From Candidatus Nitrosopumilus sp. (GTDB taxonomy: Archaea > Thermoproteota > Nitrososphaeria > Nitrososphaerales > Nitrosopumilaceae): a DNA stretch of 44,607 nucleotides. The position numbers and the translations under genes are program-made. The stretch is taken from the NCBI GenBank assembly GCA_028279625.1, contig JANQNM010000035.1, positions 1 through 44,607 on the forward strand, read 5' to 3'. This document shows, piece after piece, positions 1 through 44,607 of the stretch (the first letter of the stretch is position 1; every line of letters starts with the position of its first letter). The notes beneath the pieces are model-generated. The model did no database searches, was not told the origin of the DNA, and worked only from the letters and a program-made list of their open reading frames with translations.

Positions 1-45
1 AAAGCAGACATCAAAAAGATGGCAAAGGCATCAGAGAATTTTTAA
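1..45 (+). CDS. C-terminal end of a gene entering from the left (partial)
   Basis: An open frame runs from the first base and stops at TAA 43-45, giving a short Lys/Ala-rich tail (KADIKKMAKASENF). The body lies outside the window, so no function can be given. Its stop codon overlaps the stop of the convergent gene on the minus strand by a few bases, a tight tail-to-tail arrangement common in this genome. Confidence 0.5.
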   Translation, partial: KADIKKMAKASENF

Positions 46-425
46 TCATCATGAAAAGTAGATTTTTTCCAAGCCATCAATTTGTTGAAAATTTCTAGAT
101 AATCTTTTGATGTAATTGTGATATGAGTATGTGCAAAAAAGTCACCAAACTGGGCTTCAAAGATCATGCGGCATTCTTCTTTGAAGAAAGGAACAGAGAT
201 TCCAATTTTTTTTAATGAAGAAAATTTGAAATCTTCAATTTGTATTATTTTTTCATGAACTGTGATTTTTTTATTTTCAGGATTTTTGTTAATTGATGAA
301 TCCATGTGTTTTTTGATTTCTTCACCCCATAATGGTGGGTCATGTGGCCATCTATGGACAAACACCTTTTCAGCTAAAAATCGAAATTCAAATTCAGGCA
401 ATGGTATGGTTTTTGTCTGATTCAA
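42..425 (-). CDS. Hypothetical protein, 127 aa
   Basis: Full-length frame from ATG to TAA with no recognised domain. The protein is soluble, rich in aromatic and basic residues, and has no signal peptide or membrane segment. It contains a run of the form FFAHTHITITS near residue 95-105, but the histidines do not form a motif I know. It is convergent with the gene entering from the left and followed upstream by a tiny zinc protein in the same orientation. I regard it as a real lineage-specific gene because the frame is intact, codon use matches its neighbours and its 3' end abuts the next gene precisely. Function unknown. Confidence 0.7.
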   Translation of the reverse strand: MNQTKTIPLPEFEFRFLAEKVFVHRWPHDPPLWGEEIKKHMDSSINKNPENKKITVHEKIIQIEDFKFSSLKKIGISVPFFKEECRMIFEAQFGDFFAHTHITITSKDYLEIFNKLMAWKKSTFHDD

Positions 426-446
426 ATTAAGCGTATCTTAGAACAC

Positions 447-611
447 TTAGGCAAGTACGGCAATACACTGAATGTCATCTTTGTTATTGAAACATTTCTT
501 TGTTTCAAAACAATACTGACAAACATACCATTGGTGAACTGCTCCACCTCTAGTAGTTGGCTTGTATGTGATTAGATACTTGTGGTCGTGTCTATCATAG
601 CAGTGGTCCAT
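447..611 (-). CDS. Micro zinc-binding protein, 54 aa (not in ORF track)
   Basis: Reading the minus strand from ATG at 611 gives a 54-residue protein ending at TAA 447-449. It carries HQWYVCQYC in the middle and further Cys/His (MDHCYDRHDH at the N-terminus, Cys40, Cys49), which looks like a small zinc site. There is no membrane segment. It fills the otherwise empty gap between the hypothetical gene and the Kazal protein, in the same orientation as both. The metal-binding role is inferred from the Cys/His pattern only; no family is recognised. Confidence 0.55.
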   Translation of the reverse strand: MDHCYDRHDHKYLITYKPTTRGGAVHQWYVCQYCFETKKCFNNKDDIQCIAVLA

Positions 612-688
612 TTTCAATAGTATTACGCACAGTTTCCATATGAAAACCGCGGAAAAAACTCTGAAAACCAGGATCCTTTGTGGAATTT

Positions 689-1300
689 CTAATTAGTTCT
701 CATTCCAATAGATTCTTCTAATTCAATGACAATTTCTCTGCCTTCGGATTCGGGTTCTGGTTCAGGTTCTTCAATTACACATTCCCCAGAATGTTTCATT
801 GCCATATGTTCAGATTTTAGCATACACATGTTTCCATAAGTAATTCCATCCATTCCACAAACAGGAGCATATTCCATTGTACATGCTAGAGCGGGTTTTT
901 CAGTTTGCCATCCTCGTTGTTTTAGTTTTTCAACAGAATCTGAATTGACACATGCAGGTGCTGCATTGTGGTGTTTAAACATCAATTGTTTTCCTTCTAC
1001 ACAAATAATATTATCAACTGAAATTCCTGCATGTTTTTGATGTAGAGGTCTTAGATACTCTTTCATCACTCCATCCATCACACACATCTTTCCAGGATAT
1101 GCACCAGGTCCACATCTATCATCTAAAACACACATTCCATCAAGTGATGCAAATCCAGGGGCACACATTCCATTATGTGACATGTGATGATGTCCTGTTG
1201 TTTCACCTTGGGGATCATGATCAGATGCAAAAACAGAATCTGAATTTGCAACAAAAATTATTGAAAACATAAGAATTCCAAATAAAATGAAATATTTCAA
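689..1300 (-). CDS. Secreted Cys/His/Met-rich protein with a C-terminal Kazal-like domain
   Basis: Residues 1-26 form a signal peptide (short charged start, hydrophobic core, SVFAS cleavage region). The mature protein begins with a His/Met-rich stretch (GHHHMSHNGM), then Cys-rich repeats with CGPGAYPGKMC, then a middle domain ending in PACVNSDSVEKL that I associate with other exported thaumarchaeal proteins. Near residues 140-174 sits CTMEYAPVCGMDGITYG followed by NMC and HSGEC, matching the spacing of Kazal serine-protease-inhibitor domains. The acidic tail (EEPEPEPESE) closes the protein. It should act outside the cell. A metal-binding role for the His/Met stretch is possible but unproven. 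Inhibition of a protease is inferred from the fold only. Confidence 0.8.
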   Translation of the reverse strand: MKYFILFGILMFSIIFVANSDSVFASDHDPQGETTGHHHMSHNGMCAPGFASLDGMCVLDDRCGPGAYPGKMCVMDGVMKEYLRPLHQKHAGISVDNIICVEGKQLMFKHHNAAPACVNSDSVEKLKQRGWQTEKPALACTMEYAPVCGMDGITYGNMCMLKSEHMAMKHSGECVIEEPEPEPESEGREIVIELEESIGMRTN

Positions 1301-1383
1301 TAACTAATCTACATGATTTTGTTATTAAAAGAGGTTGAATCAAACAATTTTCCCCATATAGAAAATCTTATCATATAGAAAAG

Positions 1384-1743
1384 ATGGTAAAAATCATGGA
1401 AATTCAAACCGCAGTTGAAAAAATTCTAAAAGTTAGCCCTTCAGTAAGAGTGGTGAGTGTCTGCGACCTAAATGGTAAATTGGTATATTCAGCACGCTCA
1501 AAGAAGGTAAACATCTTGGTGTCAAAAAAACAGAGTTTGGCATCGCTCAAAGCAGCTGCAAAGGATTGGAAGCAAAGAAAGAAGCTAGCAAGGTCTCTTG
1601 GTTCATGCAAATATGTTGTTGCAGAATATGACAAAGTTAAGAGAATAGTAATTCCTGCTGGAAGAAATCATATCTTGTACATAACTACAACTGCTTCCTT
1701 AGATCATAACAAGGTAGTTCGCAAAGTTCGTTCTTTCAAGTAA
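1384..1743 (+). CDS. Small protein of the lineage-specific DUF6659-like family, 119 aa
   Basis: The protein begins with an amphipathic helix and then SPSVRVVSVCDLNGKLV, followed by a central basic helix and C-terminal strands (RIVIPAGRNHILYITTT). The order helix - I/V-R-F/V strand - second strand - helix - strand pair is the same as in two other genes here (32712-33077 and 42787-43164), so I group the three. The strand pattern is reminiscent of roadblock/LC7 or other profilin-like dimerising folds, but I cannot prove this. I recall this type being called DUF6659 in Nitrosopumilus; treat that name as tentative. No membrane segment. ATG at 1396 (MEIQTAV) is a possible alternative start. Confidence 0.65.
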   Translation: MVKIMEIQTAVEKILKVSPSVRVVSVCDLNGKLVYSARSKKVNILVSKKQSLASLKAAAKDWKQRKKLARSLGSCKYVVAEYDKVKRIVIPAGRNHILYITTTASLDHNKVVRKVRSFK

Positions 1744-1835
1744 CTACAAAATATCATTTTTTTCATATTTTTAATTCAAAATGACATCGACAAAATATTT
1801 TAGGGATAATCCTTCCAGCATATTTTTTGAATGTT

Positions 1836-2090
1836 CTACTTTTCGAGTTTTCTTTTTCCAGTTCCTCTACCAGAACTAACCCATAGTCCTTTTGTGGAGC
1901 GTTCAGGAGTACTTTGGATGTCACCGAACTTTATCTTACCAGTTCCGCGACCTACAGAAATGTATTTGTCTGAAGCTGCCTTTTTTCTTGCTTCTTGCAT
2001 TTTTTTGAAATCATTTCCTGCCCATGATGAATCATCATCAACTTCTATGATTTTTGTTCCTCTGCCAGTACGAACTTTTCTTTTTGCCAA
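1836..2090 (-). CDS. Small basic protein with three GRGT-K motifs, 84 aa
   Basis: The protein is short and Lys/Arg-rich. It contains three copies of a short motif: GRGTKI near residue 10, GRGTGKIKFG in the middle and GRGTGKRK at the C-terminus, each preceded by a Val/Ser and separated by about 35-40 residues. The middle helix (KKMQEARKKAASDKY) is strongly amphipathic. The pattern suggests three equivalent binding loops, perhaps for nucleic acid or phosphate groups; this is inference. No known domain is recognised. The plus-strand frame over the same bases is a shadow: it lacks a promoter-like sequence and mirrors the basic codons of this gene. Confidence 0.65.
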   Translation of the reverse strand: MAKRKVRTGRGTKIIEVDDDSSWAGNDFKKMQEARKKAASDKYISVGRGTGKIKFGDIQSTPERSTKGLWVSSGRGTGKRKLEK

Positions 2091-2161
2091 AATTTACCAC
2101 ATAGAGATATAATTTATCATTTATAAGATTTTGAAAAAGATGTGTTTTGGTGCTAATTCTC

Positions 2162-2314
2162 CTAATTTCCAAAATTAAACAAAAATCTTTGATACAATAT
2201 CTGTTCTAATTCCGCATATAATGACTCTAACTCATCAAGGTTTATTTCTGAATCAAGTTTTTCTGAAATCTTGTATTCTAATTGCAATAATTGGCTTTTA
2301 TCAATTTGAGCCAT
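2162..2314 (-). CDS. Small acidic helical protein, 50 aa (not in ORF track)
   Basis: ATG at 2314 opens a 50-residue frame ending at TAG 2162-2164. The sequence (MAQIDKSQLLQLEYKI...) is predicted to be almost entirely helical, with Leu/Ile heptads typical of a small coiled coil, and acidic. It lies between two other minus-strand small genes in a stretch that would otherwise be empty. No family recognised; support is codon use and frame integrity only. Confidence 0.45.
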   Translation of the reverse strand: MAQIDKSQLLQLEYKISEKLDSEINLDELESLYAELEQILYQRFLFNFGN

Positions 2315-2386
2315 ACAAGTTTGAATTCAAATTTTGCACATAACTATCAATATGTAATTCAAAGTTACAGAAAATCTCAATTGAGA

Positions 2387-2578
2387 CTAGTCATCAATCT
2401 CAATATCCTCTAAAAACATGTGATCAAATCTCTTGTATTCTTCAAAAACATTTGAGAGTACTTGTTCTACAGGCCTGTTGTCTCGTTCTGAAATTCGTAA
2501 TGCATCTGTTAGTAGTTGCTGGGTGGCAGGCATTGATTGAAGAAATTTAATGAAACCTTCATCATGCATAATAGTCAT
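2387..2578 (-). CDS. Hypothetical small acidic protein, 63 aa
   Basis: An intact 63-residue frame with an acidic C-terminus (HMFLEDIEIDD) and predicted helices throughout. ATG codons at positions 1 and 4 both could start it (MTIMHDEGF). No membrane segment, metal ligand set or known motif. It belongs to a cluster of three minus-strand micro-genes. Function unknown. Confidence 0.5.
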   Translation of the reverse strand: MTIMHDEGFIKFLQSMPATQQLLTDALRISERDNRPVEQVLSNVFEEYKRFDHMFLEDIEIDD

Positions 2579-2660
2579 TTAATCTCGTCATAATAATTAG
2601 GCACGGTCACAAAAGTTTGACATGAGATTGAGAATTCATACTTTAAGAACAGAATCAAAT

Positions 2661-2670
2661 TTTTATAAAA
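2661..2670 (+). promoter_or_regulatory. TATA-like box of the 39-aa gene
   Basis: TTTTATAAAA lies with its centre about 24 nt before the ATG at 2689, the spacing expected for a leaderless archaeal transcript. Confidence 0.5.
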
Positions 2671-2688
2671 TTACCATTTTCAAAAAAT

Positions 2689-2808
2689 ATGGAAAAAAAG
2701 AAAGAAGAAAAAGAAGCATACGCTACAGATGATCCAACTGATACCTCAGCAAAAGATCAAGAAGAAATGGCAAAAGAGGCCATAAAGAAATTCAAATCTC
2801 TAGGATAA
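2689..2808 (+). CDS. Charged micro-protein, 39 aa (not in ORF track)
   Basis: ATG at 2689 opens a 39-residue frame closed by TAA 2806-2808. It is highly charged (MEKKKEEKEAYATDDPTDTS, then a Lys-rich helix) and probably partly disordered. A good TATA-like box sits at leaderless spacing, and the TPR gene starts 38 nt downstream, so the two may be co-transcribed. No family recognised. Confidence 0.5.
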   Translation: MEKKKEEKEAYATDDPTDTSAKDQEEMAKEAIKKFKSLG

Positions 2809-2846
2809 GCCAAACTTTCATTAGCAATACTATTTTCTAGAAAAAT

Positions 2847-3668
2847 ATGGGATTGTTTGGCTCTAAAGAAAAACCTGAAGATTTGATGTACAAGGCCATG
2901 GCAGTAATGGAGAAAGGCCAACCAAAGGCAGCCATCTCTTTGTTTAACAAAATCCTAAAACAAGAGCCTGAAAATATTGAAGCCCTCCTAAACAAAGGAC
3001 TGGCACTAAACCAAACTAGAAAATACACAGATGCCGTAACTTGTTTTGATAAATTATTAGAAATTAACCCAAAAGATGCACAAGCACTAAACAACAGAGG
3101 AATTTCTCTAGCTGAAATGGGAAATATCCAAGATGCTGCAGAATATTATGACAAGGCAATTGAGGCAGACCCAAAATATGCTGCAGCTTATTTTAACAAA
3201 GGAGTATTACTTGACAAATTACAAGACCATGAAGAAGCGCTAGCCACTTTGGAAAAAGCCATTTCAATAGACCCAAAAAAGCCCAATGCTCAAGTTTACA
3301 AGGGAATTGTTTTAGGAAAAATGAAAAAACATGAAGAAGCTTTGAATTGCTTTTCAAATATTTGCAGAAAATTTCCTAGCAATCAAGATGCGTTTTTTCA
3401 AAAAGGGGTTCAGCTAGCAGAACTAGAACAACATGAAAAAGCACTTGACATATTTGATGAAATATTGAAAAAATTCAAAGACAATGTAAATGTCATTTAT
3501 GCAAAATCAAGAAGTAAAGCAGCCTTGGGATTGTATCCTGAAGCTCTAGAATTGTTAAAACAAGCAATCTCAAAAAACCCCAAAGTAATTAGAGAGTGGG
3601 CAAAAGAAGAAAAAGCATTTACTCATTTGCACAACAACGACAAGTTCAGAGCACTTGTAAAACTATAG
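2847..3668 (+). CDS. Tetratricopeptide (TPR) repeat protein, 273 aa
   Basis: After a short N-terminal segment (MGLFGSKEKPEDLMY) the protein is built from about seven 34-residue TPR units, for example the unit containing ALLNKGLALNQTRKY and the next containing ALNNRGISLAEMGN, with the usual small residues at positions 8 and 20 and Pro at the unit ends (INPKD, ADPKY, IDPKK). There is no membrane segment, so it is a cytosolic scaffold for protein-protein contacts. The partner is not visible from the neighbours. It is preceded by a charged 39-aa micro-gene in the same orientation. Confidence 0.88.
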   Translation: MGLFGSKEKPEDLMYKAMAVMEKGQPKAAISLFNKILKQEPENIEALLNKGLALNQTRKYTDAVTCFDKLLEINPKDAQALNNRGISLAEMGNIQDAAEYYDKAIEADPKYAAAYFNKGVLLDKLQDHEEALATLEKAISIDPKKPNAQVYKGIVLGKMKKHEEALNCFSNICRKFPSNQDAFFQKGVQLAELEQHEKALDIFDEILKKFKDNVNVIYAKSRSKAALGLYPEALELLKQAISKNPKVIREWAKEEKAFTHLHNNDKFRALVKL

Positions 3669-3676
3669 TCATTTGA

Positions 3677-3748
3677 TCATTCTTCATCATCAGAACGTCT
3701 TCTACTAGGTCTTACAGGAACAAAAAACTTCATCTTTCTTCCAATCAT
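3677..3748 (-). CDS. Possible 23-aa basic/acidic micro-ORF
   Basis: A minus-strand frame MIGRKMKFFVPVRPSRRR... ends in an acidic SDDEE tail at TGA 3677-3679. The block of Arg followed by acidic residues is unlike random AT-rich translation, but the frame is very short and could extend upstream only through a TTG start. It lies tail-to-tail with the TPR gene. Low confidence; the rest of the 3669-3906 gap holds only the promoter of the receiver gene. Confidence 0.22.
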   Translation of the reverse strand: MIGRKMKFFVPVRPSRRRSDDEE

Positions 3749-3906
3749 GATTTGATTACAGCAAATGTAGTGATAAATAACGAGGAAAATCACTTGAAAA
3801 TTAAATTCCAAATTGGAAAAATATGACTTTTCAAATGTATTTTTCAAACAAGTATTTTAAGAAAATAATAAAATCTTAAGTAATTTGTTGCTGTCAATAT
3901 AGAGAA

Positions 3907-4269
3907 CTGGCTCGCATTATGATAGCAGATGATGCAGAGGTAATTAGAAAAACCCTACGAGATATGTTAACATCATTTGATCATCAAATAGTTGCTGAAG
4001 CCGTAGATGGGATTGAGACTGTAGAAAAATTTTTTTCAGAAAAACATGACTTGCTTTTATTAGATATTGCTATGCCAAAAAGAAATGGATTTGAAGCATT
4101 GTTTATGATTATGGAAAAAGACCCCAAAGCCAAAGTCATTATGGTTTCAGCTCATCACAACAGGCAGTTTATCGATAATTGTTTGAAAATTGGAGCCAAA
4201 GCATACATTCCAAAGCCATTTGACATCAATGAATTTCTAGATAAAGTTTCTAGCGTGTTAAAGGAATAG
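3907..4269 (+). CDS. Single-domain response regulator receiver (CheY-like), probable CTG start
   Basis: A receiver domain with no output domain: acidic pair in MIADDAEV, phospho-acceptor Asp in LLLLDIAMPKRNG, the S/T switch in VSAHH and the conserved Lys in PKPFD. The called ATG at 3919 gives MIADD, which removes most of the first beta strand. Upstream in frame lie CTG GCT CGC ATT, and the paralogue at 26842 begins ATG GCA AAA ATT followed by the same bases, so the CTG aligns exactly with its ATG. I therefore place the start at CTG 3907 (120 aa, same phospho-Asp number 53 as the paralogue). A TATA-like AATAATAAAA lies near 3865-3874. It could instead be a gene with a decayed start. It is not next to a kinase, so it probably takes phosphate from kinases elsewhere. 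Confidence 0.8.
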   Translation: MARIMIADDAEVIRKTLRDMLTSFDHQIVAEAVDGIETVEKFFSEKHDLLLLDIAMPKRNGFEALFMIMEKDPKAKVIMVSAHHNRQFIDNCLKIGAKAYIPKPFDINEFLDKVSSVLKE

Positions 4270-4275
4270 AAATTT

Positions 4276-4983
4276 CTAAAGAATTTTTTTCCTTACTGCA
4301 TCAATTCGGATAATTCCGACTTTCTTTTTTGGGCCGATTAATCTTGCCTCAAAAATTGGAACATACAACTCGGTGATGTCGCGTAATACAAATTCTTCAG
4401 AAAGGTTTCGAACATCTGTCTCTAAGGGCTTTTTTAGTTGAGATTGAAGTTTGCTTATTGCTGCATCATATGTTAATTCAGGTTTTTTGACATTAGGCTG
4501 ATTTTTCTCAAGAAGTCGCTTTGGGTAGTTTTCAACTGTTTTGGAGTTGATTTTGAATGGGAATTTTATCTCACTACCATGATGGTCAAAAATTAGCTCA
4601 TCTTCTTCTTCTACAAAGACATGCTCTTCTAATTTGATGTCAATCTTATTTTTTCCTCGTTTTCCAACAAATGCCTTCTCAAATCCAGATTTTGAGCGAA
4701 TTGGAAAAACACCATCACCTAAAACCACCTCACGGATATTGGAATCAACTGAGATGGCATGAGTTGCTTTCCTATAGTAATCTGCAATATATTTTCCTGA
4801 AACCATCAAAATGCACTCATAATACAATTTTAGAGAATGAATATGCACTTGTTCTTTTTTTGGTCTTGACAATAATGATTTGAAAGGGGAGGTTTTCTTT
4901 TGTTCAACAATTGCCATTGCCTCATCAGCATCAATATTTTTTCTAAGAACAGATATCTTTACATCATGACTTGACTTTGCCAA
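4276..4983 (-). CDS. Hypothetical protein, 235 aa
   Basis: Soluble protein with no signal peptide. The N-terminal third is mixed alpha/beta, the middle is beta-rich and basic (GKRGKNKIDIKLEEHVFV), and the last 40 residues (ITELYVPIFEARLIG then KKVGIIRIDAVRKKIL) form strands ending in a basic helix. I do not recognise a family. It is convergent with the lone receiver (stop codons 6 nt apart) and divergent from the SHOCT protein gene. The length and codon use are those of a real conserved gene. Confidence 0.65.
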   Translation of the reverse strand: MAKSSHDVKISVLRKNIDADEAMAIVEQKKTSPFKSLLSRPKKEQVHIHSLKLYYECILMVSGKYIADYYRKATHAISVDSNIREVVLGDGVFPIRSKSGFEKAFVGKRGKNKIDIKLEEHVFVEEEDELIFDHHGSEIKFPFKINSKTVENYPKRLLEKNQPNVKKPELTYDAAISKLQSQLKKPLETDVRNLSEEFVLRDITELYVPIFEARLIGPKKKVGIIRIDAVRKKIL

Positions 4984-5064
4984 AACTACACAAAGTATAC
5001 AATTCCAGCTATTAAACCAATTCTGCTAAGAAAGAAATAATAGATTTGAATGAATTCAAAAGTT

Positions 5065-5427
5065 ATGGCAACTAAGAAAGGTGGCTATATTGAAAAATTT
5101 CTAAAAAAAGCAGATAAAGCAATTCAAGATGGCGTCAAAAGGGCAGATGAAGTATTAGAAGATGCAGTAGAATTTGGAACAATGACTGCAAAGCAAGCAT
5201 CACAAGCAAGCAAAGAACTTCGTAGTCAGGCAAAAAAAGAAAGAGAAGCATTACAGAAAAGAGGAGCTAAAAAAATCAGCGAAGGAATCTCAGCTGCTAA
5301 AGGTGTTGCATCAAGTGCAGAAGAAGACTTGGCAACATTAGAAAAACTTGGCAAGCTTAGAAAAGCAGGAGTCATTACTGAAAAAGAATTTCAAGCAAAG
5401 AAAAAGAAGATTTTAGGAAGAATTTAG
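5065..5427 (+). CDS. Helical protein with C-terminal SHOCT domain
   Basis: The N-terminal 80 residues are one long Ala/Lys/Glu-rich helix (KKADKAIQDGVKRADEVLED...) resembling an apolipoprotein- or LEA-like amphipathic helix. The last 28 residues (LEKLGKLRKAGVITEKEF...) match the SHOCT motif, a short C-terminal oligomerisation helix pair. The ORF track starts at 5050, but a TATA-like AGAAATAATA centred near 5039 is 26 nt before the second ATG at 5065 (MATKKGG), which I prefer. The stop is 1 nt before the ATG of the first cupin gene, so these are co-transcribed. Role unknown; membrane-surface or complex scaffolding is possible. Confidence 0.75.
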   Translation: MATKKGGYIEKFLKKADKAIQDGVKRADEVLEDAVEFGTMTAKQASQASKELRSQAKKEREALQKRGAKKISEGISAAKGVASSAEEDLATLEKLGKLRKAGVITEKEFQAKKKKILGRI

Positions 5428-5428
5428 G

Positions 5429-5884
5429 ATGAAAAAATCAAACATTAATGGAAAAAATGATCAAAGAAAAGTAAATCCAAATTGGTTTACAGGAAAAACA
5501 TGGATGAAGGTTCTTTCAGAAAAGATCAAATCTGAAGATCAAGACATCTATCATGTTCATTTTGAGAAAGGTTCTAGAACAAAACTTCATGCACATAATG
5601 GAAATCAAGTATTGATTGCAACTAAAGGCAAAGGTAGCCTTGAGATTTTTAGAAAGTATGGAACATCAAAAACAAATTTCAAAATTAAAAGAACAGAGAG
5701 AATCACTCTCAATGAGGGGGATATTGTGCATATTCCTGCCAAGGTTCTTCACACCCATGGTTCAATTGACAAAAAAAAGACATTTTCACATATTGCTATT
5801 AACATTCTGCCCAGAAAAAATTCCATTTACAAAACAACTTGGCATGAATCAGATTACAAATCAAAGGTATCAGAAATAATTTAG
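5429..5884 (+). CDS. Cupin-fold protein, 151 aa
   Basis: The central part has the cupin signature: HFEKGSRTKLHAHNGNQVL (first motif, with two His), then GDIVHIPAKVLHTHGS (second motif). These His residues could hold a divalent metal. No fused domain is visible. The gene starts 1 nt after the SHOCT gene stop and ends 1 nt before the next cupin gene, so it is the middle member of an operon. Cupins of this size include small-molecule-binding and oxygenase proteins; the sequence does not show which. Confidence 0.82.
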   Translation: MKKSNINGKNDQRKVNPNWFTGKTWMKVLSEKIKSEDQDIYHVHFEKGSRTKLHAHNGNQVLIATKGKGSLEIFRKYGTSKTNFKIKRTERITLNEGDIVHIPAKVLHTHGSIDKKKTFSHIAINILPRKNSIYKTTWHESDYKSKVSEII

Positions 5885-5885
5885 A

Positions 5886-6248
5886 ATGTCATTAAAGAAA
5901 AATTCTGAAATACAACCCATTCAAGGAAGTGAAGGTACTACAGTAAAGCAATACTTTCATCCACACAATACACTAAATGGAATCAATTACAGTATTGCTC
6001 ATTTTTCCTTAGAAGCAGGAAAAAGGACAAACCTGCACAAGTTAAAATCATCTGAAGTCTACTATATTTTAGAAGGTAAAGGAGAACTGAAAGTTGATCA
6101 AGATATAATTTATCTTGAAAAAGATGATTCAGCATATGTTCCTCCAAATTCAGAACAATTAATCAAAAACACTGGTTCAGAAAACTTGAGATTTTTGTGT
6201 ATAGTAGATCCAGCATGGAAAGCTGATGATGAAACTATCTTGGAATAA
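5886..6248 (+). CDS. Cupin-fold protein, 120 aa
   Basis: A compact single cupin domain. The first motif is degenerate around LEAGKRTNLHKLKSSEVYYILEG and the second reads GDD-like EKDDSAYVPPNSEQLIKN, with the usual final His replaced. The reduced set of metal ligands suggests either weak metal binding or a structural/ligand-binding role. It is immediately downstream of another cupin gene, and the pair may act as a heteromer. The DnaJ-ferredoxin gene follows in the same direction. Confidence 0.8.
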   Translation: MSLKKNSEIQPIQGSEGTTVKQYFHPHNTLNGINYSIAHFSLEAGKRTNLHKLKSSEVYYILEGKGELKVDQDIIYLEKDDSAYVPPNSEQLIKNTGSENLRFLCIVDPAWKADDETILE

Positions 6249-6305
6249 AATTCTACGATATAACATATGCAATTATTTTTAACATATGACAAATCTCTAC
6301 TTCTA

Positions 6306-6977
6306 GTGAACACCTATCAGGCTCTCAAAGTACTCAATGTAGATCCGGATTCATCACAAGAACAAATCAAAACAGCATACAGAAAGCTGGCACTAGAACA
6401 CCATCCTGATAAAAAGAAACAAAATGAAGATACTGAATTTAAGAAAATTACTGAAGCTTACAATTTCCTAAAAAAGAACCATAATCAATACAATAGTGGA
6501 ACACATCAAAGAACAAAAACCAACAGTAAACCAAAATCAAACTTCAAAAGAAAACCATGGGGTGCACCAGATGATGAAAAAATTCCAGAACAAGACTGGA
6601 GTAAATACACCAGAGAATTTGAAGAAGGAGATCCTGACTTTTTTAAAGAATATGAAAGAAAGTTTTGGGAAGAATACAATGCACGTGTAAGACCAGATGG
6701 AAAAAATGGAGAATATGAAAAGGCAAAAGAGCCTAAAAAACAACCAAATCTATACGTGGATGTGGATAAGAGTTTGTGTATTGGGTGTTGTAGTTGTGAG
6801 ATAATTGCACCAGATGTTTTTCAAATTAACAAAGAAAGCATGTCAAATCCAAAATCATCTGTAATTAATCAAAAAGGAGCAGGAGTAAACAAAATAATGA
6901 ATGCAGCTGAGACTTGTCCAACTAAAGCAATCATTGTAGAAAATACAGACACTAAAGAAAGAATGTACCCATACTAG
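6306..6977 (+). CDS. DnaJ-ferredoxin fusion protein (DnaJ-Fer)
   Basis: The N-terminus is a J domain (YQALKVLNVDPDSSQEQI... EHHPDKKKQ) with the HPD tripeptide that stimulates DnaK/Hsp70 ATPase. A charged linker follows, and the last 75 residues are a ferredoxin-type domain with CIGCCSC and a distal Cys in ETCPTKAI, enough ligands for one 4Fe-4S cluster. The fusion is known from Thaumarchaeota and plant chloroplasts and has been discussed as a transferred gene. The ORF track starts at ATG 6267, but TATA-like AATTATTTTTAA near 6271-6282 is about 28 nt before GTG 6306, which gives MNTYQAL directly before the J domain; I prefer GTG. Proposed role: redox-linked chaperoning or Fe-S assembly (inference). 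Confidence 0.87.
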   Translation: MNTYQALKVLNVDPDSSQEQIKTAYRKLALEHHPDKKKQNEDTEFKKITEAYNFLKKNHNQYNSGTHQRTKTNSKPKSNFKRKPWGAPDDEKIPEQDWSKYTREFEEGDPDFFKEYERKFWEEYNARVRPDGKNGEYEKAKEPKKQPNLYVDVDKSLCIGCCSCEIIAPDVFQINKESMSNPKSSVINQKGAGVNKIMNAAETCPTKAIIVENTDTKERMYPY

Positions 6978-7381
6978 ATTTTCAATTTTTCATACAATTC
7001 ATCTATTTCATCTTCAGAGAGCTTTTGCATGGGATTGAACATACTATGGATTGCATCTGCGCCATCATTTGCTTTTCTTGGAACTAGATGAACATGTACA
7101 TGGGGAACTTCTTGGCCAGCATCTTTTCCATTATGAACCGCAACAAGTGTAGAACCAGAAAGTGAATCAACTTTTGAAATCATAGAGTGGACTAGTGCAA
7201 AAAGATCAGTATTTTCTTCACTAGACATATCCTGAATTTTTTGATGATGTTTTTTTGGAATTACTAATACATGGCCTTTTGCAAGAGGAAATGCATCAAG
7301 AAAAGCTATAGAATGTTCAGTCTCTTTGAGAATTTTAGCAGGAATATCTCCTGAAACAATTTTGCAAAAGACACAATCCAT
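6974..7381 (-). CDS. HIT-family nucleotide hydrolase/transferase (HINT-like)
   Basis: The 135-residue protein starts MDCVFCKIVSGDIPAKIL and contains the histidine triad HVHVHLVPR near residue 95, the catalytic centre that hydrolyses nucleoside phosphoramidates and related nucleotides. CxxC near the N-terminus is a common zinc site in this branch. Length is typical for HIT proteins. It converges on the DnaJ-Fer gene with a 4-nt stop overlap. Cytosolic. The exact substrate cannot be read from the sequence. Confidence 0.92.
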   Translation of the reverse strand: MDCVFCKIVSGDIPAKILKETEHSIAFLDAFPLAKGHVLVIPKKHHQKIQDMSSEENTDLFALVHSMISKVDSLSGSTLVAVHNGKDAGQEVPHVHVHLVPRKANDGADAIHSMFNPMQKLSEDEIDELYEKLKI

Positions 7382-7426
7382 ACTAATTAGAAAAATTCTT
7401 GAGATATCAAATTATCGATTAGAGGG

Positions 7427-7594
7427 TTACCAAGTACCGCCATCACCTGTATTAGGATCTAGTTTCTTTGCAGGTACATTACCATGTGCTTTTTTCAAAT
7501 GTTTTTTCAAACGTTCAGGGTCATAGAGTTCAGTTCCACAGATATCACATTTTGTTTTTGTCTCTTTGTCTTTGTTACGATTGAATAAGCCCAT
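7427..7594 (-). CDS. Micro C2H2 zinc-finger protein, 55 aa (not in ORF track)
   Basis: ATG at 7594 opens a 55-residue frame ending at TAA 7427-7429. It contains CDICGTELYDPERLKKHLKKAH, a canonical single C2H2 zinc finger (C-x2-C-x12-H-x4-H). The start MGLFNRNKD resembles the MGFFKK start of the C2H2 gene at 10961 and the MRLFGKK start at 10549. The tail (DPNTGDGGTW) is probably flexible. It lies just upstream of the HIT gene on the same strand and could be co-transcribed. DNA, RNA or protein binding is possible. Confidence 0.75.
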   Translation of the reverse strand: MGLFNRNKDKETKTKCDICGTELYDPERLKKHLKKAHGNVPAKKLDPNTGDGGTW

Positions 7595-7667
7595 AATTTA
7601 GTGAAATTCAGAAATACATTAAAAATGATACGGAGAATTTTGGAAATTATTTAAAAATAAAATATAT

Positions 7668-7990
7668 TCATACTTCAAAGTTTGACATGTCAATTTTTGT
7701 AGAATTTTTGGGTTTCTTTTTGTATTCTTCTTTTTTTAATTCAAGTTCTAAATCAACAATTTGATTTTCTTCATCAAGGTTCTTTTTTGGGGGGTTTTGT
7801 CATCAGATGAAGATTCGGTCTTTTTTACTTCGAGTTCTAAATCCAGAATTTGTTTTTCTTCATCAAGTGTTTTTGTTGGTTGAACTTTTCTAGTAGATTT
7901 TGACTCTTCTTTTTTTATTTCAAGTTCTAAATCTAGAATTTGTTTTTCTTCGTCTAACATTTTTTTGGGGTCATTTTTGTCAGATTCCAA
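7668..7990 (-). pseudogene. Three-repeat acidic coiled-coil protein, frame broken at a C6-A6 homopolymer
   Basis: The track frame (ATG 7990 to TAG 7748, 80 aa) has two copies of LDEEKQILDLELE-I/V-KK. After DDKTP it enters six C then six A (coding strand), and the predicted tail KRTLMKKIKLLI looks random. One frame over, the DNA reads NLDEENQIVDLELELKKEE, a clear third repeat, and continues to a natural end at TGA 7668-7670 (…DMSNFEV). Adding one base in the homopolymer restores a 107-residue protein. So this is a sequencing undercall, a real 1-nt deletion, or a length-variable tract. The repeats form an acidic heptad coiled coil. No known family; likely a cytosolic interaction protein. Confidence 0.75.
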
Positions 7991-8070
7991 AGATCTATTA
8001 TAGAACTTCTTTGTTTTTTAATTTTAGGTTTTCAAATACATTATAAAGGATGCATAGTTTTTGAACACTC

Positions 8071-9210
8071 ATGGCAGTAAAAAATATCACAGTTTTAGGT
8101 TCTGGAGTAATGGGACATGGAATTGCTCAAGTTTCAGCAACTGCAGGTTATAATGTAGTATTGCGAGATATTCAACAAGAATTTTTGGATAAAGCAATGG
8201 AGAAAATCAAATGGAGTCTTGACAAACTAGTCACCAAAGAAAAAATTTCAAAAGAAGAAGGAGACACAATTTTTGGAAGAATTAAGCCAGTTGTAGATTT
8301 GAACGAGGCAGTAAAAGATGCTGAATTAGTAATTGAAGTTGTTCCTGAAATTATGGATTTGAAGAAAAAAGTATATGCAGAATTAGATCAAGCTGCAGCA
8401 CCAGATGTCATATTTGCATCAAATACCAGCACATTGCCCATTACAGAAATTGCAAATACAACATCCCGACCAGACAAATTCATTGGAATCCACTTTTTCA
8501 ATCCTCCTCAATTAATGAAACTAGTAGAAGTTATTCCAGGTGAAAAAACATCACAAGAAATTACAGAATTAACTAAAGAATATGTCAAATCAGTTAACAA
8601 ACAAGCAGTTCTATGCAGAAAGGATGTTCCAGGATTCATCATTAACAGATTGTTCATTCCAATGGTTCATGAGGCATGCTTTGTAAAAGATAGAACAGGG
8701 GCCACACTTGAAGAGATTGATTCATCTGTTAAATTCAAGTTGGGATTTCCAATGGGAATTTTTGAGCTGGCAGATTTTACAGGAATGGATGTTATTCATA
8801 AAGCAACTACAGAGATGCATTTGCGTGACAAAAAAGTCATCAACCCACACCCACTAGTTGAGAAGATGTTTGATGAGAAGAAATTAGGACAAAAGTCAGG
8901 CGAAGGGTACTACAAATATTCTGATGACAAATATGAAAGAGTTGCATTGTCTGAAGAACTTGCAGAGAAATGCAACCCAATTCAACTTGTTGCAAATATC
9001 ATAAACAACGCAGCATGGCTTGTTACTAACGGTGCAAGCGATATAGAAGAGATTGAAAAAGCAGCTCAATTAGGATTGGGTCTTAGAAAGCCACTATTTG
9101 AGACGGCAAAAGAAATTGGTATCAAAAACATTGTAGATGAATTAAACAAGCTTGCTGAAGAGCATGGTGAGTTTTACAAACCAGATCCACTTCTCATATC
9201 AATGCAATAG
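8071..9210 (+). CDS. 3-hydroxyacyl-CoA dehydrogenase (3-hydroxybutyryl-CoA dehydrogenase)
   Basis: An NAD-binding Rossmann domain opens the protein (VLGSGVMGHGIAQVSATAGY), followed by the catalytic region (SNTSTLPITEIA, IHFFNPPQLMKLVEVI) and the 3HCDH C-terminal domain (VPGFIINRLFIPMVHEA). The last 90 residues repeat this C-terminal fold in degenerate form, making 379 residues, longer than the bacterial 280-residue enzyme. It oxidises (S)-3-hydroxybutyryl-CoA to acetoacetyl-CoA. In ammonia-oxidising archaea this is a late step of the hydroxypropionate/hydroxybutyrate CO2-fixation cycle, where hydratase and dehydrogenase are separate proteins, unlike the fused enzyme of Sulfolobales. A small coiled-coil gene follows 5 nt later. 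Confidence 0.93.
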   Translation: MAVKNITVLGSGVMGHGIAQVSATAGYNVVLRDIQQEFLDKAMEKIKWSLDKLVTKEKISKEEGDTIFGRIKPVVDLNEAVKDAELVIEVVPEIMDLKKKVYAELDQAAAPDVIFASNTSTLPITEIANTTSRPDKFIGIHFFNPPQLMKLVEVIPGEKTSQEITELTKEYVKSVNKQAVLCRKDVPGFIINRLFIPMVHEACFVKDRTGATLEEIDSSVKFKLGFPMGIFELADFTGMDVIHKATTEMHLRDKKVINPHPLVEKMFDEKKLGQKSGEGYYKYSDDKYERVALSEELAEKCNPIQLVANIINNAAWLVTNGASDIEEIEKAAQLGLGLRKPLFETAKEIGIKNIVDELNKLAEEHGEFYKPDPLLISMQ

Positions 9211-9215
9211 GAGTT

Positions 9216-9440
9216 ATGGGTTTGTATTTTGAAAAAGACTTTGAATCGTTAAAAATAGCACTAGTAGAAACAGAGTACAGAATAAGGAAATTAGAAGATC
9301 ATAAAGAAATAATCAATAAACAACTCAGAGATAGTAAAACGGATCAAGATTGGATTAATGAAACAAAGAGTAGACTAAAACGAAATATTGGAAATTTACA
9401 TAAAAAACGTGATTTAATTTTTAGAGAGTTAGAATCTTAA
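9216..9440 (+). CDS. Small coiled-coil protein, 74 aa
   Basis: The protein is helical and highly charged, with heptad spacing of Leu/Ile (LVETEYRIRKLEDHKEIINK). It starts 5 nt after the dehydrogenase stop, preceded by GGAG, so translation is probably coupled. Its 3' end overlaps the convergent TIGR00725-type gene by 4 nt. No known family; being tied to the dehydrogenase does not by itself show a shared function. Confidence 0.6.
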   Translation: MGLYFEKDFESLKIALVETEYRIRKLEDHKEIINKQLRDSKTDQDWINETKSRLKRNIGNLHKKRDLIFRELES

Positions 9441-9943
9441 GAAATTAATTCTAAAATTTTTTCTACAGCTTCTTTAGGATTTTCAACTCCTATAATTTTG
9501 ACATTTTCTCTGTGATCAATATACCCATCAATGAATTGTTCAATTGGTCCATTTTGATATTTTATTGCAACCATTGGTTTTTTGTGCATGTATGCAGCAC
9601 ATGTTTCTGAAAGTGTTCCAGAACCGCCACCGATGATTATTACACCATCAGCACTAAGTGCATTTAGAAAATCACGAGTCAATCCCATTCCAGTAGGAAT
9701 TACAATATCACAATACTCATTTGCTTCAGATGCATCAGATTGTGGAATTATTCCAACTGTTAAACCTCCAGCATCCTTTGCTCCATGTGCAGCAGCTGTC
9801 ATAACGCCACCTAATCCACCACATATCAATACAGAATCAGAATTTGCAATCTCAGCACCAGTTTCATATGCAAGTTTTTCATGTTCTGGAGTACAACCCC
9901 TTGTATTGTGACCTATAATGAGGATCTGTCTTTTCTTTGTCAT
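9437..9943 (-). CDS. TIGR00725/LOG-like Rossmann-fold nucleotide-binding protein
   Basis: A 168-residue protein of the SLOG/lysine-decarboxylase-like superfamily: GGLGGVMTAAAHGAKDAGG near residue 42 is the first nucleotide-binding loop and GGGSGTLSETCAAY near residue 105 carries the PGGxGT-like motif with its Glu. Related proteins bind nucleotides and some cleave N-glycosidic bonds of nucleoside monophosphates (LOG) or carry molybdopterin. The typical PGGxGTxxE of LOG is GGGSGTLSE here, so the exact activity is uncertain. Cytosolic. Confidence 0.85.
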   Translation of the reverse strand: MTKKRQILIIGHNTRGCTPEHEKLAYETGAEIANSDSVLICGGLGGVMTAAAHGAKDAGGLTVGIIPQSDASEANEYCDIVIPTGMGLTRDFLNALSADGVIIIGGGSGTLSETCAAYMHKKPMVAIKYQNGPIEQFIDGYIDHRENVKIIGVENPKEAVEKILELIS

Positions 9944-9992
9944 TCATTGTTGATGAAATCAATGGTATCAAAAATCTTTTCATAGGATTTGC

Positions 9993-10070
9993 AAAAAAAA
10001 GACCAAGTTCAAGCCAGACCCCGTGTCGGGTTGCGAACATTGCGTTCAGGGGCAAGGGTGAACTTGTCTA
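9993..10070 (-). ncRNA. Candidate structured ncRNA with closing stem, two inner hairpins and poly-U end
   Basis: In an AT-rich gap a GC-rich island of about 68 nt is bounded by a long inverted repeat: GACCAAGTTCA at 10001-10011 pairs with TGAACTTGTC at 10059-10068 with one bulged base. On the minus strand two hairpins lie inside, GAAC-GCAAT-GTTC and CCCG-ACA-CGGG, and the closing stem runs straight into eight U (A-run 9993-10000), a good archaeal termination signal. TATA-like bases (CTTAAG) lie about 26 nt upstream near 10095. On the plus strand the same stem is followed after 3 nt by ACA, as in H/ACA RNAs, so strand is not certain. It is not a tRNA: no T-arm or acceptor geometry fits. Confidence 0.5.
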
Positions 10071-10185
10071 TACATAATACGTCAAAATATGACTTAAGAA
10101 GACTGGAAATTATCAAGTAGATCTCATTCCTTTTTGGAATTTGACTAAGCGCAAAGGATATTAGGAAATATTACGAATTAGTATC

Positions 10186-10308
10186 ATGGAAAGACGTTCA
10201 ATGCCAGTATGTTTTACTGAAAAACAATACAAAATGATCGAAGCATATGCCAAGAGAAACGGTATGCTAAACGCAAGCCAAGCTCTTGAAAAAATCCTAA
10301 GCGAATAA
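10186..10308 (+). CDS. Micro ribbon-helix-helix-like protein, 40 aa (not in ORF track)
   Basis: ATG at 10186 opens a 40-residue protein ending at TAA 10306-10308. The order is a basic start, a short strand (MPVCFTEKQYKM), a helix (IEAYAKRNG) and a second helix (NASQALEKILSE), which fits a minimal ribbon-helix-helix (CopG/Arc) DNA-binding domain that would work as a dimer. Only the strand length is short for the family. It stands alone and is followed directly by a hairpin-T terminator, which supports an independent transcript. Target unknown. Confidence 0.6.
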   Translation: MERRSMPVCFTEKQYKMIEAYAKRNGMLNASQALEKILSE

Positions 10309-10318
10309 ACGCTTTTTT
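10299..10318 (+). terminator. Hairpin plus T-run terminator
   Basis: AAGCG (10299-10303) pairs with CGCTT (10310-10314) across a 6-nt loop that includes the stop codon of the micro-RHH gene, and a run of six T follows (10313-10318). Confidence 0.55.
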
Positions 10319-10333
10319 GTATTTTTATTTTGT

Positions 10334-10429
10334 TTATACAGAGTCATTTGATTCTCCACAATTTGGGCACTCTTTGTAGTCTATAGGATAGTTTACTGAG
10401 CATTTGCGACACGAAATGGAACCAACCAT
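10334..10429 (-). CDS. Micro zinc-ribbon protein, 31 aa (not in ORF track)
   Basis: ATG at 10429 opens a 31-residue frame ending at TAA 10334-10336: an N-terminal CRKC and a distal CPNCGES form a complete zinc-ribbon knuckle pair (C-x2-C-x12-C-x2-C). It is essentially only a zinc ribbon. It lies convergent with the micro-RHH gene, with its stop 16 nt past the terminator. Such mini-ribbons can be nucleic-acid or protein-binding modules; function unknown. Confidence 0.55.
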   Translation of the reverse strand: MVGSISCRKCSVNYPIDYKECPNCGESNDSV

Positions 10430-10473
10430 AAAAAAAATCTGAAAAAAATTGTTTTTAAAAGAGGAGTCAATTT

Positions 10474-10487
10474 TTGGCTAGTGCCAA
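10474..10487. repeat. Short inverted repeat TTGGC-TAGT-GCCAA
   Basis: A perfect 5-bp inverted repeat with a 4-nt loop lies in the gap between divergent genes, about 45 nt from the zinc-ribbon micro-gene start and 60 nt from the triple-zinc gene start. It could be an operator or a small hairpin. Nothing else is visible in this gap except a TATA-like box. Confidence 0.3.
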
Positions 10488-10516
10488 CTTTTGAATGAGA
10501 GGTGAAAGGTAAGAAG

Positions 10517-10523
10517 CTATATA
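10517..10523 (+). promoter_or_regulatory. TATA-like box of the triple zinc-knuckle gene
   Basis: CTATATA is centred about 29 nt before the ATG at 10549, consistent with a leaderless transcript. Confidence 0.45.
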
Positions 10524-10548
10524 GAATAAGTTAGTCACATGTAATCAA

Positions 10549-10959
10549 ATGAGGTTATTTGGTAAAAAACCAGAATATTGCACTATATGCAATAAGGAAC
10601 TAACCCATAAACATAAACCAAAAAGAGAATGGGGAATCAAAGGTCCACTTTGCGGTGATTGTCATTTTGAAAAACAAAAAGAATTCTACGAAGGTAAAGT
10701 TAGACAACCATGTGTAATGTGTGGTGAAACTAGAAAAATTACGGATCTGTGGGAACCAAGATGGCAATGGGATATGGATGGACTATTATGCAAAGAATGC
10801 TTTGATAAAAAAGAAGAAAGTTTTGGAAAAAAGAAAAATTTTTGTGCATTGTGTGGTGGCAAAATGGGATTAATCAGATACAATCCTAAAAGTCATTGGA
10901 AGATTGAAGGACAGTTATGTAGAAAATGTTGGGATGAAAAAAAAGCAGAGTTAGGATAA
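10549..10959 (+). CDS. Protein of three tandem CxxC...W...LCxxC zinc modules, 136 aa
   Basis: The protein is made of three repeats of about 40 residues: CTIC ... EWGIKGPLCGDC, CVMC ... QWDMDGLLCKEC and CALC ... HWKIEGQLCRKC. Each has a first CxxC, a Trp five to seven residues before a second LCxxC, then a Lys-rich helix. This is a repeating treble-clef or ribbon-like zinc module. The N-terminus MRLFGKKPEYC is similar to those of the nearby C2H2 micro-proteins. A C2H2 gene starts one base after its stop, so the two are translated together. No established family name is known to me; RNA, DNA or protein binding is possible. Confidence 0.8.
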   Translation: MRLFGKKPEYCTICNKELTHKHKPKREWGIKGPLCGDCHFEKQKEFYEGKVRQPCVMCGETRKITDLWEPRWQWDMDGLLCKECFDKKEESFGKKKNFCALCGGKMGLIRYNPKSHWKIEGQLCRKCWDEKKAELG

Positions 10960-10960
10960 A

Positions 10961-11158
10961 TTGGGATTTTTTAAAAAAATCAAATGCGATATTTGTGAAA
11001 AGAAATTTTCAAAACAAGAAGAGTTGATGAATCACAAGCAAATTATTCATGGAAAAGATTTGCAGTACGATTGTAAAGAATGTGGTAAATATTTTTCAAA
11101 TATGGAAGATATGAGAACTCATTTGCAAAGAGAACATAGTTACAAAAAAGACAGATAA
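10961..11158 (+). CDS. Two-finger C2H2 zinc protein, 65 aa, TTG start
   Basis: Two classical C2H2 fingers occur in a row: CDICEKKFSKQEELMNHKQIIH and CKECGKYFSNMEDMRTHLQREH. The only usable start is TTG at 10961, one base after the stop of the triple-zinc gene; it gives MGFFKKIKC, which mirrors the MGLFNRNKD start of the other C2H2 micro-protein and so supports TTG. The C-terminus is basic. Two adjacent fingers of this type in eukaryotes bind DNA or RNA; the archaeal role is not established. Confidence 0.8.
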   Translation: MGFFKKIKCDICEKKFSKQEELMNHKQIIHGKDLQYDCKECGKYFSNMEDMRTHLQREHSYKKDR

Positions 11159-11365
11159 TTAGATAGCCTTTACAGTTTTTACAAGTGGAGGTCTAACTTT
11201 GACAAAGACTCTGAATCCACAAATACATTTGATTTCAGGTAATCTAGATAATTCAGTGTTTGAAACTACAACTCCACATCTAAGGCATGCATAGTATACT
11301 TCAAAATTTTCAGCGGCGTTTTCACTCATGGAATCAAAGTTTTCTTCAGCCATGTTAATCATCAA
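11159..11365 (-). CDS. rpoP: DNA-directed RNA polymerase subunit P (Rpo12)
   Basis: The second half reads YACLRCGVVVSNTEL, then EIKCICGFRVFVKVRPP and the invariant-looking tail VKTVKAI, the pattern of archaeal Rpo12/eukaryotic Rpb12. It binds zinc and helps join Rpo3/Rpo10 to the large subunits. The second knuckle is CIC rather than the usual CxxC, one residue short. The N-terminus has several ATGs (MMINMAEEN); a TATA-like TTAAATTA near 11379-11386 favours the ATG at 11353. It is the last gene of the EF-1A - S10 - Rpo12 run. Confidence 0.87.
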   Translation of the reverse strand: MMINMAEENFDSMSENAAENFEVYYACLRCGVVVSNTELSRLPEIKCICGFRVFVKVRPPLVKTVKAI

Positions 11366-11390
11366 AATTTCTATAATTTAAGGTATCAGA

Positions 11391-11699
11391 TTATGTTAAA
11401 GAGAGTTCAATGTAGACATCATCAGGAATTTTTAGTCTCATCAATTGTCTTATGGCTTTATCGTCTGCATTTATGTTAATAATTCTTCTATGCATCTTCA
11501 TTTCCCATTTTTCATAGGTTTCAGTTCCATTGCCACAAGGTGATTTTCTAGTTGCAACATGTAATCTTTTTACAGGAAGTGGAGTTGGGCCTTTTACTTT
11601 AACACCCGTTTTTTTACCGATTCCCATGATTTCGCCACACACTCCATCTAGTTTAGGTAAACTGATAGAGGTGAGTTTAACACGGGCGGTTTGCGTCAT
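11391..11699 (-). CDS. rpsJ: Small ribosomal subunit protein S10 (uS10)
   Basis: A complete archaeal S10 of 102 residues, recognised by GPTPLPVKRLHVATRKSPCG and the C-terminal MRLKIPDDVYIELSLT. It sits in the 30S head and contacts tRNA-binding regions. The gene starts 10 nt after the EF-1A stop, the conserved tuf-rpsJ order in Archaea, and is followed by rpoP 25 nt later. Confidence 0.97.
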   Translation of the reverse strand: MTQTARVKLTSISLPKLDGVCGEIMGIGKKTGVKVKGPTPLPVKRLHVATRKSPCGNGTETYEKWEMKMHRRIININADDKAIRQLMRLKIPDDVYIELSLT

Positions 11700-11709
11700 T
11701 AAAATCCGC

Positions 11710-13008
11710 CTATGGTTTATACTCTTCAGTAATTTCCTTGACGATTCCTGCTGCGATGGTTGCGCCCATATCTCTTAGAGCGAATCTGCCCATTTCAGGG
11801 AAATCTTGGAAGGTTTCGATACAAGTTGGTCTTACCGGTCTAATTTTGACAATTGCAGAGTCACCAACTTTAAGGAATTTTGGATTTTCTTCCTCAACGG
11901 CACCAGTTGCTGGGTTAATCTTTTGGAGGAACTCAGTAACAGTTGCTGCAACTTGTGCAGTGTGTGCGTGCATTACTGGTGTGTAACCAGGTGCAATTGC
12001 TGTTGGGTGGTGAATTACAATAATTTGAGCTTTGAATTCTTTTGCAACTGCTGGAGGTGCATCAGGAGATCCGAGTACATCGCCTCTCTTGATATCTTTC
12101 TTTTCAACACCTCTTAGGTTGAAACCAATGTTGTCACCTGCTTCTGCAGATGGCATTTCTGTGTGGTGTGTCTCAATAGATTTGATTTCACCAGGTGCGC
12201 CAGAAGGCATTACAACAATTTTGTCGCCTGCTTTCATGGTTCCTGTCTCAACTCTTCCTACTGGAACAGTTCCGACACCAGTGATAGTGTAAACATCTTG
12301 GATTGGAACACGTAGTGGTTTTCCTACTGGTTTTTCTGATACTGTGAAGTCATCAAATGCTTCAAGTAATGTTTTACCAGTGTACCATGGCATGTTCTCA
12401 GATTTCTTAACTAGGTTGTCACCTTTCCATCCAGAAACTGGAACGAATGGTACGTTTTCTAGTTTATAACCTACAGATTTTACTAATTTTTCGCCTTTTT
12501 CTTTGGCTGTTTTGAATGCTTCTTCAGAATAGTTGCTATCATCCATCTTGTTGATTGCAACGATTAGTTGGTTTACACCGAGTGTTTTGAGCAAGAATGC
12601 GTGTTCTCTTGCTTGTCCACCTGCAGCAATTGCTGTATCGGTTTCACCTTCTTTTGCTGAAAGTACTAAGACTGCTGCATCTGCTTCAGAAGCACCAGTA
12701 ATCATGTTTTTAATAAAGTCCCTGTGACCAGGAGCGTCAATCAAAGTAAAGAAGTACTTTGGTGACTCAAACTTTTGGAATGCAAGATCGATTGTAATAC
12801 CTCTCTCTCTTTCATCCTTAATGTTATCCATAACCCATGCATACTTGAAAGTATCACCTTTTCCGGTCTTCTCGGATTCGGATGCATGTGCTGCAATTGT
12901 TCTTTCATCTACAACACCAAGATCCATCAAGAAATGACCCATAGTTGTTGATTTTCCATTATCAATATGACCTGTAACAATCAGGTTCAAGTGTGGTTTA
13001 TCTGCCAT
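11710..13008 (-). CDS. tuf: Translation elongation factor EF-1 alpha (aEF1A)
   Basis: A GTPase of 432 residues with GHIDNGKST (P loop, residues 13-21), DAPGH (switch II) and NKMD (guanine specificity), followed by the two beta-barrel domains. It delivers aminoacyl-tRNA to the ribosome as a GTP complex. All plus-strand and other frames over this gene in the track are shadows. It heads the operon tuf-rpsJ-rpoP and is divergent from the FBP aldolase/phosphatase gene. Confidence 0.98.
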   Translation of the reverse strand: MADKPHLNLIVTGHIDNGKSTTMGHFLMDLGVVDERTIAAHASESEKTGKGDTFKYAWVMDNIKDERERGITIDLAFQKFESPKYFFTLIDAPGHRDFIKNMITGASEADAAVLVLSAKEGETDTAIAAGGQAREHAFLLKTLGVNQLIVAINKMDDSNYSEEAFKTAKEKGEKLVKSVGYKLENVPFVPVSGWKGDNLVKKSENMPWYTGKTLLEAFDDFTVSEKPVGKPLRVPIQDVYTITGVGTVPVGRVETGTMKAGDKIVVMPSGAPGEIKSIETHHTEMPSAEAGDNIGFNLRGVEKKDIKRGDVLGSPDAPPAVAKEFKAQIIVIHHPTAIAPGYTPVMHAHTAQVAATVTEFLQKINPATGAVEEENPKFLKVGDSAIVKIRPVRPTCIETFQDFPEMGRFALRDMGATIAAGIVKEITEEYKP

Positions 13009-13138
13009 ATCAACAGCGTGTGTGAGGGCATTTATTACTGTTATGAATTTTTGAAAAAAATACTCGTTTTTTTCAATTAATTTTAGATCAGAAGACTTTG
13101 GAAATTACACATAAATCAAAGGGCCAAAAAAGGAAATT

Positions 13139-14275
13139 ATGAAAATTACAGTTTCAGTTATCAAAGCCGACGTTGGTGGAGTCGGAGGACATACTAAACC
13201 AAGTGACGGTCTGATTGAAGCAATCAGAAATACCGTAAAAAATTCAGCAGATTTGCTTATTGATTATTACATCGGATATTGTGGGGATGATACTCACATC
13301 GTAATGTCTCACACTCATGGTGTAGACAATGAAAAAATTCACAAACTTGCATGGGATGCATTCATGGCAGGAACACAAGTAGCAAAAGACGAGGGACTCT
13401 ATGGTGCAGGACAAGACTTGCTAAAGGATTCATTTTCAGGAAATGTCAAAGGAATGGGTCCTGGCGTTGCAGAAATGGAGTTTGAGGAAAGACCAAATGA
13501 AGCATTCACTGTTTTTGCAGCTGACAAAACAGAACCAGGTGCGTTCAACTATCCAATTTACAGAATGTTTGTAGATGCATTAAGCAATACAGGATTAATT
13601 GTAAACAAGAATCTTGCAGAAGGAGTAAAGATGAATATTATGGATGTTGAAAAAGGACAGATTGCAGAGCTTTCTCTATGGGAAGACAAACCAACTGTAG
13701 AAGCTGCATTAATGTATCCAGGTAGATATGTTGTAGACTCTGTTACAACAAAAGACGGAGAACCAATTCTTGCAGCATCAACTGATAGACTTCACAACAT
13801 TGCAGGAACATATGTTGGAAAAGATGATCCAATCTGTCTAGTTAGAACACAGAAGAGATTCCCAGCAACAGAAGAAGTTGGTAGTGTATTTAACAATCCT
13901 CACTTTGTTGCAGGAAATACAAGAGGAAGTCACAACATGCCATTGATGCCTGTAAAACTAAACTCTGCAGCAACAATTAATTTCTGTATTCCGATTGTTG
14001 AGGCCCTAGTATTTAGCATGCACAATGGAAAGTTCACAGGTCCATTTGATGGATTCTCAACTCCAGATTGGGATCTCATCAGAGAGAGAGCAACTGAAAA
14101 AGCAATGGCAATTAGAAGCCAAGGATTTATTCATCCAGCAACTCTTGTTCCATCAGAACTAGAATATGCTGAAGGATACAGAGCTAGAATGGATGTTCTT
14201 GAAAGCAAAATGAAACCAATGGAAGGAGCAACGTCCACTGGAGACAAGAAAGAAAATTACGAAGATCCAGATTAA
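13139..14275 (+). CDS. fbp: Fructose-1,6-bisphosphate aldolase/phosphatase
   Basis: The 378-residue protein begins with the family hallmark SVIKADVGGVGGHTKPSD and carries CGDDTHIVMSHTHG and DKTEPGAFNYPI, metal-ligand and catalytic regions of archaeal type V FBPase. The bifunctional enzyme condenses triose phosphates and then dephosphorylates FBP in one active site, driving gluconeogenesis in one direction. In an autotroph this carries fixed carbon to sugars. Length and motifs are intact, so it should be active. Its promoter shares the 130-bp divergent region with EF-1A. Confidence 0.96.
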   Translation: MKITVSVIKADVGGVGGHTKPSDGLIEAIRNTVKNSADLLIDYYIGYCGDDTHIVMSHTHGVDNEKIHKLAWDAFMAGTQVAKDEGLYGAGQDLLKDSFSGNVKGMGPGVAEMEFEERPNEAFTVFAADKTEPGAFNYPIYRMFVDALSNTGLIVNKNLAEGVKMNIMDVEKGQIAELSLWEDKPTVEAALMYPGRYVVDSVTTKDGEPILAASTDRLHNIAGTYVGKDDPICLVRTQKRFPATEEVGSVFNNPHFVAGNTRGSHNMPLMPVKLNSAATINFCIPIVEALVFSMHNGKFTGPFDGFSTPDWDLIRERATEKAMAIRSQGFIHPATLVPSELEYAEGYRARMDVLESKMKPMEGATSTGDKKENYEDPD

Positions 14276-14342
14276 GAATTGTGTGTTCTATCAATCATAG
14301 GAAATAGTTAATAGAAAAAAGAACATACAAAAATTAGATAGC

Positions 14343-14750
14343 ATGAGTTTCCAGAAACTATTTGATTGGAAGACGTATATTTTCACAGCCATAGCAGTAA
14401 TCTCATTTTCGAATTTCATGGCAGTATTATTTGGTCAAACCATTCCTGGTATAGTCTTAGATTTCTTCAAAGTGGCAGGAGAGTATGTTGTATTAGGAGC
14501 AGTTTTTGTGTTTGCTCTTGCTTGGTTACTCAAAGCAAAACCCCACAATCGTCCAAAAAAATACTCTGTAGTTGTATTTGACATATATGGAAAACAAGGT
14601 CAAATTGATGGAATTAGAACAGAGTTCAAAACACACGATGTTGCTTGGAGTTTTATGAAACAGTACAAAAAGGCATATCCACTTTACAACTTTGCACTAG
14701 TTTCTGATCTTCCAAAATCAGACAAACCAACAATTTTCAGATACATCTAG
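14343..14750 (+). CDS. Two-TM membrane protein with small cytosolic C-terminal domain, 135 aa
   Basis: Two hydrophobic helices span residues 13-35 and 46-63 (TAIAVISFSNFMAVLFG; VLGAVFVFALAWLL). The remaining 70 residues, starting with basic KPHNRPKKY, form a soluble alpha/beta domain (SVVVFDIYGKQGQ, HDVAWSFMKQYKKAYP). No family recognised. It is followed 6 nt later by another small gene and then DNA ligase, all in one direction, possibly one transcript. Confidence 0.7.
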   Translation: MSFQKLFDWKTYIFTAIAVISFSNFMAVLFGQTIPGIVLDFFKVAGEYVVLGAVFVFALAWLLKAKPHNRPKKYSVVVFDIYGKQGQIDGIRTEFKTHDVAWSFMKQYKKAYPLYNFALVSDLPKSDKPTIFRYI

Positions 14751-14756
14751 AATTTA

Positions 14757-15026
14757 ATGCCTCACGAAGACTTTTTCGAAGCTAGACTAATCGAATTTAC
14801 ATGTTGGAGAAACGGAAAAGAAATCACTCTAAAAAAATACAAAAAATTTGAAGAATTGCCAGATCAATTAATGGCAGAAATAATAGATGGGAAATCAATT
14901 ATTTTGTTTAAAGGTAAAAGATGGGAAATTGTTGAAATTAACAAAGATCTTCGAGCTCATGGAAAAGGATTACACATCAAAGTTAGATTAGAAAAACATA
15001 ACCAATCGAAGATCAAGACAAATTAA
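14757..15026 (+). CDS. Hypothetical protein, 89 aa
   Basis: A soluble basic protein of mixed strands and helices (ARLIEFTCWRNGKEITLK; RWEIVEINKDLRAHGKG). It begins 6 nt after the two-TM gene stop and precedes DNA ligase by 38 nt. No domain, metal site or membrane segment is visible. I accept it because the frame is intact and tightly packed with its neighbour. Confidence 0.65.
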   Translation: MPHEDFFEARLIEFTCWRNGKEITLKKYKKFEELPDQLMAEIIDGKSIILFKGKRWEIVEINKDLRAHGKGLHIKVRLEKHNQSKIKTN

Positions 15027-15064
15027 AATTCAAACTTTTATTCAAGATTACGTAGAGGATTAGA

Positions 15065-16831
15065 ATGGAGTTTTCTATCTTAGCTGATTCATTTAACAAA
15101 ATGGAATCAACAAGAAAAAGATTAGAGCTTACACAGTATCTTGTTGAATTATTTGAAAAGACTCCTCACGAAGTAATTTCAAAAATTGTATATCTTTTGC
15201 AAGGAAAATTAAGACCAGATTTTGAAGGAATAGAGTTAGGAGTTGCAGAAAAACTTGCAATTAGAGCTATTTCAAAATCATCAGGCATACCAATCAAGAA
15301 AATTGAAGATGAATATAGAAAAGGCGGTGATTTAGGTCATGCAGCATCAGTTATTTTGGAACAAAAAACGCAAACAACATTTCTTGTAGAAGATATTACT
15401 GTAGAAAGAGTCTATGAAACGCTTTTCAAAATTGCAAATCTTGAAGGGTCACGTTCACAAGACATGAAAATGAAATACATTTCGAGTTTGCTAAATGATG
15501 CAAATCCATTAGAGGCGAGTTTTATCTTGAAAATTTTGTTAGGAACATTACGATTAGGAATTGCAGAAAATACAGTAATGGATGCTTTAGCAATTGCATT
15601 TTCAGGAAGTAAAGAGAATAGAAAAATTCTAGAACATGCATACAATGTTTCAAGCGATTTGGGAAAAGTTGCTGAAACTATTGCAACTAGCAAACTTGAA
15701 GGAGTTGAGAAATTCGAAGTAATTTTGTTTAATCCAATAAGACCAATGCTTGCAGACAGAGTAAAGAGCGAAGATGAGGCAGTAGAGAAAATGGGGAATG
15801 AATTTGCTGCAGAATACAAACTTGATGGAGAAAGAGTCCAGTTACATGTAGAAGGAGAGAAAGTAGTTTTATTTTCAAGAAGTTTGGAAAACATCTCTAG
15901 TTATTATCCAGATATAATTGAAAAAATTCCTAAAGCAATTCAAGCAGAAAATGCAATTTTAGAAGCCGAAGCAGTTGCCATCAATGAAAATACTGGTGAG
16001 TTCTTACCATTTCAAGAATTGATGCACAGAAGAAGAAAATACAAAATAGAAAAAGCAGTAACACAATATCCAATCACAGTTAACTTTTTTGATATCTTGT
16101 ATTGTAATGGTAAAAGCTGTTTGCAAATGGATTACAAATCAAGAAGAGACAAACTTGAAAAAATTGTAAAAGAAGATGATTATGCAAAACACATTCCAAT
16201 GGCAATAGTCAAAAATTCTAACGATATTGAGGACTTTTTGGAAAACAGTATCAATTCAGGAAGTGAGGGTTTGATGCTCAAGATGCTAGATAAACCATAC
16301 CAGGCAGGCTCTAGAGGAAATTATTGGCTAAAACTAAAACGAGAATATAGAAATGAATTGGGAGATAGTTTAGACTTGGTTGTGATTGGGGGATTTTTTG
16401 GAAAAGGAAGAAGAACGGGAAATTATGGAACTTTGTTACTTGCAACATATGATGAAGATCAAGATACATTCACAAGCATATGCAAAGTTGGAACAGGTTT
16501 TTCAGATGAAGATTTAGATCAATTGTATCAAATTCTAAATCCAAAAGTCACAATCAAAAAAAATCCACGTATTGATAGTGAAATGGAAGCAGATGTTTGG
16601 TTTGAGCCAGAATTAGTTATCGAGGCGGTAGCATCAGAAATTACACTTAGTCCAATTCACAAGGCAGCTAGAGATACTATACGAAAAGATGCGGGATTAG
16701 CTTTGAGATTTCCGAAATTTACAGGAAAGATTAGAGTAGAAAAAGCAGCTGAAGACGCATCAACAAATGAAGAAGTCATCACATTATTCAAAGGACAAAA
16801 GAAAGTAGCACATGATAAGAATTTGATATAA
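15065..16831 (+). CDS. lig: ATP-dependent DNA ligase
   Basis: A 588-residue archaeal DNA ligase. Residues 1-220 are the helical DNA-binding domain, EYKLDGERVQLH near residue 250 is motif I with the Lys that becomes adenylated, SEGLMLKMLDKPYQ is motif IV, YWLKLKREY is motif V, and the C-terminal half is the OB-fold domain. It seals nicks in replication and repair using ATP. Normal length, no missing key residue. The minus-strand frame over residues 115-275 in the track is a shadow. Confidence 0.96.
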   Translation: MEFSILADSFNKMESTRKRLELTQYLVELFEKTPHEVISKIVYLLQGKLRPDFEGIELGVAEKLAIRAISKSSGIPIKKIEDEYRKGGDLGHAASVILEQKTQTTFLVEDITVERVYETLFKIANLEGSRSQDMKMKYISSLLNDANPLEASFILKILLGTLRLGIAENTVMDALAIAFSGSKENRKILEHAYNVSSDLGKVAETIATSKLEGVEKFEVILFNPIRPMLADRVKSEDEAVEKMGNEFAAEYKLDGERVQLHVEGEKVVLFSRSLENISSYYPDIIEKIPKAIQAENAILEAEAVAINENTGEFLPFQELMHRRRKYKIEKAVTQYPITVNFFDILYCNGKSCLQMDYKSRRDKLEKIVKEDDYAKHIPMAIVKNSNDIEDFLENSINSGSEGLMLKMLDKPYQAGSRGNYWLKLKREYRNELGDSLDLVVIGGFFGKGRRTGNYGTLLLATYDEDQDTFTSICKVGTGFSDEDLDQLYQILNPKVTIKKNPRIDSEMEADVWFEPELVIEAVASEITLSPIHKAARDTIRKDAGLALRFPKFTGKIRVEKAAEDASTNEEVITLFKGQKKVAHDKNLI

Positions 16832-16897
16832 TCGTGCTCAAAAAATACTAAAAATCATAGAGGATTTAAATTACCTCGGAAGTTTTGACTTTCTGTT

Positions 16898-17551
16898 ATG
16901 TATAGCGGAGAGCTTGAAGTTCAAGCAAAAAGAAAGGCTATAGCAGTTTTACAAGACGAGATTAACAGGATTCTAAATGCCTCAAGAGAGCTTGCAACAC
17001 TACCTGATCTTATGATGAAAAAAGATAAGACAGGAATCAAAAACGCATTAGAACAAATTTCTTCAATAGAAGAGGAAGTTGAAAATCTAAGAAGAAAGAT
17101 CACAAGAGAAGTAGCAGATGTTGGAGGATTGATCATGAATAGAGAAAATCTCCTTAACACAGCATATACTATGGATGAAATTGCAGGTTACATTACAGGA
17201 ATTTCATTCAAATTGTCCAATGTAAAACCAACAACTCTCAAAAGTTCTAAACTAGACAAAGACCTGACAAAATTGATTGAATTAGTTGTCGACCAAGTCT
17301 ACAAACTAAACGAAATCATCAGAAGTTTGAACACAAATACTGCAAGTGCAATTGAGTTAGCTCAAGAAACACAAACAATCGAGAGAGAAATCGACATTAA
17401 ATACAGACAAGCCACTTTGAAACTTCTATCAGAAGTTACAAACACAAAAGAATTGATGTTGCTAAAAGATGCTATTGAAGGAATTGAAGAGATGGCAGAC
17501 AAATGCCAAAGGGTTTCAGATTCTTTCATCTTGTTAGCATTAAGCCTATAA
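16898..17551 (+). CDS. DUF47 (PhoU-like) family protein
   Basis: The 217-residue protein is all helical, with the DUF47 pattern near the end (LLKDAIEGIEEMADKCQRVSDSF), in which E and D residues of an ExxxD-type motif bind metal. DUF47 proteins often sit beside Pit phosphate transporters, but no transporter is next to it here. A TATA-like GGATTTAAATTACC lies about 29 nt before the ATG, supporting this start. Likely a cytosolic regulator of phosphate uptake; inferred from family. Confidence 0.85.
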   Translation: MYSGELEVQAKRKAIAVLQDEINRILNASRELATLPDLMMKKDKTGIKNALEQISSIEEEVENLRRKITREVADVGGLIMNRENLLNTAYTMDEIAGYITGISFKLSNVKPTTLKSSKLDKDLTKLIELVVDQVYKLNEIIRSLNTNTASAIELAQETQTIEREIDIKYRQATLKLLSEVTNTKELMLLKDAIEGIEEMADKCQRVSDSFILLALSL

Positions 17552-17630
17552 GCAAACTTTTCTACATTTTTACTTATTTTTGTAAATTCGAGTAGAGAAT
17601 TCATATACACAATGTTTCATAAAAAAAAAT

Positions 17631-18167
17631 ATGAAAAGCGAGTTAATAGAAAATAGAATAATTGTTTGGAATATAGAAGATTCACGTAAGCTTTTCAGTC
17701 AAGGATATTATGGAAAACCAATTGGTATTCCTAAACCAAAAATAGAAGAGATAGACGTTCCATTAATTTTAGATCTAATTGAAGGATTGTATTTACTAGA
17801 AAATAAAAAAATAACTATTTCAAAATCAAAGCACAAAGTCACAGTAGAAGAGATGACAGATATTTGTAAAAAAGAATATCATGATTTTGATAAAAAATAT
17901 CTTGTTTACAAAAATTTTAGAGATAAAGGATACATAATTAATCCGGGAATAAAATTTGGGTGTGATTTTGCAGTTTATGAAAAAGGTCCAGGAATTGATC
18001 ATGCACCATATCTAATTCAAGTGTATAACAGAAACGAACCAATTACATCTACAGGAATTGTTCTTGCGGGACGACTTGCAACTACCGTAAGAAAACAATT
18101 CATTTTAGCAATTCCAAAAGGAAAAGACAAAGTAGATTTTCTTGCACTAGATTGGTGGAAGGCTTAA
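17631..18167 (+). CDS. endA: tRNA-splicing endonuclease
   Basis: The N-terminal domain is alpha/beta, and the catalytic domain holds YLVYKNFRDKGYIINPG, GCDFAVYEKGPGIDHAPY and LATTVRKQF, with the Tyr, His and Lys of the catalytic triad all present. It cuts introns from pre-tRNA at bulge-helix-bulge structures. At 178 residues it is the length of the homotetrameric type. It converges on the next gene with a 4-nt stop overlap. An intact triad means no separate structural subunit is required. Confidence 0.92.
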   Translation: MKSELIENRIIVWNIEDSRKLFSQGYYGKPIGIPKPKIEEIDVPLILDLIEGLYLLENKKITISKSKHKVTVEEMTDICKKEYHDFDKKYLVYKNFRDKGYIINPGIKFGCDFAVYEKGPGIDHAPYLIQVYNRNEPITSTGIVLAGRLATTVRKQFILAIPKGKDKVDFLALDWWKA

Positions 18168-18541
18168 ACCGATTTAATGTGACCAGCTATTTTATCATAA
18201 ATTTCAAAGAGTTCTTTGGTAATTCCAAAGGAAAGATGGTTATCCCATTTACTTCTAATTCTTACTGCACCTTCTGTGGGTTCAACATAGATGGTTGCAT
18301 CTTTTACTGATTGTTTTGCAATCATGTCATTGAGTTCAGAGTCTTCATTTAATTTAGAAGCGAGGCTGCCAGGGCCATTCCATTGTACCTTTTGAACTGT
18401 TTTTGAAGCAAAATGTCCTTTTGTTGTTAGTTTTGTTTTTGCAACATAGTTTCCAACATTTGCACCAACATCTTTTCTAACAATAAAGTGTGCTTGATAT
18501 CTGTCTAGTGCACCCCATGGAAGTGGATTTGGATCTTGCAT
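18164..18541 (-). CDS. Hypothetical protein, 125 aa
   Basis: Soluble, begins MQDPNPLPWGALDRYQAHF. Strand-rich in the middle (TKLTTKGHFASKTVQKVQW) with a helical C-terminus. I do not recognise a family. It begins 2 nt after the stop of the upstream gene, whose protein also begins MQD, so the two form an operon and may form a complex. Converges on endA. Confidence 0.65.
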   Translation of the reverse strand: MQDPNPLPWGALDRYQAHFIVRKDVGANVGNYVAKTKLTTKGHFASKTVQKVQWNGPGSLASKLNEDSELNDMIAKQSVKDATIYVEPTEGAVRIRSKWDNHLSFGITKELFEIYDKIAGHIKSV

Positions 18542-18543
18542 TT

Positions 18544-18780
18544 TTACCCCTTTTGAATAATCTGGATTGCATCTATGTTAGAGTTCTTGACATCAAGACA
18601 TCCTCTATTTGTTATCATTCTAGCTGTATGAGCAAAAATTCTACTATAGTAATCACCTTTTTCTAAATCATCAGTACCAATCTCTTTTGCTTCAGATTCT
18701 ATACCGATCTCTTTTAACATATCAGAAAACTTCTCCGGCCATGTTTGAAGGACAAATGTATCTGGCTCTGTATCTTGCAT
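18544..18780 (-). CDS. Hypothetical protein, about 78 aa
   Basis: The track starts at 18813, but that ATG lies inside a TATA-like TGTTTATTTG (near 18803-18812) which is about 27 nt upstream of a second in-frame ATG at 18780, giving MQDTEPDTF. I take the latter as a leaderless start; the downstream gene begins with a similar MQDPNP. The protein is acidic, helical near residues 20-45 and ends in DAIQIIQKG. No family recognised. Confidence 0.6.
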   Translation of the reverse strand: MQDTEPDTFVLQTWPEKFSDMLKEIGIESEAKEIGTDDLEKGDYYSRIFAHTARMITNRGCLDVKNSNIDAIQIIQKG

Positions 18781-18842
18781 TAAAAATCCTGAATCGTACC
18801 CACAAATAAACATTCAAGAATCATTTTGACAGAGATCAATCC

Positions 18843-18852
18843 AAATAAATAT
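18843..18852 (+). promoter_or_regulatory. TATA-like box of the tandem SDR gene
   Basis: AAATAAATAT is centred about 29 nt before ATG 18877 and lies inside the extra N-terminus implied by the TTG start at 18826, which argues against that start. Confidence 0.5.
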
Positions 18853-18876
18853 CACAAAAGTTTTGAGACTTTATCC

Positions 18877-20643
18877 ATGCTTAAATTCCAAAACAAAATC
18901 GCTTTAGTTACAGGAAGTGGCACAGGTATTGGTAAAGCCATTGCAACTAAGTTTATTGAAAATGGAGCTAGTGTGATTATTCTTGGAAGACGTGAAGGGC
19001 CATTAAAAGAAGCAGCAACAGAACTTGAAGGAAAAATCCCTCAAGGAACAAATGCGACAGTTCGAATTTTTGCAGGAGTTGATGTTGCTGATGAGACAGC
19101 AATGAATAACATGTTTGATGCACTAAAAAATGACAATATTACAGTTGATTACATAATTAACAATGCAGGAGTTTCAGGTCCTGTTACATGTTTTGCAAAC
19201 TCTCCATTAGATGAATTCAAAAGTACAATTGGAATTCACCTAACAGGAACGTTTTGGGGCTCAGTACAAGCTCTAAAAGTAATGAAAGAAGGTGGAAAAA
19301 TTATTACAATTTCAACATTCTTTACTGAAGAAAGACCTCTTGAGCAAAGACCTTACAGATTCAGAAGTCCATACACTGCATCACAAGGTGCAAAGAATAG
19401 ACTAGCTGAATGTATGTCATGGGAATTAACTGAGAAAAAAATAATTTCCATTGCAACAAATCCTGGTCCAGTACATTCTGATAGAATTTACAAGACAGTT
19501 TATCCAAAAGCAGCATCTGAATTTATGAGAGTTAGTGGATTTGAAGACTTGACTCCAGTCCAAGTTGAAGAAGCAAAAGACGATTTGTTAGAGTGTATTT
19601 TAGCAGACGGAATAGATAAAGAAGGAATTGCAAAGACTGCTGAAAAACTAGCAAATGGAAGAGACGTTGCAAAACTTACTGAAGTATATACTAGATTATT
19701 AGAACAAATTCAAAAACTTGCAGGAAAGATTCAAAACAATACATCTCATATGATTGCAGATCAAGAATTTCTAAAACAAGCTCAAGTTGCAGAATCTGTT
19801 CTTAATTTGTGTGATGATAAGATTGCTGAAATTCTAAATGGTAAAGTTATTCCTGGTGACAGAGTATTTTATCCAGTTAAACCACATATTGGAACTGCAA
19901 CACCTGGAGTTCATCAACAAGATTTTACAGGAAAAACAGTAGCCTTTACAGTGGATGCAACTGACAAAGCAGATGCAGAACGTGTAGAGGTATTGGCTTC
20001 CCATGTTGAGAAAAACGGAGGAAAAGTAGTATGTTTCATTTCACAATCAACTCCTACTGAACTTCAAGAATACATCAGTGGTAAATTCCACACACATTTT
20101 CTAGATCTTAAAAATCCTGAAGATGTACAAAGATGGCTTAATACTGCAAAAACCAAACTCGGCGATATTTTAGCAGTAGTTCACATTACAGGTAAACTTC
20201 CTGAAGTTGGAAACTTGACGGAATTGACAAGGGCAGGATGGGAAGAACTAATTGCCAAATTCATCACCACTCCTGCAACAGTAGCACAAAGAGCATTAGA
20301 ACATTTTGTACCAGGAGGAGACAAAGACCCTAGACTGTACAAAGATGCAACAGGCAGAATTATGATTATTGGTCCAGATTTGCCAATTGGTAGAAAAACA
20401 ACTGGAATACAAAGAGCTCAAGTTGAAGTATTCCGTGGAGCACTTAGACCATTTACAACTACAGTCAATCAAGAATTAAGCGATGTATTAAAATCAAAAG
20501 TGAGAATGTTTACTATTTTCCCAGGAACTGTAACAGGTGCAGAACCAAACAATGAAAAAATTGTTGATGCACTTAATTTCCTTGTATCAGATAGTGCAGT
20601 ATCATCAGCTGAAGTCACTTTCTGTGTTGACGAATCAAGATAA
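18877..20643 (+). CDS. Tandem short-chain dehydrogenase/reductase, two SDR units
   Basis: I start at ATG 18877 (MLKFQNKIALVTG, 588 aa) rather than the track's TTG. The first SDR unit has the cofactor loop VTGSGTGIGKAIATKF, IINNAGVSG, and the active-site region SPYTASQGAKNR, where the usual YxxxK reads YTASQ. A helical linker (residues about 220-340) precedes a second, degenerate SDR unit with no GxxxGxG. This SDR-linker-SDR order, with ISTFFTEERP before the Tyr and NPGPVHSDR after it, resembles as I remember it the C-terminal half of the Chloroflexus malonyl-CoA reductase. A reductase role in the hydroxypropionate branch is possible but unproven; a general acyl-CoA or ketoacyl reductase is the alternative. 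A hotdog gene follows after 2 nt. Confidence 0.8.
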   Translation: MLKFQNKIALVTGSGTGIGKAIATKFIENGASVIILGRREGPLKEAATELEGKIPQGTNATVRIFAGVDVADETAMNNMFDALKNDNITVDYIINNAGVSGPVTCFANSPLDEFKSTIGIHLTGTFWGSVQALKVMKEGGKIITISTFFTEERPLEQRPYRFRSPYTASQGAKNRLAECMSWELTEKKIISIATNPGPVHSDRIYKTVYPKAASEFMRVSGFEDLTPVQVEEAKDDLLECILADGIDKEGIAKTAEKLANGRDVAKLTEVYTRLLEQIQKLAGKIQNNTSHMIADQEFLKQAQVAESVLNLCDDKIAEILNGKVIPGDRVFYPVKPHIGTATPGVHQQDFTGKTVAFTVDATDKADAERVEVLASHVEKNGGKVVCFISQSTPTELQEYISGKFHTHFLDLKNPEDVQRWLNTAKTKLGDILAVVHITGKLPEVGNLTELTRAGWEELIAKFITTPATVAQRALEHFVPGGDKDPRLYKDATGRIMIIGPDLPIGRKTTGIQRAQVEVFRGALRPFTTTVNQELSDVLKSKVRMFTIFPGTVTGAEPNNEKIVDALNFLVSDSAVSSAEVTFCVDESR

Positions 20644-20645
20644 GA

Positions 20646-21095
20646 ATGAGAAAATTTAAAGAATTTCGCGTAGGAGACGCATTTTATTCTACATGCAGTA
20701 TCTCTGACAAAGAACTTGAAGAGTATCTTAATTTCTCAAGAGTTAGAAATGCATTCTTGGAAGAAAGAAAGAAAGGAGAATCAATTGTTTCAGGTCGAGC
20801 CATATTATCTAGAATGGAAGGAGAATTTACAAGATTAAATCAAATTTATGGAAATCATATTGTGTTTATTGGAACAGATGGTGATCCTGAGTGGGAAAAC
20901 AGAAACACACGATTTCTAAAACCAGTATCAGCAGATCAAGTCTTGAAATTAAAATTTACAATCTCAGGAAAAGAAGATGTAGATGATGAATTTGGAAAAA
21001 TTGCAGTAGACTTTGAAGGAACTGATCAAGATGGCGAAATAATTGTTATTTCAAAGAAAAATCTTTACAGAATTAAAAAAGAGCCACCACGTTAG
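20646..21095 (+). CDS. MaoC-like hotdog-fold protein
   Basis: The fold is indicated by VGDAFYSTCSISDKELEEY at the start, SIVSGRAILSRMEGEF (the region of the hotdog helix) and the strands NTRFLKPVSADQVLKLKF. The usual MaoC hydratase motif with Asp and His (GDxNPxH) is absent: the corresponding stretch reads NFSRVRNAFLEER. It may therefore be a thioesterase-like or binding protein, or a partner subunit. It starts 2 nt after the tandem SDR gene, so the two almost certainly act together on a CoA-bound substrate. Confidence 0.75.
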   Translation: MRKFKEFRVGDAFYSTCSISDKELEEYLNFSRVRNAFLEERKKGESIVSGRAILSRMEGEFTRLNQIYGNHIVFIGTDGDPEWENRNTRFLKPVSADQVLKLKFTISGKEDVDDEFGKIAVDFEGTDQDGEIIVISKKNLYRIKKEPPR

Positions 21096-21133
21096 AATTT
21101 TCTAAAAACGGTTAAAGAGATTCTTGATGAAAA

Positions 21134-21484
21134 TTAATTTTTTTCAGCTTCAAGTTCAGTAATAATTTCTTTTAAAATTACTATTTGTTGTTTCAATTGT
21201 TTATTTAATTCTCTTAATTCATTAGATTTCCGATTTGCCACATCAGTGGACAATTGAGAATTTATTTTAAATTCCAAGGTTTCAAGTAGTTTTTCTTCTT
21301 GAATTGCCTTAAGTTGATTTTTAGCAAGTCTTAGTTTATTTTTTTCTCTTTGATGTTGTCTATCACGAGAGCGGATTTTTTGTAAATACCATAATAGTTC
21401 TTCATCATCGTCTCTAAGAAAATCTGCTAGTTCTTTTGGAGGAAGATCTTTGATTTCATTCCACATAGGACACTGTTGTGCCAT
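21134..21484 (-). CDS. Coiled-coil protein, 116 aa
   Basis: Begins MAQQCPMWNEIKDLPPKEL and continues as a long charged helix with heptads (LRELNKQLKQQIVILKEI). The start contains an acidic DDDEELL segment. No known family. A TATA-like TTAAATATTTTT lies about 30 nt before the ATG, so it has its own promoter downstream of the candidate ncRNA. Function unknown. Confidence 0.65.
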   Translation of the reverse strand: MAQQCPMWNEIKDLPPKELADFLRDDDEELLWYLQKIRSRDRQHQREKNKLRLAKNQLKAIQEEKLLETLEFKINSQLSTDVANRKSNELRELNKQLKQQIVILKEIITELEAEKN

Positions 21485-21559
21485 AGAAATAAAGTTAAAA
21501 AAAAATATTTAAGAGTTTATGAAATTCTGTCGATCATAAAAATAGAAAATTAAACAAAA

Positions 21560-21624
21560 ACAGATAATGAAAACAGGAGAGCCGACTAGTCTCCCCCGCC
21601 CTTAGGTCAGAGGACCTAACGAAC
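21560..21624 (-). ncRNA. Candidate structured ncRNA with two strong hairpins
   Basis: A GC-rich patch in an AT-rich gap contains two perfect hairpins: TTAGGTC-AGAG-GACCTAA (21602-21619) and GGAGA with TCTCC across a 9-nt loop (21576-21594), separated by a C-rich (minus strand G-rich) spacer. On the minus strand a good TATA box CTTTTATAG (21644-21652) lies about 25 nt upstream, and T-rich sequence follows the second hairpin. No reading frame of useful length covers it. The downstream coiled-coil gene has its own TATA box, so this is unlikely to be just its leader. No RNA family recognised. Confidence 0.5.
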
Positions 21625-21672
21625 ACTATGCATCACAAAGTTACTATAAAAGCACAAAATGGAAATTTGAGG

Positions 21673-22449
21673 CTAAATTCCAGTACTGCCAACGATTGAA
21701 TCAAAGAATAATTTTCCTGCAGCAATCAAAATTACAACCGATACTAGAATTTGGAGATATCGTTCTTTGATTTCTATTGACAACCTTGCACCAACTAATC
21801 CACCAATAAAAGAACCAATAGCTAAGAATCCAGCTTGAAGAAAATCAGGATGTCCAAGAAGACTATGAACTATCACACCAGATGATGAAGCAAACAAGAG
21901 AATTAGCTGAGATGTAGGAGCTGCTCTTTTCATTGCCATTCCCATTCCAACTACCATCAAAGGAACAAAGATTATTCCTCCACCAATTCCAAAAAAGGAT
22001 GAAATTATTCCAGCAAAAAAACTTGCGCCAACTGCAAATAGCATCATTTGTTTTGAAATTGTCTTTTCTCTAGTCTCAATTCTTTTTCTTAAGAAAATGT
22101 ATGCTGCTGATGCAATTAACACAAATCCAAACAAAACTTTGAAGATGTCAGGTGCAACATCAGTTGAAACAACTGCTCCTAAAACAGTTCCTGGAATAGA
22201 TAGCAATCCAAGCTTAAGACCTAAAGAATATTCAATTCGTTTTTGTCTAGAATAGGAAATTGTAGATGCTACTGCATTGCTCAATGCTGCAAAAAGACTG
22301 TTACTTGCCGCAGTTGTTGGAGGAAATCCCAAAAATGTTAACACAGGAACAACAATTATTCCACCACCAAGTCCAATCATTGAACCTAAAATTCCTGCTG
22401 CAAAACCTAAAGGAATTAACCATAATTGATCAATCATTGTAATCGCCAA
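21673..22449 (-). CDS. TSUP (TauE/SafE) family membrane transporter
   Basis: The 258-residue protein has about eight hydrophobic helices in two halves, each starting with the family motif: GFAAGILGSMIGLGGGIIVVP and SFFAGIISSFFGIGGG. TSUP proteins move anions such as sulfite, sulfoacetate or other organosulfur compounds across the membrane. The substrate cannot be read from the sequence and no neighbour indicates it. Intact. Confidence 0.92.
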   Translation of the reverse strand: MAITMIDQLWLIPLGFAAGILGSMIGLGGGIIVVPVLTFLGFPPTTAASNSLFAALSNAVASTISYSRQKRIEYSLGLKLGLLSIPGTVLGAVVSTDVAPDIFKVLFGFVLIASAAYIFLRKRIETREKTISKQMMLFAVGASFFAGIISSFFGIGGGIIFVPLMVVGMGMAMKRAAPTSQLILLFASSSGVIVHSLLGHPDFLQAGFLAIGSFIGGLVGARLSIEIKERYLQILVSVVILIAAGKLFFDSIVGSTGI

Positions 22450-22477
22450 TCAAAGAATTTTGTAGTATATAATTAGA

Positions 22478-23116
22478 CTACTTTAGAATAACTAAGGTTT
22501 GCAATACAGAGTTTTCTTTAGGAGTAATTTCCAATTGAATTACAGAGGTTCCTAAGTCATCAACCTGTGATGTAACACCTCGTTCATTAGATTCATAGTA
22601 AAAATTGTGCGCATGATCAACCCATATAGGAATGGATTCAATATCATCATCAGATTTTTCTTCCTCCCAGCAATCACAAACTAGAGTCTCAATCATAGCC
22701 TCAATTACGGCTAAAACATCTTCTTTATTGGATTCCAAAGTTTTAGTTTCAAGATTTGCTATAGCAAGAATTGGAGAGTTTGTATTCCCACCCATATTGA
22801 TATTCCCCAAATTCCTTCCCTGAGAATCAAGTATTGCAGTTGTAGTGCAGTACTGGACAGTTTGGGGCAATCCATTTTCAAAGTATGTACAGTATTGAGG
22901 AATTGTATGATCAGTGATAGCTGTAGGAGTAGTTACTGTGATGTTTTTTTCTTTCAGAGTTTCTTGGACAGTTTCAATATCATAATATGTAAAACCAGAA
23001 TCATAAACTGGTTTTGTTTCAGGTTCTGAAGATCCACCATCCATGGACATAGCAGCAGTAGATAGAGCAATAATTACGCCAATAATTATTGGAATCACAA
23101 TTACTTTATTCAACAA
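22478..23116 (-). CDS. Membrane-anchored or exported hypothetical protein, 212 aa
   Basis: Residues 5-23 are hydrophobic (VIVIPIIIGVIIALSTAAM), a signal anchor or signal peptide. The rest is acidic and outside the membrane, with several Cys (PQYCTYF, VQYCTTT, LVCDCWEEE) that could form disulfides or bind metal. It is flanked by a TSUP transporter and a DUF192 protein in the same orientation. No family recognised. Confidence 0.65.
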   Translation of the reverse strand: MLNKVIVIPIIIGVIIALSTAAMSMDGGSSEPETKPVYDSGFTYYDIETVQETLKEKNITVTTPTAITDHTIPQYCTYFENGLPQTVQYCTTTAILDSQGRNLGNINMGGNTNSPILAIANLETKTLESNKEDVLAVIEAMIETLVCDCWEEEKSDDDIESIPIWVDHAHNFYYESNERGVTSQVDDLGTSVIQLEITPKENSVLQTLVILK

Positions 23117-23154
23117 TTAGAAATTTTTCCATTCAAAGATAAGGTTTTGCAATT

Positions 23155-23646
23155 TTAAATGGAAATTATATTCAAAACAGAGTCCTCAGTGATATTATTT
23201 TGAACAATAAATCCAGAGGTTACTTCTAGAACATATAGCGCTTCACCTTCTGGAACTACGCTTTGACAAGTTGCAATCTCTAATGCAGATTTGCACGGAG
23301 GAACATCTTTTTCTATATGCACCACATTTCCGTCCTTATCAAACCAAATCATGTCTAAAGAAAATTGCATGTTTAACATCCAAAGAGAATACAATCCAGG
23401 TTCATCAAATACAAAGATCATCCCTTGATCAAATGGGAGTTGATCTTGGAACATCAACCCACGAACTCTACGTGGTTCAGTATCAGCAATTTGAACTTCA
23501 AGAGGAACTTCATCAACCATTATAGTGCCTCGAGGAAATTCAACTGACTCTAATTTACTTTCACTAGGGATTGACATCAGACCAACAACACCAATAATTA
23601 CTGCAGCAATGGAAATTGGAATTAATGCCTGTGTTCGAGTTGCCAT
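23155..23646 (-). CDS. DUF192 family protein with signal anchor
   Basis: After an N-terminal hydrophobic helix (residues 8-24), the domain begins at GTIMVDEVPLEVQIADTEPRRVRGLMFQ, followed by GMIFVFDEPGLYSLWMLNM and DMIWFDKDGNVVHIEKDVPPC, the full DUF192 pattern (as in PDB-known small beta barrels; function unestablished). It should face outside the cell. It forms a run of minus-strand genes for membrane or exported proteins. Confidence 0.9.
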   Translation of the reverse strand: MATRTQALIPISIAAVIIGVVGLMSIPSESKLESVEFPRGTIMVDEVPLEVQIADTEPRRVRGLMFQDQLPFDQGMIFVFDEPGLYSLWMLNMQFSLDMIWFDKDGNVVHIEKDVPPCKSALEIATCQSVVPEGEALYVLEVTSGFIVQNNITEDSVLNIISI

Positions 23647-23684
23647 GAAAGAATTTGTCTTCTTCCTTTTAAAAACTAAAGGTG

Positions 23685-24035
23685 TTACATGACAGAATTT
23701 TTAAAATCATGTAGGGAAGACATAGTGTTTTTTGTCTGATGTCCAATATCATGGATTGTAGCACTGTTGTATTTTTTCTCAAGATATCTACCTGCTACAA
23801 TCATTGGACCTCCTACTGCACAGGTTACTCCAGTTGGTTCAGGAACCCAAAGCATCAAAAATCCAATTTTTTGTAATTTTTTACCTGGAGCAGATGCTTT
23901 TTGCAATGCTCCAAGAGACCTTGCTGTATGTTTATCATCCATTTTTGCGATATCAGTATACAAATCAGCCCTGCGATGAGCAGAATCTTTGATTTTTCTT
24001 AATTTTTCTAGTCGTTCCTTTAAGGGGTCAACCAT
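23685..24035 (-). CDS. Hypothetical protein with glycine-rich hydrophobic segment, 116 aa
   Basis: The N-terminal 50 residues are a charged helix (LKERLEKLRKIKDSAHRR). A hydrophobic part follows (IGFLMLWVPEPTGVTCAVGGPMIVAG), too Pro/Gly-rich for a simple TM helix but possibly membrane-associated. The tail is polar. No family recognised. It is divergent from the MntR-like regulator, sharing a 135-bp promoter region. Confidence 0.65.
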   Translation of the reverse strand: MVDPLKERLEKLRKIKDSAHRRADLYTDIAKMDDKHTARSLGALQKASAPGKKLQKIGFLMLWVPEPTGVTCAVGGPMIVAGRYLEKKYNSATIHDIGHQTKNTMSSLHDFKNSVM

Positions 24036-24170
24036 TCCAGCCTATAATTTAGAAAAAATTAGTTAAGATTCAATGATCAACAACGATTACTTTGAGGTCA
24101 ACAAAGAATAACTAAATTTTGGGAAAAAGACACTCAATTATACTAGATTTGATTTAGATACAAAGATTAC

Positions 24171-24635
24171 ATGAAATCAAAAAATTCTAAGAGACTAGAT
24201 TCCATTAAAGCTGCACACCAATCAGAGAGAACTCGTTCTAGCACCAGAATGGAGGATTATTTAGAAATTATTTCAGAACTAGTTGAATTAAAAGGATATG
24301 CAACGACATTGGATATTTCAAGATACATGAACGTAAGTGCTCCAAGTGTTACAAAGATGCTGCAGAGATTAGATGAAAATGGATTTTTAGAATATGAAAA
24401 ATATCATGGAATTAATTTAACAGACAAGGGCGCTCAAGTTGCTGATGGAATTAGACAAAAACATGGAATACTGTTAGAATTTTTTGAAATTTTAGGAATT
24501 GGATATGACACTGCAAATCAAGATACCGAAGGAATAGAACACCATCTCAATCCAAAAACTATCAAACAATTAAGAAAATTTATCACTTTTCTAAAATCAA
24601 ATCCAAAGATTATTGAGAATTTTAAAAATCTTTAA
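24171..24635 (+). CDS. DtxR/MntR-family metal-dependent repressor
   Basis: A winged-helix domain (MEDYLEIISELVELKGYATTLDIS; SAPSVTKMLQRLDENGFLEYEKY) is followed by the dimerisation/metal domain with the pattern DTEGIEHHLNP, close to the Glu/His metal site of MntR. It has no C-terminal SH3-like domain, like MntR and unlike DtxR. It should repress metal-uptake genes when Mn or Fe is abundant. TATA-like AATTATACTA is about 30 nt before the ATG. The 3' end overlaps the PIN-ATPase gene on the other strand by 14 nt. Confidence 0.88.
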   Translation: MKSKNSKRLDSIKAAHQSERTRSSTRMEDYLEIISELVELKGYATTLDISRYMNVSAPSVTKMLQRLDENGFLEYEKYHGINLTDKGAQVADGIRQKHGILLEFFEILGIGYDTANQDTEGIEHHLNPKTIKQLRKFITFLKSNPKIIENFKNL

Positions 24636-26454
24636 GATATATTTGAATATCATTTTGTGAAGATGCAAGTTTCATCAAATTTCTTGCAACATCAGAACGT
24701 TTAGGAATTTTAATTTGGCCTTTCTTACCAATTCGAACAGAAGTTACATACTCGTCATGTACATAAACATCAGCATGCATTGAAGTATATTCTCTGCTTA
24801 CAGTTAGTAAAAGAGAAGTTTTTGATTCTGAAAAAGTAAATGGTAAATCATTAGTAATTCTAGAAGGATGTTCAGAATCTTTTTGAACTACATCAACATG
24901 AATTTTTAGAGCCTTTTCAATGTCGTTGATGTTTGAGCCTCCTTTTCCTATAATTGATGGAATATACTGCTCATTTACGAACACTTTGACTCTATTATCA
25001 GATAAAATTTCAACCTCTGCTTGAGGATCATATCTTTTGAAAGTATCTTTCACTTTATCTTCAGCTAGTTTTTCAATTCCTACTTTTTGAACTCGTTTTG
25101 CGACAGGAACAATGACATTTTCTTCTCCAAATGTATAGATTTCATGTTCAAGAACATTATCTGCAAAATTACGAATTTCAATTACAGGTCTTGCTAAATC
25201 AGATTCAGTCATGCCTGAGGGAACCTTAACTTTTAATTCCAAATCATAAACTTTGTCGATTCTTCCATCCTTTACAAATACAACAGTGTCTAACACATTA
25301 GGAATAATTCCTAGTTCGATTTTTCCAATAAAACGTTGAATTGCATCTAATGGAGAATTTGCATGAACAATTCCAACCATACCAACTCCAGTTAAGCGCA
25401 AATCAGCAAATGTTCTAAAGTCTTCCCTTCTTCTAACTTCATCAAAGATGGTGTAATCAGGACGTACAAGAAGTAAAATATCAGCAGTATTATCAAAACT
25501 TCCATCCAATTTACTATATTGAGTAATTCCAGGATCAACCTGCAAATCCCTTGGAGATTCAAATGTTTTTACAATTTTTCCTTTGTTATGATAAAAATTT
25601 GCAAGACCTGATGCAAGAGTACTTTTTCCAGAACCAGGGGCACCAGAAATAACTATTCCTTCTGCTCTATCAGAAAATCGTTTCATCAATTCTTCAGAAA
25701 TTTCATAATCATCAAGAGATAATTTTACAATTGGATGAACTATTGTTATCTCAAAAGATTCTGAAAATGGAGGATGAGTGATAGCTATTCGATAATCACC
25801 GTGTTGGATTACAGACGCACCTGTTTTTGAGATTTCAATAGTATTAGAGTCAGAAACATTTGCCACATCCAATATTTGAGATGTAATTAATTCCAAATAA
25901 TCTCTAGAAAGTATATCATCACTTAAGGTAGTTAATGAAAAAGTTCCAGGTTTTCCTTTTTTGCCCAAAGGCTTTTGGTTTTCTTTAAGATGTACACTCA
26001 TTGTTTCTGAATCAAAAAATTTCAAAAATTCTAATTTCTCATCTTTTGGGATGGATTTTAAAAATACTGTGTCTACTCCTTCAGCTTGTGCAACCAAGTG
26101 TTGGACATTATCAGAAGTGTAAAGAATAGCATTGTCTTGTTTTGCCATATCTGCAATAAGAGCATCAATTCTGCCGCTAGAAGCAAGTCTGATATCTTCG
26201 CTTGAAGGATGAGTACCCTTCAAAACGATCTCTATCCCATAACTTCCAGATAATTCCTTAAGTTTTCTAATTTTTTCGAGCCCTACAAAACCTTGTTCTT
26301 TTTTGGATGATGCTTGAGATTGTAATTCATCAAAAACAGCTTGAGGAATAATTATTTCAGAATTTCTAATAGAACCTGATTCAATTTGTTCTATTAATTG
26401 ACCATTAATTATCACACTAGTATCAGCCACAATTTTTGACAAAGTTTTATTCAA
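24622..26454 (-). CDS. PIN - VirB11/PilT-like ATPase - KH protein (PINc/VapC ATPase)
   Basis: Domains in order: a PIN nuclease-like domain (1-130; Asp11 in VADTSVII, DEL near 42-44, Asp97 in IDALIADM, Asp115 in TSDN), an ATPase with Walker A GAPGSGKST (271-279) and Walker B-like YTIFDEVRRRED (335-346), and a KH RNA-binding domain with IIGKGGSNI (501-509), then a basic tail. The architecture is widespread in archaea. The acidic PIN residues are in place, so it may cut RNA in an ATP-dependent way. It ends an operon with a receiver and an Hpt protein. Confidence 0.92.
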   Translation of the reverse strand: MNKTLSKIVADTSVIINGQLIEQIESGSIRNSEIIIPQAVFDELQSQASSKKEQGFVGLEKIRKLKELSGSYGIEIVLKGTHPSSEDIRLASSGRIDALIADMAKQDNAILYTSDNVQHLVAQAEGVDTVFLKSIPKDEKLEFLKFFDSETMSVHLKENQKPLGKKGKPGTFSLTTLSDDILSRDYLELITSQILDVANVSDSNTIEISKTGASVIQHGDYRIAITHPPFSESFEITIVHPIVKLSLDDYEISEELMKRFSDRAEGIVISGAPGSGKSTLASGLANFYHNKGKIVKTFESPRDLQVDPGITQYSKLDGSFDNTADILLLVRPDYTIFDEVRRREDFRTFADLRLTGVGMVGIVHANSPLDAIQRFIGKIELGIIPNVLDTVVFVKDGRIDKVYDLELKVKVPSGMTESDLARPVIEIRNFADNVLEHEIYTFGEENVIVPVAKRVQKVGIEKLAEDKVKDTFKRYDPQAEVEILSDNRVKVFVNEQYIPSIIGKGGSNINDIEKALKIHVDVVQKDSEHPSRITNDLPFTFSESKTSLLLTVSREYTSMHADVYVHDEYVTSVRIGKKGQIKIPKRSDVARNLMKLASSQNDIQIYLKDF

Positions 26455-26479
26455 CGAAATATGGATTTTATGCCCTAAA

Positions 26480-26842
26480 TTACTTTCCTAAAATTTCAGA
26501 AATTGCTTTTAAGACACCATTAAAGTCAAAAGGTTTTGAAATGTACGATGTTGCACCTTCTGAAAGACATTGTTGAATTACTTTTTGATCATCACTTGCA
26601 GTGATTAGAATTATTTTTGCATTAGAATCACTTGCAATAACTTCTTTTACGACAGTCAAACCATCTTTTTTTGGCATTGCCAAATCAAGTAGTAAGATTT
26701 CTGGATGTTTTTCTTGGTAAAAATCTACAGCTTCAGCTCCATCAACTGCTTCAGCAATCACATCATGTTCTCCAATAGATAAGATGTCTTTTAGAACAAG
26801 TCTGATTGCATCTGAATCATCTGCTATCATAATTTTTGCCAT
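26480..26842 (-). CDS. Single-domain response regulator receiver
   Basis: Receiver with acidic pair Asp8/Asp9 (MIADDSDA), phospho-acceptor Asp53 (LLLDLAMPKKDG), Thr/Ser switch in ITASDD and Lys in ISKPFDF. No output domain, 120 residues. Close paralogue of the receiver at 3907. It lies between the Hpt gene (33 nt upstream) and the PIN-ATPase-KH gene (25 nt downstream), suggesting a phosphorelay in which Hpt passes phosphate to it. Confidence 0.93.
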   Translation of the reverse strand: MAKIMIADDSDAIRLVLKDILSIGEHDVIAEAVDGAEAVDFYQEKHPEILLLDLAMPKKDGLTVVKEVIASDSNAKIILITASDDQKVIQQCLSEGATSYISKPFDFNGVLKAISEILGK

Positions 26843-26875
26843 TGATAAACTCAGAATTTCGTTATATTAAAAATA

Positions 26876-27235
26876 TTAGTTGAGATCATTTGAGATTTGA
26901 GAAATTCGGGATTTTAAGTCGCTCAAGCTTGTTTCAGAATCAACCATAGATTTTTCCATTAGAGTAAATGACTCATCAAGAAGAGCATACAAATCATTAG
27001 TTTTGCTACCATTGATGATTTTTTTTAGCATCGAATCAAGTTCTGCAGATAGTCCTCCAAGTTCTTCTTTTCCCATCATTGGAGCCAATCCTTTGATTTT
27101 GTGAGTATGTTTTTGAAATTTATCAGCCAATGAAAAAATATCTTCATCATTTTGACATTTTGAAATTATTTGTTGCAATTGAGATATGTCCTCATTGATT
27201 TCCTGTGTAGCAATTTTGATAAATTCATCAGACAT
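26876..27235 (-). CDS. Hpt-domain histidine phosphotransfer protein
   Basis: A helical protein of 119 residues with HTHKIKGLAPMMG; His45 and the HxxKG pattern are those of Hpt/CheA P1 domains. No kinase domain is fused. It is divergent from a large histidine kinase gene (27297) and begins the operon Hpt - receiver - PIN/ATPase/KH. It probably shuttles phosphate between a kinase and single receivers. The kinase here has no receiver of its own, so the complete relay would need one of the four stand-alone receivers. Confidence 0.88.
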   Translation of the reverse strand: MSDEFIKIATQEINEDISQLQQIISKCQNDEDIFSLADKFQKHTHKIKGLAPMMGKEELGGLSAELDSMLKKIINGSKTNDLYALLDESFTLMEKSMVDSETSLSDLKSRISQISNDLN

Positions 27236-27296
27236 GATAGATGATTAAACAAAATTCACCTATTATTTTTATACCCTATGCCAAGTCAAATTTGTT

Positions 27297-29183
27297 GTGA
27301 AACTAATTAGCAAGACATACTTGCTTGTAGCAATTCTGATTGGGGCTGCAGCAGTTAATCTATTCTTATTTTATCAAGATACTACTTCTTCTACCACACA
27401 ATCATACTCTATTATCAGAGTCGGAGACATTAAAGTATCTGTAGAATCAATTTCAGGTCTTGCAGTGGAAGTAGCTAATCAAGAAGAAGAGTTCCAAGAA
27501 GAACTTGATGCAGAGTATGTTCGTGTTGAAGAAATGATTAGAGTAATTGAAAATGGTGGAACCATAAAAGGTCAATCACTTGAAAAAATACCACCTACAT
27601 TAGTTCCAGATTTCAATAACGTGGTATCATCATGGGAATCATTCAAAGAAAAAGCTAAAAAAGTAGAAGTTACATCAGCATTCGATCCTGAATCAACAGC
27701 AGCTATGGATTACATTTTACAAAAAAATAATGATCTAGTTTTACTTACAAATCAAATGACAGGAGAGTTTGAAGGGCTAGACAGAGATTATAACAGACAT
27801 AAACAAATTGCTGAAGAACTTGCAGAATGTGCAGTAGAAATTGGTCAGCAGACATTACTTATCAAAATAGGAGAGAGTGAATCAGCTCAAGGACAATTAA
27901 AAGAAAAAGAATTGGAATTTGAGATTGGTTTAAGAAAATTACTTCAAGTCTCAACATCGGATTTGGATGTTGAGAGTGTAGGAATGGAGCATGAGGAGTT
28001 AATCCCAATAGCTAGAGAAAATTCTGTATCTTTGCGTCAATTAGATCCGCTATGGGAGTCACTGAAAACTAGAATCACAGTTATCGAAGATAGAGGTCTG
28101 GTATCGCCAGAATTTGCTACAGCAAAAGATGATATGAATTCTCAAAAAGAGATTTTGTACTCAGATATTGATGAATTACTTCAAAACTGGAACTTATTTT
28201 TGACAAGCCAAGGTTCAGAAGAGCAGACAATTATTCAAATAATTTTGGTAATTGATATTGCAGTATTTTTCATAGTTCTATTTGTTATCAGACAATCTCT
28301 AAACCCTCTTGAATCAATTACAAATGCACTCTCAAAGGTGAAAGAAGGGGTATATGGTGAAAAAATCGATTACAAGGGAGAAGACGAAGTAGGGCAACTA
28401 GTTGATAGTTTCAACATAATGTCAAATACAATCAAAGAAAAAGAAGAAGAAGCAAAAAAGACAGACATAGCAAAAGATGAATTCCTTGCTATGATTACTC
28501 ATGAACTAAAGACACCTTTGGTTCCAATTCAAGGATATTCAGATATTTTACTTAGTGAACATTTAGGAAAATTAACAGACAAACAAAAAGAAAGAATTAG
28601 CATTATAAAATCAAGTTCAGAAACATTACTATCAATTATTTCAGATTTGCTTGACGCTCAAAAATTAGAATTAGGACAATTAAGAATGAAGAAAGAAGTT
28701 TCCAACATTAAAGATACAATCAGCAAAGCAATTGAGACTATAAAACCAGAGACAGAGCAAAACAATATTGTTTTGACTAGTAATGCAACAGATCAACAAA
28801 TTGAACATGATTCTGAAAGAATAAGTCAAGTTATAACAAATCTTGTAAAAAATAGTGTGACAGCAGTAGAACCTAACACAGGGAGAATTGAGGTGATAAT
28901 GGAGAATCTTCCAACAGAAGTTAAAATAAGTGTAAAAGATAATGGAATCGGAATTCCTCTTGAAAAACAAAAAGATTTGTTCAAAAAATTCTATCAAGTA
29001 GATGCAACATTAACCAGAGAAAGAGGAGGTAGTGGTCTAGGTCTTGCCATCTGTAAAGGTATCATCGATAATCATATGGGAGAAATTTCTGTTCAGAGTG
29101 CTCCAAATCAAGGATCAACATTTACTTTTACTATTCCAAAAAATACAACAGAACAAGCAAAATCACCTATCTCTGCAACTTAA
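27297..29183 (+). CDS. Membrane sensor histidine kinase (helical sensor - HAMP - HisKA - HATPase)
   Basis: GTG start, 27 nt after TATA-like ATTATTTTTATACC. TM1 covers residues 8-25, then an extracellular helical region of about 285 residues, TM2 about 313-332 (IIQIILVIDIAVFFIVLF), HAMP (NPLESITNALSKVKEG), HisKA with the phospho-His in AMITHELKTPLVPIQGY, and the ATPase with NLVKNSV, DNGIGIPLEKQ and GGSGLGLAI. All catalytic boxes are intact. No PAS domain. The sensor part is helical and may be a chemoreceptor-like bundle. It is divergent from the Hpt-receiver genes. Confidence 0.92.
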   Translation: MKLISKTYLLVAILIGAAAVNLFLFYQDTTSSTTQSYSIIRVGDIKVSVESISGLAVEVANQEEEFQEELDAEYVRVEEMIRVIENGGTIKGQSLEKIPPTLVPDFNNVVSSWESFKEKAKKVEVTSAFDPESTAAMDYILQKNNDLVLLTNQMTGEFEGLDRDYNRHKQIAEELAECAVEIGQQTLLIKIGESESAQGQLKEKELEFEIGLRKLLQVSTSDLDVESVGMEHEELIPIARENSVSLRQLDPLWESLKTRITVIEDRGLVSPEFATAKDDMNSQKEILYSDIDELLQNWNLFLTSQGSEEQTIIQIILVIDIAVFFIVLFVIRQSLNPLESITNALSKVKEGVYGEKIDYKGEDEVGQLVDSFNIMSNTIKEKEEEAKKTDIAKDEFLAMITHELKTPLVPIQGYSDILLSEHLGKLTDKQKERISIIKSSSETLLSIISDLLDAQKLELGQLRMKKEVSNIKDTISKAIETIKPETEQNNIVLTSNATDQQIEHDSERISQVITNLVKNSVTAVEPNTGRIEVIMENLPTEVKISVKDNGIGIPLEKQKDLFKKFYQVDATLTRERGGSGLGLAICKGIIDNHMGEISVQSAPNQGSTFTFTIPKNTTEQAKSPISAT

Positions 29184-29252
29184 AGAAAACAAACTCTGAG
29201 AACTAAAAACACTCACTTACTTGAAAAAATGCATTTTTTGAGACACATAGGT

Positions 29253-29387
29253 ATGGAACAACAAAAGAACCACGAATTTTACAAAAATTGTTCAGAGTAT
29301 TTTGAATTTTTACGCAAAAAAGGCACAACGGACTATGATTTTGAAGACGAATACTACTTTACCATGCCTGCAATATCAAACCACTGA
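29253..29387 (+). CDS. Micro-protein, 44 aa (not in ORF track)
   Basis: ATG at 29253 (or ATG 29229, adding MHFLRHIG) opens a frame to TGA 29385-29387. The sequence is acidic and aromatic (EYFEFLRKKG; FEDEYYFTMP), probably helical at the start. It lies between the kinase and TldD genes, in the same orientation as both. No family. Coding is likely because its composition is non-random, but evidence is limited. Confidence 0.45.
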   Translation: MEQQKNHEFYKNCSEYFEFLRKKGTTDYDFEDEYYFTMPAISNH

Positions 29388-29425
29388 ATAACAGAAGATT
29401 TACGAATACCTAAGATTCAGAAATA

Positions 29426-30847
29426 TTGGATTTGAGCCTAGAAGAACTAGCTGATAAAGCAATTAGATATGCCTCAGATTCTGGTGCACAGTATTGTGAT
29501 GCCAGAGCAGAACAACAAGAGAGAAAATCAGCATTAATTGAGAATGGTGAAATTGAGCACGTTAGAACCAATAGCGATAGTGGAATTGGAATCAGATTAA
29601 TAAAAAATGGAGCATGGGGTTTTTGTTCAATTACAAATCCCAAATCATTTGAACAAATCAAAATAGGAATTGATGATGCTCTAAAAAGTGCATTATACTA
29701 TTCTGACAATAAAAAAAATGAAATTGAATTATATCCAAATTCATCAAACAAAATTAAAAAAGAATTCCCTGTTTTAAAAAAACCTAGTCTTGATGAATTA
29801 ATCAAAATAGGGTTTGAATGCAATAAAATTATTTTAGACACACCAAGAATTATCAAATCTGTTGTAAATTCTTGGTATACAAATAATTCAAAATATTTTA
29901 CAAGTATTGAAGGCTCACAAATAACACAAAATTTCACAGATGTCGTAGTTGAAATGGTTGCTACTGCACATGAATCTGGTTTAACTCAGTCAGTAAACAT
30001 TACTGAAGGGGGAAGAGGAGGAATAGAGCAAATCACAGATTATGAAAAGATTCAGCATAGTGCAAAAGAAATTTCTCAAAAAGCTTCACAATTAATTGAT
30101 GCAAAACCGGCAAAAGAAGAAAAAGCCACAGTGATAATGAATCCAGACTTTGTTTCATTGCTTACACATGAAATTTTAGGCCATCCTTCAGAAGCAGACA
30201 GAGTAATGGGAAAAGAAATGGCATGGGCAGGAGGTGCATGGTGGAAAGGAAAAATTGGAGAAAAAATCGGTTCAGAAAAATTGAATGTTTTTGATGATCC
30301 TACCATCAAAGAAAGTTTAGGTTGGTATTATTTTGATGATGAAGGAGTAGAAACTAAAAGAACCACACTAGTGGAAAATGGAATTTTGAAAAATCACATG
30401 CAAAACAGGGAAACTGCAACAGTTTTTGATGTGCCTCCTACAGGCAATATGAGGGCTACAAACTATAGGTTCATGCCTCTTATTCGAATGGCATGCACGT
30501 GTATTGAAAATGGAGATAGGAATGTCGATGAGATGATAAAAGAAGTAAAAAACGGATATCTAATTTCAAACATGAAGATTCCGTCAATAGACATGAAGAG
30601 GCATAATTGGAGTATTTCATGTCAGTATGCACAGAAAATAGAGAATGGAGAAATAACTGACTTGCTCAGAGATGTAATTGTTATGGGTATAGCACCAGAA
30701 TTCTTTGAATCAATTGACGCATGTGGAAATGATTTTACTGTAAGGCCAATTACAAATTGTGGAAAAGGAGATCCTATGCAATCAATGATCATGGGAAACG
30801 GGGGTCCGAGTGTTAGAGGAGTTGCAACTGTAAAGAGTGTGAATTAG
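29426..30847 (+). CDS. tldD: TldD-family metalloprotease
   Basis: A 473-residue TldD/PmbA protein starting at TTG (MDLSLEELADKAI). It contains THEILGHPSEADRVMG with the HExxxH zinc site (residues 248-253) and the late DRVG-like region FTVRPITNCGKGDPM. TldD-TldE pairs digest peptides or mature modified peptides. No tldE partner is within the window, so it may pair with a distant one. Its stop precedes the ATG of the uracil-DNA glycosylase gene with no gap, so the two are co-transcribed. Confidence 0.93.
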   Translation: MDLSLEELADKAIRYASDSGAQYCDARAEQQERKSALIENGEIEHVRTNSDSGIGIRLIKNGAWGFCSITNPKSFEQIKIGIDDALKSALYYSDNKKNEIELYPNSSNKIKKEFPVLKKPSLDELIKIGFECNKIILDTPRIIKSVVNSWYTNNSKYFTSIEGSQITQNFTDVVVEMVATAHESGLTQSVNITEGGRGGIEQITDYEKIQHSAKEISQKASQLIDAKPAKEEKATVIMNPDFVSLLTHEILGHPSEADRVMGKEMAWAGGAWWKGKIGEKIGSEKLNVFDDPTIKESLGWYYFDDEGVETKRTTLVENGILKNHMQNRETATVFDVPPTGNMRATNYRFMPLIRMACTCIENGDRNVDEMIKEVKNGYLISNMKIPSIDMKRHNWSISCQYAQKIENGEITDLLRDVIVMGIAPEFFESIDACGNDFTVRPITNCGKGDPMQSMIMGNGGPSVRGVATVKSVN

Positions 30848-31438
30848 ATGAACAGTTTAGAAACCATAAGAAAAAAAGTAATCGAGTGCACAAAATGTGA
30901 ACTATGTAAAACAAGAACAAATTCAGTTCCAGGAAAAGGAAATTTTCAATCAGACGTAATTTTTGTAGGTGAGGCGCCAGGAAGAAATGAGGACAAATAT
31001 GGTGAACCATTTGTAGGAGCTGCAGGAAAGAGACTTTCAGCTGCACTTGAGGATGCAGGAATGTCTAGAGATCAAGTGTACATTACAAATGTAGTAAAAT
31101 GCAGACCACCAAACAACAGAGTACCAAATTCTGATGAGAGAAACACATGTCAAGAGTACCTTAAAGAAGAAATTTCTATTATCAAACCAAAAATAATTTG
31201 TATTTTAGGAAATACAGCATTTAATTCAATTTTAGGTGGCTCTGAAATTACAAAATTCAGAGGAAAGGTAGTTAGAAAAGATAACCAAATGTATTTTTTG
31301 ACAGTTCACCCAGCTGCAACTATTTACAATCAAGAATTAATTAATGTACTAAAAGGAGATATCAAGAAACTTTTTGATTTGATCACAGAATTAAAAAATG
31401 ACAAAGAGATTTCAGCAGATATTGAATACTCTTCCTAG
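30848..31438 (+). CDS. Family 4 uracil-DNA glycosylase (4Fe-4S)
   Basis: N-terminal CTKCELCKTR and later CRPPNNRVPNSDERNTC supply the Cys ligands of a 4Fe-4S cluster. GEAPGRNEDKYGEPFVG is motif A and VHPAA near residue 155 is motif B. It removes uracil from DNA, starting base-excision repair. The following alkyladenine glycosylase gene overlaps it by 41 nt in another frame, showing translational coupling of two repair glycosylases. Confidence 0.95.
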   Translation: MNSLETIRKKVIECTKCELCKTRTNSVPGKGNFQSDVIFVGEAPGRNEDKYGEPFVGAAGKRLSAALEDAGMSRDQVYITNVVKCRPPNNRVPNSDERNTCQEYLKEEISIIKPKIICILGNTAFNSILGGSEITKFRGKVVRKDNQMYFLTVHPAATIYNQELINVLKGDIKKLFDLITELKNDKEISADIEYSS

Positions 31439-31979
31439 AGAATTTTACATTCAAGACACAGTCACGGTAGCAAAAAAGCTGCTTGGAAAAAGAATCATCA
31501 GAAAAATAGGCAGGCAGGAAATTTCTGGAATAATATCTGAAACAGAGGCATACAGGCACAAAGATGATCCTGCAAGTCATGCATTTAGAAAAATTACGGA
31601 TAGAAACAAGGCAATGTTTGGGGAGGTTGGAAGAGCATATGTCTATTTCACATATGGAATGTATTACTGCTTTAATGTAGTTGCACGACATCCAAAAATT
31701 GATGCAGGTGCAGTTCTAATTCGAGGTATCAGACCTGAAAAAGGAATTGAAAAGATGCAAGAAAATAGAAAAATTTCTGACTTGAAAAATCTAACAAATG
31801 GACCTGCAAAACTTACACAGGCATTAGAAATTACCAAAGAGCATTACGGAATAGATTTAACAAAAAATTCCAAATTATTTATCACAGAAGGAATCAAGCC
31901 AAAAAAAATTACTGCATCTCCAAGAATAGGAATCAAAGAAGCAACAGAAAAGATGTGGAATTTTAAAATTAAAATTTAA
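31398..31979 (+). CDS. Alkyladenine (3-methyladenine) DNA glycosylase, AAG/MPG family
   Basis: The 193-residue protein matches the AAG fold: LLGKRIIRKIGRQEISG with catalytic-Glu segment ETEAYRHKDDPASHAF, the wedge region RAYVYFTYGMYYCFNVV, and NGPAKLTQALEI. It removes alkylated or deaminated purines by base flipping. The gene starts inside the uracil glycosylase gene and its 3' end overlaps the VTT gene on the other strand by 4 nt. The minus-strand frame over its start in the track is a shadow. Confidence 0.93.
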   Translation: MTKRFQQILNTLPREFYIQDTVTVAKKLLGKRIIRKIGRQEISGIISETEAYRHKDDPASHAFRKITDRNKAMFGEVGRAYVYFTYGMYYCFNVVARHPKIDAGAVLIRGIRPEKGIEKMQENRKISDLKNLTNGPAKLTQALEITKEHYGIDLTKNSKLFITEGIKPKKITASPRIGIKEATEKMWNFKIKI

Positions 31980-32608
31980 TCTTTGTTGTTTTCATCCAGA
32001 GTCCAGGGTGCAAAACGACCAAGTATTCTTTGCCAATCTAATCTTAAAAGTAAAATTACAACTGCTGTCATCATTGCACCAAACACAATTATTCCAATGT
32101 AAACTGGTGTTGCATCATCAATATTTTCTAGCAGTGGTTCAACTAAAGACAATCCAAGATAGTGTGAAACAAACACAATCGTATAACTAAGAACAATTTT
32201 TCCAGTAAGTGTAGCTATAAAGAATCTTTTAGGATTGTATTTTGCAAGACCAAGTGGCACATAAACTAAATCATCAGGAATTGGCGTTGCAGCTGCAAAA
32301 AATGCAGCACCTGCACCATATCTTTTTACTAATCTTTCAAAAGGACGCATTCTTTTTCGAGTTTTTTCATTAATTATTTTTCTTCCACCATAACTCACAT
32401 AGAAAATAATTTGTTTTGCAATAGTTGCAGTTATTGCAGATAAGAGAGCCAATATATGAAGATCAAATTGATCACCTACTGCCATTGTTGCAAGCAACAA
32501 GAATCCGGGTAAAGGAACAAAGGGCACTAGAGAGCCTATGAAATTTACCAATCCTAGACTTAGATAACCCACTTCAGGTGCAAATGGAAACAGGTCAACA
32601 AAATCCAC
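31976..32608 (-). CDS. VTT/DedA-like (SNARE-associated) membrane protein
   Basis: A multi-helix membrane protein of 210 residues. The VTT/DedA core is recognisable from VNFIGSLVPFVPLPGFLLLATM, the amphipathic GRKIINEKTRKRM segment, and GAGAAFFAAATPIPDDLVYVPLGLAKYN with its essential-type Arg/Asp-Pro motif. The family takes part in lipid scrambling or membrane proton homeostasis. Archaeal members are not characterised. No clear operon partner. Confidence 0.85.
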   Translation of the reverse strand: MDFVDLFPFAPEVGYLSLGLVNFIGSLVPFVPLPGFLLLATMAVGDQFDLHILALLSAITATIAKQIIFYVSYGGRKIINEKTRKRMRPFERLVKRYGAGAAFFAAATPIPDDLVYVPLGLAKYNPKRFFIATLTGKIVLSYTIVFVSHYLGLSLVEPLLENIDDATPVYIGIIVFGAMMTAVVILLLRLDWQRILGRFAPWTLDENNKD

Positions 32609-32711
32609 AATCCATACTATTTGTAGGCACTATTTAATGAAAACTTCAGGATTAAAACCAAAATACCAAGAAATTACACATAATCGATTAATAGACTACA
32701 AAATTGTGCGT

Positions 32712-33077
32712 TCAGGCAGACAATTCTTGAATTAGTTTTTGTTGCAGAGGAATAATTTGAGATATGACATCTGTAATATTGCAATCAGAGTCAATACTCA
32801 CTAAAAGAAGATCATCATTAGTCAATGGAAAAGTTACTCTAAACAAGTCATCATACAATGCTAGAGCATAACGAGGATAGCCTAGTTTGTGCTTCAATAA
32901 TTTTCTTGAACCCCATCGAATAACAGAGCCTCGAATGCTAGTAACAGATTCTAACTCAGTTAGTAAAGGAGCAGTTCCTTCTCTCATACAACTAGTCAAT
33001 TCAGAGTGATGATAAATTCCAGCAAAACGAATTTTTGAATCTGATTTTAAAATTTCCTGACACGCGTCTTTAAGCAT
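32712..33077 (-). CDS. Small protein of the DUF6659-like family (paralogue 2)
   Basis: 121 residues with the shared plan of the genes at 1384 and 42787: an initial helix, then SDSKIRFAGIYHHSELTSCMREGT, a central helix with RKLLKHKLGYP, strands YALALYDDLFRVTFPL and LLLVSIDSDCNI, and a final helix. The strand order resembles a roadblock/profilin-like dimer but the family name is tentative. It lies directly downstream of the sensory island on the same strand, after an 83-nt gap, so it may be involved in it. Confidence 0.7.
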   Translation of the reverse strand: MLKDACQEILKSDSKIRFAGIYHHSELTSCMREGTAPLLTELESVTSIRGSVIRWGSRKLLKHKLGYPRYALALYDDLFRVTFPLTNDDLLLVSIDSDCNITDVISQIIPLQQKLIQELSA

Positions 33078-33160
33078 TAGATAATTAAGACATTATAGTA
33101 TTAAAGAGATATCACACATTATGAAGCGATGCATGACCAAATTGGAACAAATTCTATAAT

Positions 33161-33661
33161 TTAAGAGTCATTTGGATCTAAACCAGAAAGAATGTTTTCT
33201 CTTACATTTTTCAAATGATTTTTTTGTTTTTCATTTAATTCAGCTTTTTGAAGCAACATATCTACATGAACTATAAGTGACATCAGGGGAGTTTCTAATT
33301 CAGTTTCAGATAATTTTAGAGCATTTGAAAGTTGAGATGAACGTTCTTTTTCTATTTCTTCTAGTAGAATTTTTTCTTGTAATCTTTCATTGTTTTTAAA
33401 AGAATCATCTTCAATATATTGATGAACATTTTTTGCAAGTAATTCATTCATTTCTTCAGCTAACATTGCCAATTGTGATTTTTCTCTTTTCTGAAAGTCT
33501 TGATGTTTTTTACGAAGTTCTTTGAAGTTTACTATCGTGTTTTCATTAATCATTTGCTTGAATTGGTTTGAACGAAGTTTGTTTAGCTTTTTTTGATTTT
33601 CAATCATATGTGCCTGAAATCTCTTGCTTAATTCTTCCAGAGATTCGTAATCGCTATTCAT
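33161..33661 (-). CDS. Coiled-coil protein with a degenerate DHp-like C-terminus
   Basis: A long charged coiled coil fills residues 1-125 (for example KLNKLRSNQFKQMINENTI). The last 45 residues, LSETELETPLMSLIVHVDM, line up with the histidine-kinase dimerisation region ITHELKTPLVPI, but the phospho-His is Thr here. No ATPase domain follows. It overlaps the DHp-only gene by 4 nt (stop/start). It therefore looks like a kinase-derived dimerisation partner that cannot be phosphorylated, perhaps a regulator of the full-length kinase in the same operon. Confidence 0.75.
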   Translation of the reverse strand: MNSDYESLEELSKRFQAHMIENQKKLNKLRSNQFKQMINENTIVNFKELRKKHQDFQKREKSQLAMLAEEMNELLAKNVHQYIEDDSFKNNERLQEKILLEEIEKERSSQLSNALKLSETELETPLMSLIVHVDMLLQKAELNEKQKNHLKNVRENILSGLDPNDS

Positions 33662-33963
33662 TTTTTGTCCTCCAAAACTTCTAATGTTTTAAAAATTGCA
33701 GTAATCAAAACATCAATATTTTTTTTAACAGATTCAAGTTTTTGACGTTGCATGGAGTTTATCTTGCCAAATTTTTCATCTAATGTCATGTCTACATATG
33801 ACTTGATTATTACCAAAGGAGTTCTAAATTCGTGACTCATTGAATTGAGAATCTCTTTATTTTCATAATCTTTTTCTTCTAATGATTGATTGATTTCTTC
33901 TAAAATGATTTTTTCTTGTTCTAGTTCTTTTATAGTATGAGATTTGGATTTTGTAATACTCAT
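33658..33963 (-). CDS. DHp-only protein: histidine-kinase dimerisation domain without ATPase
   Basis: 101 residues. The N-terminal coiled coil contains ELEQEKIILEEINQSLEEK, also seen in the metzincin protein (ELEQEKILLTES). The C-terminal 60 residues are a HisKA/DHp domain with MSHEFRTPLVIIKSYVDM, retaining the phospho-His. There is no HATPase domain and the stop is natural, not a frameshift of the kinase. It overlaps both neighbours by 4 nt. It could accept phosphate from the full kinase and pass it to a receiver, like a phosphotransfer protein; inference. Confidence 0.8.
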   Translation of the reverse strand: MSITKSKSHTIKELEQEKIILEEINQSLEEKDYENKEILNSMSHEFRTPLVIIKSYVDMTLDEKFGKINSMQRQKLESVKKNIDVLITAIFKTLEVLEDKK

Positions 33964-36230
33964 TCTTGTACAATCTCCGCTTTAGATGTAATTTGTAATG
34001 GGAGTTCAAAATAAAATGTAGTTCCTTCACTATTACTTTCAAACCAAATTTTACCACCCAGTCCTTCAACAATTCCTTTGCAGATAACTAATCCCAATCC
34101 AGTTCCGCCATGTTTTCGTGTTTGTGCAGTATCAACTTGATAGAATTTTTTGAAAATGTTAGGTTGTTTTTCTTTTGGAATTCCAATTCCATTGTCTTTA
34201 ACAAAAAATCTAAAGTTGTTTTCTTGCGGAATAATTCCGATCTCAATTATTCCGTTATTTTCAGGAATGAAATCTACTGCATTTCTAATCAAATTGTAAA
34301 AAATCTGTTGCAGTCTCTGTTCATCTGTGTTTACTGAAACATCATCTACAGAATTTGCAAAAAATTGGACATTTTTTTCTTTCAATAAAGGTTGAACGTT
34401 TTTCTTCAAATTTTCCAAAAATCGGGATAAGTTGAAATCTTTTTTGCTGAAAGACAGTTGCCCCATGTCTAATTTCTGAGAATCAAGAATATCGCCTATC
34501 AGACGTTCCAAATTAGAGGCGTTTGAATCAATTGTGTCAATACATTCAAGTTGTTCAGAATTTAGTTCACCTAAACCACTATCTTTTAGCATTTCACAGT
34601 AGCCTCGAATTGGTGTAAGAGGAGTTTTTAGTTCGTGTGTGACCATGGATGCAAACTCATTTTTCAATTGATCAATTCTTCGTACTTCTTTTAATGCATC
34701 CATTAATTTTGATTCATACAGTTTTTGTCTGGTAATATCAGTTCTAACTGCAATATACTGAAACGGTTTTCCGTCTTTTCCTAAAAATGGAACAATTGTT
34801 GTTTTTACCCAAAACTCGTCACCGTTTTTTGCTCTGTTTTTGATATCACCATTCCAAATCTTTCCGGATGAAACTGTTTTCCACATTGTAGCATAGAATT
34901 GTGGCGGATGAAATCCAGATTTTAAAATTCTGTGATTTTGACCAATTAGTTCTTTATCAGAGTATTTTGTAATTTGTCTAAATTTGTCATTAACATAAAG
35001 AATTGTTCCATCAGCATCTGTGATTGAGACGTTTGCTGATTCGTCAAGGGATTTTTTAAAGTTGGCACTTTCTTCAAGTTTTACTTCTAGTTCTTTTTGG
35101 TAAAAGTTTTTGATTTTATCATTAGTTTGGAAGAATTCTTGAAAAGTTTGAAAAGATTTTGTCAGGTCTGCAACCTCGTCATTTCCTTTGATTTTGATTT
35201 CTGTATCATATTTTCCAGAATTAAATTCTTTGAAGGCATCTTGTAGTTTCAAGAGAGGTTTCTGGATCCCTTTAGAGACTAGCCTCGAAATTAAAACAAT
35301 TGATCCAGTAGTAAATAGAAAAATCAATACAAATGTTAGAATTGTTGTATTAGTAGTGCTAAAAACTTCACTTTGATCAATTTTTGCAACCATTCCCCAA
35401 CCCATATGTGTTGGACCCCAACATGCAAGAATTGGCTCGCTTCTATAATCAACAGTTGAACCACAATTACTGATTCCTTGTACAGATTCTCTTATTGGAA
35501 GAGCTCGTGATTCATCGAATTGTATAATTCTAGATAATGCTGCTTCAGGATCATATTTGAGAGGGTGAATAAATTCAGCTCCATTTTCTAGTTTTTGACC
35601 AACTAGAACTTCTCCAGTATCTCCAATAGAAGAATGATCTACAATTAGTGAATAAACATATGACAGATTTACTTCAAAAATCATCAAAAACGTAACACCG
35701 TCAACAGTTTTGGGTAAAACTAAGAACAACGCATAATTTCCTTTTTCATCTTGGTACACATCAGTATAATGGAATTTTGAAAGATCAGATGAAAAATAGG
35801 AGTTTACAGCAAAATCTACATCATCAAAATTATCACGATGGACTTCAGATTCTTCTATTTCAACGAGAACATTCCCAGAAGAATCTGTGATAAGAATTTC
35901 ATTGATTGCAGGCTCAGATTGTAGGAAAAAAACAAGATTTTGCTCAACATTATTTCCTAAAGAACCCATGGAAATTTTATCACTAGTTGACAAAAACCAT
36001 TCATCTGAAAAAATTGAATCTATATCAGACTCTAAATTAGAAAAAAGAAATGTTAATCTGTCATTTTTTAAATCAAAGGCAGTTTGTAATTTCAAAAATT
36101 CAGTGTCACGTAAATCGTTTTGATATTGTTCAATAAACAAAAACATGAAAATAGTCAATGGGATTAAAGATAATCCTAACATTGGAATAATAATTTTTGA
36201 TTGAATCCTTAAAGAAAAAATATTTTTCAT
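33960..36230 (-). CDS. Membrane histidine kinase: dCache - HAMP - PAS - HisKA - HATPase
   Basis: TM1 near residues 13-33, an extracellular two-lobe Cache-like sensor up to about 295 (with PAINEILITDSSGNVLV and GDTGEVLVGQ), TM2 296-318, HAMP, a PAS/PAC domain (NVSITDADGTILYVN ... YIAVRTDITRQK), HisKA with MVTHELKTPLTPIRGY and an ATPase with DNGIGIPKEKQ and GGTGLGLVICKG. All catalytic motifs are present. It overlaps the metzincin gene and the DHp-only gene by 4 nt on each side, so the proteins are made together. The signal is presumably an extracellular small molecule. Confidence 0.93.
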   Translation of the reverse strand: MKNIFSLRIQSKIIIPMLGLSLIPLTIFMFLFIEQYQNDLRDTEFLKLQTAFDLKNDRLTFLFSNLESDIDSIFSDEWFLSTSDKISMGSLGNNVEQNLVFFLQSEPAINEILITDSSGNVLVEIEESEVHRDNFDDVDFAVNSYFSSDLSKFHYTDVYQDEKGNYALFLVLPKTVDGVTFLMIFEVNLSYVYSLIVDHSSIGDTGEVLVGQKLENGAEFIHPLKYDPEAALSRIIQFDESRALPIRESVQGISNCGSTVDYRSEPILACWGPTHMGWGMVAKIDQSEVFSTTNTTILTFVLIFLFTTGSIVLISRLVSKGIQKPLLKLQDAFKEFNSGKYDTEIKIKGNDEVADLTKSFQTFQEFFQTNDKIKNFYQKELEVKLEESANFKKSLDESANVSITDADGTILYVNDKFRQITKYSDKELIGQNHRILKSGFHPPQFYATMWKTVSSGKIWNGDIKNRAKNGDEFWVKTTIVPFLGKDGKPFQYIAVRTDITRQKLYESKLMDALKEVRRIDQLKNEFASMVTHELKTPLTPIRGYCEMLKDSGLGELNSEQLECIDTIDSNASNLERLIGDILDSQKLDMGQLSFSKKDFNLSRFLENLKKNVQPLLKEKNVQFFANSVDDVSVNTDEQRLQQIFYNLIRNAVDFIPENNGIIEIGIIPQENNFRFFVKDNGIGIPKEKQPNIFKKFYQVDTAQTRKHGGTGLGLVICKGIVEGLGGKIWFESNSEGTTFYFELPLQITSKAEIVQE

Positions 36231-37495
36231 ATTTCACACACTACTTGACTTGATTCTCCTCCATCATACAGTAGTTGTATAGCATCAACATTACATTCTG
36301 AAATGTAAGGAAAGTTTGTTTCAATATTTGGGTACATAAGATCTTCTGGTGCAGTAGAGTGTGCTAAACCTAAAGCATGACCAAATTCATGTCTAACAAT
36401 TGTCTCAAATTCACTATTTGAAATAGAATCAACATCAAAGATGGTAATTCTTGACTTTAGAATTTGATTTTGAGATTCATCAGCAATACTGTTTGTCCAT
36501 CCACTAAATCCATCAGCATTTCTTTCATTTTTTAATTCTATAGTAATGTCTCCTTCTCCACCATTAGTGAGAACAAAATTGAACTGATTAGGAATGTACA
36601 AAGAAGTATCTTCTGAGGATGCAGCATTCAAAGCACCACTCCATCCAACATACATTGGAGAGACAGTACCTTTGGGTCCTTTGTGAAGTAATGAATTATC
36701 AATTTCAATTATTTCATTTGATAAGATGACTTTTTTGATAATTTCGACTTTTTCAGAGTCTATTGATTCTTGATTTAAAATATTAACATGGAGCAGGTCA
36801 CCCTCAACTAGCCTCCAAGAAAGGTAGGTATCAATTGTATCCCCACGTAGATTTTGAATAAGATAGCCTGATTTCATAGAGTCTGGATTTGAAACCATAT
36901 AATTTTCGCCCGTTACTGAGGTCATATAGAACGAGTATGGAGCAAGTACTCCAACAAGAAGAATTCCTGCAATTGCAGCAGAGACATATTTCTTTTTGAG
37001 ATTTTTGTTTTCTTTTGATTGATTATCAGAAAGTTCAGAAAGTAAAATTTTTTCTTGATTTGATTCTTTTGAAGATGAAATTTGATCATCTAATTGATTT
37101 TGCAAATTCTTGTTTGTCTTTTCTAGATTATGGATTTTATTTTCCATTTCATTTGTAGACTCAGTTAATAGAATTTTTTCTTGTTCTAATTCATTTATCA
37201 AATGTTTTTTTGTTTGAATGTTTTCTTGAAGTTGTTGTTTTACACTAGAAAGTTTTGAAATCTTATTTTCTAATTCAAAATTAATTTCGTCTAGAGTTAT
37301 TTTTTCTTGTTCGATTTCTTTTGATTCTTTTGATTGGTTTTGAATTTTTTTAACAAGTTGGGTATTTGATTTTTCTAATTCTTTTATTTCAGAATAAAGT
37401 TGTTCTTCAGTTTTTTTTAGATTGATTTCTTTTTCCTCAAAATAACGTAATTGTTCATCTATCTCTGCTTGTTTTTCTTCAGAATAGGATTTCAT
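36227..37495 (-). CDS. Membrane-anchored metzincin metalloprotease with long coiled coil
   Basis: Residues 1-165 form a coiled coil with repeats such as IEQEKITLDEIN, ELEQEKILLTES and SNQEKILLSELS. One TM helix spans about 171-191 (VSAAIAGILLVGVLAPYSFYM). The rest should lie outside: a matrixin-like domain with HEFGHALGLAH at 369-379 (HExxHxxGxxH zinc site) and a Met-turn LMYP at 386-389, plus two late Cys that may pair. Such a type II layout, with a coiled coil inside and a protease outside, in an operon with a kinase and receiver, is unusual. The coiled coil shares its EKI-L motif with the DHp-only protein. Confidence 0.9.
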   Translation of the reverse strand: MKSYSEEKQAEIDEQLRYFEEKEINLKKTEEQLYSEIKELEKSNTQLVKKIQNQSKESKEIEQEKITLDEINFELENKISKLSSVKQQLQENIQTKKHLINELEQEKILLTESTNEMENKIHNLEKTNKNLQNQLDDQISSSKESNQEKILLSELSDNQSKENKNLKKKYVSAAIAGILLVGVLAPYSFYMTSVTGENYMVSNPDSMKSGYLIQNLRGDTIDTYLSWRLVEGDLLHVNILNQESIDSEKVEIIKKVILSNEIIEIDNSLLHKGPKGTVSPMYVGWSGALNAASSEDTSLYIPNQFNFVLTNGGEGDITIELKNERNADGFSGWTNSIADESQNQILKSRITIFDVDSISNSEFETIVRHEFGHALGLAHSTAPEDLMYPNIETNFPYISECNVDAIQLLYDGGESSQVVCEI

Positions 37496-37521
37496 TAGAT
37501 ATCATCTAAAATTCCAATACC

Positions 37522-37887
37522 TCAGTTTGATAGAATTCCTAGTAATTCACTTAACTGAACTGGTTTTTTTAGGAATGAAACAACTCCTTCTTTTCTTGTA
37601 AGCGATTCTATTTCCTCATTTGGGATTGATGATGCAGTTAAAACAACAATTTTGTTTTGTTTTAGCAAGTCTTCTTTTTCTAGAGATTCAATAACATTCA
37701 TGCCACCAAAATCTGGCATTGACATGTCCAAAATTACATAATCAAAAGACTGATTTTTGATAAGATTTAGACCATTAACTCCATTATTAGATACAGTGCA
37801 ATCATAGCCTTTTAGTTTAAGATATCTTTCAAACATTCCAGTAATATCGACATTATCATCGATTACCAACACCCTCATACCATTCAT
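37522..37887 (-). CDS. Single-domain response regulator receiver
   Basis: Receiver without output domain: LVIDDNVD acidic pair, phospho-Asp54 in DYVILDMSMPDFGG, TASS switch, and SFLKKPVQL with the conserved Lys. It is the first gene of the metzincin-kinase run (26 nt before it) and closely resembles the receiver at 38733 (RYLKLKGY and VILDMSMP in both). A TATA-like GGTTATTTATTAC (37905-37917) is about 24 nt before the ATG; ATG 37878 (MRVLVIDD) is the alternative. Confidence 0.92.
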   Translation of the reverse strand: MNGMRVLVIDDNVDITGMFERYLKLKGYDCTVSNNGVNGLNLIKNQSFDYVILDMSMPDFGGMNVIESLEKEDLLKQNKIVVLTASSIPNEEIESLTRKEGVVSFLKKPVQLSELLGILSN

Positions 37888-37917
37888 TACAACGTCATAC
37901 TTTGTAATAAATAACCA

Positions 37918-37943
37918 GTGTGTAACAAAGATTACTTACACAC
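37918..37943. promoter_or_regulatory. Inverted-repeat operator between divergent promoters
   Basis: GTGTGTAA (37918-37925) and TTACACAC (37936-37943) form a perfect 8-bp inverted repeat with a 10-nt spacer. It lies exactly between the TATA-like boxes of the receiver gene (minus, 37905-37917) and the micro-zinc gene (plus, about 37945-37956), so one bound dimer could control both. Confidence 0.5.
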
Positions 37944-37973
37944 TATAATATTTTATGAGCATACACGAATATT

Positions 37974-38114
37974 ATGGATTTGGGCATAGAGAAGTGTATG
38001 TATTGCAATCATGCAAAAAGTTTGCATATTAATGGTTCATGTACCTTTATTCTAAAAGTAGAAAATGATTATTCAAAGCAATTATGCACATGCAATCAGT
38101 GTAAAGTCATCTAA
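37974..38114 (+). CDS. Micro zinc-ribbon protein, 46 aa (not in ORF track)
   Basis: ATG at 37974 opens a 46-residue frame ending at TAA 38112-38114, about 24 nt after a TATA-like TATAATATTTTA. It has CMYCNH near the start, a central Cys, and CTCNQCKVI at the end, enough ligands for a zinc ribbon. It is divergent from the receiver gene across a shared inverted repeat and overlaps the stop of the RHH gene. It may be a small regulator of the island; inference. Confidence 0.65.
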   Translation: MDLGIEKCMYCNHAKSLHINGSCTFILKVENDYSKQLCTCNQCKVI

Positions 38115-38635
38115 ATTTCAGGTAAAACGGGGATTGAGAATTTTACATAATCAGAATTAGATTTTATTGTTCTAATTGGTATTTTTGAAGTGTTCATTAA
38201 ATCTGAAATTGCAGCACTAAAGAAATTTCCCCATTTAGAATTAATTTGGTGTAAAAGTGTACAGTGCAAAAAATCATCTTCATTATTGACTATGAAATTT
38301 TGTCCTTGTGACAAAGACATTCTTTCTAATTCTACAATAATACTATCTAAAGAAATTTCATTATGTGAAAAAAGAATTTGATTTTGAATATCATTTGACA
38401 AAATTTTTGCCAAACTTTTTATCGTATCTTCATTTGATTTTGACAAAAGTGTTCGAACAAATTTTGGACTACACCATAAATAATTTGATGATTGATAAAA
38501 ATCATAATTAGAATTATGCATCGAAAGAATATTTCCAACAAAATTATTCAAATTGGTACCATTGTGTTTTGCTTTTTTATTTAAGTCATCTAAAAGTTTT
38601 TTTTCAATTCTAAATCCTTTAACTATTTTAGCCAG
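38111..38635 (-). CDS. Ribbon-helix-helix protein with extended C-terminal domain, N-terminus starts before called TTG
   Basis: The track starts at TTG 38551 (MNNFVGN), but the frame is open further upstream and reads LAKIVKGFRIEKKLLDDLNK, then KHNGTNLNNFVGNIL, a clear ribbon-helix-helix DNA-binding domain cut in two by the called start. No ATG, GTG or TTG exists in the extension before a stop; the first suitable codon is CTG 38635 (giving MAKIVKGF, 174 aa). An ATG at 38660 lies 27 nt from the TATA-like box but is one base out of frame, so a 1-nt error or frameshift is the alternative. The C-terminal domain (about 110 residues) is not recognised. A TGTAATAC operator array flanks the promoter. 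Confidence 0.7.
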   Translation of the reverse strand: MAKIVKGFRIEKKLLDDLNKKAKHNGTNLNNFVGNILSMHNSNYDFYQSSNYLWCSPKFVRTLLSKSNEDTIKSLAKILSNDIQNQILFSHNEISLDSIIVELERMSLSQGQNFIVNNEDDFLHCTLLHQINSKWGNFFSAAISDLMNTSKIPIRTIKSNSDYVKFSIPVLPEI

Positions 38636-38666
38636 ATATATCAGTCCCTGATAAATTCATTCTGAG

Positions 38667-38718
38667 TTGTAATACGTTGTAATAATATTTAACATTCAAA
38701 AGTATTACAATGTAATAC
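38667..38718. promoter_or_regulatory. TGTAATAC operator array around the RHH gene promoter
   Basis: Four related sites occur: TTGTAATAC (38667-38675), TTGTAATAA (38677-38685, 10 bp later, one helical turn), and a perfect palindrome GTATTACA-A-TGTAATAC (38702-38718). A minus-strand TATA-like box (TTAAATATTATT, 38681-38692) lies between them. Tandem short half-sites are typical of ribbon-helix-helix autoregulators, and this gene encodes one. Confidence 0.6.
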
Positions 38719-38732
38719 ATAATTTGGAAAAA

Positions 38733-39092
38733 TCAAACTAATGCTTGTACCAGTTGAGGAAAACCAACTTTCTTGGATAACAGTGCAGATGCGCCCTTGC
38801 TCATGATCAAATTTTCATCTTCTTTTGAGAAGGGTACAGCAGAATAAACAACGATCTTTTCAGGTTTTTCTGGAACAGCATCTTTTATTTCATTTAGGAC
38901 ATCAATGCCAGAAGCTTTAGGCATGGACATGTCCAAGATTACACGATCATAATGATTGCTCTTTATTTCATCTATTCCACGTTTTCCATCATAAACACTT
39001 GTTGGATAATATCCTTGAAGTTTTAGATATTGTTCTAACACATTACATGTTTCATGATCATCGTCTATTATGAGGATCTTCATATCATACAT
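38733..39092 (-). CDS. Single-domain response regulator receiver
   Basis: Receiver without output domain: ILIIDDDHE acidic pair, phospho-Asp54 in DRVILDMSMPKASG, VYSA switch and a Lys at the SKK position where K-P is usual. The called start overlaps the kinase stop by 8 nt; ATG 39083 (MKILIIDDD) would abut it instead. It is the third gene of the UrtA-like - kinase - receiver operon and is a close paralogue of the receiver at 37522. Confidence 0.9.
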   Translation of the reverse strand: MYDMKILIIDDDHETCNVLEQYLKLQGYYPTSVYDGKRGIDEIKSNHYDRVILDMSMPKASGIDVLNEIKDAVPEKPEKIVVYSAVPFSKEDENLIMSKGASALLSKKVGFPQLVQALV

Positions 39093-41382
39093 TACTCCTC
39101 AGTGAAAAATAAAAAGTTGTCCCTTTACCTTCCTCACTCATGACTCTAATATTACCATCCATCCCTTTTACAAGTTTCTGACATATTGCAAGCCCAAGAC
39201 CCAATCCACCATGAGTTCTGGTATGAGTAGAGTCTAATTGGTAGAATTTATCAAAAATTCTTTCTTGTTTTTCTTTAGAAATTCCAATTCCATTGTCTTT
39301 TACAAAAAATTCAACCATGCCATCTTTGGTATTGGCACCAACTTCTATCATACCATTTTCAGGAGGAACAAATTCTGTTGCATTATTTATTAAGTTAGTA
39401 AGAACTTCATGCAATGCATTCTCATCACAGAAAACTTTTGGGATGTCTTTAATTGAATTTACAAACTGGATATTTTTTTGTTTCATCAGGGAATTATATG
39501 ATTGGAAAATATCATTGATTAAATTAGTTGCATTAACATCACTCATCGAGAATTGATATTTGTTCAAGTCAAGTTTTTGTGCTAAGAGAATCTTGTCAAT
39601 CAGAACATCTAGTCTTTTTGAATTGGAAACTATAGATTCAACAAATTTTCTTTGATCATCAGTTAATTGATCTGCAAAATTTTTATCAAGAAGTATTTCA
39701 CAATTCCCTTTAATTGGAATTAATGGTGTTCTTAATTCATGTGAGACAATTGAGAGGAATTCATCTTTTTGTTTGTTAAGATGTTTCACCTGTTGCATTT
39801 CTTGCTCAACATTTTTCCTTTCTTCTTGTGCTTCAAGTGTTTTATAAAAATCAGAAATGTCTTGAATCAAAGTATTGCTTCCGATAAGTTTTCCATTTGT
39901 ATCATATAGATTGTTTACACTAATTAGGCCTGGAAATTTTTCACCATCTTTTGTTTTAAACCAAATTTCAGTATCAAAGACATTTCCACTATTTTTCCAA
40001 TCTTCAAATACAGACTTCATATATTCAGTATGTTCTGGGCTCACATGTTCAAAAATGGATGTGCCAACAATCTCATTTTTGGGAATACCAAATCTTTTTG
40101 CATATGACTCATTGCAGTCAAGAATAATTCCTTCAGTGTTAACAGTTCTGTGTAAGGCAGGGGATTTTTCATATAAATTTCGATATTTTGATTCGGCTTG
40201 TGCCTGTAATGATCGTGATTCCTTTAGAGATGAAACCATAGAACTAAAGGAATCGGACAAATCATGGATTTCGCCTTTTCCTTTTGTGTCTATTACTACA
40301 TCCAAGTTGCCCTCAGTGACTTTGTGTGTTACGTCTTTGAGTTTCTTTATTGGAGTTACCAGATTAGATGTAAAGTATAATGAAATAGAAACAATCAATG
40401 AAAATAAGACTCCAATTGAAGAGTACAGAAATATTTGAAGTTGAATAATGTCTATGAAGGCTTCATTTTTATTTATTTCAACAACATAAAGCATATCTGT
40501 TCCTTCAATTGGGAAAATAGAACCGATTACTTCATCACCATTGTAATTTGAATAACCAATCAAATTTACATTAGTTCCTTTATCATTGTAATTCTGAATA
40601 ATATCAATTATTTCTCCAGATAATGGATTGCTTGCAAGCAACTTTAATTCAGGTTTTTGCAATTCAGTTTCTAAAAATTTTGGCGTAGCAACAAAATAAT
40701 TTTCATCATTTACAACATACGAATCAACTGATCTATAATCTAATTCTGCGAAAGAAAAAGAAGATGGAGAAGAAAGATCTACTCGGGCTGTAAGGACACC
40801 AATAATTCCCACATCACCAATAATAGGTGAGGAAATCAACATGGTGGGCAAATTATTTTCATAGACTCCAAATTTATTTTTGAGACTTTTGTTTGCAAGA
40901 AATACATCACTAATTCCAATTTTTCCACTTAATGCATTTTGAAAGTGTGATTCATTTTTTTGTGAAACATTTGGAAGAGAGATATCAGATGTAAAAAATA
41001 CATTTCCATCAGTATCACAAATTAAAATTTCTAGAAAATTAGGATTTTTTTCTAATTCACTTCCAATCTTTGTTTCTAAATTGAAATTAGCAAAAAAATG
41101 TTCTGGTGAATTTTCATCTGAGTTTATCATATGATTAGTCTCAGAAATTAGCTGTTTATCAGATGAAATACCTTCAAGCTGACGTACATGTTCAAAAATC
41201 CATTCTGAATAACCATTTGCTGCATTGGTAGTCGATAAAACCAGTTCATTTTCTAATTTTGAAGTATTTGAGTTAAGATTGTCAAAAATCAATATTCCTC
41301 CAAGAACAGATGTAGGAACGATTCCAAGGCATAATGCTAATGCTAAGATCTTAAAATGGTAACTAGAAAAATTCAGAATCAT
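39085..41382 (-). CDS. Membrane histidine kinase: Cache-like sensor - HAMP - PAS - HisKA - HATPase
   Basis: TM1 about 10-30 (ILALALCLGIVPTSVLGGIL), an extracellular Cache-like region (FLEILICDTDGNVFFTS; DVGIIGVLTARVDLSS), TM2 about 313-338, HAMP, PAS (LHRTVNTEGIILDCNESYAK), a linker coiled coil, HisKA with IVSHELRTPLIPIKG, and an ATPase with DNGIGISKEKQERIF and GGLGLGLAICQ. All catalytic motifs are intact. It starts 6 nt after a UrtA-like binding protein gene and runs into a receiver gene, so the binding protein is a candidate input for it. Confidence 0.93.
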   Translation of the reverse strand: MILNFSSYHFKILALALCLGIVPTSVLGGILIFDNLNSNTSKLENELVLSTTNAANGYSEWIFEHVRQLEGISSDKQLISETNHMINSDENSPEHFFANFNLETKIGSELEKNPNFLEILICDTDGNVFFTSDISLPNVSQKNESHFQNALSGKIGISDVFLANKSLKNKFGVYENNLPTMLISSPIIGDVGIIGVLTARVDLSSPSSFSFAELDYRSVDSYVVNDENYFVATPKFLETELQKPELKLLASNPLSGEIIDIIQNYNDKGTNVNLIGYSNYNGDEVIGSIFPIEGTDMLYVVEINKNEAFIDIIQLQIFLYSSIGVLFSLIVSISLYFTSNLVTPIKKLKDVTHKVTEGNLDVVIDTKGKGEIHDLSDSFSSMVSSLKESRSLQAQAESKYRNLYEKSPALHRTVNTEGIILDCNESYAKRFGIPKNEIVGTSIFEHVSPEHTEYMKSVFEDWKNSGNVFDTEIWFKTKDGEKFPGLISVNNLYDTNGKLIGSNTLIQDISDFYKTLEAQEERKNVEQEMQQVKHLNKQKDEFLSIVSHELRTPLIPIKGNCEILLDKNFADQLTDDQRKFVESIVSNSKRLDVLIDKILLAQKLDLNKYQFSMSDVNATNLINDIFQSYNSLMKQKNIQFVNSIKDIPKVFCDENALHEVLTNLINNATEFVPPENGMIEVGANTKDGMVEFFVKDNGIGISKEKQERIFDKFYQLDSTHTRTHGGLGLGLAICQKLVKGMDGNIRVMSEEGKGTTFYFSLRSNV

Positions 41383-41388
41383 AAAACA

Positions 41389-42705
41389 TCAAACTCCAGG
41401 ATTAGACCAGGATTCTCCCCAATCATTGTAGAGAATGTCGATGAATGAATCCCAATCTTCTGGGGATTTGTATTTAGGATATGTAATAGGAATTATTGGT
41501 TCTTCAGTGCTTGATACAATCAAAAATTGTCCATTTGGAAGAATTTCTCCAACTCTTACAGTCTTCAAAAGATGTTGATTTTGAGGATCTACGCCAATTG
41601 AACCGCCAGGACCTGAAAATGTAGAGCCTTTTAGATTTTGACGAACTTTATCAAGTTCAGTTGTTCCTGATTTATCAACAGCTTTTGCATAAAGAAACAC
41701 ACCATTGTAGGCTGCTTCCATTGGATCAGAGGTAGTTCTGTGTTGTCCGAATTTTTGTTTAAAAGAATCTACAAAATCTAAGTTATTTTTTGATTGAATG
41801 CTTTGAAAATAATTCCACACAGCATAATCTCCAATCATATTTTCATTCCCAAAAGACAAAATTTCGTTTTCACTTACGCTCAGGGAGATAGTTGGGACAT
41901 CATCAGGAAAGATTCCACTTTCTCTTAGATTCTTAAAGAATGCAAGATTACTATCTCCGTTAATGGAATTGATAATCACATCAGGTTGTTTATCTTTAAT
42001 GTCTTGGATAATTTCATCAAAATTTGTATCTCCAAGCAATCTATAATTTTCCCCAACAACAGTTCCACCTAATTCATGTATTCGATACTTTATGATTTCA
42101 TTTACACTTCTAGGAAATACATAGTCTGAACCAACAAGATAGAAATTTGTTCCAATATTTTCAAAAGCCCAATTTATAGCAGGAATCGCTTGTTGGTTGG
42201 GTGCAGCACCAGTATAAACAATATTTTTTGATTGCTCTAAGCCCTCATACTGAACTGGATAAAATAATAGATGATCATATGTTTCAAAAATAGGTTTCAT
42301 AGTTTTACGACTAGCAGAAGTCCATCCACCAAAAACGACATCAACTTCTTCTTCCTCAATTAGTCTTTGTGCTTCTGATGCAAATGTTGGCCAATCAGAT
42401 TTTCCATCAGCAATCACATATTCAACTTGTCTGTTCAAGATTCCACCTCTTTGATTAAGTTGGTCAATTGCCAGAATTGTAGAATCAACAACGGGAGATT
42501 CACTTGATGCCATTGTTCCAGTTAAGGAGTGAAGAATACCAATTTTTACAGGATTTTTATCATCAATCTCTAGTGGAATAGTAACATACTCATCACTAGG
42601 TTGTCCATATCGAGTAACAGAAACTTCCAGTTCATACGAATACATCAAAGCAAATAGAACAATTATTCCAGCAGATAGAAGAGGTAGAAAAATTCTTTTT
42701 TCCAC
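41389..42705 (-). CDS. UrtA/AmiC-like type 1 periplasmic binding protein, membrane-anchored
   Basis: Residues 5-24 are a hydrophobic anchor (FLPLLSAGIIVLFALMY). The domain begins at PVKIGILHSLTGTMASSESP and continues with QLNQRGGILNRQVEYVIADG, VFGGWTSASRKTMKPIF and LLFYPVQYEGLEQS, which match UrtA urea-binding proteins closely. There are no urtBCDE permease or ATPase genes beside it; instead a histidine kinase follows 6 nt later. Its likely task is therefore to present urea or a short amide to the sensor kinase. The ligand is inferred from the family. Confidence 0.9.
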   Translation of the reverse strand: MEKRIFLPLLSAGIIVLFALMYSYELEVSVTRYGQPSDEYVTIPLEIDDKNPVKIGILHSLTGTMASSESPVVDSTILAIDQLNQRGGILNRQVEYVIADGKSDWPTFASEAQRLIEEEEVDVVFGGWTSASRKTMKPIFETYDHLLFYPVQYEGLEQSKNIVYTGAAPNQQAIPAINWAFENIGTNFYLVGSDYVFPRSVNEIIKYRIHELGGTVVGENYRLLGDTNFDEIIQDIKDKQPDVIINSINGDSNLAFFKNLRESGIFPDDVPTISLSVSENEILSFGNENMIGDYAVWNYFQSIQSKNNLDFVDSFKQKFGQHRTTSDPMEAAYNGVFLYAKAVDKSGTTELDKVRQNLKGSTFSGPGGSIGVDPQNQHLLKTVRVGEILPNGQFLIVSSTEEPIIPITYPKYKSPEDWDSFIDILYNDWGESWSNPGV

Positions 42706-42786
42706 AATGCCGTAATGGTTCTAAAATAATTAAGGATAAACTGCAACAATAATGATTAAAATATCATCTTTTTACAACCCAATCAG

Positions 42787-43164
42787 ATGACAAAAAAAGA
42801 CTTTCAGAAAATTTGTGATGCAATAGCATCAATTAGTCCATACATTAGATTTGTAGGCGTAATAGGCGAGAGTGGAGAGCTCTTAGCACATAGAAGAAGG
42901 CAGGATCTTATTCCTCTTTTAAATGCAAAAAATACCCAGTATCAGTTTTCACATATTGCAATAAAGACAGATCTTGAAGGATTTTTTGATAAAAATCTAG
43001 GAGAAATAGAATTTGTATGGGAAGAAAGAAAGAAGGTTCAGACAATTTCATTTGCAATCAAAAAATCAAGAGTATGGATATCAATTGATAAAAAAGTTAT
43101 CAGATCTGAGATGTTAAGAATAATTGATGCATGTTTGCCAATTGTAAAAAAATTCTCGAAATAG
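42787..43164 (+). CDS. Small protein of the DUF6659-like family (paralogue 3)
   Basis: 125 residues with the same plan as the genes at 1384 and 32712: MTKKDFQKICDAIASISPYIR then FVGVIGESGELLAHRRRQDL, a central linker, the strands VQTISFAIKKSRVWISIDKK and a final helix. The RxxVGVxxxxGELxxxR region is the clearest shared element. Family name tentative. It is divergent from the UrtA-like gene across an 81-nt promoter region, and a micro zinc protein follows 1 nt after its stop. Confidence 0.75.
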   Translation: MTKKDFQKICDAIASISPYIRFVGVIGESGELLAHRRRQDLIPLLNAKNTQYQFSHIAIKTDLEGFFDKNLGEIEFVWEERKKVQTISFAIKKSRVWISIDKKVIRSEMLRIIDACLPIVKKFSK

Positions 43165-43165
43165 T

Positions 43166-43261
43166 TTGAAGTGTCCTTACTGTGAAATTGATTTGGATTC
43201 ATTGAGCATGACTGATGGTCTAAAACACATCTTAGAACACAAAAAAGAGAATCAGGATTAA
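43166..43261 (+). CDS. Micro zinc-finger protein, 31 aa, TTG start (not in ORF track)
   Basis: TTG at 43166, one base after the stop of the DUF6659-like gene, opens a 31-residue frame: MKCPYCEIDLDSLSMTDGLKH then ILEHKKENQD. C-x2-C followed by H-x4-H gives a C2H2-type zinc site. Stop is TAA 43259-43261. The 1-nt spacing implies coupled translation with the upstream gene. Confidence 0.6.
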   Translation: MKCPYCEIDLDSLSMTDGLKHILEHKKENQD

Positions 43262-43280
43262 CTTTTTTCTAGTAGAATAT

Positions 43281-43586
43281 ATGAAAAACAATATGCAAGA
43301 AGAAGATGAAATTCAAAAGCTAATTGATGAAATAAGTTTTAGAAAATCAAACTCAAAAGACTATAACAAAATGAATGTTGAACAAATTAGCAAAGAGCTT
43401 CAAGACATTATGAAATTTGAACAAGAGTCATTTAAGAAAATTGAAGAATTTGAAAAGCAACAACAAAACGCAGATTTAGTAGCTTATGCAAAAATGATTT
43501 GCAGAAATACAACACAAAGAGAGATTAAACAGATTCAAGGAATTTATTTAGAAAAAATCGACAAACAATATCTTAATTCAAAATAA
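43281..43586 (+). CDS. Charged helical protein, 101 aa
   Basis: An acidic N-terminus is followed by Lys/Glu-rich helices with heptad spacing (MKFEQESFKKIEEFEKQQQ). One Cys, no metal site, no membrane segment. It belongs to the same plus-strand run as the DUF6659-like and micro-zinc genes and stops directly next to the convergent ABC ATPase stop. Function unknown. Confidence 0.65.
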   Translation: MKNNMQEEDEIQKLIDEISFRKSNSKDYNKMNVEQISKELQDIMKFEQESFKKIEEFEKQQQNADLVAYAKMICRNTTQREIKQIQGIYLEKIDKQYLNSK

Positions 43587-44522
43587 TCATTCATCTTCAT
43601 ATAACCAACACTGCACATAACCTGATTCAGTTTTAATTTTAGGAGGGAGTTGTTTACATTTTTCAATTGCTAATGGACATCTATCAATAAATCGACATTG
43701 AGTAGGTGCATCAAGTAAGCTTGGTGGAATTCCTTTGATGTATTTTGGAGTTTGTCCATTCAATGTGGGAATTGATTCTAAAAGTCCTTTAGTGTAAGGA
43801 TGTTTTGGGTTTTTGTAGATTTCTTGGGATGAACCAAATTCAACGATTTGTCCACCATACATAATTCCAATTTTATCTGCAATCTCTGATAATACTGCCA
43901 AATCGTGCGTAATTAGCATAAATGACATACCATCTTTTTTGAGTTTTTTTAGCAAATTGATAATTTGAGCTTGAATCAATACATCAAGAGCTGTTGTAGG
44001 TTCATCAGCAATAACAAATTTGGGTTTTAGCAGTAATGCCATTGCAATGATTACACGTTGTTTCATTCCGCCACTAAGTTCATGAGGATATTTTTTCAAA
44101 ACATTAGAGTCAAGACTAACAGAATTGATTGCATCTAAAATTACTTGATTAGAATCGCCTGAAAATTTGTGTTGCTTTAATATTTCTAGAAATTGCTCTT
44201 CAATAGTAAAAACAGGATCCAATGAATTCATTGCACCTTGAAAAATCATTGAAATTTTTTTCCAACGATATTTTTCATCAAATTCAGATTCAGGCATATC
44301 TAAAAGAGATTTTTCTTCAAACAAAATTTCTCCAGTTGTCTTTCCACCGGATAGCATTCGAATGATAGATAATCCAAGTGTACTTTTTCCACAAGCGCTC
44401 TCACCTGCTATACCAATTGATTCACCATCATTTAGAACAAAGTCTGCATCTTCTACTGCATATACTGGACCTTTTGATGTAGAATATCTTGCAGATAAAC
44501 CGTTTACAGTTAGAAATGCCAT
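43587..44522 (-). CDS. DppD/OppD-type peptide ABC transporter ATP-binding protein
   Basis: Walker A GESACGKSTLG, Q loop, signature ELSGGMKQRVIIAMALLLKP, Walker B FVIADEPTTALDV and the H-loop region LITHDLAVLSE are all present. The C-terminus has the oligopeptide/dipeptide-specific extension with Cys (PTQCRFIDRCPLAIEKC), which in this family binds a 4Fe-4S cluster. It powers peptide (or nickel) import, and normally works with a second ATPase (DppF) and permeases, which are presumably just outside the window. 311 residues, intact. Confidence 0.94.
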   Translation of the reverse strand: MAFLTVNGLSARYSTSKGPVYAVEDADFVLNDGESIGIAGESACGKSTLGLSIIRMLSGGKTTGEILFEEKSLLDMPESEFDEKYRWKKISMIFQGAMNSLDPVFTIEEQFLEILKQHKFSGDSNQVILDAINSVSLDSNVLKKYPHELSGGMKQRVIIAMALLLKPKFVIADEPTTALDVLIQAQIINLLKKLKKDGMSFMLITHDLAVLSEIADKIGIMYGGQIVEFGSSQEIYKNPKHPYTKGLLESIPTLNGQTPKYIKGIPPSLLDAPTQCRFIDRCPLAIEKCKQLPPKIKTESGYVQCWLYEDE

Positions 44523-44585
44523 GTATTCTTAGATCCCAACTAGAATTTTTGTTTTGCACTAAGGGATATAAACAACTTTATCAGA

Positions 44586-44607
44586 ATGATAAAAGTCGAT
44601 TCAAATG
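44586..44607 (+). CDS. Possible start of a gene leaving at the right end (partial)
   Basis: ATG at 44586 opens a frame (MIKVDSN...) to the window end. A TATA-like GATATAAAC near 44564-44572 is about 18-22 nt upstream. Too short to identify; tentative. Confidence 0.3.

Follow-up and report, generated by a model that had tools for sequence, protein, structure and literature searches.

A tandem SDR protein conserved across AOA as a candidate malonyl-CoA reductase

Introduction

Few autotrophs on Earth are as abundant as ammonia-oxidizing archaea (AOA), and the first reduction of their CO2-fixation cycle is without a proven gene (PMC6038301, PMC12542715, PMC12894919), in agreement with the first-pass annotation of the DNA analysed here, which called the thaumarchaeal enzyme for this step not firmly settled. 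In 2018, malonyl-CoA reductase (MCR) figured among the unidentified enzymes of N. maritimus (PMC6038301), and a marker set of 2026 leaves the thaumarchaeal variant of the cycle without one (PMC12894919). According to the Nitrosocaldus genome paper of 2018, a search for the bifunctional Chloroflexus enzyme gave no homologue; SDRs of Nitrosocaldus cavascurensis with about 30% identity to Caur_2614 were noted there as candidates for the next step, malonic semialdehyde reduction (PMC5797428).

The window examined in this study, a stretch of 44,607 nucleotides from Candidatus Nitrosopumilus sp., encodes a tandem SDR protein, and the question that the locus raises is whether this protein carries out the first reduction. 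We consider the chances evenly balanced that it reduces malonyl-CoA (and/or succinyl-CoA) with NADPH in the archaeal 3-hydroxypropionate/4-hydroxybutyrate (HP/HB) cycle. If active, it would be an SDR that functions although both the canonical Lys and the canonical Asn are missing, and an enzyme family held in common would link the archaeal route to that of Chloroflexus. Our literature search, with supplements and the 2014 biochemical paper lying outside it, found no publication naming this gene as malonyl-CoA reductase.

Domain architecture of the tandem SDR protein

The gene for this MCR-like protein lies at 18877..20643 on the forward strand, as delimited by ORF analysis, orthologues and the Pfam family adh_short, and consists of a single open frame of 588 codons from an ATG at 18877 to the stop codon at 20641-20643. 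An in-frame TTG at 18826 would make the protein 17 aa longer; since alignment with the orthologues begins at the ATG, this start codon is favoured. Orthologues are present in hundreds of genomes, full-length, at 43-89% identity and with nearly all frames uninterrupted, the closest named relative retrieved being that of a Nitrosopumilus sp. (L072, 78% identity).

SDR-type (adh_short-type) families are the only Pfam matches of the 588-aa protein. Domain 1 (aa 1-224; 18877..19548, forward strand) is an NADP-type SDR according to Pfam and the orthologue alignment; it is of the classical kind (adh_short, E 1.1e-40, best match at residues 7-202), and its TGSGTGIG, GRR and NNAGVSGPV motifs are invariant or nearly so in 77 orthologues. 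With R38 and D69 conserved as well, it has the features of the NADP-binding catalytic SDR domain of the MCR C-terminal half (MCR-C). The stretch that follows (aa 225-345; 19549..19911, forward strand) is a predicted helical linker, placed by hhalign where MCR-C carries its extra domain and helical in both structure models, even the poor two-sequence one; profile comparison detected no independent homology between this linker and the extra domain. Domain 2 (aa 346-588; 19912..20640, forward strand) is a degenerate SDR in which the Gly-rich nucleotide motif is missing. Comparison of its family profile with one built from 62 ordinary SDRs gave an E-value of 2e-12 (0.24 for the reversed control), and phmmer matches the domain to 3edm (E 0.006).

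The order SDR, helical linker, degenerate SDR, which the first-pass annotation had read from the letters, is thus borne out by the adh_short match, the predicted helices and the profile match of domain 2. It is also the order of SDR, helical insert and degenerate SDR in the C-terminal half of the MCRs of Chloroflexus, Roseiflexus and Porphyrobacter (PDB 8a30, 8hi5, 6k8s), from which the archaeal protein differs in being free-standing, without an N-terminal half, and in having a shorter linker. The N-terminal half (MCR-N), a malonic semialdehyde reductase, is without a helical insert aligned to the linker. A FabG-type protein would be a single domain of about 250 aa, as opposed to the 588 aa with a degenerate second SDR found here. 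The semialdehyde dehydrogenase fold PF02774 of the ASADH-type MCR from Sulfolobales, an enzyme of another fold and family that would fill the same step, is absent from the 588-aa protein according to Pfam.

Relationship to bacterial malonyl-CoA reductases

A kinship with the C-terminal half of the Chloroflexus-type MCR that exceeds general SDR similarity is supported by the family profile and by shared active-site features, at an identity of 19-22%. In the single-sequence phmmer comparison the FabG-type 3u5t reached a domain score of 64 bits and MCR-C one of 60 bits, and single-sequence similarity therefore does not discriminate MCR from an ordinary SDR; full-length MCRs lead the PDB list obtained with the query alone because the scores of their two halves add up. 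Using a profile of domain 1 from AOA, all eight MCR-C domains were ranked first (88-104 bits), followed by most MCR-N domains (63-73 bits), while the 62 comparison SDRs, which had been fetched with an MCR bait, mostly rank below the MCR domains. When a profile of the same kind was run against the entire PDB, MCR-C stood level with the best single SDR, and only two full-length MCRs and the tandem (3R)-hydroxyacyl-CoA dehydrogenase 2et6, each with two matching stretches, were placed higher. The comparison of the full-length profile with MCR-C gave an E-value of 2e-24 (hhalign).

In the FastTree phylogeny the AOA proteins are joined with MCR-N and MCR-C (SH 0.91), and the C-terminal half is closer to them than the N-terminal half, in line with the profile ranking. 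The clade of AOA and MCR sequences was also recovered by IQ-TREE from 44 taxa with all columns (UFBoot 78); its support was gone, and the AOA position no longer resolved, once the two active-site strips were removed. The kinship signal is therefore concentrated in the active site. This may reflect common descent at great distance or convergence, the second being less likely because the three-part architecture is shared. Linker and domain 2, compared with MCR, gave E-values of 3e-4 to 0.3, with no convincing specific homology, and these two parts alone do not prove MCR ancestry.

A structure search with the predicted model returned MCRs as the best 25 PDB matches; the alignment behind this model (pLDDT 67) contained MCR rows, and the matches are supportive at most. 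The model built without MCR rows, from the window protein and the Nitrosopumilus relative (L072), had a pLDDT of 39 and was left out of the fold comparison.

The first-pass annotation had proposed kinship with the malonyl-CoA-reducing half specifically, and the greater closeness of that half, the matching architecture and the presence of both YXXRXXY and an Arg after PGP support this. It had also named ordinary ketoacyl reductases as the closest hits that would speak against such a kinship; this is what the single-sequence search gave, but not the family profile, which places all the MCR C-terminal halves first, and the profile comparison that it had suggested came out in favour of MCR-C.

The FabG-type best match, the lead of 2et6 among the non-MCR entries found with the domain-1 profile and the hot-dog-like gene adjoining the SDR would suit a different enzyme, a 3-oxoacyl-CoA or (R)-3-hydroxyacyl-CoA type or other carbonyl reductase that is paired with the MaoC-like gene in Nitrosopumilaceae. 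We think this improbable, on account of the residues described below and of the lack of the hot-dog gene in other AOA families.

Active-site residues

The alignment equates S731, Y743, R746, Y749, R785, R616 and D651 of MCR with T147, Y160, R163, Y166, R203, R38 and D69, respectively, and each of these seven archaeal residues is invariant among the 77 orthologues. Most of them fall within an active-site strip at aa 147-170 (19315..19386, forward strand), which contains T147, Y160, R163 and Y166 as well as Q170. Y160, R163 and Y166 form the YXXRXXY motif, which is common to both halves of MCR (PMC10470521) and was found in 77/77 orthologues and in none of the 62 other SDRs, even though these had been fetched with an MCR bait; an equivalent of R163 by itself occurs in six of them. 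A second aligned strip, PGPVHSDRIYKTVYPK (aa 196-211; 19462..19509, forward strand), includes R203, the counterpart of Arg785 in MCR-C and Arg215 in MCR-N (PGPxxxxR), which is present in every orthologue and all MCRs and in 0/62 ordinary SDRs. T147 corresponds to S731 of MCR-C and to the catalytic T165 of MCR-N, being Thr as in the latter, and stands in the same Ser/Thr-before-Phe setting as in MCR-C (SSYF / STFF). The several local matches mentioned in the first-pass annotation are accordingly real and specific: YRFRSPY, which is the YXXRXXY of MCR, STFF and PGPVHSDR.

At two positions the family departs from MCR and from ordinary SDRs alike. Gln170 replaces the catalytic Lys753 of MCR in all 77 orthologues, where 61 of the 62 ordinary SDRs have Lys, and His121 (19237..19239, forward strand, by alignment) occupies the position of the canonical catalytic Asn, again in 77/77, where Asn is found in 54/62 ordinary SDRs and in 8/8 MCR-C domains. 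In place of the Asn-Ser-Tyr-Lys tetrad of the FabG type there is thus His121-Thr147-Tyr166-Gln170, and of the Ser-Tyr-Lys triad of MCR only T147 and Y166 are in position. Because of these family-wide replacements, which the first-pass annotation had overlooked, we regard the protein as an MCR-like variant and not as a member of MCR. Of the substitutions made in MCR, S731A, Y749A, K753A and R799A led to loss of activity and R746A and R785A lowered it, K753A abolishing the activity of the Roseiflexus enzyme (PMC10470521). Arg799 aligns to A212 (with K211 adjoining) and Arg1164 to D536, in an alignment that is uncertain here, and neither has a clear counterpart in the tandem SDR protein. Lys173, one helical turn beyond Q170, is invariant. 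A FabI-type Tyr-X6-Lys arrangement (Y166...K173) was considered and rejected, as the residue 26 positions from the PG turn, the canonical spacing for the Lys, is Q170 and not K173.

These residues bear on two of the alternatives. Ordinary SDRs, among them the carbonyl reductases considered above, keep the Lys and Asn that are lost here and lack R203 and YXXRXXY. The replacement of two of the four tetrad positions throughout the family, along with the degeneration of the second SDR, could also mean that the protein descends from an SDR but has lost catalysis and now serves in binding, structure or regulation. However, the NADPH-site and active-site strips are its most conserved part, and 91 of the 145 invariant or near-invariant residues fall in domain 1, including Y166, T147, R163 and R203. 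Such conservation of the remaining active site speaks against a decaying enzyme, and we judge an inactive protein very improbable.

For the malonyl-CoA reductase reading, the substrate, reaction, use of NADPH and role of domain 2 that we infer would be those of a CoA-acylating reduction, converting malonyl-CoA to malonic semialdehyde and possibly succinyl-CoA to succinic semialdehyde. Domain 1 would bind NADPH via the GRR motif and, as in MCR, the free carboxylate/CoA end would be held by Y160/R163 and R203. Hydride would then be passed to the thioester carbon, the tetrahedral thiohemiacetal would be steadied by T147/Y166, and CoA would leave, with the helical linker and the degenerate second SDR covering the active site. 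H121, Q170 and K173 may form a different proton relay; alternatively, the Lys may be dispensable, since thioester reduction would need no deprotonated Tyr.

Distribution across archaea

Among the 59 genera represented by 300 genomes of the order, 34 have the tandem SDR, and precisely these 34, spread over four families, have AmoA, as found by reading the two genus lists side by side. The protein is present in every AOA genus sampled, including AOA with genomes of 0.8 Mb, and the genome of the window itself (G000) carries archaeal AmoA. Elsewhere in the sampled phylum there was no tandem orthologue, with single-domain SDR matches only, and the viral contigs scanned contained no relative. This co-distribution is consistent with a role in autotrophy and is not proof of one, because AOA may be a single clade and one ancestral event could account for it. 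The same structural evidence would fit an MCR-like acyl-CoA reductase whose substrate is a different CoA thioester, outside the cycle, and the altered tetrad could mean altered chemistry, but the strict restriction to AOA and the retention in the smallest genomes leave us giving this hardly any credence. A single-protein candidate in every AOA genus sampled makes the malonyl-CoA reductase question directly answerable.

The 4-hydroxybutyryl-CoA dehydratase (HpaB) was rejected as a marker of autotrophy, as it also occurs in some non-AOA. Strong genes of this family were seen in three genomes (G033, G035, G032) from families that have neither AmoA nor the tandem SDR. Two HpaB genes, each on its own contig (C34, C11), are present in the window's genome, where closed genomes of the same genus have one; the extra copy is perhaps due to contamination or strain mixture (contamination 4.79).

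Other candidate reductases in AOA

Sulfolobales employ an ASADH paralogue as malonyl-CoA reductase. This precedent lends weight to the main rival explanation, in which a bifunctional Asd (joined by GabD where present) reduces malonyl-CoA and succinyl-CoA in AOA and the tandem SDR has some other AOA-conserved role. GabD and Asd, which belong to other protein families, are among the published candidates for the HP/HB reductions, and their protein levels track those of known cycle enzymes under carbon limitation (PMC12542715).

The genomic distribution of these families runs against this explanation. The aldehyde dehydrogenase family (Aldedh, PF00171), that of GabD, is absent from 16 of the 30 AOA genomes in one survey, closed ones included, and all 16 keep the SDR. 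Several AOA genera are without any Aldedh member; genomes lacking the family comprise all ten of one genus (g25), the single-contig G112, G182 and G196, of which the last two are closed, and two of 0.8 Mb. Each of these genomes carries the SDR and nearly every one AmoA, and HpaB was present in all those tested except two incomplete genomes. GabD is therefore not a general HP/HB enzyme. Each of the 18 AOA and 3 non-AOA genomes compared has two ASADH-type genes (PF02774), and without an AOA-specific copy Asd would need to be bifunctional. Matches to LuxC-type reductases were weak only and lay at the positions of Aldedh genes. We regard the Asd/GabD explanation as unlikely. A further-reaching form of the malonyl-CoA reductase reading, in which every AOA would use the tandem SDR, an MCR-C relative with a rebuilt His-Thr-Tyr-Gln site, to reduce both malonyl-CoA and succinyl-CoA, appears possible but doubtful.

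Genomic surroundings

A small MaoC/hot-dog-like protein is encoded 2 bp downstream of the SDR (20646..21095, forward strand; match to 1q6w, E 1e-3), with no Pfam family above its cut-off. The gene is strongly conserved in Nitrosopumilaceae, adjoining the SDR in most loci there, and was not found in families f2 and f3 or in most f8 genomes tested. An obligate operon of the two genes was rejected, as the pairing is not kept in other AOA families; the MaoC-like gene is a lineage-limited neighbour and not an obligate partner. Neighbour queries and ORF starts, which fall short of a full annotation, revealed no HP/HB genes beside the SDR orthologues of other families. Two Nitrososphaeraceae genomes (G031, G077) have matches to the MaoC/hot-dog-like gene that are interrupted by an in-frame stop.

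On the other side of the SDR, two small divergent genes at 18164-18541 and 18544-18813 (both reverse strand) match no Pfam or NCBIfam family. They are syntenic with the SDR and a tRNA-splicing endonuclease in most Nitrosopumilaceae loci and lie near the SDR in some f8 loci. Farther along the window, positions 24622-26454 (reverse strand) encode a 610-aa protein in which PIN nuclease and KH domains are combined with a type II/IV secretion-type ATPase.
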